This document shows positions 1-64,000 of a DNA stretch of 64,000 bases, piece after piece. The notes beneath the pieces are model-generated. The model saw only the letters and a list, made by a program, of their open reading frames with translations, did not search any database and was not told the origin of the DNA. Location: NCBI GenBank assembly GCA_005239175.1, contig ML241294.1:62001-126000 (forward strand), given 5' to 3'. A program made the position numbers and the translations under genes. The DNA comes from a halophilic archaeon SHRA6. Its GTDB lineage: Archaea; Halobacteriota; Halobacteria; Halobacteriales; Haloferacaceae. Numbering within the stretch: the first letter of the stretch is position 1; the number at the start of each line of letters is the position of its first letter.

Positions 1-480
1 ATCCACCTTGGACTCGGATACGTGCCCCAAAACGACAACGTGTTCCCCTCGCTGTCGGTTATCGAAAATCTCGAAATGGGTGCGTACATCCTCGATGAGG
101 TGCCAGAGGACCGGCTTCGTGACGTGTTCGATCGATTCCCGATCCTCGAAGAAAGAAAACACCAGAAGGCGGGAACGCTTTCTGGCGGCCAACAGCAGAT
201 GCTCGCAATGGGTCGTGCGCTGATGTTGGATCCAAAGCTATTGTTACTCGACGAGCCCTCGGCGGGGCTTGCCCCTGATCTGGTCGACGAGATGTTCGAT
301 CGGATCGACGAGATCAACGCCGACGGAACTGCGATCATGATGGTCGAACAGAACGCAAAGAAGGCGCTTCGGCGCTGTGATCGCGGCTACGTCTTTGTCG
401 ACGGCAAGAACCGCTACGAGGACGAGGGGCTGACCCTGTTGAACGATCCGCAGGTGCGACAGGACTTCCTCGGCGGCTGA
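1..480 (+). CDS. livF: Branched-chain amino-acid ABC transporter ATP-binding protein, LivF type (5' end missing)
   Basis: This cytoplasmic ABC ATPase would energise a branched-chain amino-acid or amide importer. The reading frame is already open at base 1, so the N-terminal part with Walker A lies outside the window. Visible parts are the Q-loop region (GYVPQNDNVFPSLSV), the ABC signature (LSGGQQQMLAMGRAL), Walker B (LLLLDEPSAGLAP) and the H-loop area (MMVEQNAKKAL). The short spacing and the VFPSL and ENLEMG motifs favour LivF over LivG. It converges on a LivK-type binding-protein gene downstream, so the other transporter genes are probably to the left. Confidence 0.9.
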   Translation: MHLGLGYVPQNDNVFPSLSVIENLEMGAYILDEVPEDRLRDVFDRFPILEERKHQKAGTLSGGQQQMLAMGRALMLDPKLLLLDEPSAGLAPDLVDEMFDRIDEINADGTAIMMVEQNAKKALRRCDRGYVFVDGKNRYEDEGLTLLNDPQVRQDFLGG

Positions 481-609
481 ACCACCCGTACAGCTCGCAC
501 AACAGTATCGTGTCGATGCGATCGTCCAACAGGGCGGTCCGCCCCCTCGTCGATCAAACTGCAATCGGTCGATCGACCGATCGATACCTGTCGCTTCTTG
601 ACCTCAGTT

Positions 610-620
610 ATAAAAAAAGT
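610..620 (-). terminator. U-tract terminator of the binding-protein gene
   Basis: Read on the minus strand, seven consecutive T residues (plus-strand A612-618) lie about 30 bases after the stop codon of the leftward binding-protein gene. Archaeal terminators are typically such T-tracts without a strong hairpin. This supports 646 as the true 3' end of that gene. Confidence 0.55.
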
Positions 621-645
621 GTGTTGGAGCGTATCGACGCCGGAC

Positions 646-2064
646 TTACGAGGACATCGCCTCGTTGACGACGGATGAGTACGAGGATTCGCCCTGGTTG
701 AACGCAGTTTGACCCAGGATACTTCCGTCGAACTCGTCCTCGAAGACGCCCGAGAACCGCTCAGAGAGCTGCTGTCCGTAGTCGTTGTTGACGTAGAGCG
801 TCGAAGACGACGACCCACCGAGGTTTTCAGAGGCAACCTGTGCCATGACGCGGCCCTGCAGTCGGTCCGAAGGCGCAGTCCGGAAGATGTAGCCGTCGTC
901 CTCGAGGTTCGTCACCGACAGCGCGGTACTCGACGGCGAACACCCGACGACGCCGTTCGGGATGAGAACCTCCTGACACACCGGAACGTTCACGCCAGAA
1001 GACGCAGTTCCACAGATGTACGGGTACCCCGCGTTGACGAGCGAGTTCGCCGCGCTGACTCCCGACTGGGAGTTCGTTTCGGTGTCTTCGAGTTGCGTGT
1101 CGACCTCGAGATCGAGATCGGAGTCGTTGACCTGCATCGCTGGGATCTCTGCAGCCTGAATCATCGGGCCGCCCGTGGATGCGAGCGCGCCGGTTTCTGG
1201 CAGCAAGATTCCGAGCATGATTTCACGGCCGAAGCCACCGGGACTCTCGTCCGCAGATGGACCAGCCCCGTCAGGCTCACCGCCTTCGAAGGTCTGGGTT
1301 TCGATGTCTGTCGTTCCACCATCGTCGTCGAACTCCCAGAGCGCGTACGCCGCTTCGGCTGGATCGCCGTTCTCGTCGAAGTTCGTCGAACTCGATGCGC
1401 CCTGATACTGAATCTCTTCGCCGTTTGCGGCTGCCTCGACGCCTTCGAGGAAGTTTCCGGGGCCGATTTCCATCCCGCCGGGATTACAGACGTTGCGCAT
1501 CTGATCGCGGATCGCTTCTCCGGAGTTCTCTCCGGCCGCAGCGTTCGCGAGGATGCCGATCGCCGCCGAGTCGTACGACTGGGAGGTGAACACGCCGGGC
1601 GACTCGCCGTATTCGTCCTCGAAGAGGTCTTCGAACGCCGTCTGGTTCGGACCGCCCGCCGCAGGCGCGGTGCCGATAATGTTCGACATGTCGTTGCCGA
1701 CCTGTCCCGGAAGGTCCGGGTCCCGAAGTCCGTCCGGGATGAGAATATCGACGTCGTCGCCGTAGGCGCTGTAGTAGTCACGGAACAGCTGAATCGCGTC
1801 CTCTGGGTATCCGATGACGGTGAGCACATCGGGGCCGTCAGAGCCGCCGTTGCCACCGTTACCATTTCCATCGTCGCCGTTACCGTTGCCGCCGTTACCG
1901 TTTCCATCGTCGCCGTTACCGTTGCCGCCATTGCCGTTGCCGTCGCCACCAAGACATCCTGCGAGCCCGGTAATCGCGGCCGACCCAGCAAGGCCTGCCG
2001 ACTTCAACACATTGCGTCGTTGTAGTTTCCGTACCATCTCGGAGTTTTGTAGAGAGTCATTCAT
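646..2064 (-). CDS. LivK-type substrate-binding lipoprotein with circularly permuted domains
   Basis: This is a secreted solute-binding protein of the Peripla_BP_6 (LivK) family, 472 residues. A Tat signal (RR at 16-17) and lipobox LAGC (Cys37) lead into a Gly/Asn/Asp-rich repeat linker (38-77). The two halves are swapped. Residues 78-250 are what is normally the second half (VLTVIGYPEDA, DGLRDPDLPG, FDENGDP, ALWE). Residues 278-472 are what is normally the first half (IMLGILLPETGALAST, TQLEDTETN, GCSPSST, YIFRTAPSDRLQG, LYVNNDYGQ). The protein ends at VVNEAMSS, exactly where a normal member would run into DVLTVIGYPEDA. An alternative start is the ATG at 2037. It faces livF. Confidence 0.85.
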   Translation of the reverse strand: MNDSLQNSEMVRKLQRRNVLKSAGLAGSAAITGLAGCLGGDGNGNGGNGNGDDGNGNGGNGNGDDGNGNGGNGGSDGPDVLTVIGYPEDAIQLFRDYYSAYGDDVDILIPDGLRDPDLPGQVGNDMSNIIGTAPAAGGPNQTAFEDLFEDEYGESPGVFTSQSYDSAAIGILANAAAGENSGEAIRDQMRNVCNPGGMEIGPGNFLEGVEAAANGEEIQYQGASSSTNFDENGDPAEAAYALWEFDDDGGTTDIETQTFEGGEPDGAGPSADESPGGFGREIMLGILLPETGALASTGGPMIQAAEIPAMQVNDSDLDLEVDTQLEDTETNSQSGVSAANSLVNAGYPYICGTASSGVNVPVCQEVLIPNGVVGCSPSSTALSVTNLEDDGYIFRTAPSDRLQGRVMAQVASENLGGSSSSTLYVNNDYGQQLSERFSGVFEDEFDGSILGQTAFNQGESSYSSVVNEAMSS

Positions 2065-2259
2065 ATTAAGTCTGCCCCCATGCGGTGGCTGATGAGAACA
2101 GATTAGCCACGAGACGTTTGTTTTCACCAGTTTGCGAGCCGTCCTATGCGACATGAGTGCAACTATCATTTTCGAACATGTCAAGCAGTACGCGTAGTAT
2201 CGATCACATCAGCTCTCTGAGGTACCGTCCGATTCGAGGGGCGGAATCGGACAACAGGA

Positions 2260-2269
2260 TATTTATTAG
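2260..2269 (+). promoter_or_regulatory. TATA element of the PLP-enzyme operon
   Basis: The sequence TATTTATTAG is centred about 27 bases before the ATG at 2292, which fits a haloarchaeal TATA box driving a leaderless transcript. Confidence 0.5.
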
Positions 2270-2291
2270 ACTGCTTATCCAGCACTGTAGC

Positions 2292-3467
2292 ATGACAGAC
2301 CGATCGGGGTATCGGTTCGAAACCCGGCAGATCCACGCCGGCTACGAACCCGATGCCGAGGGGGCCGTGGTGCCGCCGATCTACAATAGCGTGACGTATG
2401 CGTACGAATCACCGAGCGAGGGGATCAGCGAGCACCGCTACACCCGGCTGTCGAACCCCACACGGCAGGCACTCGACAAGCGAATCGCCGATCTAGCGGG
2501 CGGGGCGTACGGACGGACCTTCGCCAGTGGAATGGCCGCGATCAACACCGTGTTCACCACGTGCCTCTCAGCCGGCGATCACGTCGTTGCCGGCGAAAAT
2601 CTCTACGCAGAGTCACACACGCTTCTCACTCGCGTCTTTTCTTCGTTTGGCGTCGAGGTCACGTTCGTCGATGCGACTGATCTCGCGGCGATCGCCGACG
2701 CGATCCGCCCAGAGACGGCGCTCGTCTACCTCGAAACACCGTCGAATCCGCTGTTGACAATCACCGACATTTCCGGTGTCGTCGATCGGTGTGCGGCCGC
2801 CGAAAGCGACCCAATCGTCGCCGTCGACAACACCTTCGCCTCACCGTATCTCCAGCGACCGCTCGAACTCGGCGCTGACATCGTCGTTGAGTCGTTGACC
2901 AAGTACGTCGCCGGCCACTCGGACGTGATGGCCGGCGCGCTCGTCACGGACGATCCAGACATCGCGGAAATGGTTGACGTCATCGCGTACAACCAAGGCG
3001 CAACGCTGAGCCCGTACGATTGTTTCCTCGTCTTCCGTGGCGCGAAGACGCTGGCAGGTCGCATGCGGACCCACTGTGAGAACGCGATGGCGATCGCCGA
3101 GTTCCTGGCGGACCACCCGGCGGTTTCGCAGGTCTACTACCCCGGACTTGCCGACCACCCGAACCACGACGTTGCCACAGCGCAGATGCGTGATTTCGGC
3201 GGGATGGTAAGTCTCGAACTTGACGCGAGCTTAGAGGAGACGAGCCAGATCGTCACGAACACCGAGCTGTTCGAACTCGCAGAGTCACTCGGTGCTGTCG
3301 AGAGTCTCATCGAACAGCCGGCACCGATGACCCACCGAACGCTAAGCGCCGAGGAACTAGAGGCCGCCGGGATCCCGACGAGTCTCGTCCGGCTGTCGGT
3401 AGGCATCGAACACCGCGATGATCTCATTGCGGACCTCGATCAGGCGATCGAACACGTCTTGGGATAA
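2292..3467 (+). CDS. Cystathionine gamma-synthase/lyase family PLP enzyme
   Basis: This 391-residue fold-type I PLP enzyme of the Cys/Met metabolism family makes or breaks C-S bonds in sulfur amino-acid metabolism. Visible landmarks are RYTRLSNPTRQALD, FASGMAAI (cofactor phosphate region), the LETPSNP block, the cofactor Asp in VDNTFASPYLQ and the Schiff-base lysine K204 in SLTKYVAGHSD. Length is typical. The ATG at 2292 is preferred to an upstream in-frame ATG because it lies about 27 bases after a TATA element and starts at the conserved TRQIHAGYEPD region. An M20 peptidase gene follows 4 bases after the stop. Synthase and lyase cannot be separated by eye. Confidence 0.9.
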   Translation: MTDRSGYRFETRQIHAGYEPDAEGAVVPPIYNSVTYAYESPSEGISEHRYTRLSNPTRQALDKRIADLAGGAYGRTFASGMAAINTVFTTCLSAGDHVVAGENLYAESHTLLTRVFSSFGVEVTFVDATDLAAIADAIRPETALVYLETPSNPLLTITDISGVVDRCAAAESDPIVAVDNTFASPYLQRPLELGADIVVESLTKYVAGHSDVMAGALVTDDPDIAEMVDVIAYNQGATLSPYDCFLVFRGAKTLAGRMRTHCENAMAIAEFLADHPAVSQVYYPGLADHPNHDVATAQMRDFGGMVSLELDASLEETSQIVTNTELFELAESLGAVESLIEQPAPMTHRTLSAEELEAAGIPTSLVRLSVGIEHRDDLIADLDQAIEHVLG

Positions 3468-3471
3468 GCAC

Positions 3472-4677
3472 ATGAGCGATCGATCACCACCCTCCAAAGA
3501 CGAGTCCATCGAGGAGATCGGATCGCTGGCAGCGGCGCTCGTCGAAATCCCAAGCGAGAACCCACCGGGTAACGAGAGCCAGACTGCGAGGTTCGTCCAC
3601 GAGTGGCTGACCCGCGAAGGGATCACTGCCGAACTGATCGAGGAACCCGATCCAGACAGAGCGCAGGTAGCCGCACGCGTCGGGACCGCAGCAGGACCAA
3701 CCGTCGTGTTGAACGGCCATCTCGACGTCGTTCCGGCCGGCGATCGCGACAGGTGGTCGGTCGATCCCTACGGCGGAACGATCGAAGATGGTCGGCTGTA
3801 CGGCCGCGGGAGTGCGGACATGAAGACCGGGCTTGCGATCGCGATGTGTCTCCTCCGTGAGCTCGCACCCGAACTCCGCAACGGCGCGTTGCCCGGGTCC
3901 GTTGTCTTCCACGCTGCAATGGGCGAAGAAACCGCAGATCCGGGGACGAAAACGCTGCTCGAGCGCGGCTACGACGGCGATTACGGGATCGTGCTCGAAC
4001 CAACCGGGTTCAGAGTCGCAACGAGCACGATGGGATTGGCCGTCTACCGAATCACCGTGCACGGCGAATCAACCCACGCGAGCCAGCCCGACACGGGCGA
4101 GAATCCGATCGACGCGGCACGGCCACTGCTTGCTGGGATCGACGACTACGACCGTGAGCTACAGCGGCGCGACCTGACACTCGCTGGAGCGGCACGGGCG
4201 ACGGTCACCGAGTTCGAATCTGGGGTTGGCTCGAACCTCGGCGTCATTCCCGACACGGCGACGCTCGTGCTCGATCGGCGCGTCCCACCCGGCGAGTCGA
4301 TCGACGCAGTCGATTCGGAGGTCCACGCGCTACTCGATCGCGTCCAAACCGATTACGGCGTCGACACGACAATCGAACGGATACAGACGTACGAGTCGTC
4401 GTCAATTCCGACAGATCATCCCCTGGCGCGGCTCCTTCAGGAGCGATCGGTCGAAGCAGTCGGGCCTGCGGGTGGCGTCGCCGAGCCGTGGGGGATCGAG
4501 GCGGCGACCGACGCACGAAACTTCGTCAACGATGCCGAAATCCCAGCCGTGACGTGGGGGCCGGGGCAGCTTGAGGAAGCACACACGGCCGACGAGTCGA
4601 TCTCGCTGGCCGACGCCGCGATCGGCCGAGAGGTATTGACGGGCGTCGTCCGCACGCTGCTGCGAGACGAGGAATGA
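3472..4677 (+). CDS. M20 family metallopeptidase (ArgE/DapE/ACY1 type)
   Basis: This 401-residue cytoplasmic zinc hydrolase removes acyl or succinyl groups from amino acids, or cleaves dipeptides. Metal ligands are visible: His83 and catalytic Asp85 in NGHLDVVP, Asp116 in GRGSADMKTG, and the Glu152-Glu153 pair in MGEETADPGT. The dimerisation (lid) domain follows at about 185-300. It starts 4 bases after the PLP-enzyme stop and is probably cotranscribed with it and the next GNAT gene. The substrate is not clear. Acetylornithine/succinyl-DAP deacylase or a general aminoacylase are both possible. Confidence 0.88.
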   Translation: MSDRSPPSKDESIEEIGSLAAALVEIPSENPPGNESQTARFVHEWLTREGITAELIEEPDPDRAQVAARVGTAAGPTVVLNGHLDVVPAGDRDRWSVDPYGGTIEDGRLYGRGSADMKTGLAIAMCLLRELAPELRNGALPGSVVFHAAMGEETADPGTKTLLERGYDGDYGIVLEPTGFRVATSTMGLAVYRITVHGESTHASQPDTGENPIDAARPLLAGIDDYDRELQRRDLTLAGAARATVTEFESGVGSNLGVIPDTATLVLDRRVPPGESIDAVDSEVHALLDRVQTDYGVDTTIERIQTYESSSIPTDHPLARLLQERSVEAVGPAGGVAEPWGIEAATDARNFVNDAEIPAVTWGPGQLEEAHTADESISLADAAIGREVLTGVVRTLLRDEE

Positions 4678-4708
4678 CCGAGACAGATACGGACCGAATA
4701 CTGAAACG

Positions 4709-5185
4709 ATGACACAAATCGAGCCCGCTACGACGGCGGATGCCGAGGAGATCGTCGACGCGTGGATCTCGCTTGCGACCGATCAACGTCGACACGGATC
4801 GCGGCTCCGCGCGGAAGCAAACCGCGAGCGGGTCCAAGAAGAGATCGCACGCGCGATTGTTTTCGACAGCGCGTTCGTCGCGCGGGTGACGGATGGGTCG
4901 ATCGTCGGATTCGTCACCTGCGAACTGGCCACTGGATCGTACATCGAAGACGAGACCCGCGGAGTCATCTCGAACCTCTTCGTGAAGGACGGACACAGGA
5001 ACGAGGGGATTGGGACCGCGTTGCTCGATCGCGCAGAGCAGGCGCTGCAGTCGGCTGGCGCAACGGTGGTGACGATCAAAGTACTGTGGGAGAACCACAA
5101 CGCTCGTCGGTTCTACGAGCGGGCGGGCTACGATCCACATCGCGTCGAACTGACGAAGCGATTCGAAAGCAATAACAATTCATAG
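4709..5185 (+). CDS. GNAT family N-acetyltransferase
   Basis: This 158-residue acetyl-CoA-dependent acetyltransferase fills a single GNAT domain. Motif A, which binds the acetyl-CoA pyrophosphate, is seen in NLFVKDGHRNEGIGTALLD at about residues 90-110. Motif B (NHNARRFYERAGY) is near the C-terminus. It is the last gene of a rightward cluster with the PLP enzyme and M20 peptidase, 31 bases downstream of the latter. The acceptor is unknown. Confidence 0.85.
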   Translation: MTQIEPATTADAEEIVDAWISLATDQRRHGSRLRAEANRERVQEEIARAIVFDSAFVARVTDGSIVGFVTCELATGSYIEDETRGVISNLFVKDGHRNEGIGTALLDRAEQALQSAGATVVTIKVLWENHNARRFYERAGYDPHRVELTKRFESNNNS

Positions 5186-5208
5186 CCGAATCGATAGAGT
5201 ACGAACGC

Positions 5209-5282
5209 GCCAGGAGAGCATGGGCGGTTCATGCACTCGACTTGTAATCGAGACTTCCGGGGTTCAAATCCCCGTCCTGGCT
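5209..5282 (+). tRNA. tRNA-Thr (anticodon TGT)
   Basis: The 74-nt sequence folds as a cloverleaf. The acceptor stem is GCCAGGA with TCCTGGC. The anticodon stem is CTCGA/TCGAG with loop CTTGTAA (anticodon 5243-5245, TGT). The T-arm is CGGGG-TTCAAAT-CCCCG. The discriminator is T and no CCA is encoded. Confidence 0.95.
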
Positions 5283-5446
5283 TGCGAGACTCAGACCTGT
5301 TCTGCGATCCGGAGGCATAAACAGATCAGCCATGTGGGTAGAACATTCCGCGGACGGGTGAGTGTATATCGAAATATGTGACTTTCAGGCTTTCTACCAC
5401 GCTAATTGGCGCATATCAGTTCTCGTTCTGTGGGAATATTGACTAG

Positions 5447-5455
5447 TATTATAAT
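5447..5455 (+). promoter_or_regulatory. TATA element of the two-domain universal stress protein gene
   Basis: TATTATAAT lies about 28 bases before the ATG at 5481, consistent with a leaderless transcript. The surrounding sequence is clearly AT-richer than the flanks. Confidence 0.5.
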
Positions 5456-5480
5456 CCAAAAAACACAACTATCAAACGTT

Positions 5481-6299
5481 ATGTATAGAGTACTCATCCC
5501 GGTCGACGAAAGCGAGGAACGTGCGTTCCACCAAGCACAGTACGTGTCGCAGCTTCCGAATGCAACCACCAACGTCGAGGCAACAGTCCTCTTCGTGGTA
5601 TCCCCTGATGAGTTTAGCAACGCCGATCAGGTGGATTTCTCGGACATTGATGCTGCCGTCGGGGCGGCCAACCTTCTCGAAGGCGAGGGCGTTTCGGTGA
5701 CACGAACCGTGGATGACGGCGGCGTCTCCCAGCAGATCGTCCGTTCCGCTGACGAACTCGATGCTGACGAGATCGTCATGGGCGGCCGCAAGCGCTCAGG
5801 CGTCTCCCGGGTGCTGCTTGGGAGTACGGTCCAGGATGTGATGCTCTCGGCCGATCGGCCGGTTACCATTACGAGCGAGACGACCGTGCCAAGCGAAGGA
5901 ATCCGACAGGTTCTCGTTCCAGTCGACGCCGACGCGGATCGCGCACAGCATCAGGCGGCGTACGTTGCGGGGCTACCTGAAGCGGCTGAGACGGTCGAAG
6001 CGACTGTGCTCGTTGTGTTCCGCCACCAGGACTACAAGGGAGCACCTCCCCACACATTCGAGGAGATTGGCGCGGCCGTTGAGGCAGCCGATGCCCTCGA
6101 GGATGAGGGAATTCCCGTCGAACGTGTCGCGATCGGCGGCGAGGTAGCCCGCAAGATACTCCATATGGCTGCCCAAAAGGATGCAGACAGCATCGTCATG
6201 GGCGGCCGAAAGCGATCGGGATTGCAAGAGGTACTCATGGGCAGTATCACGCAGGATGTGATGCTCTCGGCCGAGCGGCCGGTCACGATCACCGGCTAA
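5481..6299 (+). CDS. Tandem-domain universal stress protein (UspA family)
   Basis: This 272-residue cytoplasmic protein is made of two UspA-like domains in tandem, roughly residues 1-132 and 138-272. Each domain begins with a VLIPVD or VLVPVD strand. Each ends with the nucleotide-binding signature and tail: MGGRKRSGVSRVLLGS then VMLSADRPVTIT in domain 1, and MGGRKRSGLQEVLMGS then VMLSAERPVTIT in domain 2. The G-x2-(G/S)-x9-G-S pattern suggests ATP binding. The near identity of the two tails shows internal duplication. The ATG at 5481 is chosen over the in-frame ATG at 5406 because of the TATA spacing and the domain start. The 3' end is the first unit of a degenerate tandem repeat. Confidence 0.88.
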   Translation: MYRVLIPVDESEERAFHQAQYVSQLPNATTNVEATVLFVVSPDEFSNADQVDFSDIDAAVGAANLLEGEGVSVTRTVDDGGVSQQIVRSADELDADEIVMGGRKRSGVSRVLLGSTVQDVMLSADRPVTITSETTVPSEGIRQVLVPVDADADRAQHQAAYVAGLPEAAETVEATVLVVFRHQDYKGAPPHTFEEIGAAVEAADALEDEGIPVERVAIGGEVARKILHMAAQKDADSIVMGGRKRSGLQEVLMGSITQDVMLSAERPVTITG

Positions 6300-6458
6300 G
6301 ATGCTTCGGCCGGGCGGCCGGTTACGATCACCGGCTAAGGTGCCTCTGGTTGAGCGGCTGAGTGCTATCACCGGCTAAGATGCTTTCGGCTTCCTGACCG
6401 ATCGTTATCACAGGCCAGGATACCTCCCGCCGATCGGCCGATCGCTATCACAGATAAC
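6260..6458 (+). repeat. Five degenerate 40-bp tandem repeats starting inside the stress-protein gene
   Basis: Units begin at 6260, 6300, 6339, 6379 and 6419. The first unit is the last 40 bases of the coding sequence, encoding MLSAERPVTITG and the stop. Later copies decay progressively, but units 2 and 3 still end in ATCACCGGCTAA. Beyond them, up to 6585, no gene is visible. Confidence 0.85.
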
Positions 6459-6585
6459 GTCGCAGAACGCCGCACCCGCGTGAGCCAATTCCTGCGATCG
6501 CGTGTGTCGGATCTGTGAGTGTCGTCGTCTCTCTTTTAGCTGTCAGTGCCGAGATTTCCCGCTGTCGCGTACCGTTTCTGGCGTC

Positions 6586-6942
6586 TTACTCTTCGGCCCT
6601 GAGTCCACCAGCCGCTTTGATCGACATAATATGTCGCATGTTCAGATAGATCTCTTCGGGAGACGTGTGCTGATCGGGATCGTACAGATCGCTCACCCGA
6701 TAGAGGATCGCTGCCAACTGTTTGCGCTCGGTCCCTTCTCCGCGCACGTCGTCGGCAATTGCCCGCAACAGCTGAACCCGCTCTGGATCGGGCTCGAATT
6801 CAGCGTCGCTGTCCGATGCGACGATCGGATCAAGCCCCGCGGCCTCGATTGCGTCCGGTTCGCTATCCACGTCAGAAGCGTTGTCTGCGTCGGGAGAACG
6901 ATTCGTCGATCGATCCTCAGTCTCCGATTCGTCGCGGGTCAT
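6586..6942 (-). CDS. Conserved haloarchaeal protein downstream of mrp
   Basis: This 118-residue protein has no recognised enzymatic motif. The first 50 residues are extremely acidic and probably disordered. The rest (about 52-110) looks like a helical domain (PERVQLLRAIADDVRG, PEEIYLNMRHIM). Its ATG overlaps the stop codon of the upstream Mrp-type gene by four bases (ATGA), so it is translationally coupled to that Fe-S carrier and may act with it. That role is inferred only from position. Confidence 0.7.
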   Translation of the reverse strand: MTRDESETEDRSTNRSPDADNASDVDSEPDAIEAAGLDPIVASDSDAEFEPDPERVQLLRAIADDVRGEGTERKQLAAILYRVSDLYDPDQHTSPEEIYLNMRHIMSIKAAGGLRAEE

Positions 6943-7985
6943 GACTGTGTGGCCTCCCGTCGACGGACGATTCCAATATTATTTGCGACGTTTTCGACCA
7001 TCACGCGAAACGCATCGCCGGTCTCTGAGTCTTCGCGGAGGACGATCGGATCCCCGCCGTCGCCGCCGGTTCTGACGTCCGGATCGAGCGGGATCGCCCC
7101 CAAAAACGGAAGATCCTCTTCGTCTGCGAGGGCCCGTCCGCCGCCGGAGCCGAACACGTCGTGACGGCCGCCACAGTCCGGACACAGAAAGCCCGACATG
7201 TTCTCGACGATGCCGAGGACATTTGTCTGGTGTTTGCCGAACATCCGGAGCCCCTTGTTGGCGTCATCGAGGGCAACCTGCTGGGGCGTTGTGACGATCA
7301 CTGCGCCCGTGAGCGGCAGCGTTTGCAGGACCGTTAGCTGGGTGTCGCCAGTTCCAGGCGGCAGATCCAGCACCATGTAATCGATTTCACCCCACTCGAC
7401 ATCCTCGACCAGTTGGGTGAGAAGCTTGTGGACCATCGGACCGCGCCAGATGACCGGATCATCTGGGCCGACGAGGAAGTCCATACTCATGAGCTTCATG
7501 CCGTAGCGCTCTGGCGGAACGATCGTCTCCTCGGCAGTCGATTCCGGGCGATCGTCGGCGGCGACCATCCGCGGCACGTTTGGCCCGTAGATGTCGGCGT
7601 CGAACAGCGCGACCCGCGCGCCAAGCGCTGAAAGCCCGGCGGCAAGATTCACCGCAACGGTGGACTTGCCGACGCCGCCTTTGCCGGATGCAACCGCGAT
7701 GATGTTTTTTACCCCGGGCAGCACCGCCTCGTCTGCCTCAAGTTCGTCAGGAAGCTTCGCCGTCAGGTCGATCTCGTAGTCAGTATCAGACAGTGCCGAT
7801 CGCACGCCAGCGGCGATCTCGTTTTCGTGGGGGGCAAACGGCGCACCGAGCGCGAGCGAGATTCGAATTGTCTGTGTCTCTTCGTCGACCTCGATCGCGT
7901 TCACCAGTCCGAGCGAGACGATATCGTCGTTGAGATCCGGATCGGATACATCTGAGAGCCGAGCCGAAACGTCCGAGCGATCCAT
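6939..7985 (-). CDS. Mrp/NBP35-type iron-sulfur cluster carrier ATPase
   Basis: This 348-residue cytoplasmic P-loop protein delivers Fe-S clusters to target proteins. The N-terminal MIP18/DUF59-like domain covers about 1-80 (LSDVSDPDLNDDIVSLGLV). A deviant Walker A GKGGVGKS is at 101-108, Walker B lies around DLPPGTGD (207-214), and the cluster-binding Cys268-x2-Cys271 is in FLCPDCGG. Length and domain order match archaeal ApbC/Mrp. The following small gene overlaps its stop codon. Confidence 0.92.
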   Translation of the reverse strand: MDRSDVSARLSDVSDPDLNDDIVSLGLVNAIEVDEETQTIRISLALGAPFAPHENEIAAGVRSALSDTDYEIDLTAKLPDELEADEAVLPGVKNIIAVASGKGGVGKSTVAVNLAAGLSALGARVALFDADIYGPNVPRMVAADDRPESTAEETIVPPERYGMKLMSMDFLVGPDDPVIWRGPMVHKLLTQLVEDVEWGEIDYMVLDLPPGTGDTQLTVLQTLPLTGAVIVTTPQQVALDDANKGLRMFGKHQTNVLGIVENMSGFLCPDCGGRHDVFGSGGGRALADEEDLPFLGAIPLDPDVRTGGDGGDPIVLREDSETGDAFRVMVENVANNIGIVRRREATQS

Positions 7986-8057
7986 GTCCGTACGTCCGAC
8001 AGCGGGCCGAATAAGGTTGTTGTCCCCGGATCGAACGCCGCGTGGAATGGCTGCCCG

Positions 8058-8801
8058 CTATGTTGACCGATCGACGAGCGTCCCCGGCGACTCGCCAGCT
8101 AAAAACGCCGCGAGCGCGTTCGGGCCGAAAATAGACGCGGGCGTCTCAAGTTCCAACAGCGCCCGAACTTTCCCCGCCATGCCGCCGCTCACGTCGGTCG
8201 ACTCGCTGGCACCGAGAGCAGATTCGACCGCCTCAAAGGAGCTGATCGTCGATATCACCGCACCGTCCTCGTCGAACACGCCCGGAACCGTCGAGCAGAT
8301 CCCGACCCGATCTGCCGACAGCGCAGCTCCGAGGTGGGTGACGATCTCGTCGCCGCTCAAAACAGTCACTCCGGCCCCCTCGTGGGCGATAACGTCGCCG
8401 TGAACGACCGGGACGAATTCCGTGTCTAGGAGCCGGCGGACACCGGTGACCGGAAACGACAAGACTCCTTCGGTGTCGCGGCTGGCAATCGATAGCGGGT
8501 GGATTGGGAGGGCAGGGATCGACCGTTCGTGCAGTGCCGCGATCACCGCCTCGTTGAGTCGCTTCATCACGTCGTGTATCGCATGTGCACCGGCGTAGTC
8601 GCGCGTCCCCGTCGTCGTCGAGACCCCGTGTTCAGCCGCGTGAACGTGTCCGAAGCTCCCGCCGCCGTGGACGATGACGAGCGGGCGGGCTGTCGCCGCG
8701 TCGGCGATCGAATCGGCTGCCGCAGCGAGCGCTGCGTCGTCAATTGTCTCTGGGGTGTCTTTGTCGGTGATGACGCTCCCGCCGAGTTTGAGGACGATCA
8801 T
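8058..8801 (-). CDS. Isopentenyl phosphate kinase
   Basis: This 247-residue amino-acid-kinase-fold enzyme phosphorylates isopentenyl phosphate to isopentenyl diphosphate, the last step of the archaeal mevalonate pathway. The N-terminal VLKLGGSVITDK (Lys5) binds nucleotide. HGGGSFGH (45-52) contains the family's catalytic His52, which distinguishes it from other amino-acid kinases. It begins at the base next to the stop of mevalonate kinase, so the two form an operon supplying C5 units for lipid synthesis. Confidence 0.93.
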   Translation of the reverse strand: MIVLKLGGSVITDKDTPETIDDAALAAAADSIADAATARPLVIVHGGGSFGHVHAAEHGVSTTTGTRDYAGAHAIHDVMKRLNEAVIAALHERSIPALPIHPLSIASRDTEGVLSFPVTGVRRLLDTEFVPVVHGDVIAHEGAGVTVLSGDEIVTHLGAALSADRVGICSTVPGVFDEDGAVISTISSFEAVESALGASESTDVSGGMAGKVRALLELETPASIFGPNALAAFLAGESPGTLVDRST

Positions 8802-9818
8802 CTACGGCTCCTCGACACGAACGCCTTCCATCGACAACTCCGCGCGGAACGCGTCCTCACAGCCCGGCGTGAACCGAAGTGCGGTCCGCGTCTCGGGGGT
8901 CGGATCAAGGGCGACGATGCAGCCGCCACCGCCGGCGCCGGTCAGCTTCGCACCGTGGGCCTCGGCCTCGCGGGCAGCCCACACCATCGTATCGAGCGAT
9001 CGCGAGGAAACCCCAAGCGCCGACAGAAGGCCGTGGTTGAAGTTCATGAGCCCGCCGAGTTCCTCGAGCAGTTCCGTCGGGGGCGCACCAGTCGGATCTG
9101 ACTCCGCAAGTAGCGTCTCGCCATGTCGAACGATATCACCGATCGCCTCGACGGTGTCGGCCGCAAAGTCGTACTCGGATTTGAGCGATCGAACGCCCGA
9201 GACGAGCGCACCCGTGTCGCCTGCGCCGCCGTCAAAGCCGACGACGATCGGCAGGCGTGGGGTTTCGATCGTCTGGCAGTCGTCACCCTCGACGCGGACC
9301 GCCCCGCCCATCGTCGAACAGAATGTGTCCGCCCGAGAGGCCTGGCCCTCCTGGACCTCGAATTCGGCGCGGTAGGCGCGATCGGCCACTTCGCGTTTGT
9401 CGATCGGTGAGTCGAGCGCGCGTGTTGCAGCGTCGATGAGCGCCACGACGACCGCTGCAGATGATCCGAGTCCAGCGCCGAGCGGGATGTCACTTTGGAT
9501 TGAAATGTCGAATCCCGCTTTGGGGGCGTCTGCTGCCGAACGTGCCTGTGTTACCGCTGCGTCAATGTACCCCATGGCCGCGTCAACAAGTTCTGAGGAG
9601 ACGTCTACGTCAGGGCGTTCGCTCGTTGAGCCGCTATATTCGACTGAAAATCCGTCGAGTGTGAGATCGTTGGCCTCAACTCGGACGTGGTCATCCTCAC
9701 GAGGCTCGACGCCAACGGTTGCGCGGCGCTCGATTGCACACGGAATCGCCGGTTCACCGTAGACGACCGCGTGTTCTCCAAAAAGATAGACCTTGCCCGG
9801 CGCACTTGAAACAGTCAT
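8802..9818 (-). CDS. mvk: Mevalonate kinase
   Basis: This 338-residue GHMP-family kinase converts mevalonate to 5-phosphomevalonate in the cytoplasm. It shows the N-terminal APGKVYLFGEHAVVYGEPA signature, the GHMP ATP loop IPLGAGLGSSAAV at about 111-123 and the C-terminal KLTGAGGGGCIVAL motif. Length is normal. The stop codon abuts the start codon of isopentenyl phosphate kinase with no gap, implying cotranscription. Confidence 0.95.
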   Translation of the reverse strand: MTVSSAPGKVYLFGEHAVVYGEPAIPCAIERRATVGVEPREDDHVRVEANDLTLDGFSVEYSGSTSERPDVDVSSELVDAAMGYIDAAVTQARSAADAPKAGFDISIQSDIPLGAGLGSSAAVVVALIDAATRALDSPIDKREVADRAYRAEFEVQEGQASRADTFCSTMGGAVRVEGDDCQTIETPRLPIVVGFDGGAGDTGALVSGVRSLKSEYDFAADTVEAIGDIVRHGETLLAESDPTGAPPTELLEELGGLMNFNHGLLSALGVSSRSLDTMVWAAREAEAHGAKLTGAGGGGCIVALDPTPETRTALRFTPGCEDAFRAELSMEGVRVEEP

Positions 9819-9903
9819 ACGCGCAGGTCGTTCGGCACCGTAATAGGGATTGTTGTCCAGCCGCTACAGTCAGTCCCACGTGAACATGTACTTAGGTGGG
9901 CAT

Positions 9904-10041
9904 GTTTATATCGATGGAACAATATACTGCGGAGTGTGGTGTGCCGCTAATACGGTGTCCGCCACAGTGATCACAAGGGAACTGGGGAATGTACCGACCC
10001 GCGTGTGCCTCACGCGGGGTCTGTGATCACAGTCGTTTTTT
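9904..10041 (+). ncRNA. Candidate small RNA with nested hairpins and T-tract end
   Basis: A TATA-like TTTATA at about 9905-9910 would start a transcript near 9933. The following sequence holds a perfect 9-bp inverted repeat (GTGATCACA 9967-9975 with TGTGATCAC 10022-10030). It encloses a second stem (GACCCGCGTG 9996-10005 with CACGCGGGGTC 10011-10021, one bulge). A run of T residues follows at 10036-10041. No protein frame is apparent. It sits between mevalonate kinase and pirin, which point away from and towards it respectively. Inferred from sequence only. Confidence 0.35.
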
Positions 10042-10792
10042 ATCGGCCGATCGTGCCCTGTCGAGTAATCGGTGCGTCCGGATCGATCAAGAATGCAACA
10101 ACAAGCGCATCCGTCTCAGCAGTGACTGACAGCGGTTCCTCGCCGACGAATACGGCGCTCTCTGTCGACTCGATTGGGGTCGATTCTGCCGAAACTGTTC
10201 CGTCGAAAACGTACAGGTAGGTATCCCAACCCGACTCCGCTGGCAACGAAACCGTCGCACCCTCGGAGAGGGTGACGTCATAGAGATGCACGTTGTTTCG
10301 AACGTAACACGGCGCGTCCGATCCCTCGGGACCGAAGACGTGTCGAGGTTCGTTCGGCGTCGGTTCGGCGAGTCGTTCGTGTTGGATTCCTGGTTCAAGA
10401 TTGAGGCTGTGTGGCCGAACAAAGATCTGCAGCATCCGAAGCGGCGGATCCTCCGCCAGCGTGCGCTCTTCGTGCCAGAAGCCGCTGCCAGCGTTCATCA
10501 CGAGCAGGTGCTCGGAATCGGTGACGAGCTTGTTTCCCTGTCGATCGTCGTGGCGCATGACTCCGCGTGGAACCCACGAGATGATCTCCTCGTTTCGGTG
10601 TTGGTGCATCCGAATCAGCGTGTCGGGGTCCATGAACGACTCGGCGATCGTCGCAAGCGGCCCGTAGCCGTGATCGTCGTGGCCTGGGACAGACTGGCCA
10701 GGGAAATTAAATCGGATGCGAAACGGCCCCTGGTCGACGAACGCGTCGCTCCGGGGTGTTTTGTACAGCGTCGCTGTCGATCGGGAGCTCAC
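10040..10792 (-). CDS. Pirin family protein
   Basis: This 250-residue bicupin is related to pirin/YhhW, some of which are quercetinases. The N-terminal cupin carries the metal-binding HxH...H pattern (MHQHRNEEIISWVPRG, then MRHDD) and the GSGFWHEER segment. The C-terminal half is the second cupin (about 165-250). The start is GTG at 10792, supported by a TATATAT element at about 10816-10825, giving a leaderless message. The substrate cannot be told. Confidence 0.88.
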   Translation of the reverse strand: MSSRSTATLYKTPRSDAFVDQGPFRIRFNFPGQSVPGHDDHGYGPLATIAESFMDPDTLIRMHQHRNEEIISWVPRGVMRHDDRQGNKLVTDSEHLLVMNAGSGFWHEERTLAEDPPLRMLQIFVRPHSLNLEPGIQHERLAEPTPNEPRHVFGPEGSDAPCYVRNNVHLYDVTLSEGATVSLPAESGWDTYLYVFDGTVSAESTPIESTESAVFVGEEPLSVTAETDALVVAFLIDPDAPITRQGTIGR

Positions 10793-10868
10793 AGTGGCTA
10801 CAGTAGTACCTCATCGAATATATATGCGCGGCCGCCACGGGCCGCTGTGGCCCGAAAGCCACGGCTGC

Positions 10869-11507
10869 TCACGCGATCGCCGCCCCCGACGCCGCAAGTC
10901 GGAGACCAAAGGCGATCAGCACACTCCCGCTGAGATACCGGATCGCCCGACGGGAGCGATCGGATTCGAGCAAGAAATGCCGGGCACGACCCGCGAAGGT
11001 TGCGACGATAACGAGGTACAGGAGGCTGACACCCGCATAGACCGCTCCGAGGAGCGACAGCTGTGCGGGTGCGTTTGCCGCGGGCGGGACAAACTGCGGA
11101 AAAAACGCGAGTACGAACAGCGCGACCTGTGGATTCGAGACGTTGATCGTCACCGCCTGTCGGTACGATCGGGCGAGCGAACGAGTCTCACCAGCGATCG
11201 AATCGCGGAGTTCAAACGTCCCTTCTGCACGGATCAGCTGTACGCCGAGATACATCAAATACGCAGCCCCAATGTAGGTGACCACGAGATACGCGTCCGG
11301 CGTGGTCCTGAGGAGTGCAGCCAGCCCGACCACAGCAGCAGCCGTGTGCACCAACACCCCAGTCGCGGTGCCGGCACCGGCGACGATGCCGGCAGTGCGG
11401 CCCTCCCGGAGGCTCTGTGTCAGCGTGTAGATCGAGTCCGGCCCCGGCGTGGCAACGATCGCAAGCACCGCGGGCACGAACGACACGAGCACCGCCGGTT
11501 CGAGCAT
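10869..11507 (-). CDS. LysE/RhtB family amino-acid exporter
   Basis: This 212-residue integral membrane protein has about six hydrophobic segments. The family N-terminus is clear (VLAIVATPGPDSIYTLTQSLREGR), as is the GAAYLMYLGVQLIR segment. Such proteins export amino acids or their derivatives. A pirin gene lies downstream on the same strand with a separate promoter. Its N-terminal region lies opposite the upstream, untranslated part of the divergent VOC gene. Confidence 0.88.
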   Translation of the reverse strand: MLEPAVLVSFVPAVLAIVATPGPDSIYTLTQSLREGRTAGIVAGAGTATGVLVHTAAAVVGLAALLRTTPDAYLVVTYIGAAYLMYLGVQLIRAEGTFELRDSIAGETRSLARSYRQAVTINVSNPQVALFVLAFFPQFVPPAANAPAQLSLLGAVYAGVSLLYLVIVATFAGRARHFLLESDRSRRAIRYLSGSVLIAFGLRLAASGAAIA

Positions 11508-11595
11508 ACTCGTACGGTCCGCGTCCGCTCACAAAACCCTCGTGATCATCTGTGGGCTCCCGCGGGCTTTTGTGCATGCCGATCGAGTCAGGTGT

Positions 11596-12480
11596 ATGCT
11601 TCCACTCGGGTCGATCGACCACCTCGCGAGCGCCTGGCGAGATCACGAAAGTGCCGTCGAAGAGTTTGAGAAGATTGGACTCTCGGCCACGTTCGGCGGA
11701 ACCCACGCCGACGGAACGACACAGATGTCGATGCTCCCGTTTGCCGACGGCTCGTATCTCGAGTTGATCGCGCCGACCGACTCAACCGAGCCGGGTGATA
11801 CGGTCAGGTGGCCAGACCACATCCAAACTGACGCAGGCCCGTGTGCGTGGTGTCTGCGGGCCGAAGACATCACCGGAGCCGCGAAGGCCGCAATCGACGC
11901 CGGCGAGCCGATCGTCGGCCCACAGCGCGGCGGCCGAACCCGGCCAGACGGGACGACGATCGAGTGGGACGAACTGTTCGTTGGCCCCGAGCCCGATCGG
12001 TTCATGCTCCCATTTTTTGTCCGCGATCGAACGCCCCGATCCTACCGCGTTCCGGATGCGTGGGTTCACGAGGGACCAATCACCGGCATCGCAGAGATTG
12101 TGTTGCTCGCGGAGGATACGGGGTGGATCGATCGCTTCGAACGACTCTTCGGGATTCCGACGCCGATCGAACACGCTGATGCGGCCCCTGGGCTCTCGCT
12201 TCGAACAGTTCCGGGTGCGCCGATCTCGTTTGCGAAGCCGTCGACTGAGGGAAACGAAGGTAGTGCTGAAGACGAGTCTGGACGTTTTGTTAGCCTTGCC
12301 GATCGCCTCGATCGATATCCGCCCGGACCAGCGTGCTGTCTATTTTGTGTGGACTCGATGGAGGCCGCCCACTCGGCCTACGCACTTGGTGACTCCGAAT
12401 CGTTTGGCGATCGGACGGTCGCATGGTTCGAGGGGCCGATCGGCGATCGATTCGGCGTCATGGAAACAAACGAAGTATAA
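11596..12480 (+). CDS. VOC/glyoxalase-like domain protein
   Basis: This 294-residue protein appears to consist of two VOC-type modules. The first starts at SIDHLASAWRDHESAVEEFEKIG with a conserved His for metal binding, and GSYLELIAPTD follows. The second is near residues 155-290 (ITGIAEIVLLAEDTGW, then VMETNEV). The layout resembles the Glyoxalase_3 family. The ATG at 11596 is selected because the domain begins there. The frame upstream overlaps the divergent LysE gene. The stop codon lies at the edge of a perfect palindrome shared with the next gene's promoter. Confidence 0.75.
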   Translation: MLPLGSIDHLASAWRDHESAVEEFEKIGLSATFGGTHADGTTQMSMLPFADGSYLELIAPTDSTEPGDTVRWPDHIQTDAGPCAWCLRAEDITGAAKAAIDAGEPIVGPQRGGRTRPDGTTIEWDELFVGPEPDRFMLPFFVRDRTPRSYRVPDAWVHEGPITGIAEIVLLAEDTGWIDRFERLFGIPTPIEHADAAPGLSLRTVPGAPISFAKPSTEGNEGSAEDESGRFVSLADRLDRYPPGPACCLFCVDSMEAAHSAYALGDSESFGDRTVAWFEGPIGDRFGVMETNEV

Positions 12481-12504
12481 AATAATTTTCTGAGAAAATT
12501 ATTT
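12480..12504. promoter_or_regulatory. Perfect 10-bp inverted repeat over the promoter of the TA-like pair
   Basis: AAATAATTTT (12480-12489), spacer CTGAG, AAAATTATTT (12495-12504). The right arm and following TTATT form the TATA region about 27 bases before the ATG at 12529. Protein binding here would therefore block the promoter. It also overlaps the stop codon of the upstream VOC gene and could serve as its terminator. Confidence 0.55.
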
Positions 12505-12528
12505 ATTTCTCCAGTCGTAGTATACAGT

Positions 12529-13044
12529 ATGTCCCCTGATACTTGGGACGATATTAACGAACACGTCAAGGCGGAGTGGAAAGCAGAGACCACCGCCTTC
12601 GAACGGGTATACGAAATTATCGAGCAGACGCACGACGGACAGCCGGCAGCGAGCATAGCTGAGCGAGCCCTCGTCAGTGAGCCAACCGCCCGTCGACATT
12701 GCAAAGCACTCGTGAACACGGGGTTTGCCGAAACAGAACCAGATGGGCAAACCACGCTCTACAAGAGGAACAGTGACCGTGTACTGATGTCACGAATCCG
12801 TGAACTCCGAGAAAAAACAACCCGTGACGAGCTACTTGCGGGAATCAAGCAAATGAAGACAGAAATTCGTCAATATGAGGATCAATACGATGTTGTCTCA
12901 CCCGAAGAACTCGCGCAAAAACTCGATGCGGAGGAGTCTAACGGATGGGACGATCTCAGCACGTGGAAGACGACTCGACAAAATTTAGCGGTCGCTCAGG
13001 CAGCGCTTGCGTATAGTGAAGCCAGCCACCAGCTTACCGCATGA
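12529..13044 (+). CDS. Winged-helix DNA-binding protein, probable antitoxin/autoregulator
   Basis: This 171-residue protein has a helix-turn-helix at about 38-75 (PAASIAERALVSEPTARRHCKALVN) followed by a wing (GQTTLYKRN). A helical, charged C-terminal half (about 85-170) probably provides dimer or partner contacts. It resembles a haloarchaeal HTH family often annotated as DUF7342; that assignment is from memory. It overlaps the next gene by four bases (ATGA). A palindrome covers its promoter, suggesting autoregulation. GC content is visibly lower than in the flanking housekeeping genes. Confidence 0.75.
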   Translation: MSPDTWDDINEHVKAEWKAETTAFERVYEIIEQTHDGQPAASIAERALVSEPTARRHCKALVNTGFAETEPDGQTTLYKRNSDRVLMSRIRELREKTTRDELLAGIKQMKTEIRQYEDQYDVVSPEELAQKLDAEESNGWDDLSTWKTTRQNLAVAQAALAYSEASHQLTA

Positions 13045-13490
13045 ACGACGATCGTGCTGGTGAATTCGGCCCAATATATTTTCCCGCACTGCAGCGGATT
13101 CGGAATCTCTGGCTTGAGTGTGAACCACTTGTGAAAACGACACGGTATGATGATGTCATTTCACCGACCGAGCTCCACATCAAGCTTGTTGACGGACTCC
13201 GATCAGCTGACAGCGCACGATTCGATATTCAGTGGAGCGAACTAGATATGTACACATTTCACTACGTTGATAGTCTGGGTCTGAACTGGCGATTTGATCG
13301 CCATCCCAACACTCACTCACCAGAGAAACATTTCCATCCACCACCTAATGCAGCGACCACGACTGCAGAACCATCGTGTATCACCGTGACCGAAGTAACA
13401 CTCGTAACAAGGGCTGTCCACGCAGCCTGGCGTGCAGCGTATGAGCATGATGATGTATCTCGATTAAATAGCCTTGCTAATCCACCATGA
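13041..13490 (+). CDS. TumE-like (DUF6516-like) putative toxin
   Basis: This 149-residue protein is coupled to the preceding HTH gene. The central segment SELDMYTFHYVDSLGLNWRFDRHPN, followed by EKHFHPPP, matches the general layout of TumE/DUF6516 proteins: an aromatic-rich strand, WRxD, then a His-rich PHHxH-type patch. The N-terminus and the C-terminal helix (VTRAVHAAWRAAYEH) are less telling. TumE proteins are toxins with HTH partners, so the pair is read as a toxin-antitoxin module. No activity is shown by sequence alone. Confidence 0.6.
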   Translation: MNDDRAGEFGPIYFPALQRIRNLWLECEPLVKTTRYDDVISPTELHIKLVDGLRSADSARFDIQWSELDMYTFHYVDSLGLNWRFDRHPNTHSPEKHFHPPPNAATTTAEPSCITVTEVTLVTRAVHAAWRAAYEHDDVSRLNSLANPP

Positions 13491-13582
13491 GCTGAGCCGT
13501 AGTATCACGCAAACGATTCTGTCGACTCCAATATACTCAATACCGTATAAATACAAAAATACAAAACCGATCGATCGACAGC

Positions 13583-14395
13583 CTACAGGTCTGCCTCGAA
13601 GTCTTCGAGGGCGTAGACCGTGCCTGCGTTGCGCCGATCGAGCGTCTCGTTGGCGAGCAGCCAGTAGACGACCGACAGCGCGCGTCGACCCTTGTTGTTC
13701 GTCGGGATGACGAGGTCGACGTTCGACAGTTGGTTGTTCGAGTCACACATCGCAATGACCGGGATACCGACCGTGATCGCCTCTTTGACCGCCTGGGCGT
13801 CACCGATCGGGTCGGTCACGACGACGACGTCAGGCTCGATGTAGCCCGCGTAGTCGGGGTTCGTGAGCGTTCCCGGGATGAATCGGCCGGTTCGAGCGCG
13901 CGCGCCGATCGCCTCGGCGAACTTCTCGGCTGGGAATCGCCCGTACTGCCGCGAAGAGGTGACGAGAATCTGCTCGGGATCGTAGTTCGCCAGGAAGTCC
14001 GCAGCCGTGCGGATCCGCGAGTCGGTTCGGCTCACGTCGAGAACGTAGAGGCCGTCGTCGCGGACGCGGTGGATGAACCGCTCCATGTCCTTCGTCTTCT
14101 GCTGGGTCCCGATGTGGACACCTGCCGAGAGGTAGTCTTCGACGGGGATCAACAGATCTGCCTCGTCGTCCGGCATCACGTCCTCGTCGAACGTGGGGCC
14201 TGCGTCTGCTGCCTCGTCGTCGGCCTCCTCAGCCGTCTCTGGTTCGTCCGCAGCGGCGGCCTCGTCGGCTGCCGCTTCGGCGGGCGCTGCGTCTTCTGTA
14301 GCGTCCGGCTCCGTCTCAGCGGGTGCAGCCTCGTCGGCTGCGGCCTCCTCGACGTCATCGGGCGCGGTTTCGAGTTCGTTTTCGTTATCCGTCAT
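13583..14395 (-). CDS. rpsB: 30S ribosomal protein S2
   Basis: This 270-residue component of the small ribosomal subunit ends the leftward ribosomal superoperon. The S2 core begins at about residue 83 ([23 protein letters not shown]) and includes PGTLTNPDY and [20 protein letters not shown]. The first 75 residues are an Ala/Glu/Asp-rich, low-complexity extension, typical of haloarchaeal S2. Its ATG overlaps the enolase stop codon by four bases. Confidence 0.97.
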
Positions 14396-15597
14396 ACTGC
14401 GTCTTCCGCGATTCTGATAAGTTCGTTCAGTTTGGCTGTGCGCTCGCCGCCGACCGTGCCGGTCTTGATAAAGCCTGCGTCAGTCGCAACGGCGAGATGG
14501 GCGATCGTCGTATCTTCCGTCTCTCCAGAGCGGTGTGAGATAATCGTCTCGTAGCCGTTCTGAACCGCGAGTTCGATCGCGTCGAAGGCGTCCGTCAGCG
14601 TGCCGATCTGGTTCGGCTTGATCAGGATGGAGTTCGCTGCGTCCAGTTCGATCCCGTCAGAGAGTCGCTCAACGTTGGTGACGAACAGATCGTCACCACA
14701 GATCAGCGTCTGATCGCCAACGCGATCAGTCAACTCGGCGAACGCCTCGTAGTCGTTCTCGTCGAGTGGATCTTCGACGTACACAAGGTCGTACTCGTTG
14801 ACGAGGTCAGCGACGTAGTCGATCTGTTCGGCAGTCGACTTCGTCTCCTCGCCGTAAACGTACGCCTCAGCGTCATCGTCGTACAACTCGGCGGCTGCAA
14901 CGTCGAGCCCAAAGCCGATCTCGAAGCCGAGTTCGTCGGCCACGCGATCAGTCGCTTCTTCGACGATCTCGAACGCCTCTGCGTCCGAGACTGCCGGAGC
15001 CCACGCGCCCTCGTCGCCTTTTGCAGCGGGAATGCCTCGATCGTCGAGAATGTCACCGACTGCGCCGTGAACCGCTGCATTCGCGAACACCGCTTCGGAG
15101 ACGCTCGGGGCGCCAACCGGTGCGGAAAGGAACTCCTGGATATGGGTCGCGTCTTTTGCGTGTTCGCCCCCGCCGATCACATTCCCGAGCGGCGTTGGAA
15201 AGTTCTCACCACGGAACGCACCGCCGAGATGTTGATACAGCGGCGCGCCGAGCACGTCTGCGCCCGCCTTCGCGGCGGCCATCGAGATCGCGACCGCGCT
15301 GTTCGCGCCGATCTCCGAGAAGTTGTCGGTGCCGTCGGCGGCTCTGAGCGCCGCGTCAACTTCGCGTTGGTTGCCCGCAAAGGCCGTATCGACCAGCCGC
15401 GGGACTGCGTGCTCTCTGGCGTTTGCGATCGCTTCCTCTGGCGGCAGTTCGATCGCTTCGTACTCGCCCGTTGATGCCCCCGAAGGGGCCGCCGCGCGGC
15501 CGAAGCCGCCCGACTCGGTGAGTACGTCCGCTTCGACGGTCGGGTTGCCCCGCGAATCGAGGATTCGGCGGAGCGAGACTGCGGTTATTTTGGTCAT
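14392..15597 (-). CDS. eno: Enolase (phosphopyruvate hydratase)
   Basis: This 401-residue glycolytic/gluconeogenic enzyme interconverts 2-phosphoglycerate and phosphoenolpyruvate. Visible motifs are [25 protein letters not shown], the Mg-binding [13 protein letters not shown] and CGDDLFVTN blocks, the catalytic lysine in [11 protein letters not shown] and [18 protein letters not shown] near the C-terminus. It is embedded between RpoK and S2 in the ribosomal superoperon. Its ATG adjoins the RpoK stop codon, and its own stop overlaps the S2 start. Confidence 0.97.
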
Positions 15598-15792
15598 CTA
15601 GTTGCCCTCTCTGTTGAATTTGCCTTCCCTGTTGACGGTGAACGGGAGTACATTCGCGTCGTACTCCTCGGCCGCAATGAGGATGGGTTCCGCTTGCTCG
15701 GTCTCGACGAGTACTGGCGCACCATAGGATATCTGGAGCGCTCGCGCGCCCAGAATCCGTGCTTTCTCGTATCGATTGTAGTGTCCTTTCAT
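15598..15792 (-). CDS. rpoK: DNA-directed RNA polymerase subunit K (omega homologue)
   Basis: This 64-residue assembly subunit of the archaeal RNA polymerase is recognisable from [20 protein letters not shown] and the following GAPVLVE segment. The ATG at 15792 overlaps the RpoN stop codon by four bases (ATGA), so it is preferred over an in-frame upstream start at 15852. Confidence 0.94.
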
Positions 15793-15983
15793 TGATACGG
15801 TGAGACGACGTCGACGAGATCGGTGTGCGATACCATCATCCGTCGGCAGCAATGCCGGGTGACGCCAAGGTCGTCGAGAACCGCTGCTGGGTCCTCATCG
15901 CCTTCGCGCGCTCGAGCATCGAACTCCTCGTAGTATTCGGAGATCACTTTCCCACACGTGAAACACCGGACGGGTATCATCAT
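15789..15983 (-). CDS. rpoN: DNA-directed RNA polymerase subunit N
   Basis: This 64-residue zinc-binding polymerase subunit starts with the invariant [11 protein letters not shown]. It also has the paired cysteines in RHCCRRM, giving the CxxC...CC zinc site. Two adjacent ATG codons (15983 and 15980) could both start it. The family normally begins MMIPVRC or MIPVRC. It is coupled to RpoK and lies 12 bases after S9. Confidence 0.96.
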
Positions 15984-15995
15984 AACTGGATCACC

Positions 15996-16394
15996 TCAGC
16001 GGTAGGATTTCTGGTAGCGTGCACGCGCTCCCGGTCCGCCCCACTTTTTGGGTTCGGACTGGCGAACGTCGTTGACGAGCAACGATCGATCGAACTCCAT
16101 GTATGCCTCTCTGAGCTCGGCATCTGCGAGATGCTCGACGAGCCCACGAGCGATCGCAGTCCGGGTCGCATCGGCCTGGCCGCTGAAGCCGCCGCCGCTG
16201 ACCGAGACGTCGATGTCGACCTGATTTCGCAGATCGTCGCCAGCGATGCGGAACGGCTCAAGCATCTTGAGTCGTGCAATCTCTGGTTCGACCAGCTCGA
16301 CCGGCTGGGAGTTGATACGCACTCGACCTTTCCCGTCGCGGACGGTTGCCCGCGCGACAGCAGTCTTCTTTTTACCGCTTGTATTGGTTACCAT
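15996..16394 (-). CDS. rpsI: 30S ribosomal protein S9
   Basis: This 132-residue small-subunit protein shows [22 protein letters not shown] at the start and the tRNA-contacting C-terminal [13 protein letters not shown] tail. Its start overlaps the end of L13 by seven bases, the usual archaeal L13-S9 arrangement. Confidence 0.97.
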
Positions 16395-16825
16395 GTGACG
16401 TTCGCACCCAGTTTCTCGGAGATCTCGCCGAGCGAGATGAATTTGATGTTCGACAGCCGATCCAACGAGGTGCCCTCGAGCACCTCGCCGTCCTCGTCGT
16501 ACGGGTTGCCGACGTAGACGCGGACGTTCGAAAGCGCCTCGCGGCCGCGTTTCGTCTTGTGCGGAAGCATGCCGCGAACCGCGCGCTTGAAGATCCGATC
16601 GGGACGTTTCGGGTAGTACGGGCCGCGATCGGAGCCGATCTCCGCGCGCTTGCGGTAGGTCTCCATCGTGGATTCTTCGTTGCCCGTGATGACCGCGTGC
16701 TCGGCGTTGACGATCGCGACCGTCTCGCCGGCGAGCGCTCGTTGGGCGACCTCGCTTGCGACACGCCCGAGAATGCAGTCACGGGCGTCAACAACGAGAT
16801 CCGCGTCGAACTCTGCGAGGCTCAT
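16388..16825 (-). CDS. rplM: 50S ribosomal protein L13
   Basis: This 145-residue large-subunit protein is identified by [23 protein letters not shown], the AEHAVITGN segment and [17 protein letters not shown]. Its ATG overlaps the L18e stop by four bases and its end overlaps S9. Confidence 0.97.
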
Positions 16826-17178
16826 CGGATCACCCGCACGTTCGATCCCTCGGGGTTTTCATCTGTAAGCTGTTCAAGCGTCATCGCGTTGCCGACCTGT
16901 TCGATCTTCTTTCTGGCAGTGTTCGAAAAGTCGACCGCTGCGACGGTGACGTTCTTTTCGAGGACGCCGCTGCCCAGCACCTTGCCGGGCACAACGACAG
17001 TCTCGTCTTCCTGTGCGTATCGTTCGATGCGACCGAGGTTGACCTCGGCGTGCGTCCGCCGTGGTTTCTGCAGGCGATCGGCGACATCGGCCCATACGGG
17101 GGCATCCGATTCGCTCGAAACCGTCTGCAGCTCGGCGATGAGACGCTGCAGTCTCGGATTTGTTTTGTTGCTACTCAT
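16822..17178 (-). CDS. rpl18e: 50S ribosomal protein L18e
   Basis: This 118-residue archaeal/eukaryal-type large-subunit protein has the family's start ([15 protein letters not shown]), the [14 protein letters not shown]-like block and [10 protein letters not shown]. It is the first protein gene after tRNA-Leu in this block, with overlap into L13. Confidence 0.95.
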
Positions 17179-17213
17179 GATGTGTAACCTCTAGTAATCT
17201 GAAAATAACGGAG

Positions 17214-17298
17214 TGCAGGGAGCAGGATTTGAACCTGCGGACCCCTATGGGACAGCGCCCTGAACGCTGCGCCGTTGGCCAGACTTGGCTATCCCTGC
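17214..17298 (-). tRNA. tRNA-Leu (anticodon CAG)
   Basis: This 85-nt class II tRNA pairs acceptor GCAGGGA with TCCCTGC. The anticodon stem CAGCG/CGCTG encloses TTCAGGG (anticodon CAG). It has a long variable arm and a GCAGG-TTCAAAT-CCTGC T-arm. It sits between rpoD and L18e in the superoperon, as seen in other haloarchaea. Confidence 0.95.
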
Positions 17299-17504
17299 AC
17301 GCACTCCGTGATACCGCGCGCCCCGTAAAACCACTTTCGGTCCAACCGCGATCGGCCTGTTGGCTCGGCGCTCCGAGCGCTGCCGATCGTCGACGCGCGT
17401 CCGATCGGCGGCACGGCTCAGGGAGCCTGCGAGCCGCCTTGACGCGTGAGTGGATCGAATGGGGCATAGTGGTGTTCTGTGTGCTGTATGTTGTGTTTCG
17501 TTCC

Positions 17505-18254
17505 TCAGACCGATACCGCGTCTTTCAGCTCCGCGGCGCGATCGCCGATCGACTCGGCAGCCCGGTCGACCAGTTCCTCGACCGACAGCGATCCGTCGGT
17601 CTCCACGTGGAAGACAAACGCACCGGGGACGTCGGTCACCGATACCTCCTTTCCGGGGTAGCGGTTCGTGAGGTCGTTGTCGAACTCGTCGGTTGCGACG
17701 AGTTCGCCGTCTTCGGTCTCGATGACCCCACGGAGAATGTGTGGTTCCTCCTCGTCAAACTCGCCGCGGTCACCGATGACCTCCACTCGCTGGAGATGTC
17801 GGTAACCCACCGAGACACCACCCTGGTGTTTGGCGTGTTCTTTCCCGCGGTCGAGCACGGCGTCGGCCTCGAACTCGAGGCGTTGGCCCTGATTGAGCTT
17901 GATGATCGGGATGTTTTTGTCGGCAGGTTCGACCAGTCCGTCCGAAGTCGTGAGGTCGCCGGAGTATGCGGTCGCCGGTCCCTCGACATCGAGCGCGACC
18001 GTTACCGTCTCGCCGATCTCGTAGTCCGCAAGCGGCGTTGTCAGCGGGATGAGCCCCAGTCTGAGGGCGATCATCTCGTCGAACATGACCGAGGAGTTCT
18101 CGATGAACCGGACCGTGTCGATCGACAGGGTCGGGACGTCCGCGATCATCGCACGACGGATCCCGTTTGCGAACGCGGGGGTCAGCCCGCGGACGAGGAA
18201 CCGTGCGCTCCTGTCGTCGCGTTCGATGAACTCGACGTCGAATTCGGCACTCAT
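17505..18254 (-). CDS. rpoD: DNA-directed RNA polymerase subunit D
   Basis: This 249-residue alpha-like assembly subunit has the conserved N-terminal dimerisation motif [20 protein letters not shown] and [12 protein letters not shown]. The insert domain carries no obvious ferredoxin-like cysteine cluster, so it is the cluster-free form. It follows S11 by six bases. Confidence 0.95.
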
Positions 18255-18260
18255 CTGTCG

Positions 18261-18650
18261 TTATACCCGTTTGTTTTTCGGCGCTCGAGTCCCGTCGTGC
18301 GGGATCGGCGTCACGTCTTCGATACGGCCGATTTCGAGCCCGGCACGCGCGAGCGCTCGGATCGTCGCCTGTGCGCCGGGGCCGGGAGACTTGTTTCCGT
18401 TGCCGCCAGGGCCACGAACACGGACGTGGACCCCAGAGATGCCGGCCTCTTTGACCTGCTCGGCGACGGACTCAGCCATCTGCATGGCTGCGTACGGTGA
18501 CGCCTCGTCTCGGTTTTGCTTCACCACTGAGCCGCCAGAGGACTTGACGATCGTCTCGGCGCCCGTCTGATCGGTGATCGTGATGAGGGTGTTATTAAAC
18601 GACGCGTACACGTGGGCGATCCCCCACTTGTCGTCGGCTGATTCGCTCAT
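18261..18650 (-). CDS. rpsK: 30S ribosomal protein S11
   Basis: This 129-residue protein is recognised from [42 protein letters not shown] and the ending [13 protein letters not shown]. It lies six bases after S4 and six before rpoD. Confidence 0.97.
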
Positions 18651-18656
18651 TGGTAG

Positions 18657-19184
18657 TTACTCCTGTGCCTCCGCGCGCTCGGGATGGAGGTCATCCGAGA
18701 GCGGGCTCGTTTCGTCGAACGCGACGGTCGATTCTTCACCGACCTCGACCTTGCGGGCCGGGGTCGTCGCACGGGCGCCCTCGATCGTGACGTGACCGTG
18801 TGTGATGAATTGTCGGGCCTGCTTCGGGGTGCTGCCCAGTCCCTTGCGGTACGCAACGGTCTGAAGGCGGCGTTCGAGCAGATCGGTTACGTCGAGCGAC
18901 AGGACCTCGTTGATCTCGTCGTTCTCGCCGAGAATCCCGTAGCGTCGAAGGCGCGAGAGGAACCCCGCGCCATCCTCCGCAGCGACGTCAATATCGCCCT
19001 GAGCGTCGCCGATAAGTCGACGAGCCTCCCGGCGCATACGCCGAAGCTCCGACTGTTCGCGCCACAGCTCTTCTTTGTTTTTGAGCCCGTAGCGGCCGAG
19101 CAGTCCGCTCTCTTCGGCGATTCGCTCGCCCTGGAACGGGTGGTTCGGCGTTTCATAGTTCTTCGTGTTGTTGCCGGTGGTCAT
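18657..19184 (-). CDS. rpsD: 30S ribosomal protein S4
   Basis: This 175-residue protein nucleates assembly of the small subunit. The S4 RNA-binding domain lies near 105-160 (LLERRLQTVAYRKGLGSTPKQARQFITHGHV). Its start overlaps the S13 stop by four bases. Confidence 0.97.
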   Translation of the reverse strand: MTTGNNTKNYETPNHPFQGERIAEESGLLGRYGLKNKEELWREQSELRRMRREARRLIGDAQGDIDVAAEDGAGFLSRLRRYGILGENDEINEVLSLDVTDLLERRLQTVAYRKGLGSTPKQARQFITHGHVTIEGARATTPARKVEVGEESTVAFDETSPLSDDLHPERAEAQE

Positions 19185-19708
19185 TCCTCGTCACCCGCAG
19201 CAGCAGCCTCTTCGGCCTGTTCTTCGCGGATCTCTTCGACGTTGACACCGATCGTCCCCTCGGTCCGGCCTGTGGACTTCGTTCGCTGTCCGCGGACCTT
19301 CTGTCCGCGCTGGTGGCGGACGCCTTTGTAGGAGTTGATCATCTGCATGCGGTTGATGTCTTGTGTGCGTTGCTGGTTGAGATCGGAGCCGACGACGTGG
19401 TCGTCTTCACCGGTGTAAAAGTCCTTCTGGCGGTTCACCATCCACGATGGGACGTGTTCCGAGAAGTTCTCGACGACGTCGACGACCGCGTCGATCTCGT
19501 CTTCGTCGAGGAGGCCGAACGTCGCCGTTCGGTCGACACCGGCGGTTTCGGCGACGATTCGCGCCGTCCGCTGGCCGATCCCGTTCATCTCCGTGAGACT
19601 GCGCTCGACCGTCTTCGTCCCGTCGAGATCAGTTGTCCCGATCCGAACGAAGTAACGGAGGTCCTCTTCCTCCTCCGGCGAGCCGTCTTGTGGTTCTTCT
19701 GCACTCAT
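19181..19708 (-). CDS. rpsM: 30S ribosomal protein S13
   Basis: This 175-residue protein contains the S13 helix-two-turn-helix (MNGIGQRTARIVAETAG) and the C-terminal GVRHQRGQKVRGQRTKSTGR segment. Acidic N- and C-terminal tails are typical of halophiles. It is the first protein gene downstream of tRNA-Ser in the leftward superoperon. Confidence 0.97.
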   Translation of the reverse strand: MSAEEPQDGSPEEEEDLRYFVRIGTTDLDGTKTVERSLTEMNGIGQRTARIVAETAGVDRTATFGLLDEDEIDAVVDVVENFSEHVPSWMVNRQKDFYTGEDDHVVGSDLNQQRTQDINRMQMINSYKGVRHQRGQKVRGQRTKSTGRTEGTIGVNVEEIREEQAEEAAAAGDEE

Positions 19709-19728
19709 AGCTAGTTTGTTGGTGCGAG

Positions 19729-19813
19729 CGTTGCGGCGGGGATTCGAACCCCGGGGGCATTACGCCACTGAGTTAGCAACCCAGCGCCTTGGGCCAGGCT
19801 TGGCTACCGCAAC
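19729..19813 (-). tRNA. tRNA-Ser (anticodon GCT)
   Basis: This 85-nt class II tRNA pairs acceptor GTTGCGG with CCGCAAC and has discriminator G. Anticodon stem CTGGG/CTCAG encloses TTGCTAA (anticodon GCT). It has an extended variable arm and the T-arm GGGG-TTCGAAT-CCCC. It heads the S13-S4-S11-RpoD unit. Confidence 0.95.
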
Positions 19814-20001
19814 ACGCGGTTTGTATCTGCGCCCTCTCGGACTCGGGACCCGGCGCCCCTACAGTATCTGCACTCATAGGTGCTCGTCTGCGTTACTTAA
19901 CTGTCACGGAAGGCAGTCGGCCTGCGATCGCCTCGCATGCACCCAGCCGACGCAGAGCACAGTTCCACATAGTCTCACATTCGCGACGTCCCTCGATCGA
20001 C

Positions 20002-20211
20002 TCACCGTTTGAGATACGAAAGATCGCGGCTCAGATCGTACCCTTTCGGCACGCCGATTACTCCGAGGCAGTCGTGACACAGCGGTTTGACGATCGAGAC
20101 GCCCTTTTCGATCGCAACCGCCTCCTCCAGGGGGATGTACTCGTCACATCGGCTGCACCGCACCTGGTTGTCGTCGGTTATATCCACACTCGGTGTCACG
20201 CGAGCGATCAC
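20002..20211 (-). CDS. Small zinc-ribbon protein
   Basis: This 69-residue protein has two CxxC pairs, CSRCDEY and CHDCLGV, at about residues 19-22 and 45-48. They would bind one zinc ion. The ending PKGYDLSRDLSYLKR is basic and tyrosine-rich. No enzymatic role is recognisable. Small CxxC proteins are abundant in haloarchaea. It is divergent from the Gfo/Idh gene. Confidence 0.75.
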   Translation of the reverse strand: MIARVTPSVDITDDNQVRCSRCDEYIPLEEAVAIEKGVSIVKPLCHDCLGVIGVPKGYDLSRDLSYLKR

Positions 20212-20300
20212 ATAAACGTTTCAGTCAGTGTTCACAGGTCGAACACGATCGATCTTCACTATCCAATCGTATTATCTGACGACCAGCCGAAGAGCAACCT

Positions 20301-21278
20301 ATGGAGTTTGGGATTCTCAGCACGGCAGGAATTGGACGAAAAGCGGTGGTACCAGCGATCGAATCAAGCGATCACCGCGTCGGCGCGATCGCATCACGTG
20401 ATCTCGACCGGGCGAGGGAGGTTGCCGCGTCGTTTTCGATCCCACGATACTACGGCAGCTATGCGGGGCTGTTCGAGGACACCGAGATCGACGCCGTCTA
20501 CATTCCGGTGCCGAACGCACTACACGCCGAGTGGACGAAGCGTGCGGCTGACGCCGGCTTGCACGTCCTCTGTGAGAAGCCACTGGCGAGCGACGCAGCT
20601 GAGGCACGCGAGGTTGTTGAGCACTGTGCCGATCGCGGGATCACGCTCATGGAGGCGTTCATGTATCGATATCACCCGCGAACCGAACGGGCGATCGAGA
20701 TCGCTGCTTCGGCGCTTTCGGACGTACGCGCTGTGTCAGCGTCGTTTCAGTTTCCGCTCGTTGATGATCCCGAGGACATCCGATTAAACCCAGAACTGGC
20801 CGGTGGCTCGCTCATGGACGTGGGCTGTTACGCCGTTTCGGCTGCAAGACAGTTCCTCGGCGAGCCCGATCGCGTGTACGCACACGCAGACGACTCGCGA
20901 GATACAGGCGTTGACACGTCCCTTACGGGAATACTTGAGTATGATAACAGCTCAACCGCACAGATCTCGTCGAGCTTTGACACGCCGCTGATCCAGCGAT
21001 ACCGCGTGGAGGGATCGAACGGGTGGCTCGAAGTGACGGATGCCTTTGATGCTCCAATTGAGGAGTCACTGTCATTGACCTACGAGGTCGATGGCCAAAA
21101 AAGGGTAGAAACGTTCGACCCGATCGACCAATACCGCCTCGAAGTTGAACACTTCGCACAATGTGTCGATACAGGCGAATCGCCACGGACCGATGGCACA
21201 GAAGCGATCGCAAACATGCGAGTTATTGACGCTCTCTATGAGAGTGCTGCCAGCGGCGCGCCCGTTTCGCTCGATTGA
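20301..21278 (+). CDS. Gfo/Idh/MocA family oxidoreductase
   Basis: This 325-residue NAD(P)-dependent sugar or sugar-derivative dehydrogenase has an N-terminal Rossmann region (GILSTAGIGRKAVVPAI). It carries the family catalytic block CEKPLASDA at about 94-102, with Lys96. The C-terminal domain follows (GGSLMDVGCYAVSAARQFLGEP, with the conserved tyrosine). Haloarchaeal relatives include xylose and glucose dehydrogenases. The substrate here is unknown. Confidence 0.88.
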   Translation: MEFGILSTAGIGRKAVVPAIESSDHRVGAIASRDLDRAREVAASFSIPRYYGSYAGLFEDTEIDAVYIPVPNALHAEWTKRAADAGLHVLCEKPLASDAAEAREVVEHCADRGITLMEAFMYRYHPRTERAIEIAASALSDVRAVSASFQFPLVDDPEDIRLNPELAGGSLMDVGCYAVSAARQFLGEPDRVYAHADDSRDTGVDTSLTGILEYDNSSTAQISSSFDTPLIQRYRVEGSNGWLEVTDAFDAPIEESLSLTYEVDGQKRVETFDPIDQYRLEVEHFAQCVDTGESPRTDGTEAIANMRVIDALYESAASGAPVSLD

Positions 21279-21317
21279 ACCGAACCATTGAGATGGCTAC
21301 AAGCCGTATGGAGTGTC

Positions 21318-21611
21318 ATGGGCGAAACAAGTCTCCGTGAATTTCTCAAGTCCGATCGGCTGCTGTTAGCGCTGGTATTGTTGGCCGGCGTCGGCGGCTC
21401 AGGTGTCGCCCGTTGGGCGTTCGGGCAGGCCGGGTTCGATATTCTCGGCTCTGTTGTCTTCGTCGCGGGGTACGGAATGATGGTATTCGTGTTGTGGTAC
21501 GGGTGGCTCAGACACATCGACATCCGTGGTCCTGAATCTCGTGACTCGCCGGATACCGTCGAATCGTCGGGATTGTACGAGCGCGACCGCGACAGTGGGT
21601 CCGATCGATAG
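21318..21611 (+). CDS. Small two-helix membrane protein
   Basis: This 97-residue protein has two hydrophobic segments, about 12-32 (LLLALVLLAGVGGSGVARWA) and 38-58 (ILGSVVFVAGYGMMVFVLWY), followed by a charged tail. ATG 21318 is used because the upstream in-frame start at 21288 lies just after the previous gene. No family is recognised. Confidence 0.6.
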   Translation: MGETSLREFLKSDRLLLALVLLAGVGGSGVARWAFGQAGFDILGSVVFVAGYGMMVFVLWYGWLRHIDIRGPESRDSPDTVESSGLYERDRDSGSDR

Positions 21612-21742
21612 CGGTCATGGCGTGAGAGTTACTGTTAATCGATAGCTGTCGTCCATACAGAGTCACAGCCGACTGGTGGCCGGCGGTTCCGCGGAAGAAC
21701 GGAACTTTAATGCGCGTTTCACCGCCATCTACCGATACGAGA

Positions 21743-21988
21743 ATGCTGCCCCTACAGTTCATCGACGAAATCCTGATTGACTACACCCTCGCAGAAGTGC
21801 TCTTGATCACGTTCGTGGTGGCCGTGCTCGCGACGCTGCCATTGAAATCTGTCCGGGTCGTCGGCCTCGTCGTGACGACCTTCGGTGCGGTGTTCATGCT
21901 GTCGCCGACGATGCCGGATTACATGTTGCTCCTCGGCGTCGGCCTGGTCGTCGTTGGACCGATGATGTTCGTCACGAGCCGAAACTGA
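21743..21988 (+). CDS. Small three-helix membrane protein
   Basis: This 81-residue, very hydrophobic protein has segments near 11-27, 30-50 and 52-74, and a cluster of charges only at the ends. A TTTAAT element near 21704 points to transcription starting around 21730, so ATG 21743 is preferred to the in-frame ATG at 21710. It has no recognised domain. Confidence 0.6.
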   Translation: MLPLQFIDEILIDYTLAEVLLITFVVAVLATLPLKSVRVVGLVVTTFGAVFMLSPTMPDYMLLLGVGLVVVGPMMFVTSRN

Positions 21989-22070
21989 GCGAACCGTGGG
22001 GAACGCAGACGAGATCGATCGATAGATTCGCTTCGCTACCTTTTTGAATCGACTGCCGTTACCGGTGTGC

Positions 22071-22952
22071 ATGGTTACCGTTCGAGCGCCGGCGACAAGC
22101 GCAAACCTCGGCAGCGGTTTCGACGTGTTCGGCGTCGCGCTCGATCGGCCCGCAGACATCGTCCGCGTGGAGAAAGCAGCGGAAACGACAATCGACATAA
22201 CAGGCGTCGGCAGCCAGTTCATTCCTGAAGATCCGAAAAAGAACACCGTCGGCGCGGTCGTCGAGGCGCTATCGGCGCCTGCGCACATCGAGATTGATAA
22301 GGGAATCAGACCCGCTTCGGGGCTTGGATCATCAGCGGCGAGCGCCGCAGCCGCGGCCGTCGGACTCAACGAACTGTACGATCGTGGCCTCTCTCGTGAG
22401 GAGTTAGTCCCGATCGCCGCCGAGGGCGAAGCCGTCGTCTCTGGGGCCGCCCACGCCGACAACGTCGCGCCATCGATACTCGGCGGGTTTACGATCGCAA
22501 CCGCAGACGGCGTCCGTTCGATCGACACGTCGATCCCGCTCGTTGCCTGCCTGCCCGACATTGCGGTCTCGACGCGGGATGCACGACGCGTCGTTCCCGA
22601 TACTGCAACGATCGAAGAGCTCGTCGAAACAGTTGGGAACGCTGCGACGCTCACCGCCGGGATGTGTCAAGACGACCCAGAACTCGTCGGTGCCGGCATG
22701 GACGACCCGATCATCACGCCCGCGCGCGCCTCACTCATCACCGGCTACGAGGACGTTCGAGCCGCTGCGTTCGAGGCGGGCGCAACGGGTGTCACTGTCA
22801 GTGGGGCCGGTCCAACGGTACTCGCGGCCTGTCGCTCTCAAGATCAACGGGCGATCGCCGCCGCGATGCTTGAGAGTTTTGGAGCCCACGAGGTCGATGC
22901 ACGAGCCTATCGGGTGCGCGTCGGCGAAGGAGCAACGATTCTCGATCGCTAG
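22071..22952 (+). CDS. thrB: Homoserine kinase
   Basis: This 293-residue GHMP kinase phosphorylates homoserine for threonine synthesis. The start VTVRAPATSANLGSGFDVFG is the family's N-terminal signature. The ATP loop RPASGLGSSAASAAAAA is at about 82-98 and GVTVSGAGPTVLA is near the C-terminus. The ATG at 22071 is chosen because the conserved MVTVRAPAT begins there. It is monocistronic by spacing. Confidence 0.95.
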   Translation: MVTVRAPATSANLGSGFDVFGVALDRPADIVRVEKAAETTIDITGVGSQFIPEDPKKNTVGAVVEALSAPAHIEIDKGIRPASGLGSSAASAAAAAVGLNELYDRGLSREELVPIAAEGEAVVSGAAHADNVAPSILGGFTIATADGVRSIDTSIPLVACLPDIAVSTRDARRVVPDTATIEELVETVGNAATLTAGMCQDDPELVGAGMDDPIITPARASLITGYEDVRAAAFEAGATGVTVSGAGPTVLAACRSQDQRAIAAAMLESFGAHEVDARAYRVRVGEGATILDR

Positions 22953-23021
22953 CCGTCAGCGAAAACCACGAAGGACGAAAACTCCGATCGGAACAAAGAC
23001 TGACAATATTTCTCGCGGTTA

Positions 23022-23930
23022 CTACACGCCGCGGCTCTGGAGCTTCTCTTCTTCGGGAAGATCGACGTTCGATTGGCCTTTCATCCCCTTGCCGACGCCG
23101 GTGGCGATATCTGCAAGCGCGTCTGGATCGTCCCAGTTGTTGACTGCCTCGACAATTGCCGTGCCCATCGTCTCTGGATCTTCCGCGCCGAAGATGCCAG
23201 AGCCGACGAAGATGCCGTCACAGCCGTGGTGCATCATCAACGCCGCGTCTGCAGGCGTCGCGATTCCGCCCGCGGCGAAGTTCACAACGGGCAGTCGACC
23301 GAGTTCGGCGGTTTCGTGAACGAGTTCGCGTGGTGCGCCGTGTTCTCTGGCCCACTTTTCGCGCTCCTGGAAATCAAGCCCCTCGATCGTCCGGATCTGG
23401 TTCATCATCGTCCGCTGGTGGTGAACCGCCTGGTTCACATCGCCAGTGCCGGCTTCACCTTTCGTGCGGATCATCGCTGCACCCTCGTGGATTCGCCGGA
23501 GTGCTTCGGGGAGATTTCGCGCTCCGCAGACGAATGGCGCGGTGAACTCACGTTTGTCGATGTGGAAGGCGTCGTCGGCCGGCGTGAGCACCTCCGACTC
23601 GTCGATCATGTCGACACCGAGCGACTGGAGGATCTGTGCCTCGGTGTGGTGGCCGATTCGGGCTTTACCCATTACCGGCAAGGACACCTCCTCGATGATT
23701 TCTGTTACGTTCGTCGGATCTGGCATTCGAGCAACGCCGCCGCGTTTCCGGATGTCGGCGGGAACGGCCTCCAAAGCCATCACCGCCACCGCACCCGTAT
23801 CCTCGGCAATGCGTGCTTGCTCGCGCGTGACAACATCCATGATGACGCCACCTTTCTGCATCTGTGCGAACCCCCGTTTGACAAGTTCGGTCCCCCGCTT
23901 GAGGTCCGAAATGTCGGTCGCTTCGACCAT
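23022..23930 (-). CDS. pdxS: Pyridoxal 5'-phosphate synthase lyase subunit
   Basis: This 302-residue TIM-barrel enzyme makes PLP from ribose 5-phosphate, glyceraldehyde 3-phosphate and ammonia, the last from its glutaminase partner PdxT. Lysines for imine chemistry are visible in [10 protein letters not shown] and [29 protein letters not shown] and GIFVGSGIF form the phosphate site. ATG 23930 matches the family start. No pdxT is present nearby. Confidence 0.95.
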
Positions 23931-24032
23931 ACAACTGGTTGGATTCGGAGCCATTAACGGGTTTCGCCCGCGGCGCAAACCGCCAGGGTCATCGACAGAA
24001 CAGACGCGGTCAAAAAATCACGTAGCGGCCGA

Positions 24033-25376
24033 TTACTCGACGTACTCGTAGCGCCGCTCGTTCATCCGGCCCCAGCCGGTGAAGACGAACTCTTCGGACG
24101 GTGGGGTGAACTCCTCGACGTCAATGTCGGTCTCTTTGTCGTACTCGTGAACGTCGTGGACGAGTTCGTACTCGCTCCAGGAGAGATCGTACCGGGCGTC
24201 GAGTTGGTCGTCGATATTCAGCCCCTGAATTTCGTCTTTCCATCCGTCTTGAACAGTCTCGGCGTGGATCTCTGCCTGTGCACCGGAGCCGTAGGAGCCG
24301 ACGAGGAGCTTCGAGCCGACAAGATCGACTCCGGTCTCGGCGGCATGTCGGAGCGCGCTCGTGCGGGCAATGTGAACTGAGCCGGTGTACCAGTTACCGA
24401 CGGTGCTGGACAGCTCTAAGGTTGGATCGATCGTGGCGTCGTACCACGCCCGGTAGCGATCGGTTCGCTTGAGATCGTCCATGTGGTCTCGAATAGCCGC
24501 CTCGTAGTCCTCGCGTGTCTCGAAATCCGGCTCGCGGGGTTGTCGGCCGATCTCACCCTCCAGTTCGTCCTCGATTTCCGTGTCGCGGATCATGTGCCGG
24601 AAGCCGAGCAGGCCGGCCTTGCGGACCATCCCGGGGAACGGTGTGTGGAACGGGATGTACGCGAAGTCGTCCGGATGGGTGTCCCACGCGACAGATTCGA
24701 AGTCTTCGAGCGCTTCGCGCATCCGTGCGAGGTACACCTGCATCGATCGCTTCCCGTCGACGGAGGGGAACTGCTGATTCGGCTTCAGGAAGTCAGTCTC
24801 GTCCATACTGCCGTAGCCCTGTTCGGTCGAGAGTTCGACGACGCTCGGATCCTCGTCGATGAGCATCGCCACCGCGCCGGCTCCCTGGGTTGCCTCGCCT
24901 GGATCGCCGCGGGCGTACAGCGCCGTATCGGTCGCGATGACGAGCGCGGCGCGCCCGCGATTCCGGCCGGCTTGGATCCAATTGTACGCGTCGTCGATCG
25001 ACTGGGTCCCCGCAACGCAGGCGAACTTCCGCTCGCCTTTGTTCGCGTGTCTGAAATCGCCCTCGTACACCTGTTCGAGACAGCCGGCGATGTACGTCGA
25101 CACCGGCTTCGAGTGGTCGAACGCCGACTCGGTCGCGACGTCGATCCGCCCGATATCTGTGGGTTTGAGGTCCTGGCGATCCATCAGCTGCTTGGCGGCG
25201 TTTGCCCCCATCGTGACGATGTCCTCGTACGTATCGGGGAACGAGGAGGCATACAGTCCCAAGCCTTTCGTGTACTTTTCGGGGTCATCGCCCTTCACGG
25301 GCGCGAACGTGTTGGGCAAATCGAGCATCAGCTTCCCGGTCCAGATCTCGATGGCGTCTATCCCGACTGCAGTCAT
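24033..25376 (-). CDS. hmgB: Hydroxymethylglutaryl-CoA synthase
   Basis: This 447-residue thiolase-fold enzyme condenses acetyl-CoA with acetoacetyl-CoA, the first committed step of the mevalonate pathway. The catalytic Cys120 lies in KFACVAGTQSIDDA. A catalytic-acid region is IDVATESAFDHSKP (about 78-91) and the substrate-binding histidine is in IPFHTPFPGMVRKAG. ATG 25376 gives the length usual in haloarchaea. An upstream in-frame start would add 22 residues with no family match. Confidence 0.94.
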   Translation of the reverse strand: MTAVGIDAIEIWTGKLMLDLPNTFAPVKGDDPEKYTKGLGLYASSFPDTYEDIVTMGANAAKQLMDRQDLKPTDIGRIDVATESAFDHSKPVSTYIAGCLEQVYEGDFRHANKGERKFACVAGTQSIDDAYNWIQAGRNRGRAALVIATDTALYARGDPGEATQGAGAVAMLIDEDPSVVELSTEQGYGSMDETDFLKPNQQFPSVDGKRSMQVYLARMREALEDFESVAWDTHPDDFAYIPFHTPFPGMVRKAGLLGFRHMIRDTEIEDELEGEIGRQPREPDFETREDYEAAIRDHMDDLKRTDRYRAWYDATIDPTLELSSTVGNWYTGSVHIARTSALRHAAETGVDLVGSKLLVGSYGSGAQAEIHAETVQDGWKDEIQGLNIDDQLDARYDLSWSEYELVHDVHEYDKETDIDVEEFTPPSEEFVFTGWGRMNERRYEYVE

Positions 25377-25443
25377 AGATTGACCTTCTACTGCGGGGGA
25401 TATTGGTTTGTCGATGGGGATTTCGACGATCGTCGATGACAAG

Positions 25444-27684
25444 CTATGTTTCTTCGAAATAGAACGTCACATTGTCTTGATCTCGGACCTCAAGCGTAAC
25501 GCGGATGTCCCAAGGATCACTCTCAGATACGCGAGAGAGTCCGTTGAATGTGTACTCATTAAAATTACCTCGAGATCTACTTCCAAACTGTCCGATAAAT
25601 ACAGTCGCATTTTGTTCAGAGCCCGATGTTGAGAGTTCTGCATTTTCATTCAGATCGAAAGATGCACTGGTTACATCTTCTGTTTGTTGTGATAGACTGT
25701 TTCCATCAGTCTGATAAAATCCAGTTCTATTTCCGCCAGAAATTTCGATAATACGACTATTATCCCCATTATACAATTGATCGGCATTAGCTATTCGACT
25801 CTCTACTTGTACAGTCTCAATCAATGCGGACTCGCTTCCTGTATTTTCTATATCAAACTGAAGCGCACTACCGCTTTCAGTTGTTGTCAAACTACCGGCA
25901 TACAGAACACCACTTTCACTGACAGTAACTTCTTGAGTGTCCTGATCGTCTTCGCTCTGAACGGTGATATCATCAGTCCCAGCATCGCCGCTAGAGGTAT
26001 TCCAGTTTAGCGTCAGGGTTGTCGTCTCGCCTCCATCAAGGGTGACAGCCTGGCTATCGACAACGTCGCCGTTGAAATCGAGTAGTTCGATCGTCTGCGT
26101 ATCCTCGAAGTCACCCGTATTCTCGACAGTAGCATTCACTGTGAGATTCTCGCCTTCGTTGACCGGACTGTTTGTATCTTGAATACTTACGTTGAACACT
26201 GCGGGCTCTCCGACAGTCACATTCAACCGATCGGTATTGCTGCCAGGCGCTGTCGCAAACAGCACAGCGTCTCCAGTATTAGTATCGTCTGCCGTCAGCG
26301 TCGTTGCCAATTGTCCCTGTGCATTTGACGTGTTGTTCAGCGGATCGATCGAAACAACAGAGCTGTCATTTACACCGAAGTCAGTAAACAGTCCCTCAAC
26401 AGATTCGCCGTCGGATCTCGTTTCGATCGTGGCCCCAACCGTCTGGTTCCCACCAGTCTCGATCTGGAGTGGATCGTTTTCGTTCCACGCCAAATCGAAC
26501 TCGTACTCAAGCGATTGATTCCCTGATCCCGACGCCCCCTCAGTAATATCGTAGCTGATGGTGCACGTATCGCCGACGCAGGTACCAGGGTCGGTTATTT
26601 CGAGTTCGATCGTCTCAACACCTGGGTCATCGACGACGGCAAACCGCACGCGCCCAGAGCTGTCGGTCGTCTCATTGCCAGAGCCGCTGACTGCACTCGG
26701 TGTGTCAGCCGAAACATCCACTCCTTCGATCGGGTTGTTGTACCGATCGCGAACCTCTGCGGTCAGTTCCCCACCCGAATTCACGTTGTTCGAGCCAACG
26801 GGTACAATATACGCTGGCTCTTGATTGCCTTCCTCTTCAAGACCGACCTCAGCCATCCGCAAGCGATAGGAGCGCAGTTCGCCGGCGTCGTCCGTCGCGT
26901 TCAGTTGAATCTGAACCGCTGAATCGCTCACGTTTGTGACGCGATCGATCGCCGTCCCCTCCACTTCCGAGAGCCGCTCGTTCCAGATCGCCTGATTTCG
27001 CGTCGGGATCGTGATCGTGATCGGCTCGCCCGACGCATTTGGTGTCACGCGCACAGTCCGTGTCGATGCGCTGTTCGGATACAGATCGATCGACTCCCGC
27101 TCGACTCCATCGGCGTCGATTGATCCACGAAGCGCGACCAGATCAATAGTCGTGGTGTTGCCGCTTGTCGCCACCAACTGCTGTGGACTCTCGGCCAGTT
27201 GCGTCTCCTCTCGATCGAGCTCGTTGTAGAGCAGGCCGTGTTCGTACACCGTTCGCGGCGGGTTAGTGTACTCGCTGTAGCTGGGCTCGTAGACGATCCT
27301 GTTGGTGGTGTAATTCCGTGTGGTCCCGTTCCAGAACCCGTTCGTCTCTTCGGCACTCATATTCTCGATCGACACGGTCCCCTCCGTCGTAGATAGTGAG
27401 CCCGTCGCTGGCGGTGGGTTCACAAACGCGACCCGAGTTGGGTACCGAGTCCCGAGTTCGATCGTCGTCGATCGCGCGGCGCCGCTGCCTGCGACCGATC
27501 GGATTTCGCTTCGCAGCTGTTGCATGTCCTCTTGGGCGTCGAGGCTGTGTTGGAACTCCACGTCAGCGTTCTCAGCGGGGACGACCTGTGCCTGCCAGAT
27601 CGCCAAAAACACGATGATAATCCCGAAAAGGAGCACGGCTCCGACCTGAACAGACTGGCCGCGATCGTCCCCGATACCCCCCAT
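25444..27684 (-). CDS. Large surface protein with type IV pilin-like N-terminus and Ig-like domains
   Basis: The 746-residue protein begins DDRGQSVQVGAVLLFGIIIVF, resembling haloarchaeal pilin-type signals (charged stretch, then one long hydrophobic helix at about 13-31). A large extracellular part follows, rich in Thr/Ser/Asn. A Big-1-like domain is near 300-385 (GELTAEVRDRYNNPIEGVDV). A CARDB-like domain is near 505-600 (PAVFNVSIQDTNSPVNEGENLTVNATVENTGD). Many NxS/T sequons suggest N-glycosylation. ATG 27684 lies about 29 bases after TTTATA (27711-27716). The 3' third is much AT-richer than the 5' part. Partners are unknown. Confidence 0.75.
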   Translation of the reverse strand: MGGIGDDRGQSVQVGAVLLFGIIIVFLAIWQAQVVPAENADVEFQHSLDAQEDMQQLRSEIRSVAGSGAARSTTIELGTRYPTRVAFVNPPPATGSLSTTEGTVSIENMSAEETNGFWNGTTRNYTTNRIVYEPSYSEYTNPPRTVYEHGLLYNELDREETQLAESPQQLVATSGNTTTIDLVALRGSIDADGVERESIDLYPNSASTRTVRVTPNASGEPITITIPTRNQAIWNERLSEVEGTAIDRVTNVSDSAVQIQLNATDDAGELRSYRLRMAEVGLEEEGNQEPAYIVPVGSNNVNSGGELTAEVRDRYNNPIEGVDVSADTPSAVSGSGNETTDSSGRVRFAVVDDPGVETIELEITDPGTCVGDTCTISYDITEGASGSGNQSLEYEFDLAWNENDPLQIETGGNQTVGATIETRSDGESVEGLFTDFGVNDSSVVSIDPLNNTSNAQGQLATTLTADDTNTGDAVLFATAPGSNTDRLNVTVGEPAVFNVSIQDTNSPVNEGENLTVNATVENTGDFEDTQTIELLDFNGDVVDSQAVTLDGGETTTLTLNWNTSSGDAGTDDITVQSEDDQDTQEVTVSESGVLYAGSLTTTESGSALQFDIENTGSESALIETVQVESRIANADQLYNGDNSRIIEISGGNRTGFYQTDGNSLSQQTEDVTSASFDLNENAELSTSGSEQNATVFIGQFGSRSRGNFNEYTFNGLSRVSESDPWDIRVTLEVRDQDNVTFYFEET

Positions 27685-27710
27685 TGGCCAGTATTGAAAC
27701 TGCCCAGCGA

Positions 27711-27716
27711 TATAAA
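27711..27716 (-). promoter_or_regulatory. TATA box of the surface-protein gene
   Basis: TTTATA on the minus strand is centred about 29 bases upstream of the ATG at 27684, fitting a leaderless transcript. Confidence 0.5.
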
Positions 27717-27822
27717 GCACCGCCTTCGAGTATCACAAACGATACCAAACCTGTTGCCCGGCGATGACCGCCAGAAAACCATCCGTCTCAGTCCGTCACG
27801 TCCTCTCCGCCAGTCTTTTTCG

Positions 27823-28401
27823 TCAGTCCTCTTCGACGACCTCTGGATCGCTCAGCGCGCTCTGGAGGCTGTCGAGGCCGTTGAGCCATTCGGCGACGAG
27901 CCCGTACTCGAGTTCCTCGGCGATCGACATGTCGAGCTCCTCGCCGTCGATGATGAGCGTCCCCGCCTGCACGATGTACCCGAGTGCCGCGTCGAGTTCC
28001 TCCTGGGCTTCGGCGTCGGCAGCGGCGGTGATGAACTCCGAGACGGGTTCCTTGCCGCTTGCTCCGGCGACGATGTACTCCTCGGCGGCATAAAACACCG
28101 GGACGAGACTCGTCTGAACGCCGTCGATCAGGATCGTCTTCTCTTCGTCCTCGAACTCAACCTCCTGCAGGACGATCTCGCGAATCTCGGTCAGTTCCTC
28201 GACCGCGCGATCCTCGTCAATTCGGCCCTCGTCAAACGCCGAAATGACCTTGACGATCGCGATCGCCGCGTCATCCTGGAGATTAATCAACAGCCGTGCG
28301 GAGTCCTCGTTGTCCGGATCGAGCTCCTCTTCTTCGACGCGCGTGAGCCAATTTTGCCAGCGTTCCGCCGAATAAAACGTTTCTGGGGCTTCGTCACTCA
28401 T
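27823..28401 (-). CDS. DUF2150 family protein
   Basis: This 192-residue acidic, mostly helical cytoplasmic protein matches the haloarchaeal DUF2150 family: the start FYSAERWQNWLTRVEEEELDPDNEDSARLL and later LINLQDDAAIAIVKV are characteristic. ATG 28401 is used because the family starts there. Function is unknown in the family. It stands alone between the surface protein and a TatD-like gene. Confidence 0.82.
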   Translation of the reverse strand: MSDEAPETFYSAERWQNWLTRVEEEELDPDNEDSARLLINLQDDAAIAIVKVISAFDEGRIDEDRAVEELTEIREIVLQEVEFEDEEKTILIDGVQTSLVPVFYAAEEYIVAGASGKEPVSEFITAAADAEAQEELDAALGYIVQAGTLIIDGEELDMSIAEELEYGLVAEWLNGLDSLQSALSDPEVVEED

Positions 28402-28529
28402 GTCAAGACTGTCCGGGCCAGTACTCAAAGGCCTTTCTTTGTCGCGGATGTGCGCAATGCGATGACAGCCGACAGCGTACTCAAGCGAGGGTCCGGTTAG
28501 TCTTTCCCGATCGATCGCCCACGCTGAGA

Positions 28530-29435
28530 TCAGGACCGATCGAGCGTCCCAACGGTATCGATCCCGTACACGTCTGCGGGGGTCTGGACGTGTGCGACCT
28601 CAACAGCCGTCTCGTATCCCTCATCCAACAGCCACCGAACCCGCCGCGGAACGGTTTTTGGCCCGAGCACAGCGCCGGGACGGTCAGGCTCGTCGACAAA
28701 GTCTGTCTCCATCAAAAATGGGGCGTCGACTGCGCGACTTTCGGACGATTCACTTGTTTCGGCGGCTTCGGCGGCTTCGGCGGCTTCGGCTGCGATCGTG
28801 AGACGATCTTTGTCGCTCATCACACTTGGAATCGGCCCCGCCAGCCGACCGCCAGCGTAGTGTTTCACCACTCGGCCGGCGGGCAAGCCTCGCGATTCGG
28901 CCCACTCAGCGATCTCGGTGAGGTCCTCAGCAGCTTCTGTGTGGAGTTGGACCGCACACCCGACTGCCGCACCCCTCGAAAACGCGTGTTTCATGACCGC
29001 ATTCGAGGCGTCCCACACTGCGTCATCTACCTCGTAGTGCGGACGACCAGATTTCAACGCCAGCGCCGCGCCGGCAGCGACGTACTTCGCGGCCACGTCG
29101 ATCCCACCAATCATCAGTTCGCGTGCCTCGTCGGGGGTGAACCCACGATCGTCGACGAGTCGAGAGATGAGGCCAGGATGTACTCCCAACACCGGCCAGG
29201 CCCGGCCGTCGAGCACTCCGCTGGCGGCGCCGACGACGTCGATCGTCGTCTCGAACACCTCGCGAAAGTCCTCGGGGTCGTCGGCCTCAACCCCGAGGTG
29301 CCAGGAGGGTTTGTTCACGACCAGCAGATGAGTCCCCCCAAAACGAGCGAAGTCTTCGACCGCGTCGAGGCCCCGGCCGCGATCGGGGTCCAGATGCAGA
29401 TGGTTGTCAAGAACAGGCGTATCGAGTGTCTCCAT
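28530..29435 (-). CDS. TatD-related metal-dependent hydrolase
   Basis: This 301-residue TIM-barrel hydrolase of the amidohydrolase superfamily begins with the metal motif NHLHLDPDRG. It continues with GVHPGLISRL, QLHTEAAED and a C-terminal METDFVDEP that supplies the last metal-binding acid. Between 225 and 245 is an Ala/Glu low-complexity loop (AAEAAEAAEAAE) encoded by a 9-bp tandem repeat. ATG 29435 matches the domain start. The substrate is unknown. Confidence 0.83.
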   Translation of the reverse strand: METLDTPVLDNHLHLDPDRGRGLDAVEDFARFGGTHLLVVNKPSWHLGVEADDPEDFREVFETTIDVVGAASGVLDGRAWPVLGVHPGLISRLVDDRGFTPDEARELMIGGIDVAAKYVAAGAALALKSGRPHYEVDDAVWDASNAVMKHAFSRGAAVGCAVQLHTEAAEDLTEIAEWAESRGLPAGRVVKHYAGGRLAGPIPSVMSDKDRLTIAAEAAEAAEAAETSESSESRAVDAPFLMETDFVDEPDRPGAVLGPKTVPRRVRWLLDEGYETAVEVAHVQTPADVYGIDTVGTLDRS

Positions 29436-29508
29436 ACCCGGCAGATGCGGCCACGGCGACAAAAATCGGTTTGTTCGTGACGGCACAGTACGGCTTGACG
29501 TGGACGTC

Positions 29509-30048
29509 TTAGTCGAACGTGAACTCCACGGCCCGGTTGTCGCCCCGGTCGGTCGCACCCTCGAGCGACGCAAAACCCTCGTGGAGCTGGTCATAGGTGT
29601 CTGCGAGCGCCTGGACGATCACCTTGGTGTCGCTGAGCACCGGCATGAAGTTCGTGTCACCGCTCCATCGCGGTACGACGTGGGTGTGGAGGTGGTCGTC
29701 GATCGATCCTCCGGCACCCTGTCCCAGATTGAGTCCAGCGTTGATCCCGGTTGGCGAAAAGGCGGCCTCCAATGCCTCGAACGTCCGCTGTTTCAAAAGC
29801 GCGTGGTCGAGTAGTTCCGCCCGCGGGAGCGATTCGTACGTGCCAGTGTGACGCCGCGGGATGACCATGACGTGACCCGGATTGTACGGATAGTTGTTGA
29901 GCAGCACGATGCTGTGTTCGCTGCGGGCGACAAGGTGGTTTTCACGGTCATCCGTCCGATCGGCAAACACGCAGAACGGACAGCCGTCGATGGGGTCCTC
30001 ATCGCGTTCGACCCACTCGATCCGCCACGGTGCAAACAGTTGCTCCAT
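29509..30048 (-). CDS. HIT family nucleotide-binding protein
   Basis: This 179-residue protein carries the histidine triad in DDHLHTHVVPRW (about 116-127), which catalyses hydrolysis or transfer at nucleoside phosphoramidates or dinucleoside polyphosphates. The N-terminal CPFCVF region and NNYPYNPGHVMVIPRRH are as in AP4A phosphorylase-like HIT proteins. It begins one base after the methionine aminopeptidase stop and is probably cotranscribed with it. Confidence 0.9.
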   Translation of the reverse strand: MEQLFAPWRIEWVERDEDPIDGCPFCVFADRTDDRENHLVARSEHSIVLLNNYPYNPGHVMVIPRRHTGTYESLPRAELLDHALLKQRTFEALEAAFSPTGINAGLNLGQGAGGSIDDHLHTHVVPRWSGDTNFMPVLSDTKVIVQALADTYDQLHEGFASLEGATDRGDNRAVEFTFD

Positions 30049-30049
30049 C

Positions 30050-30955
30050 TCAGTCGAACCCGTGGATACCCGTAGTCGTCACCTCACAGCCGTCTTCGGT
30101 GACGATCAGGGTGTGTTCGGCCTGACTCACCAACTGCCCATCGTCTTCTTTCAATACCGGGTAGCCTTTGACGATGTTCGCCATCTTGAGTCGCCGAAGT
30201 GCCATCTCCGATCGCGAGCCCTCAAGCCACCGCGCGGCAAACGGGAGGTCGTCGAACGCTGCGATCTCCTCGAGGACCTGCCGGGCGCGGCGATCGCGGA
30301 CCGAGCCATCCGAAACCTGTTCGTAGATCTCCTCGTCGGTCCCCTCCGAGACCTTCCCGCGGCCGTCGGTGGCGAAGGGTTCGATCGCGACAACATCGCC
30401 AACTTCGAGTTCGACGCTGCGACTGACCCCACGGTTCGGAACGTTGGGGCCAGTGTGCGCGTCGTATCGCTCAACACCGTGTCCGGAGAGGTTCAACACT
30501 GGCGTGTAGCCGTAGCCGTCGATGACTGATTCGATCTCGCCGCCGACGTGACCGGTTTCGACGCCGGGACCGACCGCGTCGATCGCCGCTTCAAGCGCCT
30601 GCTCCGCGGCTTCAACCAACTCGGAATGGCCGCTGTGGTCGATAGTTACCGCCGCGTCTGCGATGTAGCCGTCGACGTGAACACCAATGTCGAGACAGAC
30701 CATCTCTTCACCGAACTCGGTGTCGTCGTCGCGGCCCGGCGTCGCGTGGGAGGCTTCCTCGTCGATACTAATGTTGACCGGGAACGCGAGTCCTGCGCCG
30801 GCCTCTCGGATGTAGTCCTCGGCGTACTCGGCAACCTCGAGATGCGTCGTCCCGGGAGTGACCATTTCGCGGGCCTCGTTCATCGCCTCGACGAGGATCG
30901 CACCAGCCTCCCGGTAGCTCTCGACAGTGTCGTCTTCGAGCGATCCAATGCTCAT
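30050..30955 (-). CDS. map: Methionine aminopeptidase, type II
   Basis: This 301-residue metalloprotease removes the initiator methionine. Five metal ligands are visible: two acids around CLDIGVHVDGYIADAAVTID, the His in NLSGHGVERYDAH, the Glu in VVAIEPFATDGRG and the Glu in SQAEHTLIV. The insert typical of type II enzymes (about 200-255) is present. ATG 30955 fits the family start. An upstream in-frame start would add 48 unlikely residues. Confidence 0.94.
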   Translation of the reverse strand: MSIGSLEDDTVESYREAGAILVEAMNEAREMVTPGTTHLEVAEYAEDYIREAGAGLAFPVNISIDEEASHATPGRDDDTEFGEEMVCLDIGVHVDGYIADAAVTIDHSGHSELVEAAEQALEAAIDAVGPGVETGHVGGEIESVIDGYGYTPVLNLSGHGVERYDAHTGPNVPNRGVSRSVELEVGDVVAIEPFATDGRGKVSEGTDEEIYEQVSDGSVRDRRARQVLEEIAAFDDLPFAARWLEGSRSEMALRRLKMANIVKGYPVLKEDDGQLVSQAEHTLIVTEDGCEVTTTGIHGFD

Positions 30956-31031
30956 GCTCAGAGGTTCGGGTGAGGCCGGCAAAGAGGTTGCGGGACCGGC
31001 TGATCGCAACACCGATCGCCGAGATTGAGGA

Positions 31032-31946
31032 CTAGTGCTCAGCGACGCTCGTCTGCATATCGTCGCTGTTGAATGCGCTTCCTGCGCGCGATCGATCAAG
31101 TACGATGACGCCGGCCGTCGAGCCGGTCAGCTCGGCGAACTCCTCGATCGCGAGTTCGGCGGCCGCCTGTGCGTCCAGACCACGTTCGAGGTGACCGACT
31201 GCCCGCCGCGAGAGCGTGGTCTTTGCAATGTCTTCACCCGCGCCCGTCGCGCTCGCTGCGCCCGCAGGAGAGGCGTAAAAGCCCGAACCAATCTGTGGCA
31301 CGTCGCCGACGCGCCCCGCAAGTGCGAACGATCGACCGCCGGTTGAGGTGGCCGCAGCGAACGTCTCGCCGTCGAAGGCGACTGCGCCGACGGTATCGTG
31401 GTCTGGGGCTGAGCTTTTGTCTGTATGCTCGGTGGGTTTGTCCGGTTGGCCGGCCTGATCGGCCCCTGTTCCAAATCGCGATCGGAGCCACGTGAGGTGC
31501 TCACGGGGAGTACCATCTGGCGGGTTCTCCGATTCGTACTGCGATCGCGTCCGTTCCGTTCGCAGCTCGACATCGATCTCGATCCCGAACGACGCCGCGA
31601 GATCGACTGCGTGTTCGCCAACCACCAAGACGTGTGGCGTCTCCTCGCAGACAACGCGAGCCACAGAGACGGCGTGTTCGACCCCGGGCATCGACGCCGC
31701 CGCACCTGCTGTCCGATCGCTCCTCATCAGTCCCGCATCCGTCCGGACGACCCCGTCGGACTGAACCGCGCCGCCGTAGCCGGCGTTGAACCGCTCGTCT
31801 GACTCGAGAACGTGAACCGCGCGTTCGATCGCGTCGATCGGTCGATCCGCGTCGGCCCCGCGACGTGCCGCCTCGTCGAGTGTCTCCTGCCGCGGAACGG
31901 GTTCGTCTGCTGTGCCGCCGGCACCACCGTGGACGATGACTCGCAT
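31032..31946 (-). CDS. Isoaspartyl peptidase/L-asparaginase, N-terminal nucleophile family
   Basis: This 304-residue enzyme probably self-cleaves before the threonine in DHDTVGAVAFD (about residue 188). That would release an alpha subunit (starting VIVHGGAGG) and a beta subunit whose N-terminal Thr is the nucleophile. SFALAGRVGDVPQIGSGFY and ATGAGEDI are substrate-pocket motifs. A Pro/Asp/Lys-rich disordered loop precedes the cleavage point, longer than in many relatives. It degrades isoaspartyl peptides or asparagine. Confidence 0.9.
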   Translation of the reverse strand: MRVIVHGGAGGTADEPVPRQETLDEAARRGADADRPIDAIERAVHVLESDERFNAGYGGAVQSDGVVRTDAGLMRSDRTAGAAASMPGVEHAVSVARVVCEETPHVLVVGEHAVDLAASFGIEIDVELRTERTRSQYESENPPDGTPREHLTWLRSRFGTGADQAGQPDKPTEHTDKSSAPDHDTVGAVAFDGETFAAATSTGGRSFALAGRVGDVPQIGSGFYASPAGAASATGAGEDIAKTTLSRRAVGHLERGLDAQAAAELAIEEFAELTGSTAGVIVLDRSRAGSAFNSDDMQTSVAEH

Positions 31947-32173
31947 GCGAGAACTATTGCGACGACCCGATTAACCCCTGTGGAAGCCGGCACCGATCGC
32001 TGGTGTGGGTGTCGAAGCGATTTTCACTGCAAGCGCGATCGTCCATCGAAAAGCGCCGGCCAAGATAGTAATTCATTGTATAGCCTATATTGAGAGGTAG
32101 TGACACGGTATTCGGTGATATCGCGCGGATAACGGCAGGCCTTTTACTTTGCCGCGGAAAGCCACAGGCGTTT

Positions 32174-33439
32174 ATGAGCGACGAACTCATCGAAGCTCCC
32201 GAAGACGGTCAACAGATAACGCTGGCCGACGAGGAGACCGGCGAGCTCAACGTCCCCGAGAATCCAATTATCCCCATTATTCACGGGGATGGAATCGGAA
32301 CTGACGTTGGACCCGCTGCCCAGACGGTGCTGAATGCCGCTGCAGAAGCAACCGGCCGATCGATCGCGTGGATGCGCGTCTACGCTGGCTCGTCCGCGCG
32401 CGAAAAGTACGACGAGAATCTCCCTCAGGAGACTGTCGACGCGATCCGCCACTACCGTGTCGCAATCAAAGGCCCGCTCACGACGCCGGTCGGTGCTGGC
32501 TTCCGGAGCCTGAACGTCGCCCTGCGAAAGAAACTAGATCTATACGCGAATGTTCGCCCCACCTATCACCTCAATGGCGTTCCGTCTCCCGTCAAAGATC
32601 CCTCGGCGATGGACCTGATCACCTTCCGTGAGAACACCGAGGACGTCTACGCCGGAATTGAGTGGGAAGCCGGAACTGACGAGGTCGAACAGGTCAAGGC
32701 CTTCGTCGAGGACGAGATGGGCTTCGATTCGACGATCCACGACGGGCCAGTCGGAATCGGCGTCAAGCCGATCACCGAGTTCGGCTCGAAGCGACTGATC
32801 CGCGAAGCGATCGACTACGCGATCGCAAACAATCGCGACACTGTCACCCTCGTCCACAAGGGCAACATCATGAAATTCACTGAGGGGGCGTTCCGCGATT
32901 GGGGCTACGAGGTCGCCGAGGAAGAGTACGGCGAGAACGTAATCACGGAGGACGAACTGTGGGACGAGTACGACGGTGAGCAGCCCGACGGCACCGTCGT
33001 CGTCAACGATCGCATCGCCGACAATATGCTCCAGCAGCTCCTGACGCGGACTGGCGAGTACTCGGTTATCGCGACGATGAACCTCAACGGCGACTACATG
33101 TCCGATGCCGCGGGCGCCCAGATCGGCGGCCTCGGGATCGCACCGGGCGCGAACTTCGGCCACGGCCGCTGTCTTGCCGAGCCTGTCCACGGCTCCGCAC
33201 CGAAGTACGCCGGTGAGGACAAGGTTAACCCAACGGCAATGATTCTCTCGGGCCGTGAGATGCTCGATTATCTCGGCTGGCACGACGCGGCAAACCTCGT
33301 TCGCGACGCCGTCGAGGAGACGATCTCCTCGGGCAAAGTTACCTACGATCTCCACCGGCAGATCGAAGGCGGCGAGAAGCTCTCGACGAGCGAGTTCGCC
33401 GAGGCTGTCGTCGAAAACATCGAGACGCTGGCTAACTAA
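32174..33439 (+). CDS. icd: Isocitrate dehydrogenase (probably NADP-dependent)
   Basis: This 421-residue TCA-cycle enzyme decarboxylates isocitrate to 2-oxoglutarate. Visible motifs are IIHGDGIGTDVGPA, the phosphate/substrate loop GFRSLNVALRKKLDLYANVRP, ITFRENTEDVYAGIEW, the catalytic lysine in VHKGNIMKFTEGAF and EPVHGSAPKYAGEDKVNP, a cofactor-determining region. Length and layout match the bacterial-type homodimeric NADP enzyme. ATG 32174 is chosen because the region upstream holds the promoter. Confidence 0.94.
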   Translation: MSDELIEAPEDGQQITLADEETGELNVPENPIIPIIHGDGIGTDVGPAAQTVLNAAAEATGRSIAWMRVYAGSSAREKYDENLPQETVDAIRHYRVAIKGPLTTPVGAGFRSLNVALRKKLDLYANVRPTYHLNGVPSPVKDPSAMDLITFRENTEDVYAGIEWEAGTDEVEQVKAFVEDEMGFDSTIHDGPVGIGVKPITEFGSKRLIREAIDYAIANNRDTVTLVHKGNIMKFTEGAFRDWGYEVAEEEYGENVITEDELWDEYDGEQPDGTVVVNDRIADNMLQQLLTRTGEYSVIATMNLNGDYMSDAAGAQIGGLGIAPGANFGHGRCLAEPVHGSAPKYAGEDKVNPTAMILSGREMLDYLGWHDAANLVRDAVEETISSGKVTYDLHRQIEGGEKLSTSEFAEAVVENIETLAN

Positions 33440-33559
33440 CGAAGTAGACGGTACTATTCAACGCGGTATTTACCCGACCTGCTGGCCCTTTTACCCGGAA
33501 GGCAGTGGTCGAGCACTCGTGAAGTCCAAACAAGCGAGCGCTCTTGTCGGCAACACCTA

Positions 33560-33590
33560 CTGTCAAACTTGTTGACAGGAAGACATATTT
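33560..33590 (+). promoter_or_regulatory. Inverted repeat next to a TATA box upstream of a small protein gene
   Basis: CTGTCAA (33560-33566) and TTGACAG (33572-33578) form a perfect 7-bp inverted repeat with spacer ACTTG. It ends just before a TATA-like ATATTTTTG (about 33585-33590), which lies about 30 bases before the ATG at 33619. This looks like a regulator-binding site. Confidence 0.4.
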
Positions 33591-33618
33591 TTGTACCTCC
33601 TCAACAAATATTCCGGTT

Positions 33619-33822
33619 ATGAGTTTTAAAACATCACTCAGCCGAGCAAAATACGCAGCTATTGGGGCCGCGGTTGGTGCTGCCTTGGGTGGACTGCTTA
33701 GCCGAAATGCAGCAAGTACCGGCGGTGCCGTAGGTGGGCTTGTTGGCGCGTCACTCGCAGAATTCCACCTCTCCGATGTTGTTTCGCAGGCAAAACAGAA
33801 GGTAAGCGTGGCGGATAGCTAA
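33619..33822 (+). CDS. Small glycine-zipper-like membrane protein
   Basis: This 67-residue protein has one or two hydrophobic, Gly/Ala-rich segments (about 12-48: YAAIGAAVGAALGGLL, then GGAVGGLVGASLAEF) resembling glycine-zipper membrane helices, and a charged C-terminal tail. ATG 33619 has a TATA element about 30 bases upstream. Function is not recognisable. The low GC of the leader sets it apart from the neighbouring icd gene. Confidence 0.6.
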   Translation: MSFKTSLSRAKYAAIGAAVGAALGGLLSRNAASTGGAVGGLVGASLAEFHLSDVVSQAKQKVSVADS

Positions 33823-33863
33823 CGCTGAAGATCACACATCGAGACGATTCTGTCATCGCTCGG

Positions 33864-34736
33864 TCAGTCGCGCTTTTTCAACACCCGAACCCGATCGATG
33901 CGCAGCTCTTCGACCCACGGAACCGATAGGTCGGCCTCGCCGATGCGGTTGACGTGATTCGAAAATACGAGGCCAAAGGGTCGCGCGTCATCGGCAGTGA
34001 GACACGCACGCTGGGAGCCTGAGAGTGTTTGGGTTGCAATTTGGCTCCCGTTGAAATACCACTCGATCCGATCTTCGAACCACGCACAGCCATAGGTATT
34101 CATCGTCGCAGTGAGATCGCGGCCAGTCTGGTGTGCAATCGGATCGTGGCGGTGGGTCGATTGATCTCCTGGGTCTCCCGAGTCGCTCCAGTGAACGTCA
34201 GCGTTCAGCGTCTCGCGCTCGTTCGACGAGCCGTCCTGAAAGAGCTCGACGACATCGATCTCCGGCGGCCACGTGGTGTCTGCAGGATGCATCCAGAAGG
34301 CGGGGAGGATGCCGACCCGGCCGGGCAGCTGCATGGTTGCCTCGACGTACACTGGCGGCGATGGGTCGATCGCGATCCCCTCATCCGGATGCCACGGCTC
34401 CCCGCCAACGCTCGCATTGATAACACCCTGAAAACAGCCATCGGGACCGGCCCCCTCAGATTCGATCCGGAGAACGCACGTCCCATCCTCAATGATAACG
34501 TGTTCGTCGCTCACGGCCGCGTCGTCGTCTGGAATCCACGCTTCGCGATCGATGAAGCCGACCGCCCAGCGATCGGTGTCAAAGCTCTCCCACGTCTCAT
34601 CGACAATGAGTTCCCAGTCACCGTCAGGGCCGGCGGAACTGTCGCGTTCGTCCTCTGTACAGCCAGCAAGGCCAACGGCCCCGATCGATCCGAGTGTGGC
34701 CAACAGCCGCCGCCGTGCGGTGGATTGATCGATCAC
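33864..34736 (-). CDS. Secreted GH16-like glycoside hydrolase, Tat lipoprotein
   Basis: This 290-residue protein has a Tat signal (ARRRLLATLGSIGAVGLAGC, lipobox Cys26), so it is exported folded and lipid-anchored. The concanavalin-like domain carries the GH16 catalytic pattern in PEIDVVELFQ (Glu, Asp, Glu). It is preceded by GILPAFWMHP and followed by WFEDRIEWYFNGSQI, as in endo-beta-glucanases and related enzymes. The substrate is unknown. It is convergent with the small membrane-protein gene. Confidence 0.8.
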   Translation of the reverse strand: MIDQSTARRRLLATLGSIGAVGLAGCTEDERDSSAGPDGDWELIVDETWESFDTDRWAVGFIDREAWIPDDDAAVSDEHVIIEDGTCVLRIESEGAGPDGCFQGVINASVGGEPWHPDEGIAIDPSPPVYVEATMQLPGRVGILPAFWMHPADTTWPPEIDVVELFQDGSSNERETLNADVHWSDSGDPGDQSTHRHDPIAHQTGRDLTATMNTYGCAWFEDRIEWYFNGSQIATQTLSGSQRACLTADDARPFGLVFSNHVNRIGEADLSVPWVEELRIDRVRVLKKRD

Positions 34737-34794
34737 TCAGGACCACCGAATCGAATTGTGTATAGCAGTATGTGATACATTCCGCGGTACTCGG

Positions 34795-35133
34795 CTATTC
34801 GGCCCAGTCAGGGTCAACACGAGGTGGACTGAAAATATCGAGGCCGAATACCTCCTCTGTACCACGGTTTTCAGCGCTGTGGGGTTCGTCGCTGTCCAAC
34901 ACGTACGAGTCACCTGGGCCGACCTCAATCTCTTCGCCGTCGGCAACAAACGTCAGCGTGCCGCGGATGATGTACCCAACCTGTTCGTGGTGATGGCTGT
35001 GTTCGGGCACGATCGCACCGGGTTCGATCCGAAAGCTCTGGACGCTCATCTCCTCGCCCGCGGCGAGTTGATCAAGGTGAACGTCTTCGACTGGCTCTGC
35101 TTCGTCGTCAGTGTGGTACGGGACAACTTCCAT
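34795..35133 (-). CDS. Single-domain cupin protein
   Basis: This 112-residue beta-barrel protein contains cupin motif 1 (PEHSHHHEQVGYIIRGTL) with three potential metal-binding histidines and a Glu, and motif 2 (GDSYVLDSDEPHSAEN). The enzymatic or sensory role cannot be inferred. It stands alone. Confidence 0.85.
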   Translation of the reverse strand: MEVVPYHTDDEAEPVEDVHLDQLAAGEEMSVQSFRIEPGAIVPEHSHHHEQVGYIIRGTLTFVADGEEIEVGPGDSYVLDSDEPHSAENRGTEEVFGLDIFSPPRVDPDWAE

Positions 35134-35264
35134 ATCTGGTACGTGGTGAGCAGATTCAAAAACGTATCCGCTTAGTCTCCGGTATCAGCAGTCGTGGCTG
35201 TCTGTCAGGGTGCTGGGCGATGTTCCCCGGAGGATTGAAATCCGATCGCCGACCACCGTGTCGT

Positions 35265-35789
35265 ATGTACGCGGTCGTCGGCTGCAATAAGTGCAACACC
35301 ATGTGGCTCCTAACCGACCCACGAGACGCGAAGACCGCAACCTGTCCGCGCTGCGGGAAGCGGCATCAGACAAAGAAGCTCAAGCGGTTCTTCAAATCCG
35401 AGGACCGCGCGGCCGCACAGGAGGCTCGCGCCGCCCTCCTGGCAAAAAAACACGGCGACTCCGCTGCGTTCGCTGATGTCGCCCACACTGCCGAGTTAGA
35501 ACGCCAGGCCGAGAATGCAGGGGTGAGCGATCGCGAGTATCTCGAGGGCGCTGGACTGAACGTCGATGAAATCGAATCAGCGGGCGAGCAAGGAACCGGC
35601 TCGAAAAGCCGGGATGAGCTCGTTCGGGAAGCAATCGACCGTGCAGGCGACGATCGGCCGACAGAAACAGAGGTAGTGGCGTATGCGGTCGATCGTGGGG
35701 TTCCACGCGAGGCAGCGGAAAAACTGCTCGATCGATTGGTCCGATCGGGCGAAGCGACAGAAAGCGGCGGTCGGTATCGGCTGCTGTGA
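35265..35789 (+). CDS. DUF5817-type zinc-ribbon protein
   Basis: This 174-residue protein starts with a zinc ribbon: CNKCNTMW and CPRCGKRH (about residues 7-10 and 27-30). A basic segment KKLKRFF follows. A long acidic helical middle and a C-terminal winged-helix-like segment (about 120-174, TETEVVAYAVDRGVPREAAEKLLDRLVRSG) suggest nucleic-acid contact. ATG 35265 is used because the family begins MYAVVGC. Function is unknown. Confidence 0.78.
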   Translation: MYAVVGCNKCNTMWLLTDPRDAKTATCPRCGKRHQTKKLKRFFKSEDRAAAQEARAALLAKKHGDSAAFADVAHTAELERQAENAGVSDREYLEGAGLNVDEIESAGEQGTGSKSRDELVREAIDRAGDDRPTETEVVAYAVDRGVPREAAEKLLDRLVRSGEATESGGRYRLL

Positions 35790-35817
35790 GGTGGGTGGGC
35801 GCGTCGGCTGCGATCAA

Positions 35818-37059
35818 CTATCTCCCGAGGCTTTCGTGTGCGCTCGAAAGGTGTCGTGAACCGAGTGCAGCGAGCAGTGACAGCTCACCGGCGAGCGCGC
35901 CAGTCGCGATGCACTCAGCGAGCGCGTCCGCGTTCGACCCCGCAGGATCGCCGCCGCCGCGGATCCCGAGCACGTCGAGCGCTTCTGACTGTGTCGGGAG
36001 CTTTGTTCCGCCGCCAACGGTCCCAACCTCAAGGCTCGCAAGCGAGACCGAAACGTATAGCGACCCGTCATCTGTAACCTCGGCGGTCGTGATCGCGTTT
36101 GCCCCTTCGACAACCTGCGCTTCGTCTTGGCCCGTCGCCAGAAACATCGACGCAACGACGTTCGCAACGTGGGCGTTGAATCCGATCGACCCGGCTTTCG
36201 CCGACCCAAGCAGGTTCTTTCGGGTGTTGATTTCGGCGATCGCCGCGGGCGTGGTGTGGAGTTTCGCCTCAACAACGTCGCGTGGGATCGTCACGTCGGC
36301 AGTCACCGAGCGCCCCCGACCCTCGATCGCGTTGATTGCCGCTGGCTTTTTGTCCGAACAGACGTTGCCCGACAGCGCAATGAGCGAGGCGTCGGTTTCA
36401 GCCTCAATCACGTCACAGGCGGCTTTGGTAGCGATCGTAGCCATGTTCATTCCCATCGCGTCTTTCGTATCGTAGCGGAATCGCGGATAGACGTTGTTTC
36501 CGACAACGTACGGCGTCACGTCGAGTAGTTCGCCGTGGTTCGTCGTTTCTTCGGCGGCCGCGGCGAGTGCGTCTTCGTTGTCTCGAATCCACGAGACGAG
36601 CGCCTCGGCTTCGACGACATCTGCAACCCGGAACACTGGTGCGCGTGTCATTCCAGACTTCGTCACGCGTGCGGTTGCGCCGCCCGCGCGGTTCAGCGCC
36701 GAACATCCACGGTTAACGGAGGCCAAAAGCGCCCCCTCCGTGGTTGCGAGCGGAAGGTACGCCTCTCCGGTGTAGGCACCACCGTCGATCGACACCGGAC
36801 CCGCGACGCCGATCGGCACCTGGGCTGCCCCGAGCATGTTCTCGATGTTGGGTTCGGCGTCGGCCGCGGGGAACGCGTACGAGCCGATCGTTTCGAGGTC
36901 TGCACCCGTCTCCTCGGCGACGATCTGCCGGCGAGCGGCGGTCGCGATATCGGGGTCGGCGTGGGATTCGAACCCGTGAAAGCGGATGTCGTTCGCTCGG
37001 AATCCTTCGACGAGTCGATCGATCGCGTCCGACGGCTTGCTGGCGTCCGGATCAGTCAT
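35818..37059 (-). CDS. hmgA: 3-hydroxy-3-methylglutaryl-CoA reductase
   Basis: This 413-residue class I enzyme reduces HMG-CoA to mevalonate with NADPH. Conserved blocks are ENMLGAAQVPIGVAGP, TTEGALLASVNRG (catalytic Glu), the cofactor motif DAMGMNMATIATKA, GTVGGGTKLPTQ and a C-terminal catalytic His in SSAHESLGR. It is not adjacent to the other mevalonate genes, and it sits in a monocistronic unit facing away from a histidine-kinase gene. Confidence 0.96.
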   Translation of the reverse strand: MTDPDASKPSDAIDRLVEGFRANDIRFHGFESHADPDIATAARRQIVAEETGADLETIGSYAFPAADAEPNIENMLGAAQVPIGVAGPVSIDGGAYTGEAYLPLATTEGALLASVNRGCSALNRAGGATARVTKSGMTRAPVFRVADVVEAEALVSWIRDNEDALAAAAEETTNHGELLDVTPYVVGNNVYPRFRYDTKDAMGMNMATIATKAACDVIEAETDASLIALSGNVCSDKKPAAINAIEGRGRSVTADVTIPRDVVEAKLHTTPAAIAEINTRKNLLGSAKAGSIGFNAHVANVVASMFLATGQDEAQVVEGANAITTAEVTDDGSLYVSVSLASLEVGTVGGGTKLPTQSEALDVLGIRGGGDPAGSNADALAECIATGALAGELSLLAALGSRHLSSAHESLGR

Positions 37060-37206
37060 GGCAGTACCTCACTCGGGCGGCCGCAAAGGGATATCGGCTC
37101 GCGATCGCCGGCACGTACACCAGATACTGCTATAGCAAATTGGTGTGGCCCACGTTAGAGTAACCGTACAGAAGGATAGACAGGGCGCTAACCACTCACA
37201 CGAATG

Positions 37207-38628
37207 CTAGTCTGTCAGTTCGAACACAAACCGTGCTCCACCAGCAGTGCCATCGGTCACGGACAAGTCCCAGCCATGGGCTTCTACGACCCGTTTTACG
37301 ATGGTCAACCCAAACCCGGTGCCACCACGCATCGACGAGTGGCCCGGTTCAAATACTGTTTCGCGCTTGTCCGCTGGAATCCCAGGCCCATCGTCTTCGA
37401 CGTATAGTCCTTGTTCACCGTGCGCTCCGACGCGTACAGTCACTGCAGGGCCACCGTGTTCCACGCTGTTCCGGAACAGATTCTCGAAGACATGCTGGAC
37501 TCGATCAGAATCACCCTGAAATGTCACCTCCTCGGTAATTTTGATGGTTGCGTCTTCGGTGTCCACCGTCGCCCAGCACTTCCCGACGAGGTCTGTCAAG
37601 CTGATTGACTCCGTTTCCGCAATTACGTCGCCCTGACGAGCAAGCGTCAGCGTGTCGTCGACGATCGCCTCCATCCGGTTGAGCGCTGTCAGGAGTGGCG
37701 CAAGATGCTCGCTTTCGGTCTGCTCGGCGAGGAGCGTCGCACGGCCCTGAGCGACGTTGAGCGGGTTTCGCAGGTCGTGGGAGATAACACTCGCAAATTC
37801 GTCGAGGCGTTCGTTCTGTTGGCGCAACCGTCGCTCTCGTTCGACGCGTTTAGTCACATTTCGAGTGATTCCAACAAGTTCAGTTATCTGCCCATCAGTG
37901 ACGATAGGTGCGAGCTTCGTTTGCCAGAAGCGGGCTCGCTCGTCGATCCGTAGTTCCTCCTGATAGGAAATTGGCTCACCCGCGTTGACACAGCGGTGGT
38001 AGTTTGCTTCGAGTTCTGCCCCCTGTTCAGTCCCGAATACGTCTTGAGGGGTTTGTCCCTGGACGTCTTCGGTCATAATGCCGGTCTGTTGTTCATAGGA
38101 GGGACTGAGTCGTTCAAATTCGAATCTGATAGGGTCAGCTGTCCCTTCGACATTGACAAGAAAAATAGCGTCTTCCACGTTGGTCAACAGCGCTTCGTAC
38201 TCTTCGGCGAGTTCGCGAGCTTCGGCCTCGTACGCTTTTCTCGTGGTAATATCTCGACTGCTGAGGAGGATGCCATCGACAGCGTCATCGTCAAGTCGAT
38301 TGCTCATCGTTGCTTCGATCCAGCGCCACGATCCGTCAGCGTGCCGGAATCGGACCTCAACAGTCTCGGACCCCGAACGATTCGATCGAACCGCGGCCAC
38401 CGCGTTGGCATTTCGCGCCCGATCTTCGGGATGGACAAATTCGTATCCTTCGTGGCCGACCAACTCGTCAGGGTCGTAGCCGAGAACGCGTGTGACAGCA
38501 GGGCTGACGTAGGTGATCGTTCCGTCGGTATCAATGACTGTTGCGATGTCAGTTACTTTCTCAACGATCGTCCGATACCAGTCAGCCCCTTTTGTACCAT
38601 GCTCTTCAGGGGTCAGACTGTCTGTCAT
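37207..38628 (-). CDS. Cytoplasmic PAS-PAS sensor histidine kinase
   Basis: This 473-residue protein has PAS domain 1 (about 17-130, ITYVSPAVTRVLGYDPDELVGHEGYEFVHPED) and PAS domain 2 (about 148-260). The dimerisation domain carries the phospho-acceptor His in FASVISHDLRNPLN. The ATPase domain has N-box FENLFRNSVEHG and G-boxes VEDDGPGIP and GTGFGLTIVKRVV. No membrane span is seen, so it senses an internal or redox/light cue. ATG 38628 is preferred to the start at 38667, which would add a hydrophobic leader. No response regulator is adjacent. Confidence 0.9.
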   Translation of the reverse strand: MTDSLTPEEHGTKGADWYRTIVEKVTDIATVIDTDGTITYVSPAVTRVLGYDPDELVGHEGYEFVHPEDRARNANAVAAVRSNRSGSETVEVRFRHADGSWRWIEATMSNRLDDDAVDGILLSSRDITTRKAYEAEARELAEEYEALLTNVEDAIFLVNVEGTADPIRFEFERLSPSYEQQTGIMTEDVQGQTPQDVFGTEQGAELEANYHRCVNAGEPISYQEELRIDERARFWQTKLAPIVTDGQITELVGITRNVTKRVERERRLRQQNERLDEFASVISHDLRNPLNVAQGRATLLAEQTESEHLAPLLTALNRMEAIVDDTLTLARQGDVIAETESISLTDLVGKCWATVDTEDATIKITEEVTFQGDSDRVQHVFENLFRNSVEHGGPAVTVRVGAHGEQGLYVEDDGPGIPADKRETVFEPGHSSMRGGTGFGLTIVKRVVEAHGWDLSVTDGTAGGARFVFELTD

Positions 38629-38748
38629 AAATACTAGTATGATTTCGAGATACAAAAACAGCCCCAAACGCCGGTAGCAGTACCAAATGGACAGAATAAA
38701 GGGATTTCAGCTGTCCCGAGTGTCAAGAAGATTATCTGGATGTGGCCG

Positions 38749-39690
38749 CTACAGCGACCCGATCGCCGGATCCGTCAGATCAGCACCCAAGACAAAGTCG
38801 GGTTCGTCGGCAACGGGCACCCGTGCCCGCGCGGTGTCAGCGATCCACCGGACTGACTCCGGAATCAGCACACGGGTTCGATCGACACCCGCGGCCGCCG
38901 CATCTCGTTGGATCGCCCGATACAGCGCCTCGGCCGCGGTCGGCGTCTCCCAGGCGGCAACACCGTACAGCGCCCATGTCTCGGTTTCGCCAGCCTCGGT
39001 CGATCGTTCGATCGTTCGGTCACGGTAGGCGATACCCGCGACACCGCCGTCGCGGACGGTCAACAGCCGGTCATCCGCGGCGGCCCCAACGAGTCGATCG
39101 CGGGTGAGCGTCGACAGCGCCCACGACTCTTCATCGTCCATGACGAGTCCACGAAGGTCCTCGCGGGCGGCAGCGGTCGTCCAGAACGACCACGCCGCAG
39201 TCGGGTCGTCCCCGATCGGGAGGGCAGGTTCGGCGTTCGGATCCGGGTCGGGCTCAGCGAAGCGGAACTCCGTTTCCGGTTCGAAGCCGACCGACTGTGC
39301 CTGGCCTAAGCCGGCGATATTCCACGAGAAGACCATCACGCGTGCGACGGTGGCCCCCTGATCGCGACACCACCGGAGGCCAGCGTTCGGCAGCGCCTTC
39401 GATCGGCCCTGTCCCCGGTATTCGGGGTTCATCCGCATCCCCTGCAGCCACCCCTCGTGGTCGCTGAGCATAGCCGCCTGACAGATGCCGGCGATGTCCT
39501 CACCGTCGTTGACGTCGAGGACGAACGTCCGCTGGGCAGCGCCGTCAGTCTCGACCCACTCAGCGAAGACCCGCGGGATATAATCGGAGACGTCGCGATC
39601 GCTCCAGGTATTTTCGGTGAACGCGGCGACAGCCGCCTCGTCGTCGAGTCTGGCCTGACGAACGGTAAGTGTTGAAGACGATCGAGTCAT
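38749..39690 (-). CDS. GNAT acetyltransferase with two domains
   Basis: This 313-residue protein has an N-terminal GNAT domain whose acetyl-CoA site is in MNPEYRGQGRSKALPNAGL (about 92-110). The C-terminal half (about 170-313) has the length of a second, degenerate GNAT domain (AAAGVDRTRVLIPES) lacking a clear RxxGxG/A loop. It ends two bases before the gatD stop on the same strand and may be cotranscribed after it. The acceptor is unknown. Confidence 0.75.
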   Translation of the reverse strand: MTRSSSTLTVRQARLDDEAAVAAFTENTWSDRDVSDYIPRVFAEWVETDGAAQRTFVLDVNDGEDIAGICQAAMLSDHEGWLQGMRMNPEYRGQGRSKALPNAGLRWCRDQGATVARVMVFSWNIAGLGQAQSVGFEPETEFRFAEPDPDPNAEPALPIGDDPTAAWSFWTTAAAREDLRGLVMDDEESWALSTLTRDRLVGAAADDRLLTVRDGGVAGIAYRDRTIERSTEAGETETWALYGVAAWETPTAAEALYRAIQRDAAAAGVDRTRVLIPESVRWIADTARARVPVADEPDFVLGADLTDPAIGSL

Positions 39691-39692
39691 GC

Positions 39693-41000
39693 TTATCGCC
39701 AGGGTTGGGACTCTTCGGTGAGTTCGCCGGCGAGATCAGAACGCATGGCGTCCCGAACAGCGGTCTGTTCGCCGGCGAGGTTTGCGAGTGCCCACATGAG
39801 CTTCACCTTCGCCGTGCCGGGCAGCGTGTCGCCAGCCTCGACGACACCCGCATCGAGGAGGTCGCGACCCGTGTCGTAGACGCGATCGCACACCCGGCCA
39901 GCGAGACACTGACTCGTCATAACGACCACGGTTCCATCGTCGACGAGCGATTCGATCCGCGGAATCAGATCGGTGTGCACGTGTCCGAGCCCGGTTCCCT
40001 CGATGACGACACCGGCCATCCCGTCGAGATAGTCCCACGCGCGTGGATCCATTCCGGGAGTGAATTTGACGAGTTCGACCGCCGGTTCGAGATCATCTGC
40101 GATCGAGAGGCTCCGTTCGCCGCGTTCGGTGTACTCGCGGACAAACTCGATCGCCGCTGTCGCGACTGATCCGTCAGCGCCATCGTCTGTTGCGGCCTCG
40201 TAGGCGATCGTGCCGAGCGGTTGGTTGCCGATCGTCTCGAAGGCGTCTCGCCGGGAGGTGTGGTTTTTCCGGACGCGGGTTCCGCGGTGCAGCGCACAGC
40301 TGTCGTCGCTTTCTGAGCCGTGCATGCAGACGAGCACTTCGGCGCAGTCAGCTTTTGCGGCCTCAACCGCACAGATCGCGTTCATTACGTTGTCCGAAGA
40401 GGGCCGATCGGCCGACCGCTGGCTCCCGGTAAACACGATCGGCACGGGCGTCTCGAGCATGAACGACAGCGCGGCTGCAGAGTACTGCATCGTGTCGGTC
40501 CCGTGCATGACGACGACGCCGTCAGCGCCGGCGTCGATCTCCTCGTAGACGGCGGTTGCGAGGTCACTCCAGATCGAGGGATCCATGTTTTCAGAGAGGA
40601 TGTTCGCAACGACGCGTCCGCGATAGTTCGCCCGGCCGGCAAGCTCTGGAACCGCCCGAAGGACGTCTTCGGCGTCGAACTGTGCGGTCACCGCGCCCGT
40701 CCGATAGTCGACCGTCGACGCGATCGTCCCGCCGGTAGAGATGAGCGAGATCGTCGGGAGATCGTCCTCGAACGTGATTTCGGAGACGTCGCCGGAGTCA
40801 TCTGTGTCGTCTGTGTCATCGTCGCCAACGTCGTAGACATTCGTTTCGAGCACGTCGACAGTGGCTTCTGCTCGATCGATACCGATGTTGTAGCCACCGT
40901 CGAGTTTGATTACGAGATTGTCGCTGTCCGAAGAGGGCATCAACACGCCCTCGTTGGTGACGTCGTCGCGGGTGACACGGACCCGATCGCCTGGATGCAT
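39693..41000 (-). CDS. gatD: Glu-tRNA(Gln) amidotransferase subunit D
   Basis: This 435-residue asparaginase-like subunit of the archaeal GatDE complex releases ammonia from glutamine to convert Glu-tRNA(Gln) to Gln-tRNA(Gln). The N-terminal GatD domain is MHPGDRVRVTRDDVTNEGVL (residues 1-20). The asparaginase core shows ISLISTGGTIAS with catalytic Thr, VVMHGTDTM, and lysine/Asp sites in SRRDAF and neighbours. ATG 41000 matches the usual GatD start. A long upstream extension in frame is not supported. GatE is not in the window. Confidence 0.94.
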   Translation of the reverse strand: MHPGDRVRVTRDDVTNEGVLMPSSDSDNLVIKLDGGYNIGIDRAEATVDVLETNVYDVGDDDTDDTDDSGDVSEITFEDDLPTISLISTGGTIASTVDYRTGAVTAQFDAEDVLRAVPELAGRANYRGRVVANILSENMDPSIWSDLATAVYEEIDAGADGVVVMHGTDTMQYSAAALSFMLETPVPIVFTGSQRSADRPSSDNVMNAICAVEAAKADCAEVLVCMHGSESDDSCALHRGTRVRKNHTSRRDAFETIGNQPLGTIAYEAATDDGADGSVATAAIEFVREYTERGERSLSIADDLEPAVELVKFTPGMDPRAWDYLDGMAGVVIEGTGLGHVHTDLIPRIESLVDDGTVVVMTSQCLAGRVCDRVYDTGRDLLDAGVVEAGDTLPGTAKVKLMWALANLAGEQTAVRDAMRSDLAGELTEESQPWR

Positions 41001-41060
41001 ACCGGGCGGTTGCCGGTCGGCGGACTTGAAACCAACCGTTTGTGCCGAGAAACACCGTGT

Positions 41061-41141
41061 GGGGAGTACACAAGTCAATCGCTCTCTGGGGAGTCCACAC
41101 AACGACCGCTCTCCGGGGAGAACACACAAGTCGATCGCTCG
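41061..41141. repeat. Three 27-bp tandem repeats
   Basis: Units start at 41061, 41088 and 41115, each beginning GGGGAG and containing ACACAA then CGCTC. They lie between the divergent gatD and membrane-protein genes. Confidence 0.8.
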
Positions 41142-41154
41142 CGTACGCACGCCC

Positions 41155-41664
41155 ATGCAGCGTTCCAAGAGCCGATCGAGCGACGGACAGACGGTCGCCG
41201 AGACGACAGACGTGGACGATCGACTCGGTGGAACGGGATCCGACAGTAGTTCTGAGCAAGCCGACAGTCCCGGACGAATCGGCATGGACGGAACGCTCCT
41301 GTCGGGGAAGGCGTTCGGGCTGTCAATCGTCCTCCTCGCGGTCGGGGCGATCGCCGGCGGCGCGATCCCCCTCGTCGGGGTGGTCGGTCGGCTCGCCGGC
41401 GTCTTCGTCGCCGCGTTCGTCGTCGGACTCCTCGCGAGCCGATCGCGATACCTCGAAACGACGATTGCGGGTGCGATCATCCTCGCAGCGTCGTTCGCGT
41501 TCGGGTTGTTATCTGTTGGCGTATTACCCGTCGGATTGGATTTCTTGTCGCAGTACGGGCTGGGCTTTTCAGCGCTCGGGGCGGCGATCGGTGGCGGAAT
41601 CAGTGCAGTCGGTCACTACTTCGGACGCGATCTCCGCGCCGGCCTCACAGAAGAGATTCCCTGA
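41155..41664 (+). CDS. Membrane protein with four predicted helices
   Basis: This 169-residue protein has a disordered, charged N-terminal part (1-43) and four hydrophobic segments (about 54-72, 76-93, 101-121 and 131-150). ATG 41155 is the first start after the tandem repeats. ATG 41284 (residue 44) would remove the disordered part and is a fair alternative. No family is recognised. Confidence 0.6.
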   Translation: MQRSKSRSSDGQTVAETTDVDDRLGGTGSDSSSEQADSPGRIGMDGTLLSGKAFGLSIVLLAVGAIAGGAIPLVGVVGRLAGVFVAAFVVGLLASRSRYLETTIAGAIILAASFAFGLLSVGVLPVGLDFLSQYGLGFSALGAAIGGGISAVGHYFGRDLRAGLTEEIP

Positions 41665-41684
41665 ACAGAGGACCGCACCCCGGC

Positions 41685-42344
41685 TTATTTGACCGTCCAG
41701 CGATCGCCCGTTCGTTCGATGACACCGCGGTCTTCGAGCAAATCGAGAGCGTCGGTGATCGCAGTCGCGGCGGCACCGACGCGTTCGATCACTGAACTCG
41801 TTTGCCCGTCCGATTCGGCGACCGCAGCAAGGACCTCTGCGTAAAATCGGCTGTCGGTCTCGGTGCCGAGTCGATCGTTGAGCTGATCGAGCGTGTCGTT
41901 GATCCGCCCGTGGACCCACCGCTGGGCGAGCGAGAGTTCGTTTTCGAGCGACTGGAGCCGCGCGAACTCGCTGGCAAGCTCCTCGACCGAGTCGGTGCCG
42001 AGATTGTCGCTCGTCGCGTCGAGAGACAGGTGCGGACAGCGCCCAGACATATCGAGCGACGCGCTCGCGGGATAGGCGCTTTTGGTCCCGAAGCCGTGCG
42101 GGGAGACGTTGACCTCGAGCCGGAGACTTCGTGAGATGTGAAAGTACTTCCGTCGCTGGTTGTCTGTCCGGCTCTCGATGAGCCCCGCATCTTCGAGCTT
42201 TCGGAGGTGATCAATCACCGCTTTGGGACTGACGCCGAGGTACTCGCTGATCTCGGTCACATAACACGGCTTCTGTGAGAGCAAACGAAGAATGCGCCGT
42301 CGGTTCTCGTTTCCGAGTAAATCCAACAGCACCGCAGAGTCCAT
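41685..42344 (-). CDS. ArsR-like winged-helix transcriptional regulator
   Basis: This 219-residue cytoplasmic DNA-binding protein has a winged helix at about 8-70 (LGNENRRRILRLLSQKPCYVTEISEYLGVSPKAVIDHLRKLEDAGLI in consecutive segments) with wing SRTDNQRRKYFHIS. The middle part is coiled-coil-like (EELASEFARLQSLENELSLAQ). A second HTH-like segment (about 175-215) ends VIERTGDRWTVK. The target genes are unknown. Confidence 0.83.
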   Translation of the reverse strand: MDSAVLLDLLGNENRRRILRLLSQKPCYVTEISEYLGVSPKAVIDHLRKLEDAGLIESRTDNQRRKYFHISRSLRLEVNVSPHGFGTKSAYPASASLDMSGRCPHLSLDATSDNLGTDSVEELASEFARLQSLENELSLAQRWVHGRINDTLDQLNDRLGTETDSRFYAEVLAAVAESDGQTSSVIERVGAAATAITDALDLLEDRGVIERTGDRWTVK

Positions 42345-42395
42345 ACCCGCCGATAGGTCACTGCGGTTGAAAACGTTGTCTCCCCCGAGGGGAGG

Positions 42396-43037
42396 TCAGG
42401 TATCGAGCCGATCGAACGTCCACGCCGCCACGACAACGGTGACGATCGAGAGCCCGACAGTCACAGTCGCCAACACGAGCCCAGGCTCGTACCGGATCGG
42501 GGGGTGATACCCGAAGCCGTAGTCGAAGAGATCGTTTGCGAACAACAACACGAATGCGCCCGCAAGCGCACCCCGCGTGGTTCTACCGTAGTGGACGATG
42601 AGGAATGCCTGAACGACAAACAACAGATGTGTGAACAGAATGAACCAGTAGGCGTACAGCGAGGCGAGGTCGAACCCAATGTACAGATCAACGCGACGAT
42701 TGAGCGCGATGAACGTCCAGATGCCATACTTGACAAGCCACACGAACGCGAGGGTGTGCAGATACGCCAGCGGGCGATTCTGCGGGATCTCCTCAAGCCG
42801 CTGGCCGAGCGTGGGTAAGAGTGTCGTCAGTGAAAGCGTCGCCAGTGCGATCGCAGTCGGGGAATCGCCGTACAGCGGCCACAGAAACGTCGGAACGTTG
42901 GGGAGCGTCTCAACGTAGTACAACACGCCGACAAGGAACGCCATCGCGTTGACGACGAGCAGCACAACGAGACTCGGCGCGTTGGTGAGATAGTACTCCG
43001 CGTGTCGCTTTTCGATCGGTCGGCGAAGCGAAGCCAT
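42396..43037 (-). CDS. DUF1405 family membrane protein
   Basis: This 213-residue integral membrane protein has about six hydrophobic segments. The motifs NAMAFLVGVLYYVETLPNVPTFLWPLYGDSP (spread over 30-60) and KYGIWTF match the DUF1405 family found in archaea and Firmicutes. Function is unknown. Confidence 0.85.
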   Translation of the reverse strand: MASLRRPIEKRHAEYYLTNAPSLVVLLVVNAMAFLVGVLYYVETLPNVPTFLWPLYGDSPTAIALATLSLTTLLPTLGQRLEEIPQNRPLAYLHTLAFVWLVKYGIWTFIALNRRVDLYIGFDLASLYAYWFILFTHLLFVVQAFLIVHYGRTTRGALAGAFVLLFANDLFDYGFGYHPPIRYEPGLVLATVTVGLSIVTVVVAAWTFDRLDT

Positions 43038-43076
43038 CGGAAAAACCGTTCGCGGGGCATGGTCAAATCCGTTGCC

Positions 43077-43166
43077 TTCGTCGAAGCGATCGTTATGCGA
43101 GCGGGATACGTCGAAACAGATCGTAAGGCGATCAGATGCGTCGAAACAAAGCGTAATTACGCGCGA
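43077..43166. repeat. Three degenerate 30-bp tandem repeats upstream of gpmI
   Basis: Units start at 43077, 43107 and 43137. Each contains CGTCGAA(A/G)C followed by a CGT(T/A)A core. The last unit overlaps a possible TATA region (GTAATTAC, about 43152-43159) for the gpmI gene. Confidence 0.7.
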
Positions 43167-43183
43167 GCACGCACTGGGTAGGT

Positions 43184-44698
43184 ATGGACGCAGGCCTCGT
43201 TATTCTCGACGGCTGGGGACTCGGCGATCACGATCGCCGCGATGCGGTCAAAGCCGCCGACACGCCAAACTTCGATCGACTCAAAGCCGCAGGTGCGTAC
43301 GGCACACTGAAAGCCGACGGCCGCGCGGTCGGATTGCCGAACGGGCAGATGGGCAACAGCGAGGTCGGCCATCTCAACATCGGTGCGGGCCGGGTGGTAA
43401 AACAGTCGTACACGCGAATCGGGGATTCGATCGCTGACGGGAGCTTCCGAACCAACGAGGCGATCAACGGGGCGTTCGAATACGCCGACGAACACGATGG
43501 CCGAGTTCACTTCATGGGTCTTGTCAGCGACGGCGGCGTCCATTCGGACATCGAGCATCTCAAGGCACTCATCCGAATGGCCGCCGACTACGGCGTCGAA
43601 GCGGTTACACACGCCTTCACAGACGGCCGAGACACGTCACCGACGGGTGGCGCGGCGTATCTGGCTGACCTCGAAGGGACGATCGCCGACGCGGGCACGG
43701 GTGAGGTGGCGACTGTCGTTGGACGGTACTACGCGATGGATCGAGATCAAAACTGGGAGCGGACCAAACGTGCCTACGATGCGATCGTCCTCGGCAAAGG
43801 TGACTACGAGGTTGACACCGCTGTCGAAGCTGCAGACGCCTCCTACGACCGTGGCGTGACAGACGAGTTCATCGAGCCGACGACAATCAAGGGGACCCCG
43901 GCGCTCGGTAACGGCGATGCCATCGTCTGGTTCAATTTCCGGGCCGATCGCGCCCGCCAGCTGGTTCGGATGCTCGCAGATATCAACCCAGCGTGGGACT
44001 TTCAGACCAACCCGCCGGAGACGCGGCTCGTCACGATGACCCAGTACGACAAAACGTTCGACTTACCGGTCGCGTTTCCGCCCGAACAGCCGACCGACAC
44101 GCTCGGAGAGATCGTCTCAGCGGCAGGTCGGACACAACTTCGGCTCGCTGAGTCCGAAAAGTACGCCCACGTCACCTACTTTCTCAACGGCGGCCGCGAG
44201 ATCAAGTTCGACGGCGAGATCAGAGAGATCGTCAAGAGCCCCGACGTACCGACCTATGACTTCCAACCAGAGATGAGCGCTGCTGAGGTCACAGACACCG
44301 CAATCTCGGTCATCGAGTCCGACGATCCGGATTTGCTCGTCTGTAACTACGCAAATCCAGATATGGTCGGGCACACCGGCGATTTCGAGGCGGCGATCGC
44401 CGCAGTCGAGGCGGTCGACGAACAGCTCGGTCGGCTCGTCGATGCCATTACCGCTGCCGGCGGATCAGTGCTCATCACGGCCGACCACGGCAACGCAGAC
44501 GACATGGGGACGCCGGAGAACCCCCATACAGCGCACACATATAATCCGGTTCCCCTGATTTACATTGAGCCAGACGGAACCGGCGGCGGCAACCAGATTC
44601 GCGACGGCGGCGCGCTGTGTGACCTCGCGCCGACGCTGCTGGCAATGATGGACCTCCCCCAGCCCGAAACGATGACCGGGCAATCGCTGCTTGAGTGA
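43184..44698 (+). CDS. gpmI: 2,3-bisphosphoglycerate-independent phosphoglycerate mutase
   Basis: This 504-residue alkaline-phosphatase-superfamily enzyme interconverts 3- and 2-phosphoglycerate, next to enolase in the pathway. Metal ligands and nucleophile are visible: Asp9 in LVILDGWGLG, catalytic Ser59 in GQMGNSEVGHLNIGAGR, FNFRADRARQL, NYANPDMVGHTGDF and TADHGNADDM. Length is normal. Confidence 0.95.
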   Translation: MDAGLVILDGWGLGDHDRRDAVKAADTPNFDRLKAAGAYGTLKADGRAVGLPNGQMGNSEVGHLNIGAGRVVKQSYTRIGDSIADGSFRTNEAINGAFEYADEHDGRVHFMGLVSDGGVHSDIEHLKALIRMAADYGVEAVTHAFTDGRDTSPTGGAAYLADLEGTIADAGTGEVATVVGRYYAMDRDQNWERTKRAYDAIVLGKGDYEVDTAVEAADASYDRGVTDEFIEPTTIKGTPALGNGDAIVWFNFRADRARQLVRMLADINPAWDFQTNPPETRLVTMTQYDKTFDLPVAFPPEQPTDTLGEIVSAAGRTQLRLAESEKYAHVTYFLNGGREIKFDGEIREIVKSPDVPTYDFQPEMSAAEVTDTAISVIESDDPDLLVCNYANPDMVGHTGDFEAAIAAVEAVDEQLGRLVDAITAAGGSVLITADHGNADDMGTPENPHTAHTYNPVPLIYIEPDGTGGGNQIRDGGALCDLAPTLLAMMDLPQPETMTGQSLLE

Positions 44699-44710
44699 GC
44701 CTCTCGCCAG

Positions 44711-46318
44711 TCAGACGAACTCGAACCGCGCGCCGCCTTCGGTGCTTTCAGTGAGTCGCATCTCCCAGCCGTGTTCGGTGGCGATGTCTTTGACGATCGC
44801 AAGCCCAAATCCGGTGTTGTCCGGGCTGGTCGAATAGCCCATCTCAACCACTTCTGTGCGCTCGTCTTGGGGGATCCCAGAACCAGTATCTTCAACAAAA
44901 AAGCCACCGTCCGGGAGCGCACCGACCCTGACCTCGATACCGTCGTCCGCACGCTCGTCAGCGTCACCTTGGTGTGTGTGCTGACTCGTCGAGCCGTGTT
45001 CGACAGCGTCGCCGGGCGGAGACCGGCTGCCCGTGGAACCGTGTTCCACGCTGTTTCGAAACAGGTTTTCCAGTAGCTGTCTGAGCCGGCTTGGCTCTGC
45101 ATCGATCGTCTGCTCGCTCTCGATCGACAGGGTCACGCCGGGTGCCGAGACCGTCCCCCAGCAGTCCTGTGCGATCGATGATAAGGACACAGCGGCCAAC
45201 TCGAGGTCCGGGTCTGGTTCGCGAGCAAGTCGGAGCAGATCGTCGACAAGCGTGTTCATCCGGTCGATCGCGTCGAGCGCTGCGTCGATATCTTCGCTGT
45301 CGTATTCGGCATTCAGGAGTTCTAAGCGACCCTGTGCAACGGTGAGCGGACTCCGAAGGTCGTGTGAAAGAACGCTTGCGAACTCGTTGAGTCGTTCGTT
45401 TTGTCGCTCGACGCGGTCGCGCTCGGCTTTGAGCGTGCTTTCGCGTTCTTGGGCACGTAGTGCAGTTTTCCCAGCCGTCGCGAGGATCCGCGTCAAAAAC
45501 ACGTCGGTCTCATCGAACGCCGACGGTGTAGTCTCACCGACCGCGATCGTTCCGTACTCATCTAACGGGACGTGTAACAGACTCCGAAGCCCGGTATCCT
45601 GATCGGCGGCAAATTCAAGGGCCTCGATATCATCATAGACCTGCACTTCACCGGACGCATAGGCTTGCCAGTTGAGGCTGCCACCTTCGGGGGTAAACAC
45701 CTCCCGTTCAGGCAGCGTCTTCGAGACAGGATCCGAGCCGGCGATCGGAACGAGGCCGCCGGCATCGGCGTCGTACAGACGGACGACAACGATCGAGAAG
45801 CCGAGGATGTCTTCGGCCGCGCCGACGAGCCGATCGGCGATCTCTTGGGTCGAATCACACTCGATCAACTCGCCGGTGGCGTGGTGAAGCGCTTCGAGCT
45901 GGTTCCGCTGGATCTGCAGCTTCCGCCGGCTTTGTGCCTGTGCAACCGCGTTTTCGATCCGGTTCGTGAGTAGCGTATACTGTTCACTCCCTGAACTCTT
46001 TTGCAGATAATCGGTGACACCCGCGGAGATCGCTTTGCTCGCGACCTCCTCGCTGCCCCTGCCAGTGAAGAGAATGAACGGAAGGTGCTCGAACTCCGAA
46101 CGGACGGTTCGCAGCAGCGAGAGCCCATCGGTCCCCGGCATATTGTAATCCGACACGATACAGTCGTACGTGTTCGAGCGAAGCTGCTGGATAGCCTCGT
46201 CGGCATCCGGCGCGGTGTCGACGACCATTGATTCACACTCGCGGGTGAGATACGTCGCAGTGAGGTCCGCGAAGCCGGGATCGTCGTCGACGTGTAAGAC
46301 CCGGATCGTGTCGTCCAT
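44711..46318 (-). CDS. Receiver-GAF-histidine kinase hybrid
   Basis: This 535-residue cytoplasmic signalling protein has a receiver domain (1-120, phospho-acceptor Asp57 in CIVSDYNMPGTDG). A GAF domain covers about 150-290 (HATGELIECDSTQEIADRLVGA). The dimerisation domain has His in VLSHDLRSPLTVAQG, and the ATPase domain is at about 410-535. Within the ATPase domain, right after FRNSVEHG, is a 45-residue hydrophilic insert made of a repeated VEHGST unit. ATG 46318 is taken because the receiver begins there. It is convergent with gpmI. Confidence 0.9.
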   Translation of the reverse strand: MDDTIRVLHVDDDPGFADLTATYLTRECESMVVDTAPDADEAIQQLRSNTYDCIVSDYNMPGTDGLSLLRTVRSEFEHLPFILFTGRGSEEVASKAISAGVTDYLQKSSGSEQYTLLTNRIENAVAQAQSRRKLQIQRNQLEALHHATGELIECDSTQEIADRLVGAAEDILGFSIVVVRLYDADAGGLVPIAGSDPVSKTLPEREVFTPEGGSLNWQAYASGEVQVYDDIEALEFAADQDTGLRSLLHVPLDEYGTIAVGETTPSAFDETDVFLTRILATAGKTALRAQERESTLKAERDRVERQNERLNEFASVLSHDLRSPLTVAQGRLELLNAEYDSEDIDAALDAIDRMNTLVDDLLRLAREPDPDLELAAVSLSSIAQDCWGTVSAPGVTLSIESEQTIDAEPSRLRQLLENLFRNSVEHGSTGSRSPPGDAVEHGSTSQHTHQGDADERADDGIEVRVGALPDGGFFVEDTGSGIPQDERTEVVEMGYSTSPDNTGFGLAIVKDIATEHGWEMRLTESTEGGARFEFV

Positions 46319-46377
46319 ACAGTATCTCAACAACAGCGAACTATATCAATTCTGTCAATGACTCCGGCACGTGAACA

Positions 46378-46821
46378 TTGAAACCCAGCACGACCGAATC
46401 CCGATACACGTTTGACGCGGCAGGCAAAATACTCGATCGAATGAGCGGCGCTGGCGATCGCGAAGCCACCATCGAGCTTGCGCTCGAATTACTCGCCCAT
46501 CTCGAACAGCCGGAGCTTGAGCTGGCTACGCTGGTCGATCGGATCGAAACAGTCACAAATGATCCGCACCTGACCCGAGAAATACTTGATCGAGCCGAAA
46601 CGCGTGGCATCATCGACCGCGACGGAGCGCAGATCCGGACTCGGCGTGGGGGGACGTTTGTTCGATTTGAGAGTCAAGTGACAGTTCGATCCGGTGAGTT
46701 CACGTGTCGCCGCTGCGGCGCGTCGATCGAGAACGGCCACTTTATTCAATTTGATGCGGGTGAACTCGGACCGTTTGGCTCCTCATGTATTCGGAAAGTC
46801 ACCGGCCGAGAAACCGACTGA
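46378..46821 (+). CDS. DUF5830-type haloarchaeal protein
   Basis: This 147-residue protein has a winged-helix-like middle (about 28-85, ELALELLAHLEQPELELATLVDRIETV). A C-terminal zinc-ribbon-like part contains CRRCGASIENGHFIQF and GSSCIRKVTGRE, with three or four cysteines. This matches the haloarchaeal DUF5830 family as remembered. It is probably a DNA-binding or metal-responsive regulator. No partner is seen. Confidence 0.7.
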   Translation: MKPSTTESRYTFDAAGKILDRMSGAGDREATIELALELLAHLEQPELELATLVDRIETVTNDPHLTREILDRAETRGIIDRDGAQIRTRRGGTFVRFESQVTVRSGEFTCRRCGASIENGHFIQFDAGELGPFGSSCIRKVTGRETD

Positions 46822-46842
46822 GGTACTGGGAGTCCGGGTGGC

Positions 46843-47886
46843 TCACCGGCCACGACGGAGTTCGGTGATCAGCTGTTCGAGCAGCTCACTCTGTCGTTCG
46901 AGCTGTGCTGCCTGTGTTTCGACTGCCTCGGTGAGTTCTGCAAGCTGTACAGAAATATCCTCCTCGTCGACTGGGCCGGCAGATTCGAACGGAGATCCCT
47001 CGAACGCGTCGGCCTCCGTTGGAGATTCCTCAGCGATCGGTTCGTCCGGTTCGATCGTCGTCGAGTTGGCAGTGCCAGAGACTGTCTGCGTGGTTGGATT
47101 TTCCGGTGTGAAACTAGCGTCTGTCGTGGTCTCAGCCGCGTTCGATCCCAATGGATCGAGTTCGGAGTCACCGAAGTCAAGCGAGTTCGCGCCGCCACCA
47201 TCTGCTGGCTCGGCTGAGAGTTCGGCGTCTGCTTCGGCCTCCGCTTCTGCTTCGCGTTTGTTTCGAAACGCAGCGAGGGTCTCGACATCGTGATGCGCAC
47301 AGATCGCTTCCGTCAGTCGCTCTTTGACCACCCGAGCTTCTTCGTTTGGTGTTTTGAACCGCTCTTGCCGACCATCGAGTGTCAGGACGATCGACGTCGC
47401 AACACTCCCCTGTTCGAACGTCAGATCCACGACATCGTCGTAGCTGAACTGTTCGGCATCAAGGTCCCAGACGGCCGAACCGATGTGTTTCACCACACGG
47501 GCGCTCGTAACCACGAGCGTTAGATCGCTAAAGCGGAACAACGCAAGGACTGACTCGTCGTCCTGGACAGTTCCAGCGGCTTCCAGTACGCCCGCAATTA
47601 CGGGTTCCAGCACGGTATCAACGTGCTTTGTTGGGACTGTGATCGTGTCCTCGCCGTCGAGACCGTACGTGAGTGTGATTTTCGCTTTGCGTCGACCGAC
47701 AGATACGCCGACCCGCTCGGCGTCGAGCGAGTACGTCTGGATCGATTCGTCGGACAACAGCCCTTCAGCTCGGTAGATGAGGACCCGCGTCGGCGTCACT
47801 ACGAGCACGTCGTCACCGCCAAGTGACACGCGCTCTCGGGCCGACTCCTCGTCGAGCGTCGTTTCGAGAAGCTCGGGCAGACTCAT
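46843..47886 (-). CDS. Haloarchaeal protein with PH-like repeats and C-terminal coiled coil
   Basis: This 347-residue acidic protein has two PH/GRAM-like beta domains in the N-terminal half (about 8-110 and 112-205; DDVLVVTPTRVLIYRAEGLL, then LTLVVTSARVVKHI). A disordered Glu/Ala/Ser/Thr-rich stretch (about 215-305) follows. A short coiled coil ends it (LAELTEAVETQAAQLERQSELLEQL). The ATG at 47886 opens the conserved domain. The 59 extra in-frame codons upstream look non-coding. Function is unknown. Confidence 0.7.
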   Translation of the reverse strand: MSLPELLETTLDEESARERVSLGGDDVLVVTPTRVLIYRAEGLLSDESIQTYSLDAERVGVSVGRRKAKITLTYGLDGEDTITVPTKHVDTVLEPVIAGVLEAAGTVQDDESVLALFRFSDLTLVVTSARVVKHIGSAVWDLDAEQFSYDDVVDLTFEQGSVATSIVLTLDGRQERFKTPNEEARVVKERLTEAICAHHDVETLAAFRNKREAEAEAEADAELSAEPADGGGANSLDFGDSELDPLGSNAAETTTDASFTPENPTTQTVSGTANSTTIEPDEPIAEESPTEADAFEGSPFESAGPVDEEDISVQLAELTEAVETQAAQLERQSELLEQLITELRRGR

Positions 47887-48030
47887 TGTCAAGGTGTTTA
47901 ATCGCCAGCGTATAAATTCGACGGATGTTGGTGTGCTGTCATCGGTGTGTACTTTTCTACGGTGTGTGATCGTGACACGATCGATCGAGATGAGAAGGTT
48001 AAAGACTGTCATCGCAGTACGTAGCGGTGA

Positions 48031-48182
48031 GGCCGGGTGGCTTAGCTGGACATAGCGCCGCACTCATAGGGTTACTGAGATTCGGTGCGGTAACCGCCTT
48101 GGAAGCATCCGCTCCCTTGAGGCTTGCCGAGCCTCATACCTGGGCTATGCGGAGATCGCGGGTTCGGAGCCCGCCCCGGCCA
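48031..48182 (+). tRNA. Elongator tRNA-Met (anticodon CAT) with intron
   Basis: Exon 1 is 48031-48068 and exon 2 is 48147-48182. A 78-nt intron (48069-48146) sits after anticodon position 37, the canonical archaeal site. Acceptor GGCCGGG pairs with CCCGGCC, discriminator A. Anticodon stem CCGCA/TGCGG has loop CTCATA plus A, with anticodon CAT at 48065-48067. Such introns are removed by the splicing endonuclease at a bulge-helix-bulge. Confidence 0.92.
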
Positions 48183-48242
48183 TCTACTGAGTATATCACA
48201 ACTAGCGGAGGCTCTATCGCAAAAAACGAGGACCTTACGCCT

Positions 48243-48387
48243 GCTGTTGAAAAGCTGGATTCGATTCGCTTGCTGTTGAAAAGCTGGATTCGATTCGCTT
48301 GCTGTTGAAAAGCTGGATTTGATCCGCTTGCTGTTGAAAAGCTGGATTTGATTCGCTTGCTGTTGAAAAGCTTGATTCGACCCGTCT
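48243..48387. repeat. Five 29-bp tandem repeats with CTGTTGAAA core
   Basis: Units start at 48243, 48272, 48301, 48330 and 48359, each beginning GCTGTTGAAAAGCT. The first two are identical and later ones differ by a few bases. The stretch 48183-48397 holds no gene. The CTGTTGAAA core is the same as in the mobile-element ends 280 bp to the right. Confidence 0.9.
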
Positions 48388-48397
48388 ACCCGACGGC

Positions 48398-48583
48398 CTA
48401 TACCGGCCGACCGCCCTCGCTTGTTCCGAGGAGAAGGGTGCCGACAGTGAGAAGGATGGCTGCGATCGCGAGCCCCGCGTATCCGATGGTGCCGGTGCCC
48501 GTGGCGATCCACGGGAGAAACAACGCAGTACCGATTACGAGCAACACCGCGCCGACGAGCGCCTGCTTCGGGATGATTGGCAT
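48398..48583 (-). CDS. Small two-helix membrane protein
   Basis: This 61-residue protein has two hydrophobic segments (about 10-29 and 31-52) separated by a short glycine-rich turn (ATGTGTIGYAG), with charged ends. ATG 48583 starts at PIIPKQALVGAVLLVIG. An in-frame extension upstream would add a non-hydrophobic, cysteine-containing leader and is unlikely. No function is recognised. Confidence 0.65.
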   Translation of the reverse strand: MPIIPKQALVGAVLLVIGTALFLPWIATGTGTIGYAGLAIAAILLTVGTLLLGTSEGGRPV

Positions 48584-48655
48584 AGATGCTGATGCGTGAC
48601 GACGAATAATGAGGTTTCCCCTTTGGCAGACAGCTGCGGCAGGCACACGCAATAT

Positions 48656-48663
48656 GGAATTGA
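48656..48663. repeat. Left 8-bp target-site duplication (GGAATTGA)
   Basis: GGAATTGA directly abuts the left inverted end at 48664. The identical octamer directly abuts the right end, at 54074-54081. Confidence 0.8.
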
Positions 48664-48776
48664 GCCTCTGTTGAAATCAGCAGCGCCTGATAGGAATGCC
48701 GTGCAAGATACAGAGGCTGTAGTCCTCACGGAAAATGCATTATTTTCTTCATCTGAATCTTGAATCAGCCGATAGA

Positions 48777-48987
48777 ATGCGCTTGCGTGAATTGACTGCT
48801 GAGCTACCTACCAGTTTCGGATGATTTTCAGAGCGCGTTACAAGATGCAGGGTGCGAATACAGCACGGATGGTTCTCCGAGTCGGGCTAACTTAGTTCGG
48901 TTCTTACAGGGTATAAGCAACTATCGATATGGAGAGAGGTTTGATCGGGCCGTCTTACGCTGTTGTGCCACAAATCCATTAAATTAA
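48777..48987 (+). pseudogene. Decayed reading frame near the left end
   Basis: An ATG at 48777 opens 15 codons (MRLRELTAELPTSFG) before a stop. A different frame is then open from 48796 to the TAA at 48985-48987 and reads like protein (VSDDFQSALQDAGCEY, then RANLVRFLQGISNYRYGERF). One frameshift would join them. No family is recognised, and it is not an obvious IS6 transposase remnant. The remainder of 48664-49164 shows nothing further. Confidence 0.35.
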
Positions 48988-49164
48988 CAGTCAGTTCTTT
49001 CAGCACCCAGCTGCTGTAGATGATAAATACTGAATAAACGCAGGCTGTCCCTGGTTACTCATTTGTTTGTGTCTCATTCCCGTGGCCACTCATATCACGG
49101 AAAGCGGAGTAATGTAAACTACTGTATCATTCCCGCTGTCTCGAAAAATGGTGTCGTCTTCGGA

Positions 49165-49905
49165 TTAGTGTCCGTGGCCGAGCGCTTCGTTACACATCGC
49201 GTTGAGTTCCGAGATCTTCTTCGTGACGCTCTCGGGTTTGTCCTGTGGCGGCTCCTCAAGCGCAGGTTGGCCGTGAGCGTCCGGTTCTCCGACGATGATG
49301 CTACCAATCATCCCGACCGTTTCGTGGGGCGTACAGTAGTAGTGGTAGACCCCTTCAGTCTCGAAGGTGTGTTCGAACGTCGCGCCTGCCTCCGAGAGGA
49401 GGCTGCTGTCCCACGACGCGGCTCCGTCGGGGACGAGCTGTGGTTGATCGTTTTCCGGGTGGTAGGCCGTGGCAGAGTGGCTCCCACTCTCGTTGTGGAA
49501 TGTCACCGTGCCGCCGACCTTAACTCGGGCCACGTGAGGGTCGAAGTGGTACGTCCCGTCCGTCGTGATCATGTTCACCTGTGCCGTTTCCGTCGGGTCA
49601 CCAACCTCCTCATCATGGTGGCTGTCTTCGCCGTGACCTTCTTCTTCGTCGTCGTGGCTCTCTTCTTCCTCGCTGTGTTCGTCCTCGGAGTCGTCGTGGC
49701 TCTCTTCTTCCTCACTGTGTTCGTCCTCGGAGTCGTCGTGGCTCTCCGTCTCGTTGTGACCATCCGAGTCAGAATGTTCTTCTGTCGATTCCGACCCGCC
49801 ATCACTCTCTGCCTGGCTGCCCGAACAGCCAGCGAGACCAATGGCCGCCGCAGTACCAGATAAGCTGAGCATCCGTCGCCGGGTGTACAGAGATTCGTTT
49901 GTCAT
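49165..49905 (-). CDS. Halocyanin-like cupredoxin, Tat lipoprotein
   Basis: This 246-residue protein has a Tat signal (YTRRRMLSLSGTAAAIGLAGC) placing it outside the membrane with a lipid anchor. Residues about 27-85 are an Asp/Glu/Ser/His-rich tail with two exact copies of SHDDSEDEHSEEEE, able to bind metal. The plastocyanin-type domain (about 90-200) has copper ligands: His in SGSHSATAYH, and Cys, His and Met in YYCTPHETVGM. It probably carries electrons or delivers copper. GTG 49917 is an alternative start. It lies divergent to an HTH gene. Confidence 0.88.
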   Translation of the reverse strand: MTNESLYTRRRMLSLSGTAAAIGLAGCSGSQAESDGGSESTEEHSDSDGHNETESHDDSEDEHSEEEESHDDSEDEHSEEEESHDDEEEGHGEDSHHDEEVGDPTETAQVNMITTDGTYHFDPHVARVKVGGTVTFHNESGSHSATAYHPENDQPQLVPDGAASWDSSLLSEAGATFEHTFETEGVYHYYCTPHETVGMIGSIIVGEPDAHGQPALEEPPQDKPESVTKKISELNAMCNEALGHGH

Positions 49906-50035
49906 GGGATCAGTCACCTTGCACTTGAGGAGACGCTTGCTGGGATAATGGGCGGGTCGCTGTTTTGCGCGCGACGCAAAACGATTCCCTCTTTAAGTAT
50001 CTTGGAGTATTCATGAACTACTGCGAGGAACATCC

Positions 50036-50386
50036 GTGTCCACACAAGAACGCTCTGACGAACTCTTGGAGCTCCTCGGCCAAGAACGAGTCCGGCAGAT
50101 TCTGGCCGCGACGAGTCAGGAACCCAGGTCTGCGAAGGAACTCAGCACAGAGTGTGATGTCGCGCTCTCAACCATCTATCGCCGAGTTGAGGACATGATT
50201 ACCAACGACTTGCTCGTCGAGCAGACACGGATCGAATCAGATGGGAGCCACCACAGCGTCTACGAGGCGAACATCGACCATCTCGACGTAGATATCGACG
50301 ATGGAGCCATTGACGTCCGCGTTCATGTGCGTGAGGACGCCGCCCAGCGGTTCTCACGCATCTGGAACGACATCAGGGAGAGTTGA
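50036..50386 (+). CDS. Winged-helix transcriptional regulator (ArsR-like)
   Basis: This 116-residue protein begins with GTG at 50036. A TTTAAG element about 40 bases upstream supports transcription from nearby. The helix-turn-helix lies at about 24-62 (RSAKELSTECDVALSTIYRRVEDMI) with wing EQTRIESDGSHHSVYEAN. The acidic C-terminal strand pair is DVDIDDGAIDVRVHVRED. It precedes two small membrane-protein genes and is divergent from the cupredoxin gene, so it probably controls them. Confidence 0.8.
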   Translation: MSTQERSDELLELLGQERVRQILAATSQEPRSAKELSTECDVALSTIYRRVEDMITNDLLVEQTRIESDGSHHSVYEANIDHLDVDIDDGAIDVRVHVREDAAQRFSRIWNDIRES

Positions 50387-50393
50387 TACACCC

Positions 50394-50693
50394 ATGCACA
50401 TCGAACTCGTCATCGCGAAACTCATCACGGTCGGATTGGGGCTATTGATAACGTACAAGGCGTATGAGGGGTACCGAACGTATGGAAGTGGGCCGATGCT
50501 CTACGTCGCTATCGGGTTCCTCTTCATCAGCGTCGGTTCTGTCATTGAGGGCATCTTGTTCGATGTTGTGGGTCTGTCTATCTTCCTCTCCGGAACCATC
50601 CAGACGGCAGTCGTCGCAATCGGGATGCTCGTTATTCTGTACTCGCTGTACGGCCGATTGCCACAACAAGCGAACGAAGGGGAGGCCCCATGA
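50394..50693 (+). CDS. Small haloarchaeal membrane protein (DUF7521-like)
   Basis: This 99-residue protein has three hydrophobic helices (about 4-20, 34-55 and 60-85). The basic/aromatic motif TYKAYEGYRTYG lies between the first and second. ATG 50394 lies eight bases after the regulator's stop, and the stop overlaps the next gene (ATGA). It shares its helix layout and Y/F-R-x-Y motif with the next gene, so the two are paralogous. The family name is from memory. Confidence 0.7.
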   Translation: MHIELVIAKLITVGLGLLITYKAYEGYRTYGSGPMLYVAIGFLFISVGSVIEGILFDVVGLSIFLSGTIQTAVVAIGMLVILYSLYGRLPQQANEGEAP

Positions 50694-50965
50694 CCGGTCA
50701 CTGGGAACTCGCATTAATCGCCGTTCGCGTCCTCCTCCTGCTAGTAGGGCTCGCGACGACCGCTATCAGTTTCCGCGCCTACCGGCAAGAAGGAACTCGA
50801 TACCTCCGCGACGCCACGCTCGGATTTGGATTTATTACACTCGGCGTCCTTATTGAAGGATTTCTCTACCAGTTCACTAGATTGACCCTCACGCAAGTTC
50901 ACGTCGCCGAATCCGTGTGTCTCGTCTTCGGACTCGGTATCCTTCTTCGATCGTTTCTTGATTAA
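50690..50965 (+). CDS. Small haloarchaeal membrane protein, paralogue of the preceding one
   Basis: This 91-residue protein has three hydrophobic helices and the motif ISFRAYRQEGTRYLRDA between helices 1 and 2, which parallels the preceding protein. It overlaps that gene by four bases and is translationally coupled. The pair might form a heteromeric membrane complex. The function is unknown. Confidence 0.7.
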   Translation: MTGHWELALIAVRVLLLLVGLATTAISFRAYRQEGTRYLRDATLGFGFITLGVLIEGFLYQFTRLTLTQVHVAESVCLVFGLGILLRSFLD

Positions 50966-51279
50966 CCTGGCAATCGGCGGTCATTGTGGGCGTGTACACT
51001 CAGCAGTCTATTTTTGACGTATATTTAACATATCGATGACTGCTTCGGTAACGGCTTCACCTGTACTGAGCGATTACAGCCTTCACAAATCGAGCCCCGA
51101 TCTCGTGCGGCATTCGCGCCCTCTATTCAGCAAGACTGCTGAAAACTATCATCGATTGAGGGTTTCAACAAGGCCGAGTCGTCCAATAATGAGTATCCAC
51201 GTAGTTATCTAGATAATTATCTCACGAGTTATCTAACCACGAACGACACAAAGAAAGTAAAATCAAGAATAGTCGGCGC
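50966..51279. other. Gene-free stretch containing the inner right end
   Basis: No reading frame of note. It contains the inner right end (to 51175) with its conserved subterminal part. An AT-rich region with the imperfect repeat GTTATCTAGATAATTATCT (about 51200-51220) follows, which may include a terminator for the leftward lipoprotein gene. Confidence 0.5.
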
Positions 51280-53121
51280 TTAGTTGACGCTCTTCGAGAG
51301 CTCGGCTCCTGCTTTGAATTTCACATCGTCAGACGCATTTGTCTCGCTGAAGTGGACGAGTCGTCCTTGGTGCGTAAGCACTACCGGCACATCATCGGTT
51401 GTCAGGGCTTCCGTCTCGGTGCGCCCCGGGCGCTTTCGCAGCATGAGGTCGTCTCCTTCTGCTTCCGAAAGGACCCCTTGGGCAACTGCATCCGAAATCG
51501 ACCCATCAAACAGTCTTGCTCCTTGTCGCTCTCGGTCGTCAGACAGGCTTCGAGCAACCACGTCTCCGTACCCATCTCCATTCAAGTCACCAGCGCCAAC
51601 ACCGAGGACTTCCGTCGGTCCTCCCACATCCACGAGCGTGGCAGAGTTCTCGTAGAGACTGCCATCGTCGATAACCCACCCACCTGTGTAGAGATACTGG
51701 TCAGCGTTCTTGCAACGGCGAACGTACAACAGCGCGGGGAATGGCGTCGGGCAGTCCGGCGGGGAGACCATAATCGGACACACGAGTGTCGGCGTGGCCG
51801 AGTTCGCCCCATTTTCTGAACCCCAACTCTCGAAGTCAGCGGGGGCGACTGACGACCCATCTGCACTGACTGCGAGGGCAGGCGTCGTCTCCGTGGCCTG
51901 TGGTGGGTCGTTCACCACGTGAACCCTGATTCGGCCGTCAACGGCGGTGACTTCGAGATGGATACCTGTGTCCACGGGTCCCGAAAGGGCTGACAGGCAC
52001 ACGTCCGAGTTGGAGAGAGAGATGTCGTCACCCATGATTGCCCTGTTAAGGACGTTTTCACCACCAATCGCGTCTCCCTCGTAAATCGGGCTGGTGTTTC
52101 CTCCACCGTTTTCCGTGCGGGCTCGGAGCTCTCCCCACGCGTATATCTTACCTTCAGTATCGGCTCGGCCGGTCACGTACTCGATGATGCGGCGCGGAGT
52201 GAGTTCGTTAACGAGAGCGAGGTCCCGGCCCGGGACGCGAGCGTCGGGGACCGTAATGGTAAACAGCTCGCTGAGTATGGGTTCATCAGCGAGGTAGTCG
52301 AACACGGCTCCTACGTTGTCTCCCGGCATCACCATATCTCTGTCTTCCCCGAGGATGATTTCGCCGGTCACGCCCGAGGTGTTTGCGTCGTTCAACGAAG
52401 AGTCGAGCAGTTCGATGTCACCTTCGACGATTCCTCGTATCTTTTGAACGTCTTCGGCAGCGGCTTCCCACTCGCCGTTCTCAACGTGCTCTGCCGCTTG
52501 CTGAGCCAGTGACGCTCTGTCATCCGAGTGGTTTCGCACGGTCACGCACACGTCGTCAGAGCAGCGTTCGAGCGTGGCCTGTATGTCTTCGATGGTGTCG
52601 CCCATGTCTGCGAGGCCGCGAGGCCCTTTGCGTGCAGAGCGCTTGCTGATGGAGTCGGCTGCTGCTTTCGTCTGGGAGAGCAGTTGGTTCTCTAACTCCA
52701 GTGCTTTAGAACGGAGTTCGACTGTATCGTCGATTCCGTCGCCGTCTGAATCCGCATCTCCCGGGCCACGGATTTTCGACTTGTTGCTTCGACTGTTGTT
52801 GTAGTTGGCCGCAGCGAGGGCTTGCGCAGTCACCCACGCTTCGAGTTCGACCTCTCCGGAGAGCAGTCCGGAATCACCGGACACTGTCGGAGTGAGTTTG
52901 TACACGGTCGGGTCGCCCGTCGGCGAGGGGCCGGTGTACTCACCAATACCTGCAAACGGTGCTGCTGGGGATGCTTCTGTATTTGTCGTCGCACTTGCGA
53001 CTCTACCGAGACAGCCACTGAGCGCACCAACGGCCAAGAGACCACTCGCAGTAAGCATCTGTCGACGGCTAGTTCCCATTGCCGACATATCCCGCTCAGA
53101 ACTGTATCTTTTTGAAGCCAT
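51280..53121 (-). CDS. Large Tat lipoprotein with calcium-binding repeats
   Basis: This 613-residue protein has a Tat signal (TSRRQMLTASGLLAVGALSGC) and is lipid-anchored outside the cell. EF-hand/thrombospondin-type calcium motifs appear at about 123-131 (DADSDGDGIDD) and, as an FG-GAP-like unit, near 514-525 (AGDLNGDGYGDVVA). The middle part carries helical segments and beta-rich regions without recognised domains. TATA-like TTATCA about 30 bases upstream supports ATG 53121. ATG 53088 and 53079 are alternatives nearer the Tat motif. It is the only gene in the central passenger segment. Confidence 0.75.
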   Translation of the reverse strand: MASKRYSSERDMSAMGTSRRQMLTASGLLAVGALSGCLGRVASATTNTEASPAAPFAGIGEYTGPSPTGDPTVYKLTPTVSGDSGLLSGEVELEAWVTAQALAAANYNNSRSNKSKIRGPGDADSDGDGIDDTVELRSKALELENQLLSQTKAAADSISKRSARKGPRGLADMGDTIEDIQATLERCSDDVCVTVRNHSDDRASLAQQAAEHVENGEWEAAAEDVQKIRGIVEGDIELLDSSLNDANTSGVTGEIILGEDRDMVMPGDNVGAVFDYLADEPILSELFTITVPDARVPGRDLALVNELTPRRIIEYVTGRADTEGKIYAWGELRARTENGGGNTSPIYEGDAIGGENVLNRAIMGDDISLSNSDVCLSALSGPVDTGIHLEVTAVDGRIRVHVVNDPPQATETTPALAVSADGSSVAPADFESWGSENGANSATPTLVCPIMVSPPDCPTPFPALLYVRRCKNADQYLYTGGWVIDDGSLYENSATLVDVGGPTEVLGVGAGDLNGDGYGDVVARSLSDDRERQGARLFDGSISDAVAQGVLSEAEGDDLMLRKRPGRTETEALTTDDVPVVLTHQGRLVHFSETNASDDVKFKAGAELSKSVN

Positions 53122-53547
53122 TAATGTGTGTTAGACGCTTTCAACTATGATAAGCATTCTTACAAAAGTGGGCGGGGATTTCACATTAGAGATTCAGGAT
53201 TTATCCCCTTCCTCTCGGACCAAGACTGACCCCGGATGGCAGCTTATGCTGTCAGGCGAACAGTCTTTGCTGCCATGGGTGCTGGCTATTCCATCGAGAC
53301 CGGTGTTCGGACTTGTCTGCCGCCCAACAATACTGTTGTAATAGCCGTGATTTGGACTGAAACACCTGATTTGTGGGCGTAGAATGCTTCTAACAACCTC
53401 AAAAATAGCACAGTTATATGGCTCTGTTGAAATCCTTAAGAACTGACAGAATCGGCGTGCAAGATACAGAGTATGTAGTCAGCAAAGTCGTGTTCTCAAA
53501 ACAAGTGGGGGAGAGGGATTTATTCTTACCCAGTGTCGAATGATCGT
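53122..53547. other. Mostly gene-free stretch with inner left end
   Basis: It holds the left end of the uspA cassette (from 53420) and an AT-rich leader. A 48-codon frame at 53236-53382 (starting MAAYAVRRTVFAAMGAGYSI) has hydrophobic character but no support beyond that. No other gene is seen. Confidence 0.5.
53518..53525 (+). promoter_or_regulatory. TATA element of the uspA cassette gene
   Basis: ATTTATTC lies about 26 bases before the ATG at 53548, so the cassette carries its own promoter for a leaderless uspA message. Confidence 0.5.
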
Positions 53548-53964
53548 ATGGCAATTCTTGTGGCCTACGACGGTTCCAACGCGGCACAGAAAGCGGTAAA
53601 GCGTGCAGTCAGAGCCGCGGATGGGGAAGAGATCATCCTATTACGGGTGATCGAAGCAGCTGATGGGATGCTCGAGGCGGGGATAGATATCGTTCAGGAA
53701 CGGCTCAAAGAGGTGCAAGATGAGAAGACAAACGAGGTGTACGAGGAGATCAAGCCAATGCTGGAGGCGGAAGGCGTCGAATTCCGGATCGAAACTGTCG
53801 TTGGCAAGCCCTCTAGAGAAATAGTTTCCTTCGCAGAGGAAAACGACGTGTCAGAGATTGTTGTCGGAAGTCGCGGCCGGGAGGGAGTCTCCCGCGTGTT
53901 ACTAGGGAACGTCGCCGAAAGCGTCGTTCGACGTGCCCCGGTTACAGTCATTGTTGTTCGCTGA
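53548..53964 (+). CDS. Single-domain universal stress protein (UspA family)
   Basis: This 138-residue protein starts with AILVAYDGSNAAQKAVKRAV. It ends with the nucleotide-binding signature VGSRGREGVSRVLLGNVAESV, followed by PVTVIVV. It is a complete, apparently functional member. GTG 53533 (five more residues) is an alternative start. It is the only gene between the two ends of a 654-bp cassette and does not closely match either domain of the two-domain member at 5481. Confidence 0.88.
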   Translation: MAILVAYDGSNAAQKAVKRAVRAADGEEIILLRVIEAADGMLEAGIDIVQERLKEVQDEKTNEVYEEIKPMLEAEGVEFRIETVVGKPSREIVSFAEENDVSEIVVGSRGREGVSRVLLGNVAESVVRRAPVTVIVVR

Positions 53965-54073
53965 TTCGGGTCCGGTTCAGTTTTCCAGCATACCGTAGTC
54001 GAGTGCCGAGTACGCGCGCTGTATCCAGCATGACCTCTGTGAACTATCAGCAGTTGAGGATTTCAACAGAGCC

Positions 54074-54081
54074 GGAATTGA
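54074..54081. repeat. Right 8-bp target-site duplication (GGAATTGA)
   Basis: Identical in sequence and orientation to 48656-48663, and directly adjacent to the right inverted end at 54073. Confidence 0.8.
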
Positions 54082-54110
54082 CTATGGAGCCCTCCGAAGA
54101 TCGCCTGAGA

Positions 54111-54176
54111 CAGCCATCGAGACTCGTCTGGGCAGCCATCGAGACTCGTCTGGGCAGCCATCAAGACTCGTCTGGG
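54111..54176. repeat. Three 22-bp direct repeats upstream of msrB
   Basis: CAGCCATCGAGACTCGTCTGGG at 54111 and 54133, and once more at 54155 with one base changed. The array ends 20 bases before the msrB TATA region. Confidence 0.9.
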
Positions 54177-54196
54177 ACGGACAACCGAGACGACGG

Positions 54197-54203
54197 TTTA
54201 TCA
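54197..54203 (+). promoter_or_regulatory. TATA element of msrB
   Basis: TTTATCA is about 26 bases before the msrB ATG at 54226, consistent with a leaderless transcript. Confidence 0.45.
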
Positions 54204-54225
54204 CCCGCGATCACATAGAGTATAC

Positions 54226-54645
54226 ATGGCCAAATCAAACAGTAGCGAGCGATCTGTTGACGTTCCCGAAAGCGACGATGAGTGGCGCGAACGGCTCACC
54301 GACGAGGAGTATCGCGTCCTCCGAGAAAGTGGCACGGAGCCACGGTTTAGCGGTGAACACGTCGATCGCGACGACGATGGCACGTACCGCTGTGCAGGCT
54401 GTGGCAACGTCCTCTTCGATTCGGAGACGAAGTTCCACTCCGGCTGTGGGTGGCCAAGTTTCTACGCCGCCGAAAGCGACGCGGTGACAAAACACACTGA
54501 CACGAGCCACGGAATGCGCCGAACAGAAATCTGCTGTTCGGCATGCGACAGCCACCTGGGCCACGTGTTTGATGACGGCCCAGATCCGACCGGCAAGCGA
54601 TTCTGTATCAACTCGGTGGCGATCGACTTCGAACCCGAGGCATGA
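54226..54645 (+). CDS. msrB: Peptide-methionine (R)-S-oxide reductase
   Basis: This 139-residue cytoplasmic enzyme reduces methionine R-sulfoxide in proteins. Four zinc cysteines are seen in CAGCGN and [22 protein letters not shown] and the C-terminal catalytic Cys in [12 protein letters not shown] are family signatures. It lies directly right of the 5.4-kb insertion. Length is normal. Confidence 0.95.
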
Positions 54646-54719
54646 GCACAGGCCGATCTGAGCGCACACTGGAACACAACTATACCTAAATCGTCACACC
54701 AACACCGCTCGATCGAGCG

Positions 54720-55409
54720 CTACAACAGCGATTTGACGTGTGAGACGTACTGATTGTCGACAGCACGTTCGATCGCGGCCGGATCTCGTTCACCGTTAAC
54801 CGAGACGATGTAGGCCCGACCGTCGACAGCACCGTACGCGCCATGGATGTCGTAGACAAAGCCGTACACGTCGACGTGATCAGGAATCGAATCCGCATCG
54901 AGTAAAAATGACACCTGTTCAAGCACGTTATACTCTACAAGACGGTTGATTGTGGTCTCTCTGTCAACTTCATCGGCCAACCCGGCTTCGAGACCGGATT
55001 TGACGATCGGGATGAGCCCATCGATGTCATGTGCGATCCCCGGGTCAGTCGGATATTCGTCCTTGGTCACGGCGTCGTACGCGGCCGTGACAGCGCCACA
55101 CCCTGTATGTCCGACGACTGCGATCGCGGTCGTTTCGGTGTGGTGAATCGGGTACGTGATGCTCCCGGAAATAACGGCGTCGCCGTCGATCGTGGTCCGG
55201 ACCTGATTGCCAATATTGGTTGCGGTAAAGAGCCACCCCGGTTCGGTGACGTTCCACATTCCCTCGTGAGCGACCCTGGAGTCTGAACAGGAAACCGAGA
55301 CGACAGGCGGTTTCTGACCGTCTCGGACCGCCTTGAACAGATCGAGCGACAGTGATTGATGATGATCGTCGTTTCGGGCTAATAGCTCCGAGAGGAGATC
55401 ATCTCGCAT
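54720..55409 (-). CDS. Beta-class carbonic anhydrase
   Basis: This 229-residue zinc enzyme hydrates CO2. Zinc ligands and catalytic Asp/Arg lie in VSVSCSDSRV (Cys and the Asp-Arg dyad) and VVGHTGCGAV (His and Cys). The C-terminal portion (VDVYGFVYDIHGAYGAVDG) is as usual. ATG 55409 lies one base after the stop of a 40-codon membrane-protein gene, to which it appears coupled. Confidence 0.92.
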   Translation of the reverse strand: MRDDLLSELLARNDDHHQSLSLDLFKAVRDGQKPPVVSVSCSDSRVAHEGMWNVTEPGWLFTATNIGNQVRTTIDGDAVISGSITYPIHHTETTAIAVVGHTGCGAVTAAYDAVTKDEYPTDPGIAHDIDGLIPIVKSGLEAGLADEVDRETTINRLVEYNVLEQVSFLLDADSIPDHVDVYGFVYDIHGAYGAVDGRAYIVSVNGERDPAAIERAVDNQYVSHVKSLL

Positions 55410-55410
55410 A

Positions 55411-55533
55411 CTATAACACGAGCAGGACGAGTTGATACGCAATCCCGAGCGCGAACGCGGCGATCAACAGCGCCGTGGCGATTACGACTGCCGGCGCAAG
55501 CGTCTGTTCATCGCTGACGAGATACTGCTCCAT
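55411..55533 (-). CDS. 40-residue single-helix membrane protein upstream of carbonic anhydrase
   Basis: A 41-codon frame (ATG at 55533, TAG at 55411) encodes MEQYLVSDEQTLAPAVVIAT plus a hydrophobic helix (about 14-39). The stop ends one base before the carbonic-anhydrase ATG, so the two are probably translated from one message. The soluble N-terminus and single transmembrane helix could tether the enzyme or a partner. This is inferred from position only. Confidence 0.6.
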   Translation of the reverse strand: MEQYLVSDEQTLAPAVVIATALLIAAFALGIAYQLVLLVL

Positions 55534-55597
55534 ACTCCCGACCACGGACACAAGCTAAATAGGCGTTGTGTTGTGCGTACCAATGCACGTTCGACAG

Positions 55598-56074
55598 TCA
55601 GCCGATCGTTCCGAGCACGACTACGACGACAGGGACCAACACGAAGAGATAGCCCGCCGCGGAGATCGCCCAATCACGGGCGATCGATCGTTTCCTCGCC
55701 GATGAGATCCCCGTCACAAGCTGGAGCGGAACGAACACAAAGAATCCCACCATGAGCGCGTAATAACCGATCGTACTCGCGAGAATTGCGGCGAGCGACG
55801 AGCCAAGGATCGCGGTACCCGCAAGAAGAAACCAGATGAACAGCGCCCCGGCCCCCGTTCCGGCGAGATAGTGGACAACGGTTGCGAGCCGTTTCGGCGC
55901 GCTGTCAGGATGGGTCGCTGTGAGTACGCCAGCCGCGACAGTCGGGGGCGTCGTTCCCTCCGGAAGCGCGGCCATGATTCGATCCATGACCAGCGTTGCA
56001 AGTATCCCTGCTGTAAGGCCGATCGGAAACGCAATAATTGGATTCTGGACACCGGCGATCGCGGTTGTCAACAT
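55598..56074 (-). CDS. Four-helix membrane protein of unknown function
   Basis: This 158-residue protein has hydrophobic segments at about 12-31, 66-85, 93-115 and 138-157. The loop 33-63 is Pro/Thr-rich with ALPEGTTPPTVAAGVLT. No family is recognised with certainty. It stands alone between carbonic anhydrase and tRNA-Pro. Confidence 0.65.
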   Translation of the reverse strand: MLTTAIAGVQNPIIAFPIGLTAGILATLVMDRIMAALPEGTTPPTVAAGVLTATHPDSAPKRLATVVHYLAGTGAGALFIWFLLAGTAILGSSLAAILASTIGYYALMVGFFVFVPLQLVTGISSARKRSIARDWAISAAGYLFVLVPVVVVVLGTIG

Positions 56075-56218
56075 CGTTCACGTATACGAGACGTGCCCAA
56101 AAGACCTTCGCGATTGAGAGACTCACCGATCGAGAAGAAACTACCATCGCAACAGTCGGTATGCCAGAGAAACAGTACGTGTGAGCCACTTGTGTATGAC
56201 AGGCGGCGTAATTGTGAG

Positions 56219-56289
56219 TGGGACCGCTGAGAATTGAACTCAGGTCCAACGGACCCCATCCGCAGAGGATACCACTACCCCACGGTCCC
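56219..56289 (-). tRNA. tRNA-Pro (anticodon GGG)
   Basis: This 71-nt cloverleaf pairs acceptor GGGACCG with CGGTCCC, discriminator A. Anticodon loop ATGGGGT (anticodon GGG) sits on stem TGCGG/CCGTT, where one terminal pair is mismatched and one is a G-T. T-arm is CTGAG-TTCAATT-CTCAG. Confidence 0.88.
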
Positions 56290-56358
56290 GTATTTCGATC
56301 GAGGAGAGTCGGTCAATTAAGCGCTTCGTTTCGATCGCCCATCCCGACAGAAGCCCAC

Positions 56359-57261
56359 TCAAACCAATACTCGTTCGAGGTCGACAACCGTGCCGGAGTC
56401 GGCGTCTGGATCACCGACAAGCCGGCCGAGACAGACGACTGAACCACTTGGGACATGACATGCGAGCAGTTGTCCCTGGGCTGGGTCCCCCGAGACCTCG
56501 ATCACGCCGGGGGCGTACACCGGCGCGCCGCGGGCGACCTGCTCGGCGGCCGAGGGAGCGATCGTCACTGACGGCAGCCCAGACAGCGTCCGTTCAGCCG
56601 GTGAGAGGATCGATCGCAGTGGCTCCTCGTCGCCGTCTTTCGCGAACTCGATCGCGTCGACGAGATCGTACATCGAAACGAGGTCGGTGTCATCGAACGG
56701 ATCGGTTGCCGTCCGGCGGAGGTGGCCCATGTGTGCCCCAGTCCCGAGCGCAAGCCCGATGTCGTGACACAGTTTGCGGACGTAGGTGCCGCTCTCACAG
56801 CGGATTCGAAGCAGGATCTGTCGGTCTGCAACGTCAAGCACGTCGAGGTCGTATATTTCGCGGCTCCGGAGTCGGCGAGTGACCGCGCTCTTTCGCGGCG
56901 GCTTCTGATAGATTTCGGCCTCGAACTCGGCGATCGTCTCCGAAAGTGTCGCGGGCGCAGGGCCATGGAGCTCTAACACGGCGACGTACTCTTTGGTCCC
57001 TTCGAGGAACACCTGTGCGATCCGCGTTGCGTCGCCAAACAACACCGGCAAACAGCCCGTGACCTTCGGATCGAGTGTGCCCGAATGCGCTGCCTCTTCG
57101 ATCGGCTCCGCACCAAACGCGGGACACGCATCTGCGACCGTGTCGCGAGCCCAGCCGGTGACCTGGTGGGCGGACGGCCCCGGAGGCTTGTCGAGGTTGA
57201 CGACCCCGAACGAGAGCAACTCGGCGATCGACCGGTCTTCGGGCGCTGGGCGAATAGACAT
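56359..57261 (-). CDS. cbf5: tRNA/rRNA pseudouridine synthase, Cbf5/TruB type
   Basis: This 300-residue catalytic subunit of H/ACA ribonucleoproteins makes pseudouridine in rRNA and tRNA. The family signature with catalytic Asp is in AAHSGTLDPKVTGCLPVLFG. KPPGPSAHQVTGW and CESGTYVRKLCHDIG follow. The C-terminal PUA domain (about 220-300) contains ARGAPVYAPGV. ATG 57261 begins two bases after the cmk stop. A TTG at 57267 could add two residues. Confidence 0.93.
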   Translation of the reverse strand: MSIRPAPEDRSIAELLSFGVVNLDKPPGPSAHQVTGWARDTVADACPAFGAEPIEEAAHSGTLDPKVTGCLPVLFGDATRIAQVFLEGTKEYVAVLELHGPAPATLSETIAEFEAEIYQKPPRKSAVTRRLRSREIYDLDVLDVADRQILLRIRCESGTYVRKLCHDIGLALGTGAHMGHLRRTATDPFDDTDLVSMYDLVDAIEFAKDGDEEPLRSILSPAERTLSGLPSVTIAPSAAEQVARGAPVYAPGVIEVSGDPAQGQLLACHVPSGSVVCLGRLVGDPDADSGTVVDLERVLV

Positions 57262-57263
57262 GC

Positions 57264-57842
57264 TCAAAAGTCGTAGTTGACGCCGGTCACAGCCGCCTTG
57301 CCTTCGTCACTGTCTGGATCGTAGGAGTCAATCGCGGTCGTGAGCATACCAAGAACGCCTTCTGGACTCCACCGGGCGGTGTTGTACGCGATATCGTAGA
57401 TTGTGAGATCACCGATATTGATGTTGTAGTACTCGTGGTAGCGTTTGGCTTCACTCTGCTCACGGCGATCGGTCTCGGTTTCGGCGACCTCGACGGGCTT
57501 ATCTTCGCGGTCTGAGATCCGCTCGGCACGGATCGAAAGTGGCGCGTCGAGCCAGATCTTGATGTCGGCGTGATCGCCCGCCAGCCAGCCTGCAAGCCGA
57601 GATTCGAGGAGCACGTCGTCGCGTTCGACGGCGACCTCGTAGAGCCGTCGATCGAGTTCGCGATCGATCGAGTCGTCGCTTTCTGCGTGTTCGTTAAACT
57701 CCACAGGCGTCATGTCTCGTTCGGCCGCCATCTCTCGAAAGATATCGCCGCCAGAGATGTGTTCGAGATCGAACGCCTTCGCGAGCGCGGCGGCGGTCGT
57801 GCTCTTGCCGCTGCCCGGCGGGCCGGAAACGGTGAGTAACAT
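57264..57842 (-). CDS. cmk: Cytidylate kinase
   Basis: This 192-residue archaeal-type (d)CMP kinase starts with the P-loop LLTVSGPPGSGKSTTAAALAK (residues 2-22, with GPPGSGKS). Later comes the FDLEHISGGDIFREM CMP-site block and an Arg-rich lid region (DREDKPVEVAETETDRREQSEAKR, in parts). It is between DUF106 and cbf5, as is usual in haloarchaea. Confidence 0.93.
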   Translation of the reverse strand: MLLTVSGPPGSGKSTTAAALAKAFDLEHISGGDIFREMAAERDMTPVEFNEHAESDDSIDRELDRRLYEVAVERDDVLLESRLAGWLAGDHADIKIWLDAPLSIRAERISDREDKPVEVAETETDRREQSEAKRYHEYYNINIGDLTIYDIAYNTARWSPEGVLGMLTTAIDSYDPDSDEGKAAVTGVNYDF

Positions 57843-57941
57843 ATGTACTCTCCGCCGGTGTCGCTAAAAGAGGTTGTCCTTCGACCGCGCCCTGAGAAAC
57901 AAAACCACAACTGAGACCGCTGTGCCCGATCGGCCGTCTGG

Positions 57942-58823
57942 CTACGAGGCCGACGGACTCATACTGATGTTGAGTCCCTTCTGGATGATCTGGTTGAACG
58001 CCATCGAACAGAGGAAGTACCAGACAATCCACATCTGCATCGGTCCAACGATCCCTGTCGTCCACGTGACTTCTCCGGCCAGCGGAACGACGATCTCACC
58101 GAGCGCATCGCCGTGACCGTCCCAGACGCGCCAGTACAGCCAGAGGAAGGCCGGAATTGTGAGGAACATGATCCACACCATGGGGCGGAACTGCTCTTTC
58201 ATCATCCCGACCTGATCGCCCATCATCTCCATCTGTTGTTCTTGCAGCTCGTCCATCTTTTCGTCGTCGCCGGCTTCCTTGGCCTCTTTTCGCTTCTCGG
58301 ACATCTCTTTCATCCGAGCCTGGTATTTACCCATCTTTTCGGTGTCCATCAGGCCAACCCGCAGCAGCGAGGAGTACAGCCCCGTCACGAGCGCGAGGAT
58401 CATGATAACGAGGTAGAAGGGCAACATCGCGTCGATCGGTCCCAACACGACGTTGACTGTCCCCCCGATAACCGATCGGACTGGTTCGTAGGCATAGCCA
58501 ACGAACAACAGCAGGGTGAACAGACCTGCCCCTTTGTCCCACTTGGTCCAGGTGTTCGATTCGATCTCTTCGTACTCGAAGTCTTCCTCAGCTTGCAGTC
58601 CCTCACGGGCCTCCTCGAGGTTCTCGACGCGGAATCCCTCCTCGCCGTCGATGAGAATCTCCTTTTCGATGAGCCGGCCCCACTGGCCGCTCGTGATCTC
58701 ATCGCGAACGTCGACCCACTTGACGTCGCCCTCGCTGGCCCGATCGAGGACCGTCTCGATCGCCGATCGCATCTCCTCGCTTTCGCGGGCAAGCGATCGG
58801 ACTCTCGATTCGATTCGACTCAT
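57942..58823 (-). CDS. DUF106 (YidC/EMC3-like) membrane protein
   Basis: This 293-residue protein belongs to the archaeal Oxa1-superfamily DUF106 group, thought to insert membrane proteins. The soluble N-terminal part is about 1-100. Transmembrane segments lie near 107-125 and 132-155, with further ones at about 218-236 and 263-281. A charged coiled coil (KYQARMKEMSEKRKEAKEAG) and a Met-rich stretch (QEQQMEMMGDQVGMM) sit between. It lies between adk and cmk, the conserved cluster position. Confidence 0.9.
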   Translation of the reverse strand: MSRIESRVRSLARESEEMRSAIETVLDRASEGDVKWVDVRDEITSGQWGRLIEKEILIDGEEGFRVENLEEAREGLQAEEDFEYEEIESNTWTKWDKGAGLFTLLLFVGYAYEPVRSVIGGTVNVVLGPIDAMLPFYLVIMILALVTGLYSSLLRVGLMDTEKMGKYQARMKEMSEKRKEAKEAGDDEKMDELQEQQMEMMGDQVGMMKEQFRPMVWIMFLTIPAFLWLYWRVWDGHGDALGEIVVPLAGEVTWTTGIVGPMQMWIVWYFLCSMAFNQIIQKGLNISMSPSAS

Positions 58824-58990
58824 TAGTACTCGATTAGCAACCAGACGTTAAGAACCTTTTACTCTGGGTGCGCGGTCGAACCAGCCCACACAGCGGTGGT
58901 CATCGCCCGTCGTCAGTGTCTACGGTTGTCACCGCCAGTCGACCGCACTCACGGTTCTTCCCACCGACCATCTCAATCGCCCAGACCGCG

Positions 58991-59599
58991 TCAGTCCAGA
59001 ACCTCGACAATCCGCTCGAAAACCTCGTCGGGCGATGCTTCGCCGTCGATCTCGACGAGATCACCCTCCTCGCGGTAGTGTTCGATCACCGGTTCGGTGT
59101 TCTCTTCGTAGACACGGAGGCGATCGCGGACGACATCTTCGGTGTCGTCATCGCGCTGGACCAGTCGATCGCGGACAGCCTCGTCGTCAGGCATGTTGAA
59201 CTCGGTGTGGTAGATGTCGCCGGTTTCTGGATCCATTCGTCGGCCGGTAAGCCGTCGAACGAGTTCCTCCTTACCAACACTGAGGTAAATTACCGCGTCG
59301 AGATCAGTGATTTCAGAGAGGTACTCCGCCTGTTCGAGGTTCCGTGGGTAGCCGTCCAGTACGTAGCCGTCCGCGTTCGACAGCGCTTCGCGGACAATCT
59401 CGTTTACGACCGCATCAGGGACGAGTTCGCCCGCGTCCATGTACTCCCGAGGGGTGCCGTACTCGGTTTCCATGTCCTTGTTCGCCCGGAGCGCGTCACC
59501 GGTCGTGACGTGTTCGATGTCGTATTCTTCGGCCAGTCGCTTGCTCTGTGTTCCTTTGCCCGCCCCGGGCGCCCCAAGGAGCAAAATTCGTGGTTCCAT
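58991..59599 (-). CDS. adk: Adenylate kinase
   Basis: This 202-residue nucleotide-homeostasis enzyme interconverts AMP, ADP and ATP. It has the P-loop [23 protein letters not shown]-site [10 protein letters not shown] and LID region [13 protein letters not shown] (no zinc cysteines). Length and order match bacterial/haloarchaeal Adk. It heads the adk-DUF106-cmk-cbf5 cluster. Confidence 0.94.
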
Positions 59600-59697
59600 A
59601 TCTGTATCAACCGTGGGGACTCATAAATATCTAAAGAAACGTCCGAGATAGGCCCCAGCACCCAAACCAATTTGCGGGTGCCCACCGGAGTACGCAT

Positions 59698-60093
59698 ATG
59701 ACTCGATTTGACGCGTCAACTCCGGGCGATCGCCGATCGCTCTTTGCTGATGCGATCCTCGCACACAGACAGCGGAACAGTGAGTTTCTGACAGTCGAAC
59801 CGGATACGGCCCCCCCGACGGCCGAGGACGAACTCCTGCCGTGGATCCAGTTCACCGAACGGACATTCGCAATGGACTGTACGGACGACGAACTCGACCG
59901 ACTCAAATCCCTCGTCTCGGAGTTTCCGGAGTTTCGGATTGAATCACTCGACAGTCCCGAAGAGGCCGAAGGAACTCACGCGAAGATCTCGGCGCGATCG
60001 GACGCGAATCGGCTCGCGTCGTTTATTGACGGCGCGTTCCAGCGGGTGTACGGCTACGATGAAGAGTATACGGCGTGGGTCGTTGCGATCTAA
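59698..60093 (+). CDS. Conserved haloarchaeal protein of unknown function
   Basis: This 131-residue acidic, soluble protein has regularly spaced amphipathic helices and a compact C-terminal end (ISARSDANRLASFIDGAFQRVYGYDEEYTAWVVAI, in parts). No metal or nucleotide motifs are visible. It diverges from adk. Confidence 0.65.
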   Translation: MTRFDASTPGDRRSLFADAILAHRQRNSEFLTVEPDTAPPTAEDELLPWIQFTERTFAMDCTDDELDRLKSLVSEFPEFRIESLDSPEEAEGTHAKISARSDANRLASFIDGAFQRVYGYDEEYTAWVVAI

Positions 60094-60110
60094 CGCGCGG
60101 TGCGGTCAAG

Positions 60111-60201
60111 GATCGTCAAACCGGTTCGTTAGCCAGTGAATGATCGTCAAACCGGTTCGTTAGCAGTGAATGATCGCCACACTGGTTCGTTAGCCGGTGA
60201 T
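60111..60201. repeat. Three 30-bp tandem repeats at the 3' end of a membrane-protein gene
   Basis: Units start at 60111, 60142 and 60172, beginning GATCGTCA or GATCGCCA and containing GGTTCGTTAG. The last unit overlaps the stop codon and last codons of the leftward gene at 60190. Confidence 0.85.
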
Positions 60202-60432
60202 CGATCCCTCGTGTTTTCGTCTGAGATACAGATACAGCAGGTGCGACACCGCTGGCACGAGCAGGCCGAACACCCCCCAGCCGATCGCGATCGCAATTGA
60301 TTTCCCTCGCTGATAGGCGTCTCGAGCGATCCAGATCGAGGCGACGATCGTGATACCATAGATCGCAAGAAAGTACGCGCCGGTTCGGAGTGTACCGATC
60401 GCGAGTAAGGCGAGCGGTGCCGTAGTGCTCAT
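60190..60432 (-). CDS. Small membrane protein with two to three helices
   Basis: This 80-residue protein has hydrophobic segments at about 5-16, 18-35 and 46-68 with positively charged loops (ARDAYQRGKS) and tail (LRRKHEGSITG). The stop codon is inside the terminal repeat unit. No family is recognised. Confidence 0.6.
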   Translation of the reverse strand: MSTTAPLALLAIGTLRTGAYFLAIYGITIVASIWIARDAYQRGKSIAIAIGWGVFGLLVPAVSHLLYLYLRRKHEGSITG

Positions 60433-60503
60433 CGTCCATTTCTTCGGGCGGGCAGAAAAGAGAATAGCGGTTCACACTGCGGGCAATCAGCGATCGGCGC
60501 CAC

Positions 60504-61499
60504 CTACACGTCGGAGATGTTGACGAGAGCCTCCGTGTTGAAGATGCTCTTTAGGAATGTCAGCTGGTGGCCAACTGAGGTCTCGAAGTCCTCACCGAGG
60601 GGACTCGAATGCGTGGCCGGGAACCGGACAAGCGTGGAATCGTCTATTGCGTCGGCCGCGGTCTCGATCTCGTCGGCTGGAATCACCTCGTCGTCTGTCC
60701 CGGCGAGCAAGAGTGTCGGTGTGTTGATATCCTCGGCGGTGACGATTGGTCGGTACCGACCAATCGAGAGGAAAATCCGCGCCGGCGTCTCGTTACTCCA
60801 CGACGATTCACGATCGACCAGATCGAGATACTCTCGGCGGATACTCGGCGAGGTAACGACCGCGGACGATCCTGGATCACCGACGATCGGCACATGATAG
60901 TGGACCCCAACGATCGACCCGATCCGGTCACGCAGTCCGCGAGCAATCGAACCGATCGCCCGCTTCGGTTGCCGGAGCATTCGCTTCAGGGCGTTTCGCC
61001 CGTCTGTGAACGGACTCATCGCGATGACAGCGTCAACGTCGAATCGATCCGCCGCGACAGAAAGGGCGTGACCACCAGACAGTGAGTAGCCCCACAGCAC
61101 CAGCTGGGTCCCGTCAACAGCGTCAAGTCGCTTTGCGGTCGCAATCGCCGCCTCGTAATCCTCGATTTGGGCGTCAATGTCAACGAGCGATCGCGGCTCG
61201 CCGTCGCTGTCGTTGTGATACCGGAAGTCAAACAGGAGCGTCGCGTACCCCGCCTGTGCGAACCGCTCGGCGTAGGCAGGGTAGCCAAACGTCCGCCACG
61301 CGCCGAGCCCCGGAGCCATGACGATCACGGGCGGATTCGCGGGCCGATCGGGGAGGTACAGCGTGGCCGAGAGCCGATCGGCGTCGGCTGGATCTGCATC
61401 GATCGGCGTCGTGAACTCGACGCGGCGGGTCGAGTACGCCTCCCGCGCTGGCCGCGAGATCTTCTGTTGGGCGTAGTTCTTCGGCTTCTGTCGGGTCAC
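60504..61499 (-). CDS. Alpha/beta-hydrolase
   Basis: This 331-residue protein has the nucleophile elbow GYSLSGGHAL (Ser at about 146), the oxyanion region MAPGLGAW, the acid in LAGTDDEVIPADE and the terminal His in ATHSSPLGEDF. The fold resembles dienelactone-hydrolase and peptidase-S9-like relatives. It starts with GTG at 61499, overlapping the previous gene's TGA by four bases (GTGA), so the two are coupled. The substrate is unknown. Confidence 0.85.
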   Translation of the reverse strand: MTRQKPKNYAQQKISRPAREAYSTRRVEFTTPIDADPADADRLSATLYLPDRPANPPVIVMAPGLGAWRTFGYPAYAERFAQAGYATLLFDFRYHNDSDGEPRSLVDIDAQIEDYEAAIATAKRLDAVDGTQLVLWGYSLSGGHALSVAADRFDVDAVIAMSPFTDGRNALKRMLRQPKRAIGSIARGLRDRIGSIVGVHYHVPIVGDPGSSAVVTSPSIRREYLDLVDRESSWSNETPARIFLSIGRYRPIVTAEDINTPTLLLAGTDDEVIPADEIETAADAIDDSTLVRFPATHSSPLGEDFETSVGHQLTFLKSIFNTEALVNISDV

Positions 61500-61909
61500 G
61501 GCTGGCCCTCCGGGGCGTCGTTCGCTTCCCCTGAGCCGTCGCTTGATTCCTCAGGGGTGTGGGCGATCGTGTTCAGTACCCGCGTCGAGAACGCCTCCTC
61601 GGAGATCCGATACTCGGCTAAGTCCTGAAACCACTCGCGTTTGGCGTGCCAGGTTCCCATCGGGTCCTCAGGAGACCGCACGACGGTCGCCTCGAGCCGA
61701 CACGGCTGGACGCGATCGGCTTCACAGAGGTCGATCACCGTGTTCAGCGCGCGGCCCATCTCCGGGTGGTTGATCTGAAACCCCGGATACGCGGTCATGT
61801 ACGTGAGCTCGATGCGGTCGGGATCCGCTGATTGGATCTGCGCAACGTCGACCACGTCGATGCCGTGGTTTCGAAAGGCGGCCTCCAGGTCGGCGATCGA
61901 TTCGGTCAT
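61496..61909 (-). CDS. Conserved haloarchaeal protein coupled to the hydrolase
   Basis: This 137-residue protein has a compact alpha/beta domain (about 1-115; IELTYMTAYPGFQINHPEMGRALNTVIDL) followed by a disordered acidic tail. No known motif is recognised. ATG 61909 is used because the conserved region starts there. Overlap with the hydrolase start suggests a joint role, which cannot be named. Confidence 0.7.
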   Translation of the reverse strand: MTESIADLEAAFRNHGIDVVDVAQIQSADPDRIELTYMTAYPGFQINHPEMGRALNTVIDLCEADRVQPCRLEATVVRSPEDPMGTWHAKREWFQDLAEYRISEEAFSTRVLNTIAHTPEESSDGSGEANDAPEGQP

Positions 61910-62028
61910 AGTTTGCAGTTCACTCCCGGAGGCTAAAACCTTGTTCGCGGAAAGGGTCGTTCGACGAGGACTGCGAACGGGGCCATGATCGATCGAGAGA
62001 CCGCGAGATGACAATTACAACGTCGTGA

Positions 62029-64000
62029 TCACCACGAGACGTCGAGAAACGCAAACAGAAACGCCCACTGTTCTGCCTGCTCGGTGACGATCATCGACCG
62101 CGACTTGCCAGTTCCGTGGCCGGTGTCAGTTCGGACCCGGAGCGCGATCGGATCTTCGCCGGTCGTTTCTGCCTGGAGCCGCGCGGTCATCTTCCGCGCA
62201 TGAGCCGGGTGAACGCGCGTATCTCCCTCGGCAGTCGCAATGAGCGTCGCTGGATAGTCAGCCGGTTCGACGTTGTGGTACGGCGAGTACTCCCGCAGGT
62301 ATTCGAAGTCGTCGGGGTCATCGGGGTTGCCGTACTCGGTTGTCCAGGAGGCACCCAGCAAGAAGGTGTGGAACCGAAGCATGTCCAAAAGTGGCACCTG
62401 ACACAGTACCGCGCCGAACAGATCGGGTCGCTGTGTCATCGCCGCCCCGACCAGGAGGCCGCCGTTTGAGCCACCCGCGATCGCGAGCCGTTCTGAGCGG
62501 GTGTACTGGCGATTGATCAGCCCCTCCGCGACCGCGATGAAATCGTCGAAAACGCGCTGTTTATTCTCGCGGCGGCCAGCCTCGTGCCACGGCTCGCCGT
62601 ACTCACTGCCGCCTCGGAGCGTCGCAAGCACGTACACGCCGCCCGCCTCGAAGAATGGCACCGCAAACCGGTTGAACGACGGCGTACGGTTGACCCGAAA
62701 GCCGCCGTAGCCGCTGAGCAACGTCGGATTGTCTCCGTCGAGAACGAGATCCTCACGATGGACAACGAACGCTGGGATCTCAGTCCCATCAGCGGACGTA
62801 AACCACTCTTGCCGAACGCGAAGCTCGACAGAGACGTCGATGTCGATCGATGCAATTTCGGTGGACTCGCCGTCGTTCAGGTCGTGGAGATACACTGTCG
62901 AGGGGCGATCGAACCCCTGAATTGTGTACGATATCTCTGAACCCTCATCGTCGCCGAGCACCCCGCCAACACTGCTCAGTTCTGGAACAGTCAGATCGCG
63001 ATCGTGTTCTCCCTCAAAATCGAAGACAGACAGCGTGGAGGCCGCATCGACGTGATAGTGCGCGACGAGTCCCGCGGCAGTTGTCGTGACGCCCCGGAGG
63101 ACACCTTCAGACTCCGAAATCGTCTCTGTTGCCGTCGCTGGATCGATCGGTCCCGCGAGCGCGTCTTCGATCGGCACCGAAAGCAGCCGGGATCGGGGCG
63201 CGTCGTGGTCGGTGAGCAAGTAGAGTCGATCGTTGGCTACGTGTGGGGCAAAGCTGTGTTCAGTGTCGGTGATGACAGGCGAGAGATCAAGCGGGTCGGT
63301 CGCGGGATCGGACGCCGAAAGAGCGTACACCTCCGATCGATCCCATCCCTCTGAAAGAGTCACAATGAGCACGTCGTCGTCTGTCGTGACGCCCGGCCAA
63401 GTTGTCTCACCGACGTCCTCGAGAACGACGCGATCGGTTGCCTGGTCGGTCCCCAGGTGGTGATACAGGACGGACTTTTCGAGTTGGCCGCCATCGTCCG
63501 CGTCGGCGGTGCCGGTTGCGACGTAGTAGAACCCCTCATCGGTCCATGCAAGGCTGTGGGTGCGGCCGGTTTCTTCGAGGCGATCGATCTCGTCACCGGT
63601 TTCGACGTCGATCACGTACACGTCGTAGTTCTCCGTGCCGCCGGGGCTGACCCCGTAGGCGAGCCGATCGCCTGTCTCATCTGGAGCGTACCAATCAACC
63701 GAATCCGTCGCCTGTTCGCCCCACGTGTTGGGATCGACGAGCACGCGTGGATCGGCTCCCGGCGCGTCGCGGACGGCGACGACAGCCTGTTCCATCTCGG
63801 CAAGCCGATACCGCTGGAAGTACCGGTCTTCCACGGGATTCAGCGGCCCGAATTCGTCGATCGACGCCAGCGTCTCGAAGCGCCGTTCGAGTCGATCGCG
63901 AACGGGGTGGTCAAGCACCTGATCGGTGTACTCGTTCTGTGCGTCAGTCCACGCGGCGACAGCTTCGTCCTCGTCGGGATCGGCTTCGAGCCAGCGATAC
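62029..64000 (-). CDS. Prolyl oligopeptidase family (S9) peptidase, 5' end missing
   Basis: At least 656 residues are visible and the frame continues past base 64000 with YRWLEADPDEDEAVAAW, the typical S9A N-terminal region. The gene's start therefore lies beyond the edge, and internal GTG 63916-63918 is not the start. Beta-propeller blades occupy the middle. The catalytic domain shows AIAGGSNGGLLVGAAMTQRP (Ser), ATAEGDTRVHPAHARKM (Asp) and RVRTDTGHGTGKS (His). It is probably cytoplasmic and cleaves short peptides after proline or at similar sites. Confidence 0.92.
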   Translation of the reverse strand, partial: YRWLEADPDEDEAVAAWTDAQNEYTDQVLDHPVRDRLERRFETLASIDEFGPLNPVEDRYFQRYRLAEMEQAVVAVRDAPGADPRVLVDPNTWGEQATDSVDWYAPDETGDRLAYGVSPGGTENYDVYVIDVETGDEIDRLEETGRTHSLAWTDEGFYYVATGTADADDGGQLEKSVLYHHLGTDQATDRVVLEDVGETTWPGVTTDDDVLIVTLSEGWDRSEVYALSASDPATDPLDLSPVITDTEHSFAPHVANDRLYLLTDHDAPRSRLLSVPIEDALAGPIDPATATETISESEGVLRGVTTTAAGLVAHYHVDAASTLSVFDFEGEHDRDLTVPELSSVGGVLGDDEGSEISYTIQGFDRPSTVYLHDLNDGESTEIASIDIDVSVELRVRQEWFTSADGTEIPAFVVHREDLVLDGDNPTLLSGYGGFRVNRTPSFNRFAVPFFEAGGVYVLATLRGGSEYGEPWHEAGRRENKQRVFDDFIAVAEGLINRQYTRSERLAIAGGSNGGLLVGAAMTQRPDLFGAVLCQVPLLDMLRFHTFLLGASWTTEYGNPDDPDDFEYLREYSPYHNVEPADYPATLIATAEGDTRVHPAHARKMTARLQAETTGEDPIALRVRTDTGHGTGKSRSMIVTEQAEQWAFLFAFLDVSW

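Follow-up and report, generated by a model that had tools for sequence, protein, structure and literature searches.

The window, by which we mean the whole 64,000-nucleotide stretch of DNA that was analysed, contains a 5,410-bp unit of six genes bordered by a short direct repeat. The octamer GGAATTGA occupies positions 48656-48663 and 54074-54081, immediately outside both outer inverted ends, as the first-pass annotation had reported. The outer left end starts at 48664 with GCCTCTGTTGAAATC, and the outer right end is an inverted GGCTCTGTTGAAATC whose last base is 54073. The interior holds two further ends, of which GGCCTTGTTGAAACCC at 51175 is a right end and GGCTCTGTTGAAATCC at 53420 a left end, and the order of the four ends across the unit is left-right-left-right. 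The two left-right pairs around a passenger segment that had been described earlier are present, but the pair 48664/51175 joins two different TIR subtypes. Inspection of the ORFs and a profile search found no transposase in either end pair, in agreement with the earlier description. The features of the unit are as follows.

48656..48663, unstranded: left copy of the target duplication GGAATTGA, from the sequence
48664..48796, plus strand: outer left end, subtype-I TIR GCCTCTGTTGAAATC (one mismatch) and a subterminal end module of ~130 bp; 72% identity over 123 bp to a left end elsewhere in the genome (C1:767483-767605)
48825..50997, unstranded: cupredoxin module, present in other haloarchaeal plasmids without these ends; 91-93% identity to a Halobacterium sp. 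DL1 plasmid
49165..49917, minus strand: plastocyanin/halocyanin-like copper protein gene (PF00127, 50 bits)
50036..50386, plus strand: helix-turn-helix regulator gene (weak HTH-family matches, below cut-off)
50394..50693, plus strand: DUF7521 membrane protein gene (PF24365)
50690..50965, plus strand: second DUF7521 membrane protein gene (PF24365)
51114..51175, minus strand: inner right end of subtype II (GGCCTTGTTGAAACCC), lacking a separate duplication and followed by GAGTCGTC; shares 58 of 62 positions with the right end of the subfamily-II transposase elements L340 and L341
51280..53121, minus strand: gene for a lipoprotein of 613 aa outside any known family, without a match in Pfam or NCBIfam
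53420..53486, plus strand: inner left end, subtype I, which opens the uspA cassette and follows AGTTATAT; 88% identity over 67 bp to a left end elsewhere in the genome (C2:658065-658131)
53533..53964, plus strand: universal stress protein gene, uspA (PF00582, 110 bits)
54009..54073, minus strand: outer right end, subtype I, from end comparison and subtype
54074..54081, unstranded: right copy of the target duplication GGAATTGA, from the sequence

The similar sequence common to the ends spans 60-130 bp, and the outer left TIR differs from the subtype-I consensus at two of 16 positions. The 8-bp duplication was found on the outer pair only; the pairs 48664/51175 and 53420/54073 have none of their own, and the octamers flanking the inner ends, GAGTCGTC after the right end at 51175 and AGTTATAT before the left end at 53420, match at one of eight positions. 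The probability of an exact octamer at both borders by chance is ~1.5e-5. Nested insertion was ruled out as the origin of the four ends, because it would give the order left-left-right-right. An Rfam search over 47500-54800 returned no match. By eye, 48027-48183 is a candidate for an intron-containing, Met-like tRNA gene, which neither ARAGORN nor Rfam reports.

Two of the cargos have relatives elsewhere. Plasmids of Halorarius and Haloplanus carry the cupredoxin module at 72-81% identity, and unit-type ends are absent beside the module in each of the DL1, Halorarius and Haloplanus plasmids. Because these copies have no such ends adjoining, the module also exists outside the mobile unit; it may have been captured into the unit, or the ends may have been lost from the plasmid copies. 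A protein 64% identical to the 613-aa lipoprotein is encoded on a Haloplanus rubicundus plasmid, and a distant relative (E 1e-8, over two short stretches) is the cargo of a Halobaculum litoreum cassette flanked by the exact duplication GAGTCGTT.

The same ends recur throughout the genome. Searching it for GGCTCTGTTGAAATC with up to two mismatches gave 52 matches, compared with 2 for the reversed control. There are ~17 inverted end pairs, of which 7 have exact 8-bp duplications and a further 3 match at 7 of 8 positions; chance would yield ~0.0003 exact duplications among this many pairs. The seven are C2:656805-658129, C1:707684-708196, C2:187323-188011, C3:496-2461, C3:9971-10314, C3:100328-101551 and the 5.4-kb unit. 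No transposase was seen among the ORFs of the duplication-flanked pairs. Their cargos vary, including a 281-aa protein without a Pfam family, a HicA toxin with its partner, an aldo/keto reductase with a methyltransferase, an alpha/beta hydrolase, a luciferase-like monooxygenase, a GNAT acetyltransferase and a BrkB-like membrane protein, and C3:9971-10314 has no ORF of 60 aa. Tandem cassettes are also present. The first-pass proposal of a mobile unit carrying a cupredoxin module, a large lipoprotein and uspA is supported by these data, except that the unit is no one-off: at least ten transposase-less elements with duplications occur in this genome, and 52 were collected across haloarchaea.

Elsewhere in haloarchaea, such ends accompany a transposase. 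Three end pairs (L126, L186 and L234) enclose a 273-aa protein assigned to the IS5 family (NF033579, 218 bits against a cut-off of 140), whose copy in Halorubrum lacusprofundi is called ISHla2 in NCBI naming. The start codon of this transposase lies exactly 52 bp inside a GGCTCTGTTGAAATC-type end in all 39 copies with an intact N terminus. In L234 and L286, a transposase end and a cassette-type end are joined under one exact duplication, which ties the cassette ends to the ISHla2-type transposase. From the 8-bp duplication, we take ISHla2-type elements to belong to the ISH1 group of the IS5 family. At E 1e-60 or better, the transposase has a match in 104 of the 167 genomes of the family; the sister species is among them (84% identity), whereas the genome studied here is not, and no intact ISHla2-type transposase was found in it. 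A transposase at C1:485192 of this genome (42% identity) was rejected as the partner, having no such ends.

Near-identical copies of ISHla2 itself, a repeat of 1,193 bp, are present in two genomes. Between lineages, elements that bear a transposase can be aligned over their first 830-900 bp only; the remaining 0.3-1.3 kb differs, mostly with a different ORF. One genome (G086) holds three copies with exact duplications, lengths of 1463, 1215 and 1610 bp and transposase modules that are ~90% identical, with no match reported outside the module. An IS1595-type element, which brings its own ends and the duplication TAAATTGT, interrupts an ISHla2-type element with a passenger (L126:475-2819). In another genome (G021), the sequence on the right of one ISHla2 copy (L316), AAGTCAAG, equals that on the left of another (L317), as would follow recombination between copies.

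Other candidate partners were set aside. Haloarchaeal IS1595-type copies end in CGCTCTTGTGTAGCACATTG, which differs from the TIR of the unit and rules out an IS1595/ISH4 origin; the genome has no IS1595-type copies. The DDE-type (L119) and TnpB-like (L120) transposases merely overlap an end from outside, and a gene near an end in L094 lies outside the element and has a DUF772 domain only. ISH6 was also considered, and its TIR was not found in the literature searched. That search, which left ISfinder and most subscription journals outside its reach, found nothing naming ISHla2 or linking this TIR to haloarchaea.

The inner end at 51175 sets itself apart from the other three. A second transposase subfamily, 68-71% identical to the ISHla2 type, has ends close to GGCCTTGTTGAAACCC, with the transposase start 52-54 bp away in 6 of 6 loci. 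Together with the match between the 51175 end and the cassette-type ends of L340 and L341, this places 51175 in subtype II, whereas the ends at 48664, 53420 and 54073 are subtype I. Because the inner 51175 end belongs to the second TIR/transposase subfamily, the outer pair is the matched pair, and it is this subtype-matched pair that carries the duplication. The split between subtypes is incomplete, as a few duplication-flanked elements, including L286, pair a subtype-I end with an intermediate end. A third transposase clade (L333-L338, ~45% identity) has ends reading GGCTCTGGTGAATCGC and occurs as plain 937-bp elements that carry no cargo; its member L336 has the exact duplication GTTTACAG.

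We next consider how widely the ends are distributed. A pattern of 25 fixed end bases matched 93 stretches in 84,980 species genomes, and all among the 80 listed were haloarchaeal by title. The pattern is present in 58 of 170 genomes of the same family, where the control matched none. Two end queries hit 79 and 62 plasmid records, with all organisms haloarchaeal among the matches listed, and no viral contig matched the end pattern exactly. Across loci L088-L235, 296 plus/minus end combinations gave 47 exact and 6 one-mismatch duplications at offset 0, compared with 0 or 1 at each of 17 other offsets. This offset specificity, like the 7 exact duplications among ~17 pairs in the genome itself, bears out the earlier judgement that the octamer at the borders of the unit exceeds chance. 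After identical copies were removed and the genome's own and transposase-bearing elements added, the collection comprised 70 different elements flanked by duplications, of which 18 include a transposase and 52 do not, a ratio that is no census because the sample was drawn by end pattern or by transposase.

Taken together, these data favour, with a probability of about 0.76, the interpretation that 48664-54073 is a composite non-autonomous cassette with ISHla2-type TIRs that a trans-acting transposase moved on one occasion and in one piece. The observations establish the ends, the duplication, the lack of a transposase, the sharing of ends with ISHla2-type transposase elements, the movement of sibling cassettes and the missing unit in the sister species; we infer the single composite movement, the action in trans and the donor-site history. 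An ISHla2-type transposase, now missing from the genome, would have been supplied in trans and would have used the matched subtype-I ends at 48664 and 54073 to place all 5.4 kb in the intergenic DNA upstream of msrB; the 8-bp repeat GGAATTGA would have arisen when the staggered cut was repaired. The unit contains the uspA cassette (53420-54073), the cupredoxin module, which now lies between a subtype-I left and a subtype-II right (51175) end, and the lipoprotein gene between these two. The inner flanks GAGTCGTC and AGTTATAT may be halves of older duplications from a donor site, and their dissimilarity fits this origin. The interpretation is weakened by the lack of an intact ISHla2-type transposase in the genome, by the imperfect empty site of the sister species and by the two mismatches in the outer left TIR, and no locus with the half-duplications expected of a donor came to light.

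The same dissimilarity counts against the integration of a circle, by homologous (Campbell-type) recombination, into a resident ISHla2-type cassette at GGAATTGA. If the circle carried a second cassette, such an event would generate left-right-spacer-left-right and keep the outer duplication, thereby predicting the observed end order and borders; the similar sequence at the ends could serve for recombination, and the flank exchange suggested between identical ISHla2 copies in G021 offers a precedent. However, the inner flanks should then be copies of one older duplication, and the 51175 end should not be of the other subtype, so we regard this route as unlikely. It is less probable still that a cupredoxin unit and a uspA unit inserted independently on either side of a resident lipoprotein gene. 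Each cargo could form a cassette alone, and tandem cassettes do occur in the genome, but the outer octamers would have to match by chance, each unit should have a duplication of its own and neither does, and the lipoprotein gene is also missing from the corresponding site of the sister species. We give almost no credence to an IS6-type compound transposon, the assignment made in the first-pass annotation. The 8-bp duplications, ends beginning GGC.CTGT that resemble those of IS6, and the presence of IS6-type transposases (PF13610) in the genome speak for it, but the PF13610 copies end in GGCACTGTCTAG, whereas the observed ends go with the IS5-family transposase; the unit has neither IS6-family ends nor two flanking IS copies.

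Comparison with the sister species, Halalkalirubrum salinum N1521, provides evidence of movement. This genome lacks the 5.4-kb unit, and the flanks, at 87-89% identity, are joined directly. The comparison suggested in the first-pass annotation, for an empty site with a single octamer, is thus borne out with respect to the absence of the unit but not with respect to GGAATTGA, which does not stand there as a single copy: a right-border stretch of ~85 bp, in which the octamer falls, is missing or diverged, leaving no clean empty site. Sibling cassettes have moved. The site of e9, a smaller element of the genome studied here, is cleanly empty in the sister, where the octamer occurs once with one base changed. 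Another cassette, e469, is absent from the corresponding site in the sister, with a diverged patch at the junction, and is present there at another locus (95% over 1,400 bp), where it lies between ends with a 7/8 duplication. In that copy (L295:1933-3762, on C19 of the sister), an inner end is damaged and a further outward end carries the 7/8 duplication, a pattern suggesting that the cassette grew when the next outward end was used. The sister also has an autonomous ISHla2-type element with the exact duplication ACATGAGA. In addition, Halorussus litoreus and Natrinema pallidum share a 417-bp unit at 100% identity, flanked by a different duplication in each.

Several known systems resemble the unit in part. 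In mobile insertion cassettes (MICs), passenger genes lie between IS-type TIRs without a transposase, and the cognate IS is the presumed mover (PMC3129680); bacterial examples have been described (PMC5444012, PMC6304161). The unit likewise has TIRs of a known family, an 8-bp border duplication and passengers without a transposase, but its ends are of the IS5 family, its hosts are archaea, each genome holds many different cargos and the unit itself combines several cassettes. Compared with ISHla2-type IS, it has the same 15-16-bp TIR and 8-bp duplication, and some autonomous copies have the same cassette-type end, but it lacks a transposase, has a longer multi-gene body and, where the promoter region of the transposase would lie, carries a subterminal end module. 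Transporter IS are IS with passenger genes (PMC3129680). The transposase-bearing siblings of the unit similarly carry a variable passenger downstream of the transposase, which the unit itself lost or never had. Haloarchaeal MITEs such as ISH2, MITEHsal and HqIRS are also transposase-free, with TIRs of an IS family, and are mobilised in trans (PMC3119063, PMC10264941); ISH2 and a partial ISH8 have integrated together under one duplication (PMC10264941). Those MITEs, however, are short and nearly all non-coding (PMC3119063), whereas the unit spans 5,410 bp with six ordinary genes. The 8-bp duplications and TIRs point to a DDE transposase rather than to an integron gene cassette, with its attC site and integron integrase.

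Haloarchaea exchange genes frequently, and to our knowledge the vehicles for single genes are poorly known. The family to which the unit belongs is widespread and largely unannotated in haloarchaea, and moves ordinary genes between sites. Both MICs and transporter IS are already recognised kinds of element; within the limited coverage of the literature searched, and as weak evidence, we found no archaeal family on this scale with per-copy cargo, no TIR subtypes that follow transposase subfamily and no multi-cassette composites. The gain and loss of isolated genes, such as toxin-antitoxin pairs, acetyltransferases, copper proteins and regulators, would be explained by a cassette family with a 15-bp TIR and an 8-bp duplication as its hallmarks; such a family yields a simple annotation rule and singles out one transposase as a candidate. 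Use of the next outward end is a suggested route from small cassettes to multi-gene units. More broadly, and at what we consider even odds, ISHla2-type IS5 elements may constitute a general gene-capture and shuttling system in haloarchaea, in which a ~890-bp transposase module stays constant (or is missing), ends can be swapped and almost every lineage fills the cargo slot differently; the transposase-less cassettes, of which this genome holds about ten, could merge into composites through the next outward end, as a transposition-based analogue of integron cassettes.

Some smaller observations accompany these results. Tandem repeats lie near both borders of the unit, of 29 bp (about five copies) at 48238-48382 and of 22 bp (three copies) at 54111-54176, and the 29-bp repeat includes CTGTTGAAAA, which is reminiscent of the TIR. 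Two short elements, of 207 bp (L117:403-609) and 213 bp (L222:4836-5048), have the variant TIR TGCTCTGTTGAATCC and exact 8-bp duplications, and represent a short related MITE. At L198:435-1803, a cassette with the duplication AGCGTAAC lies inside another with the duplication ACCTCGCC, forming a true nested pair.
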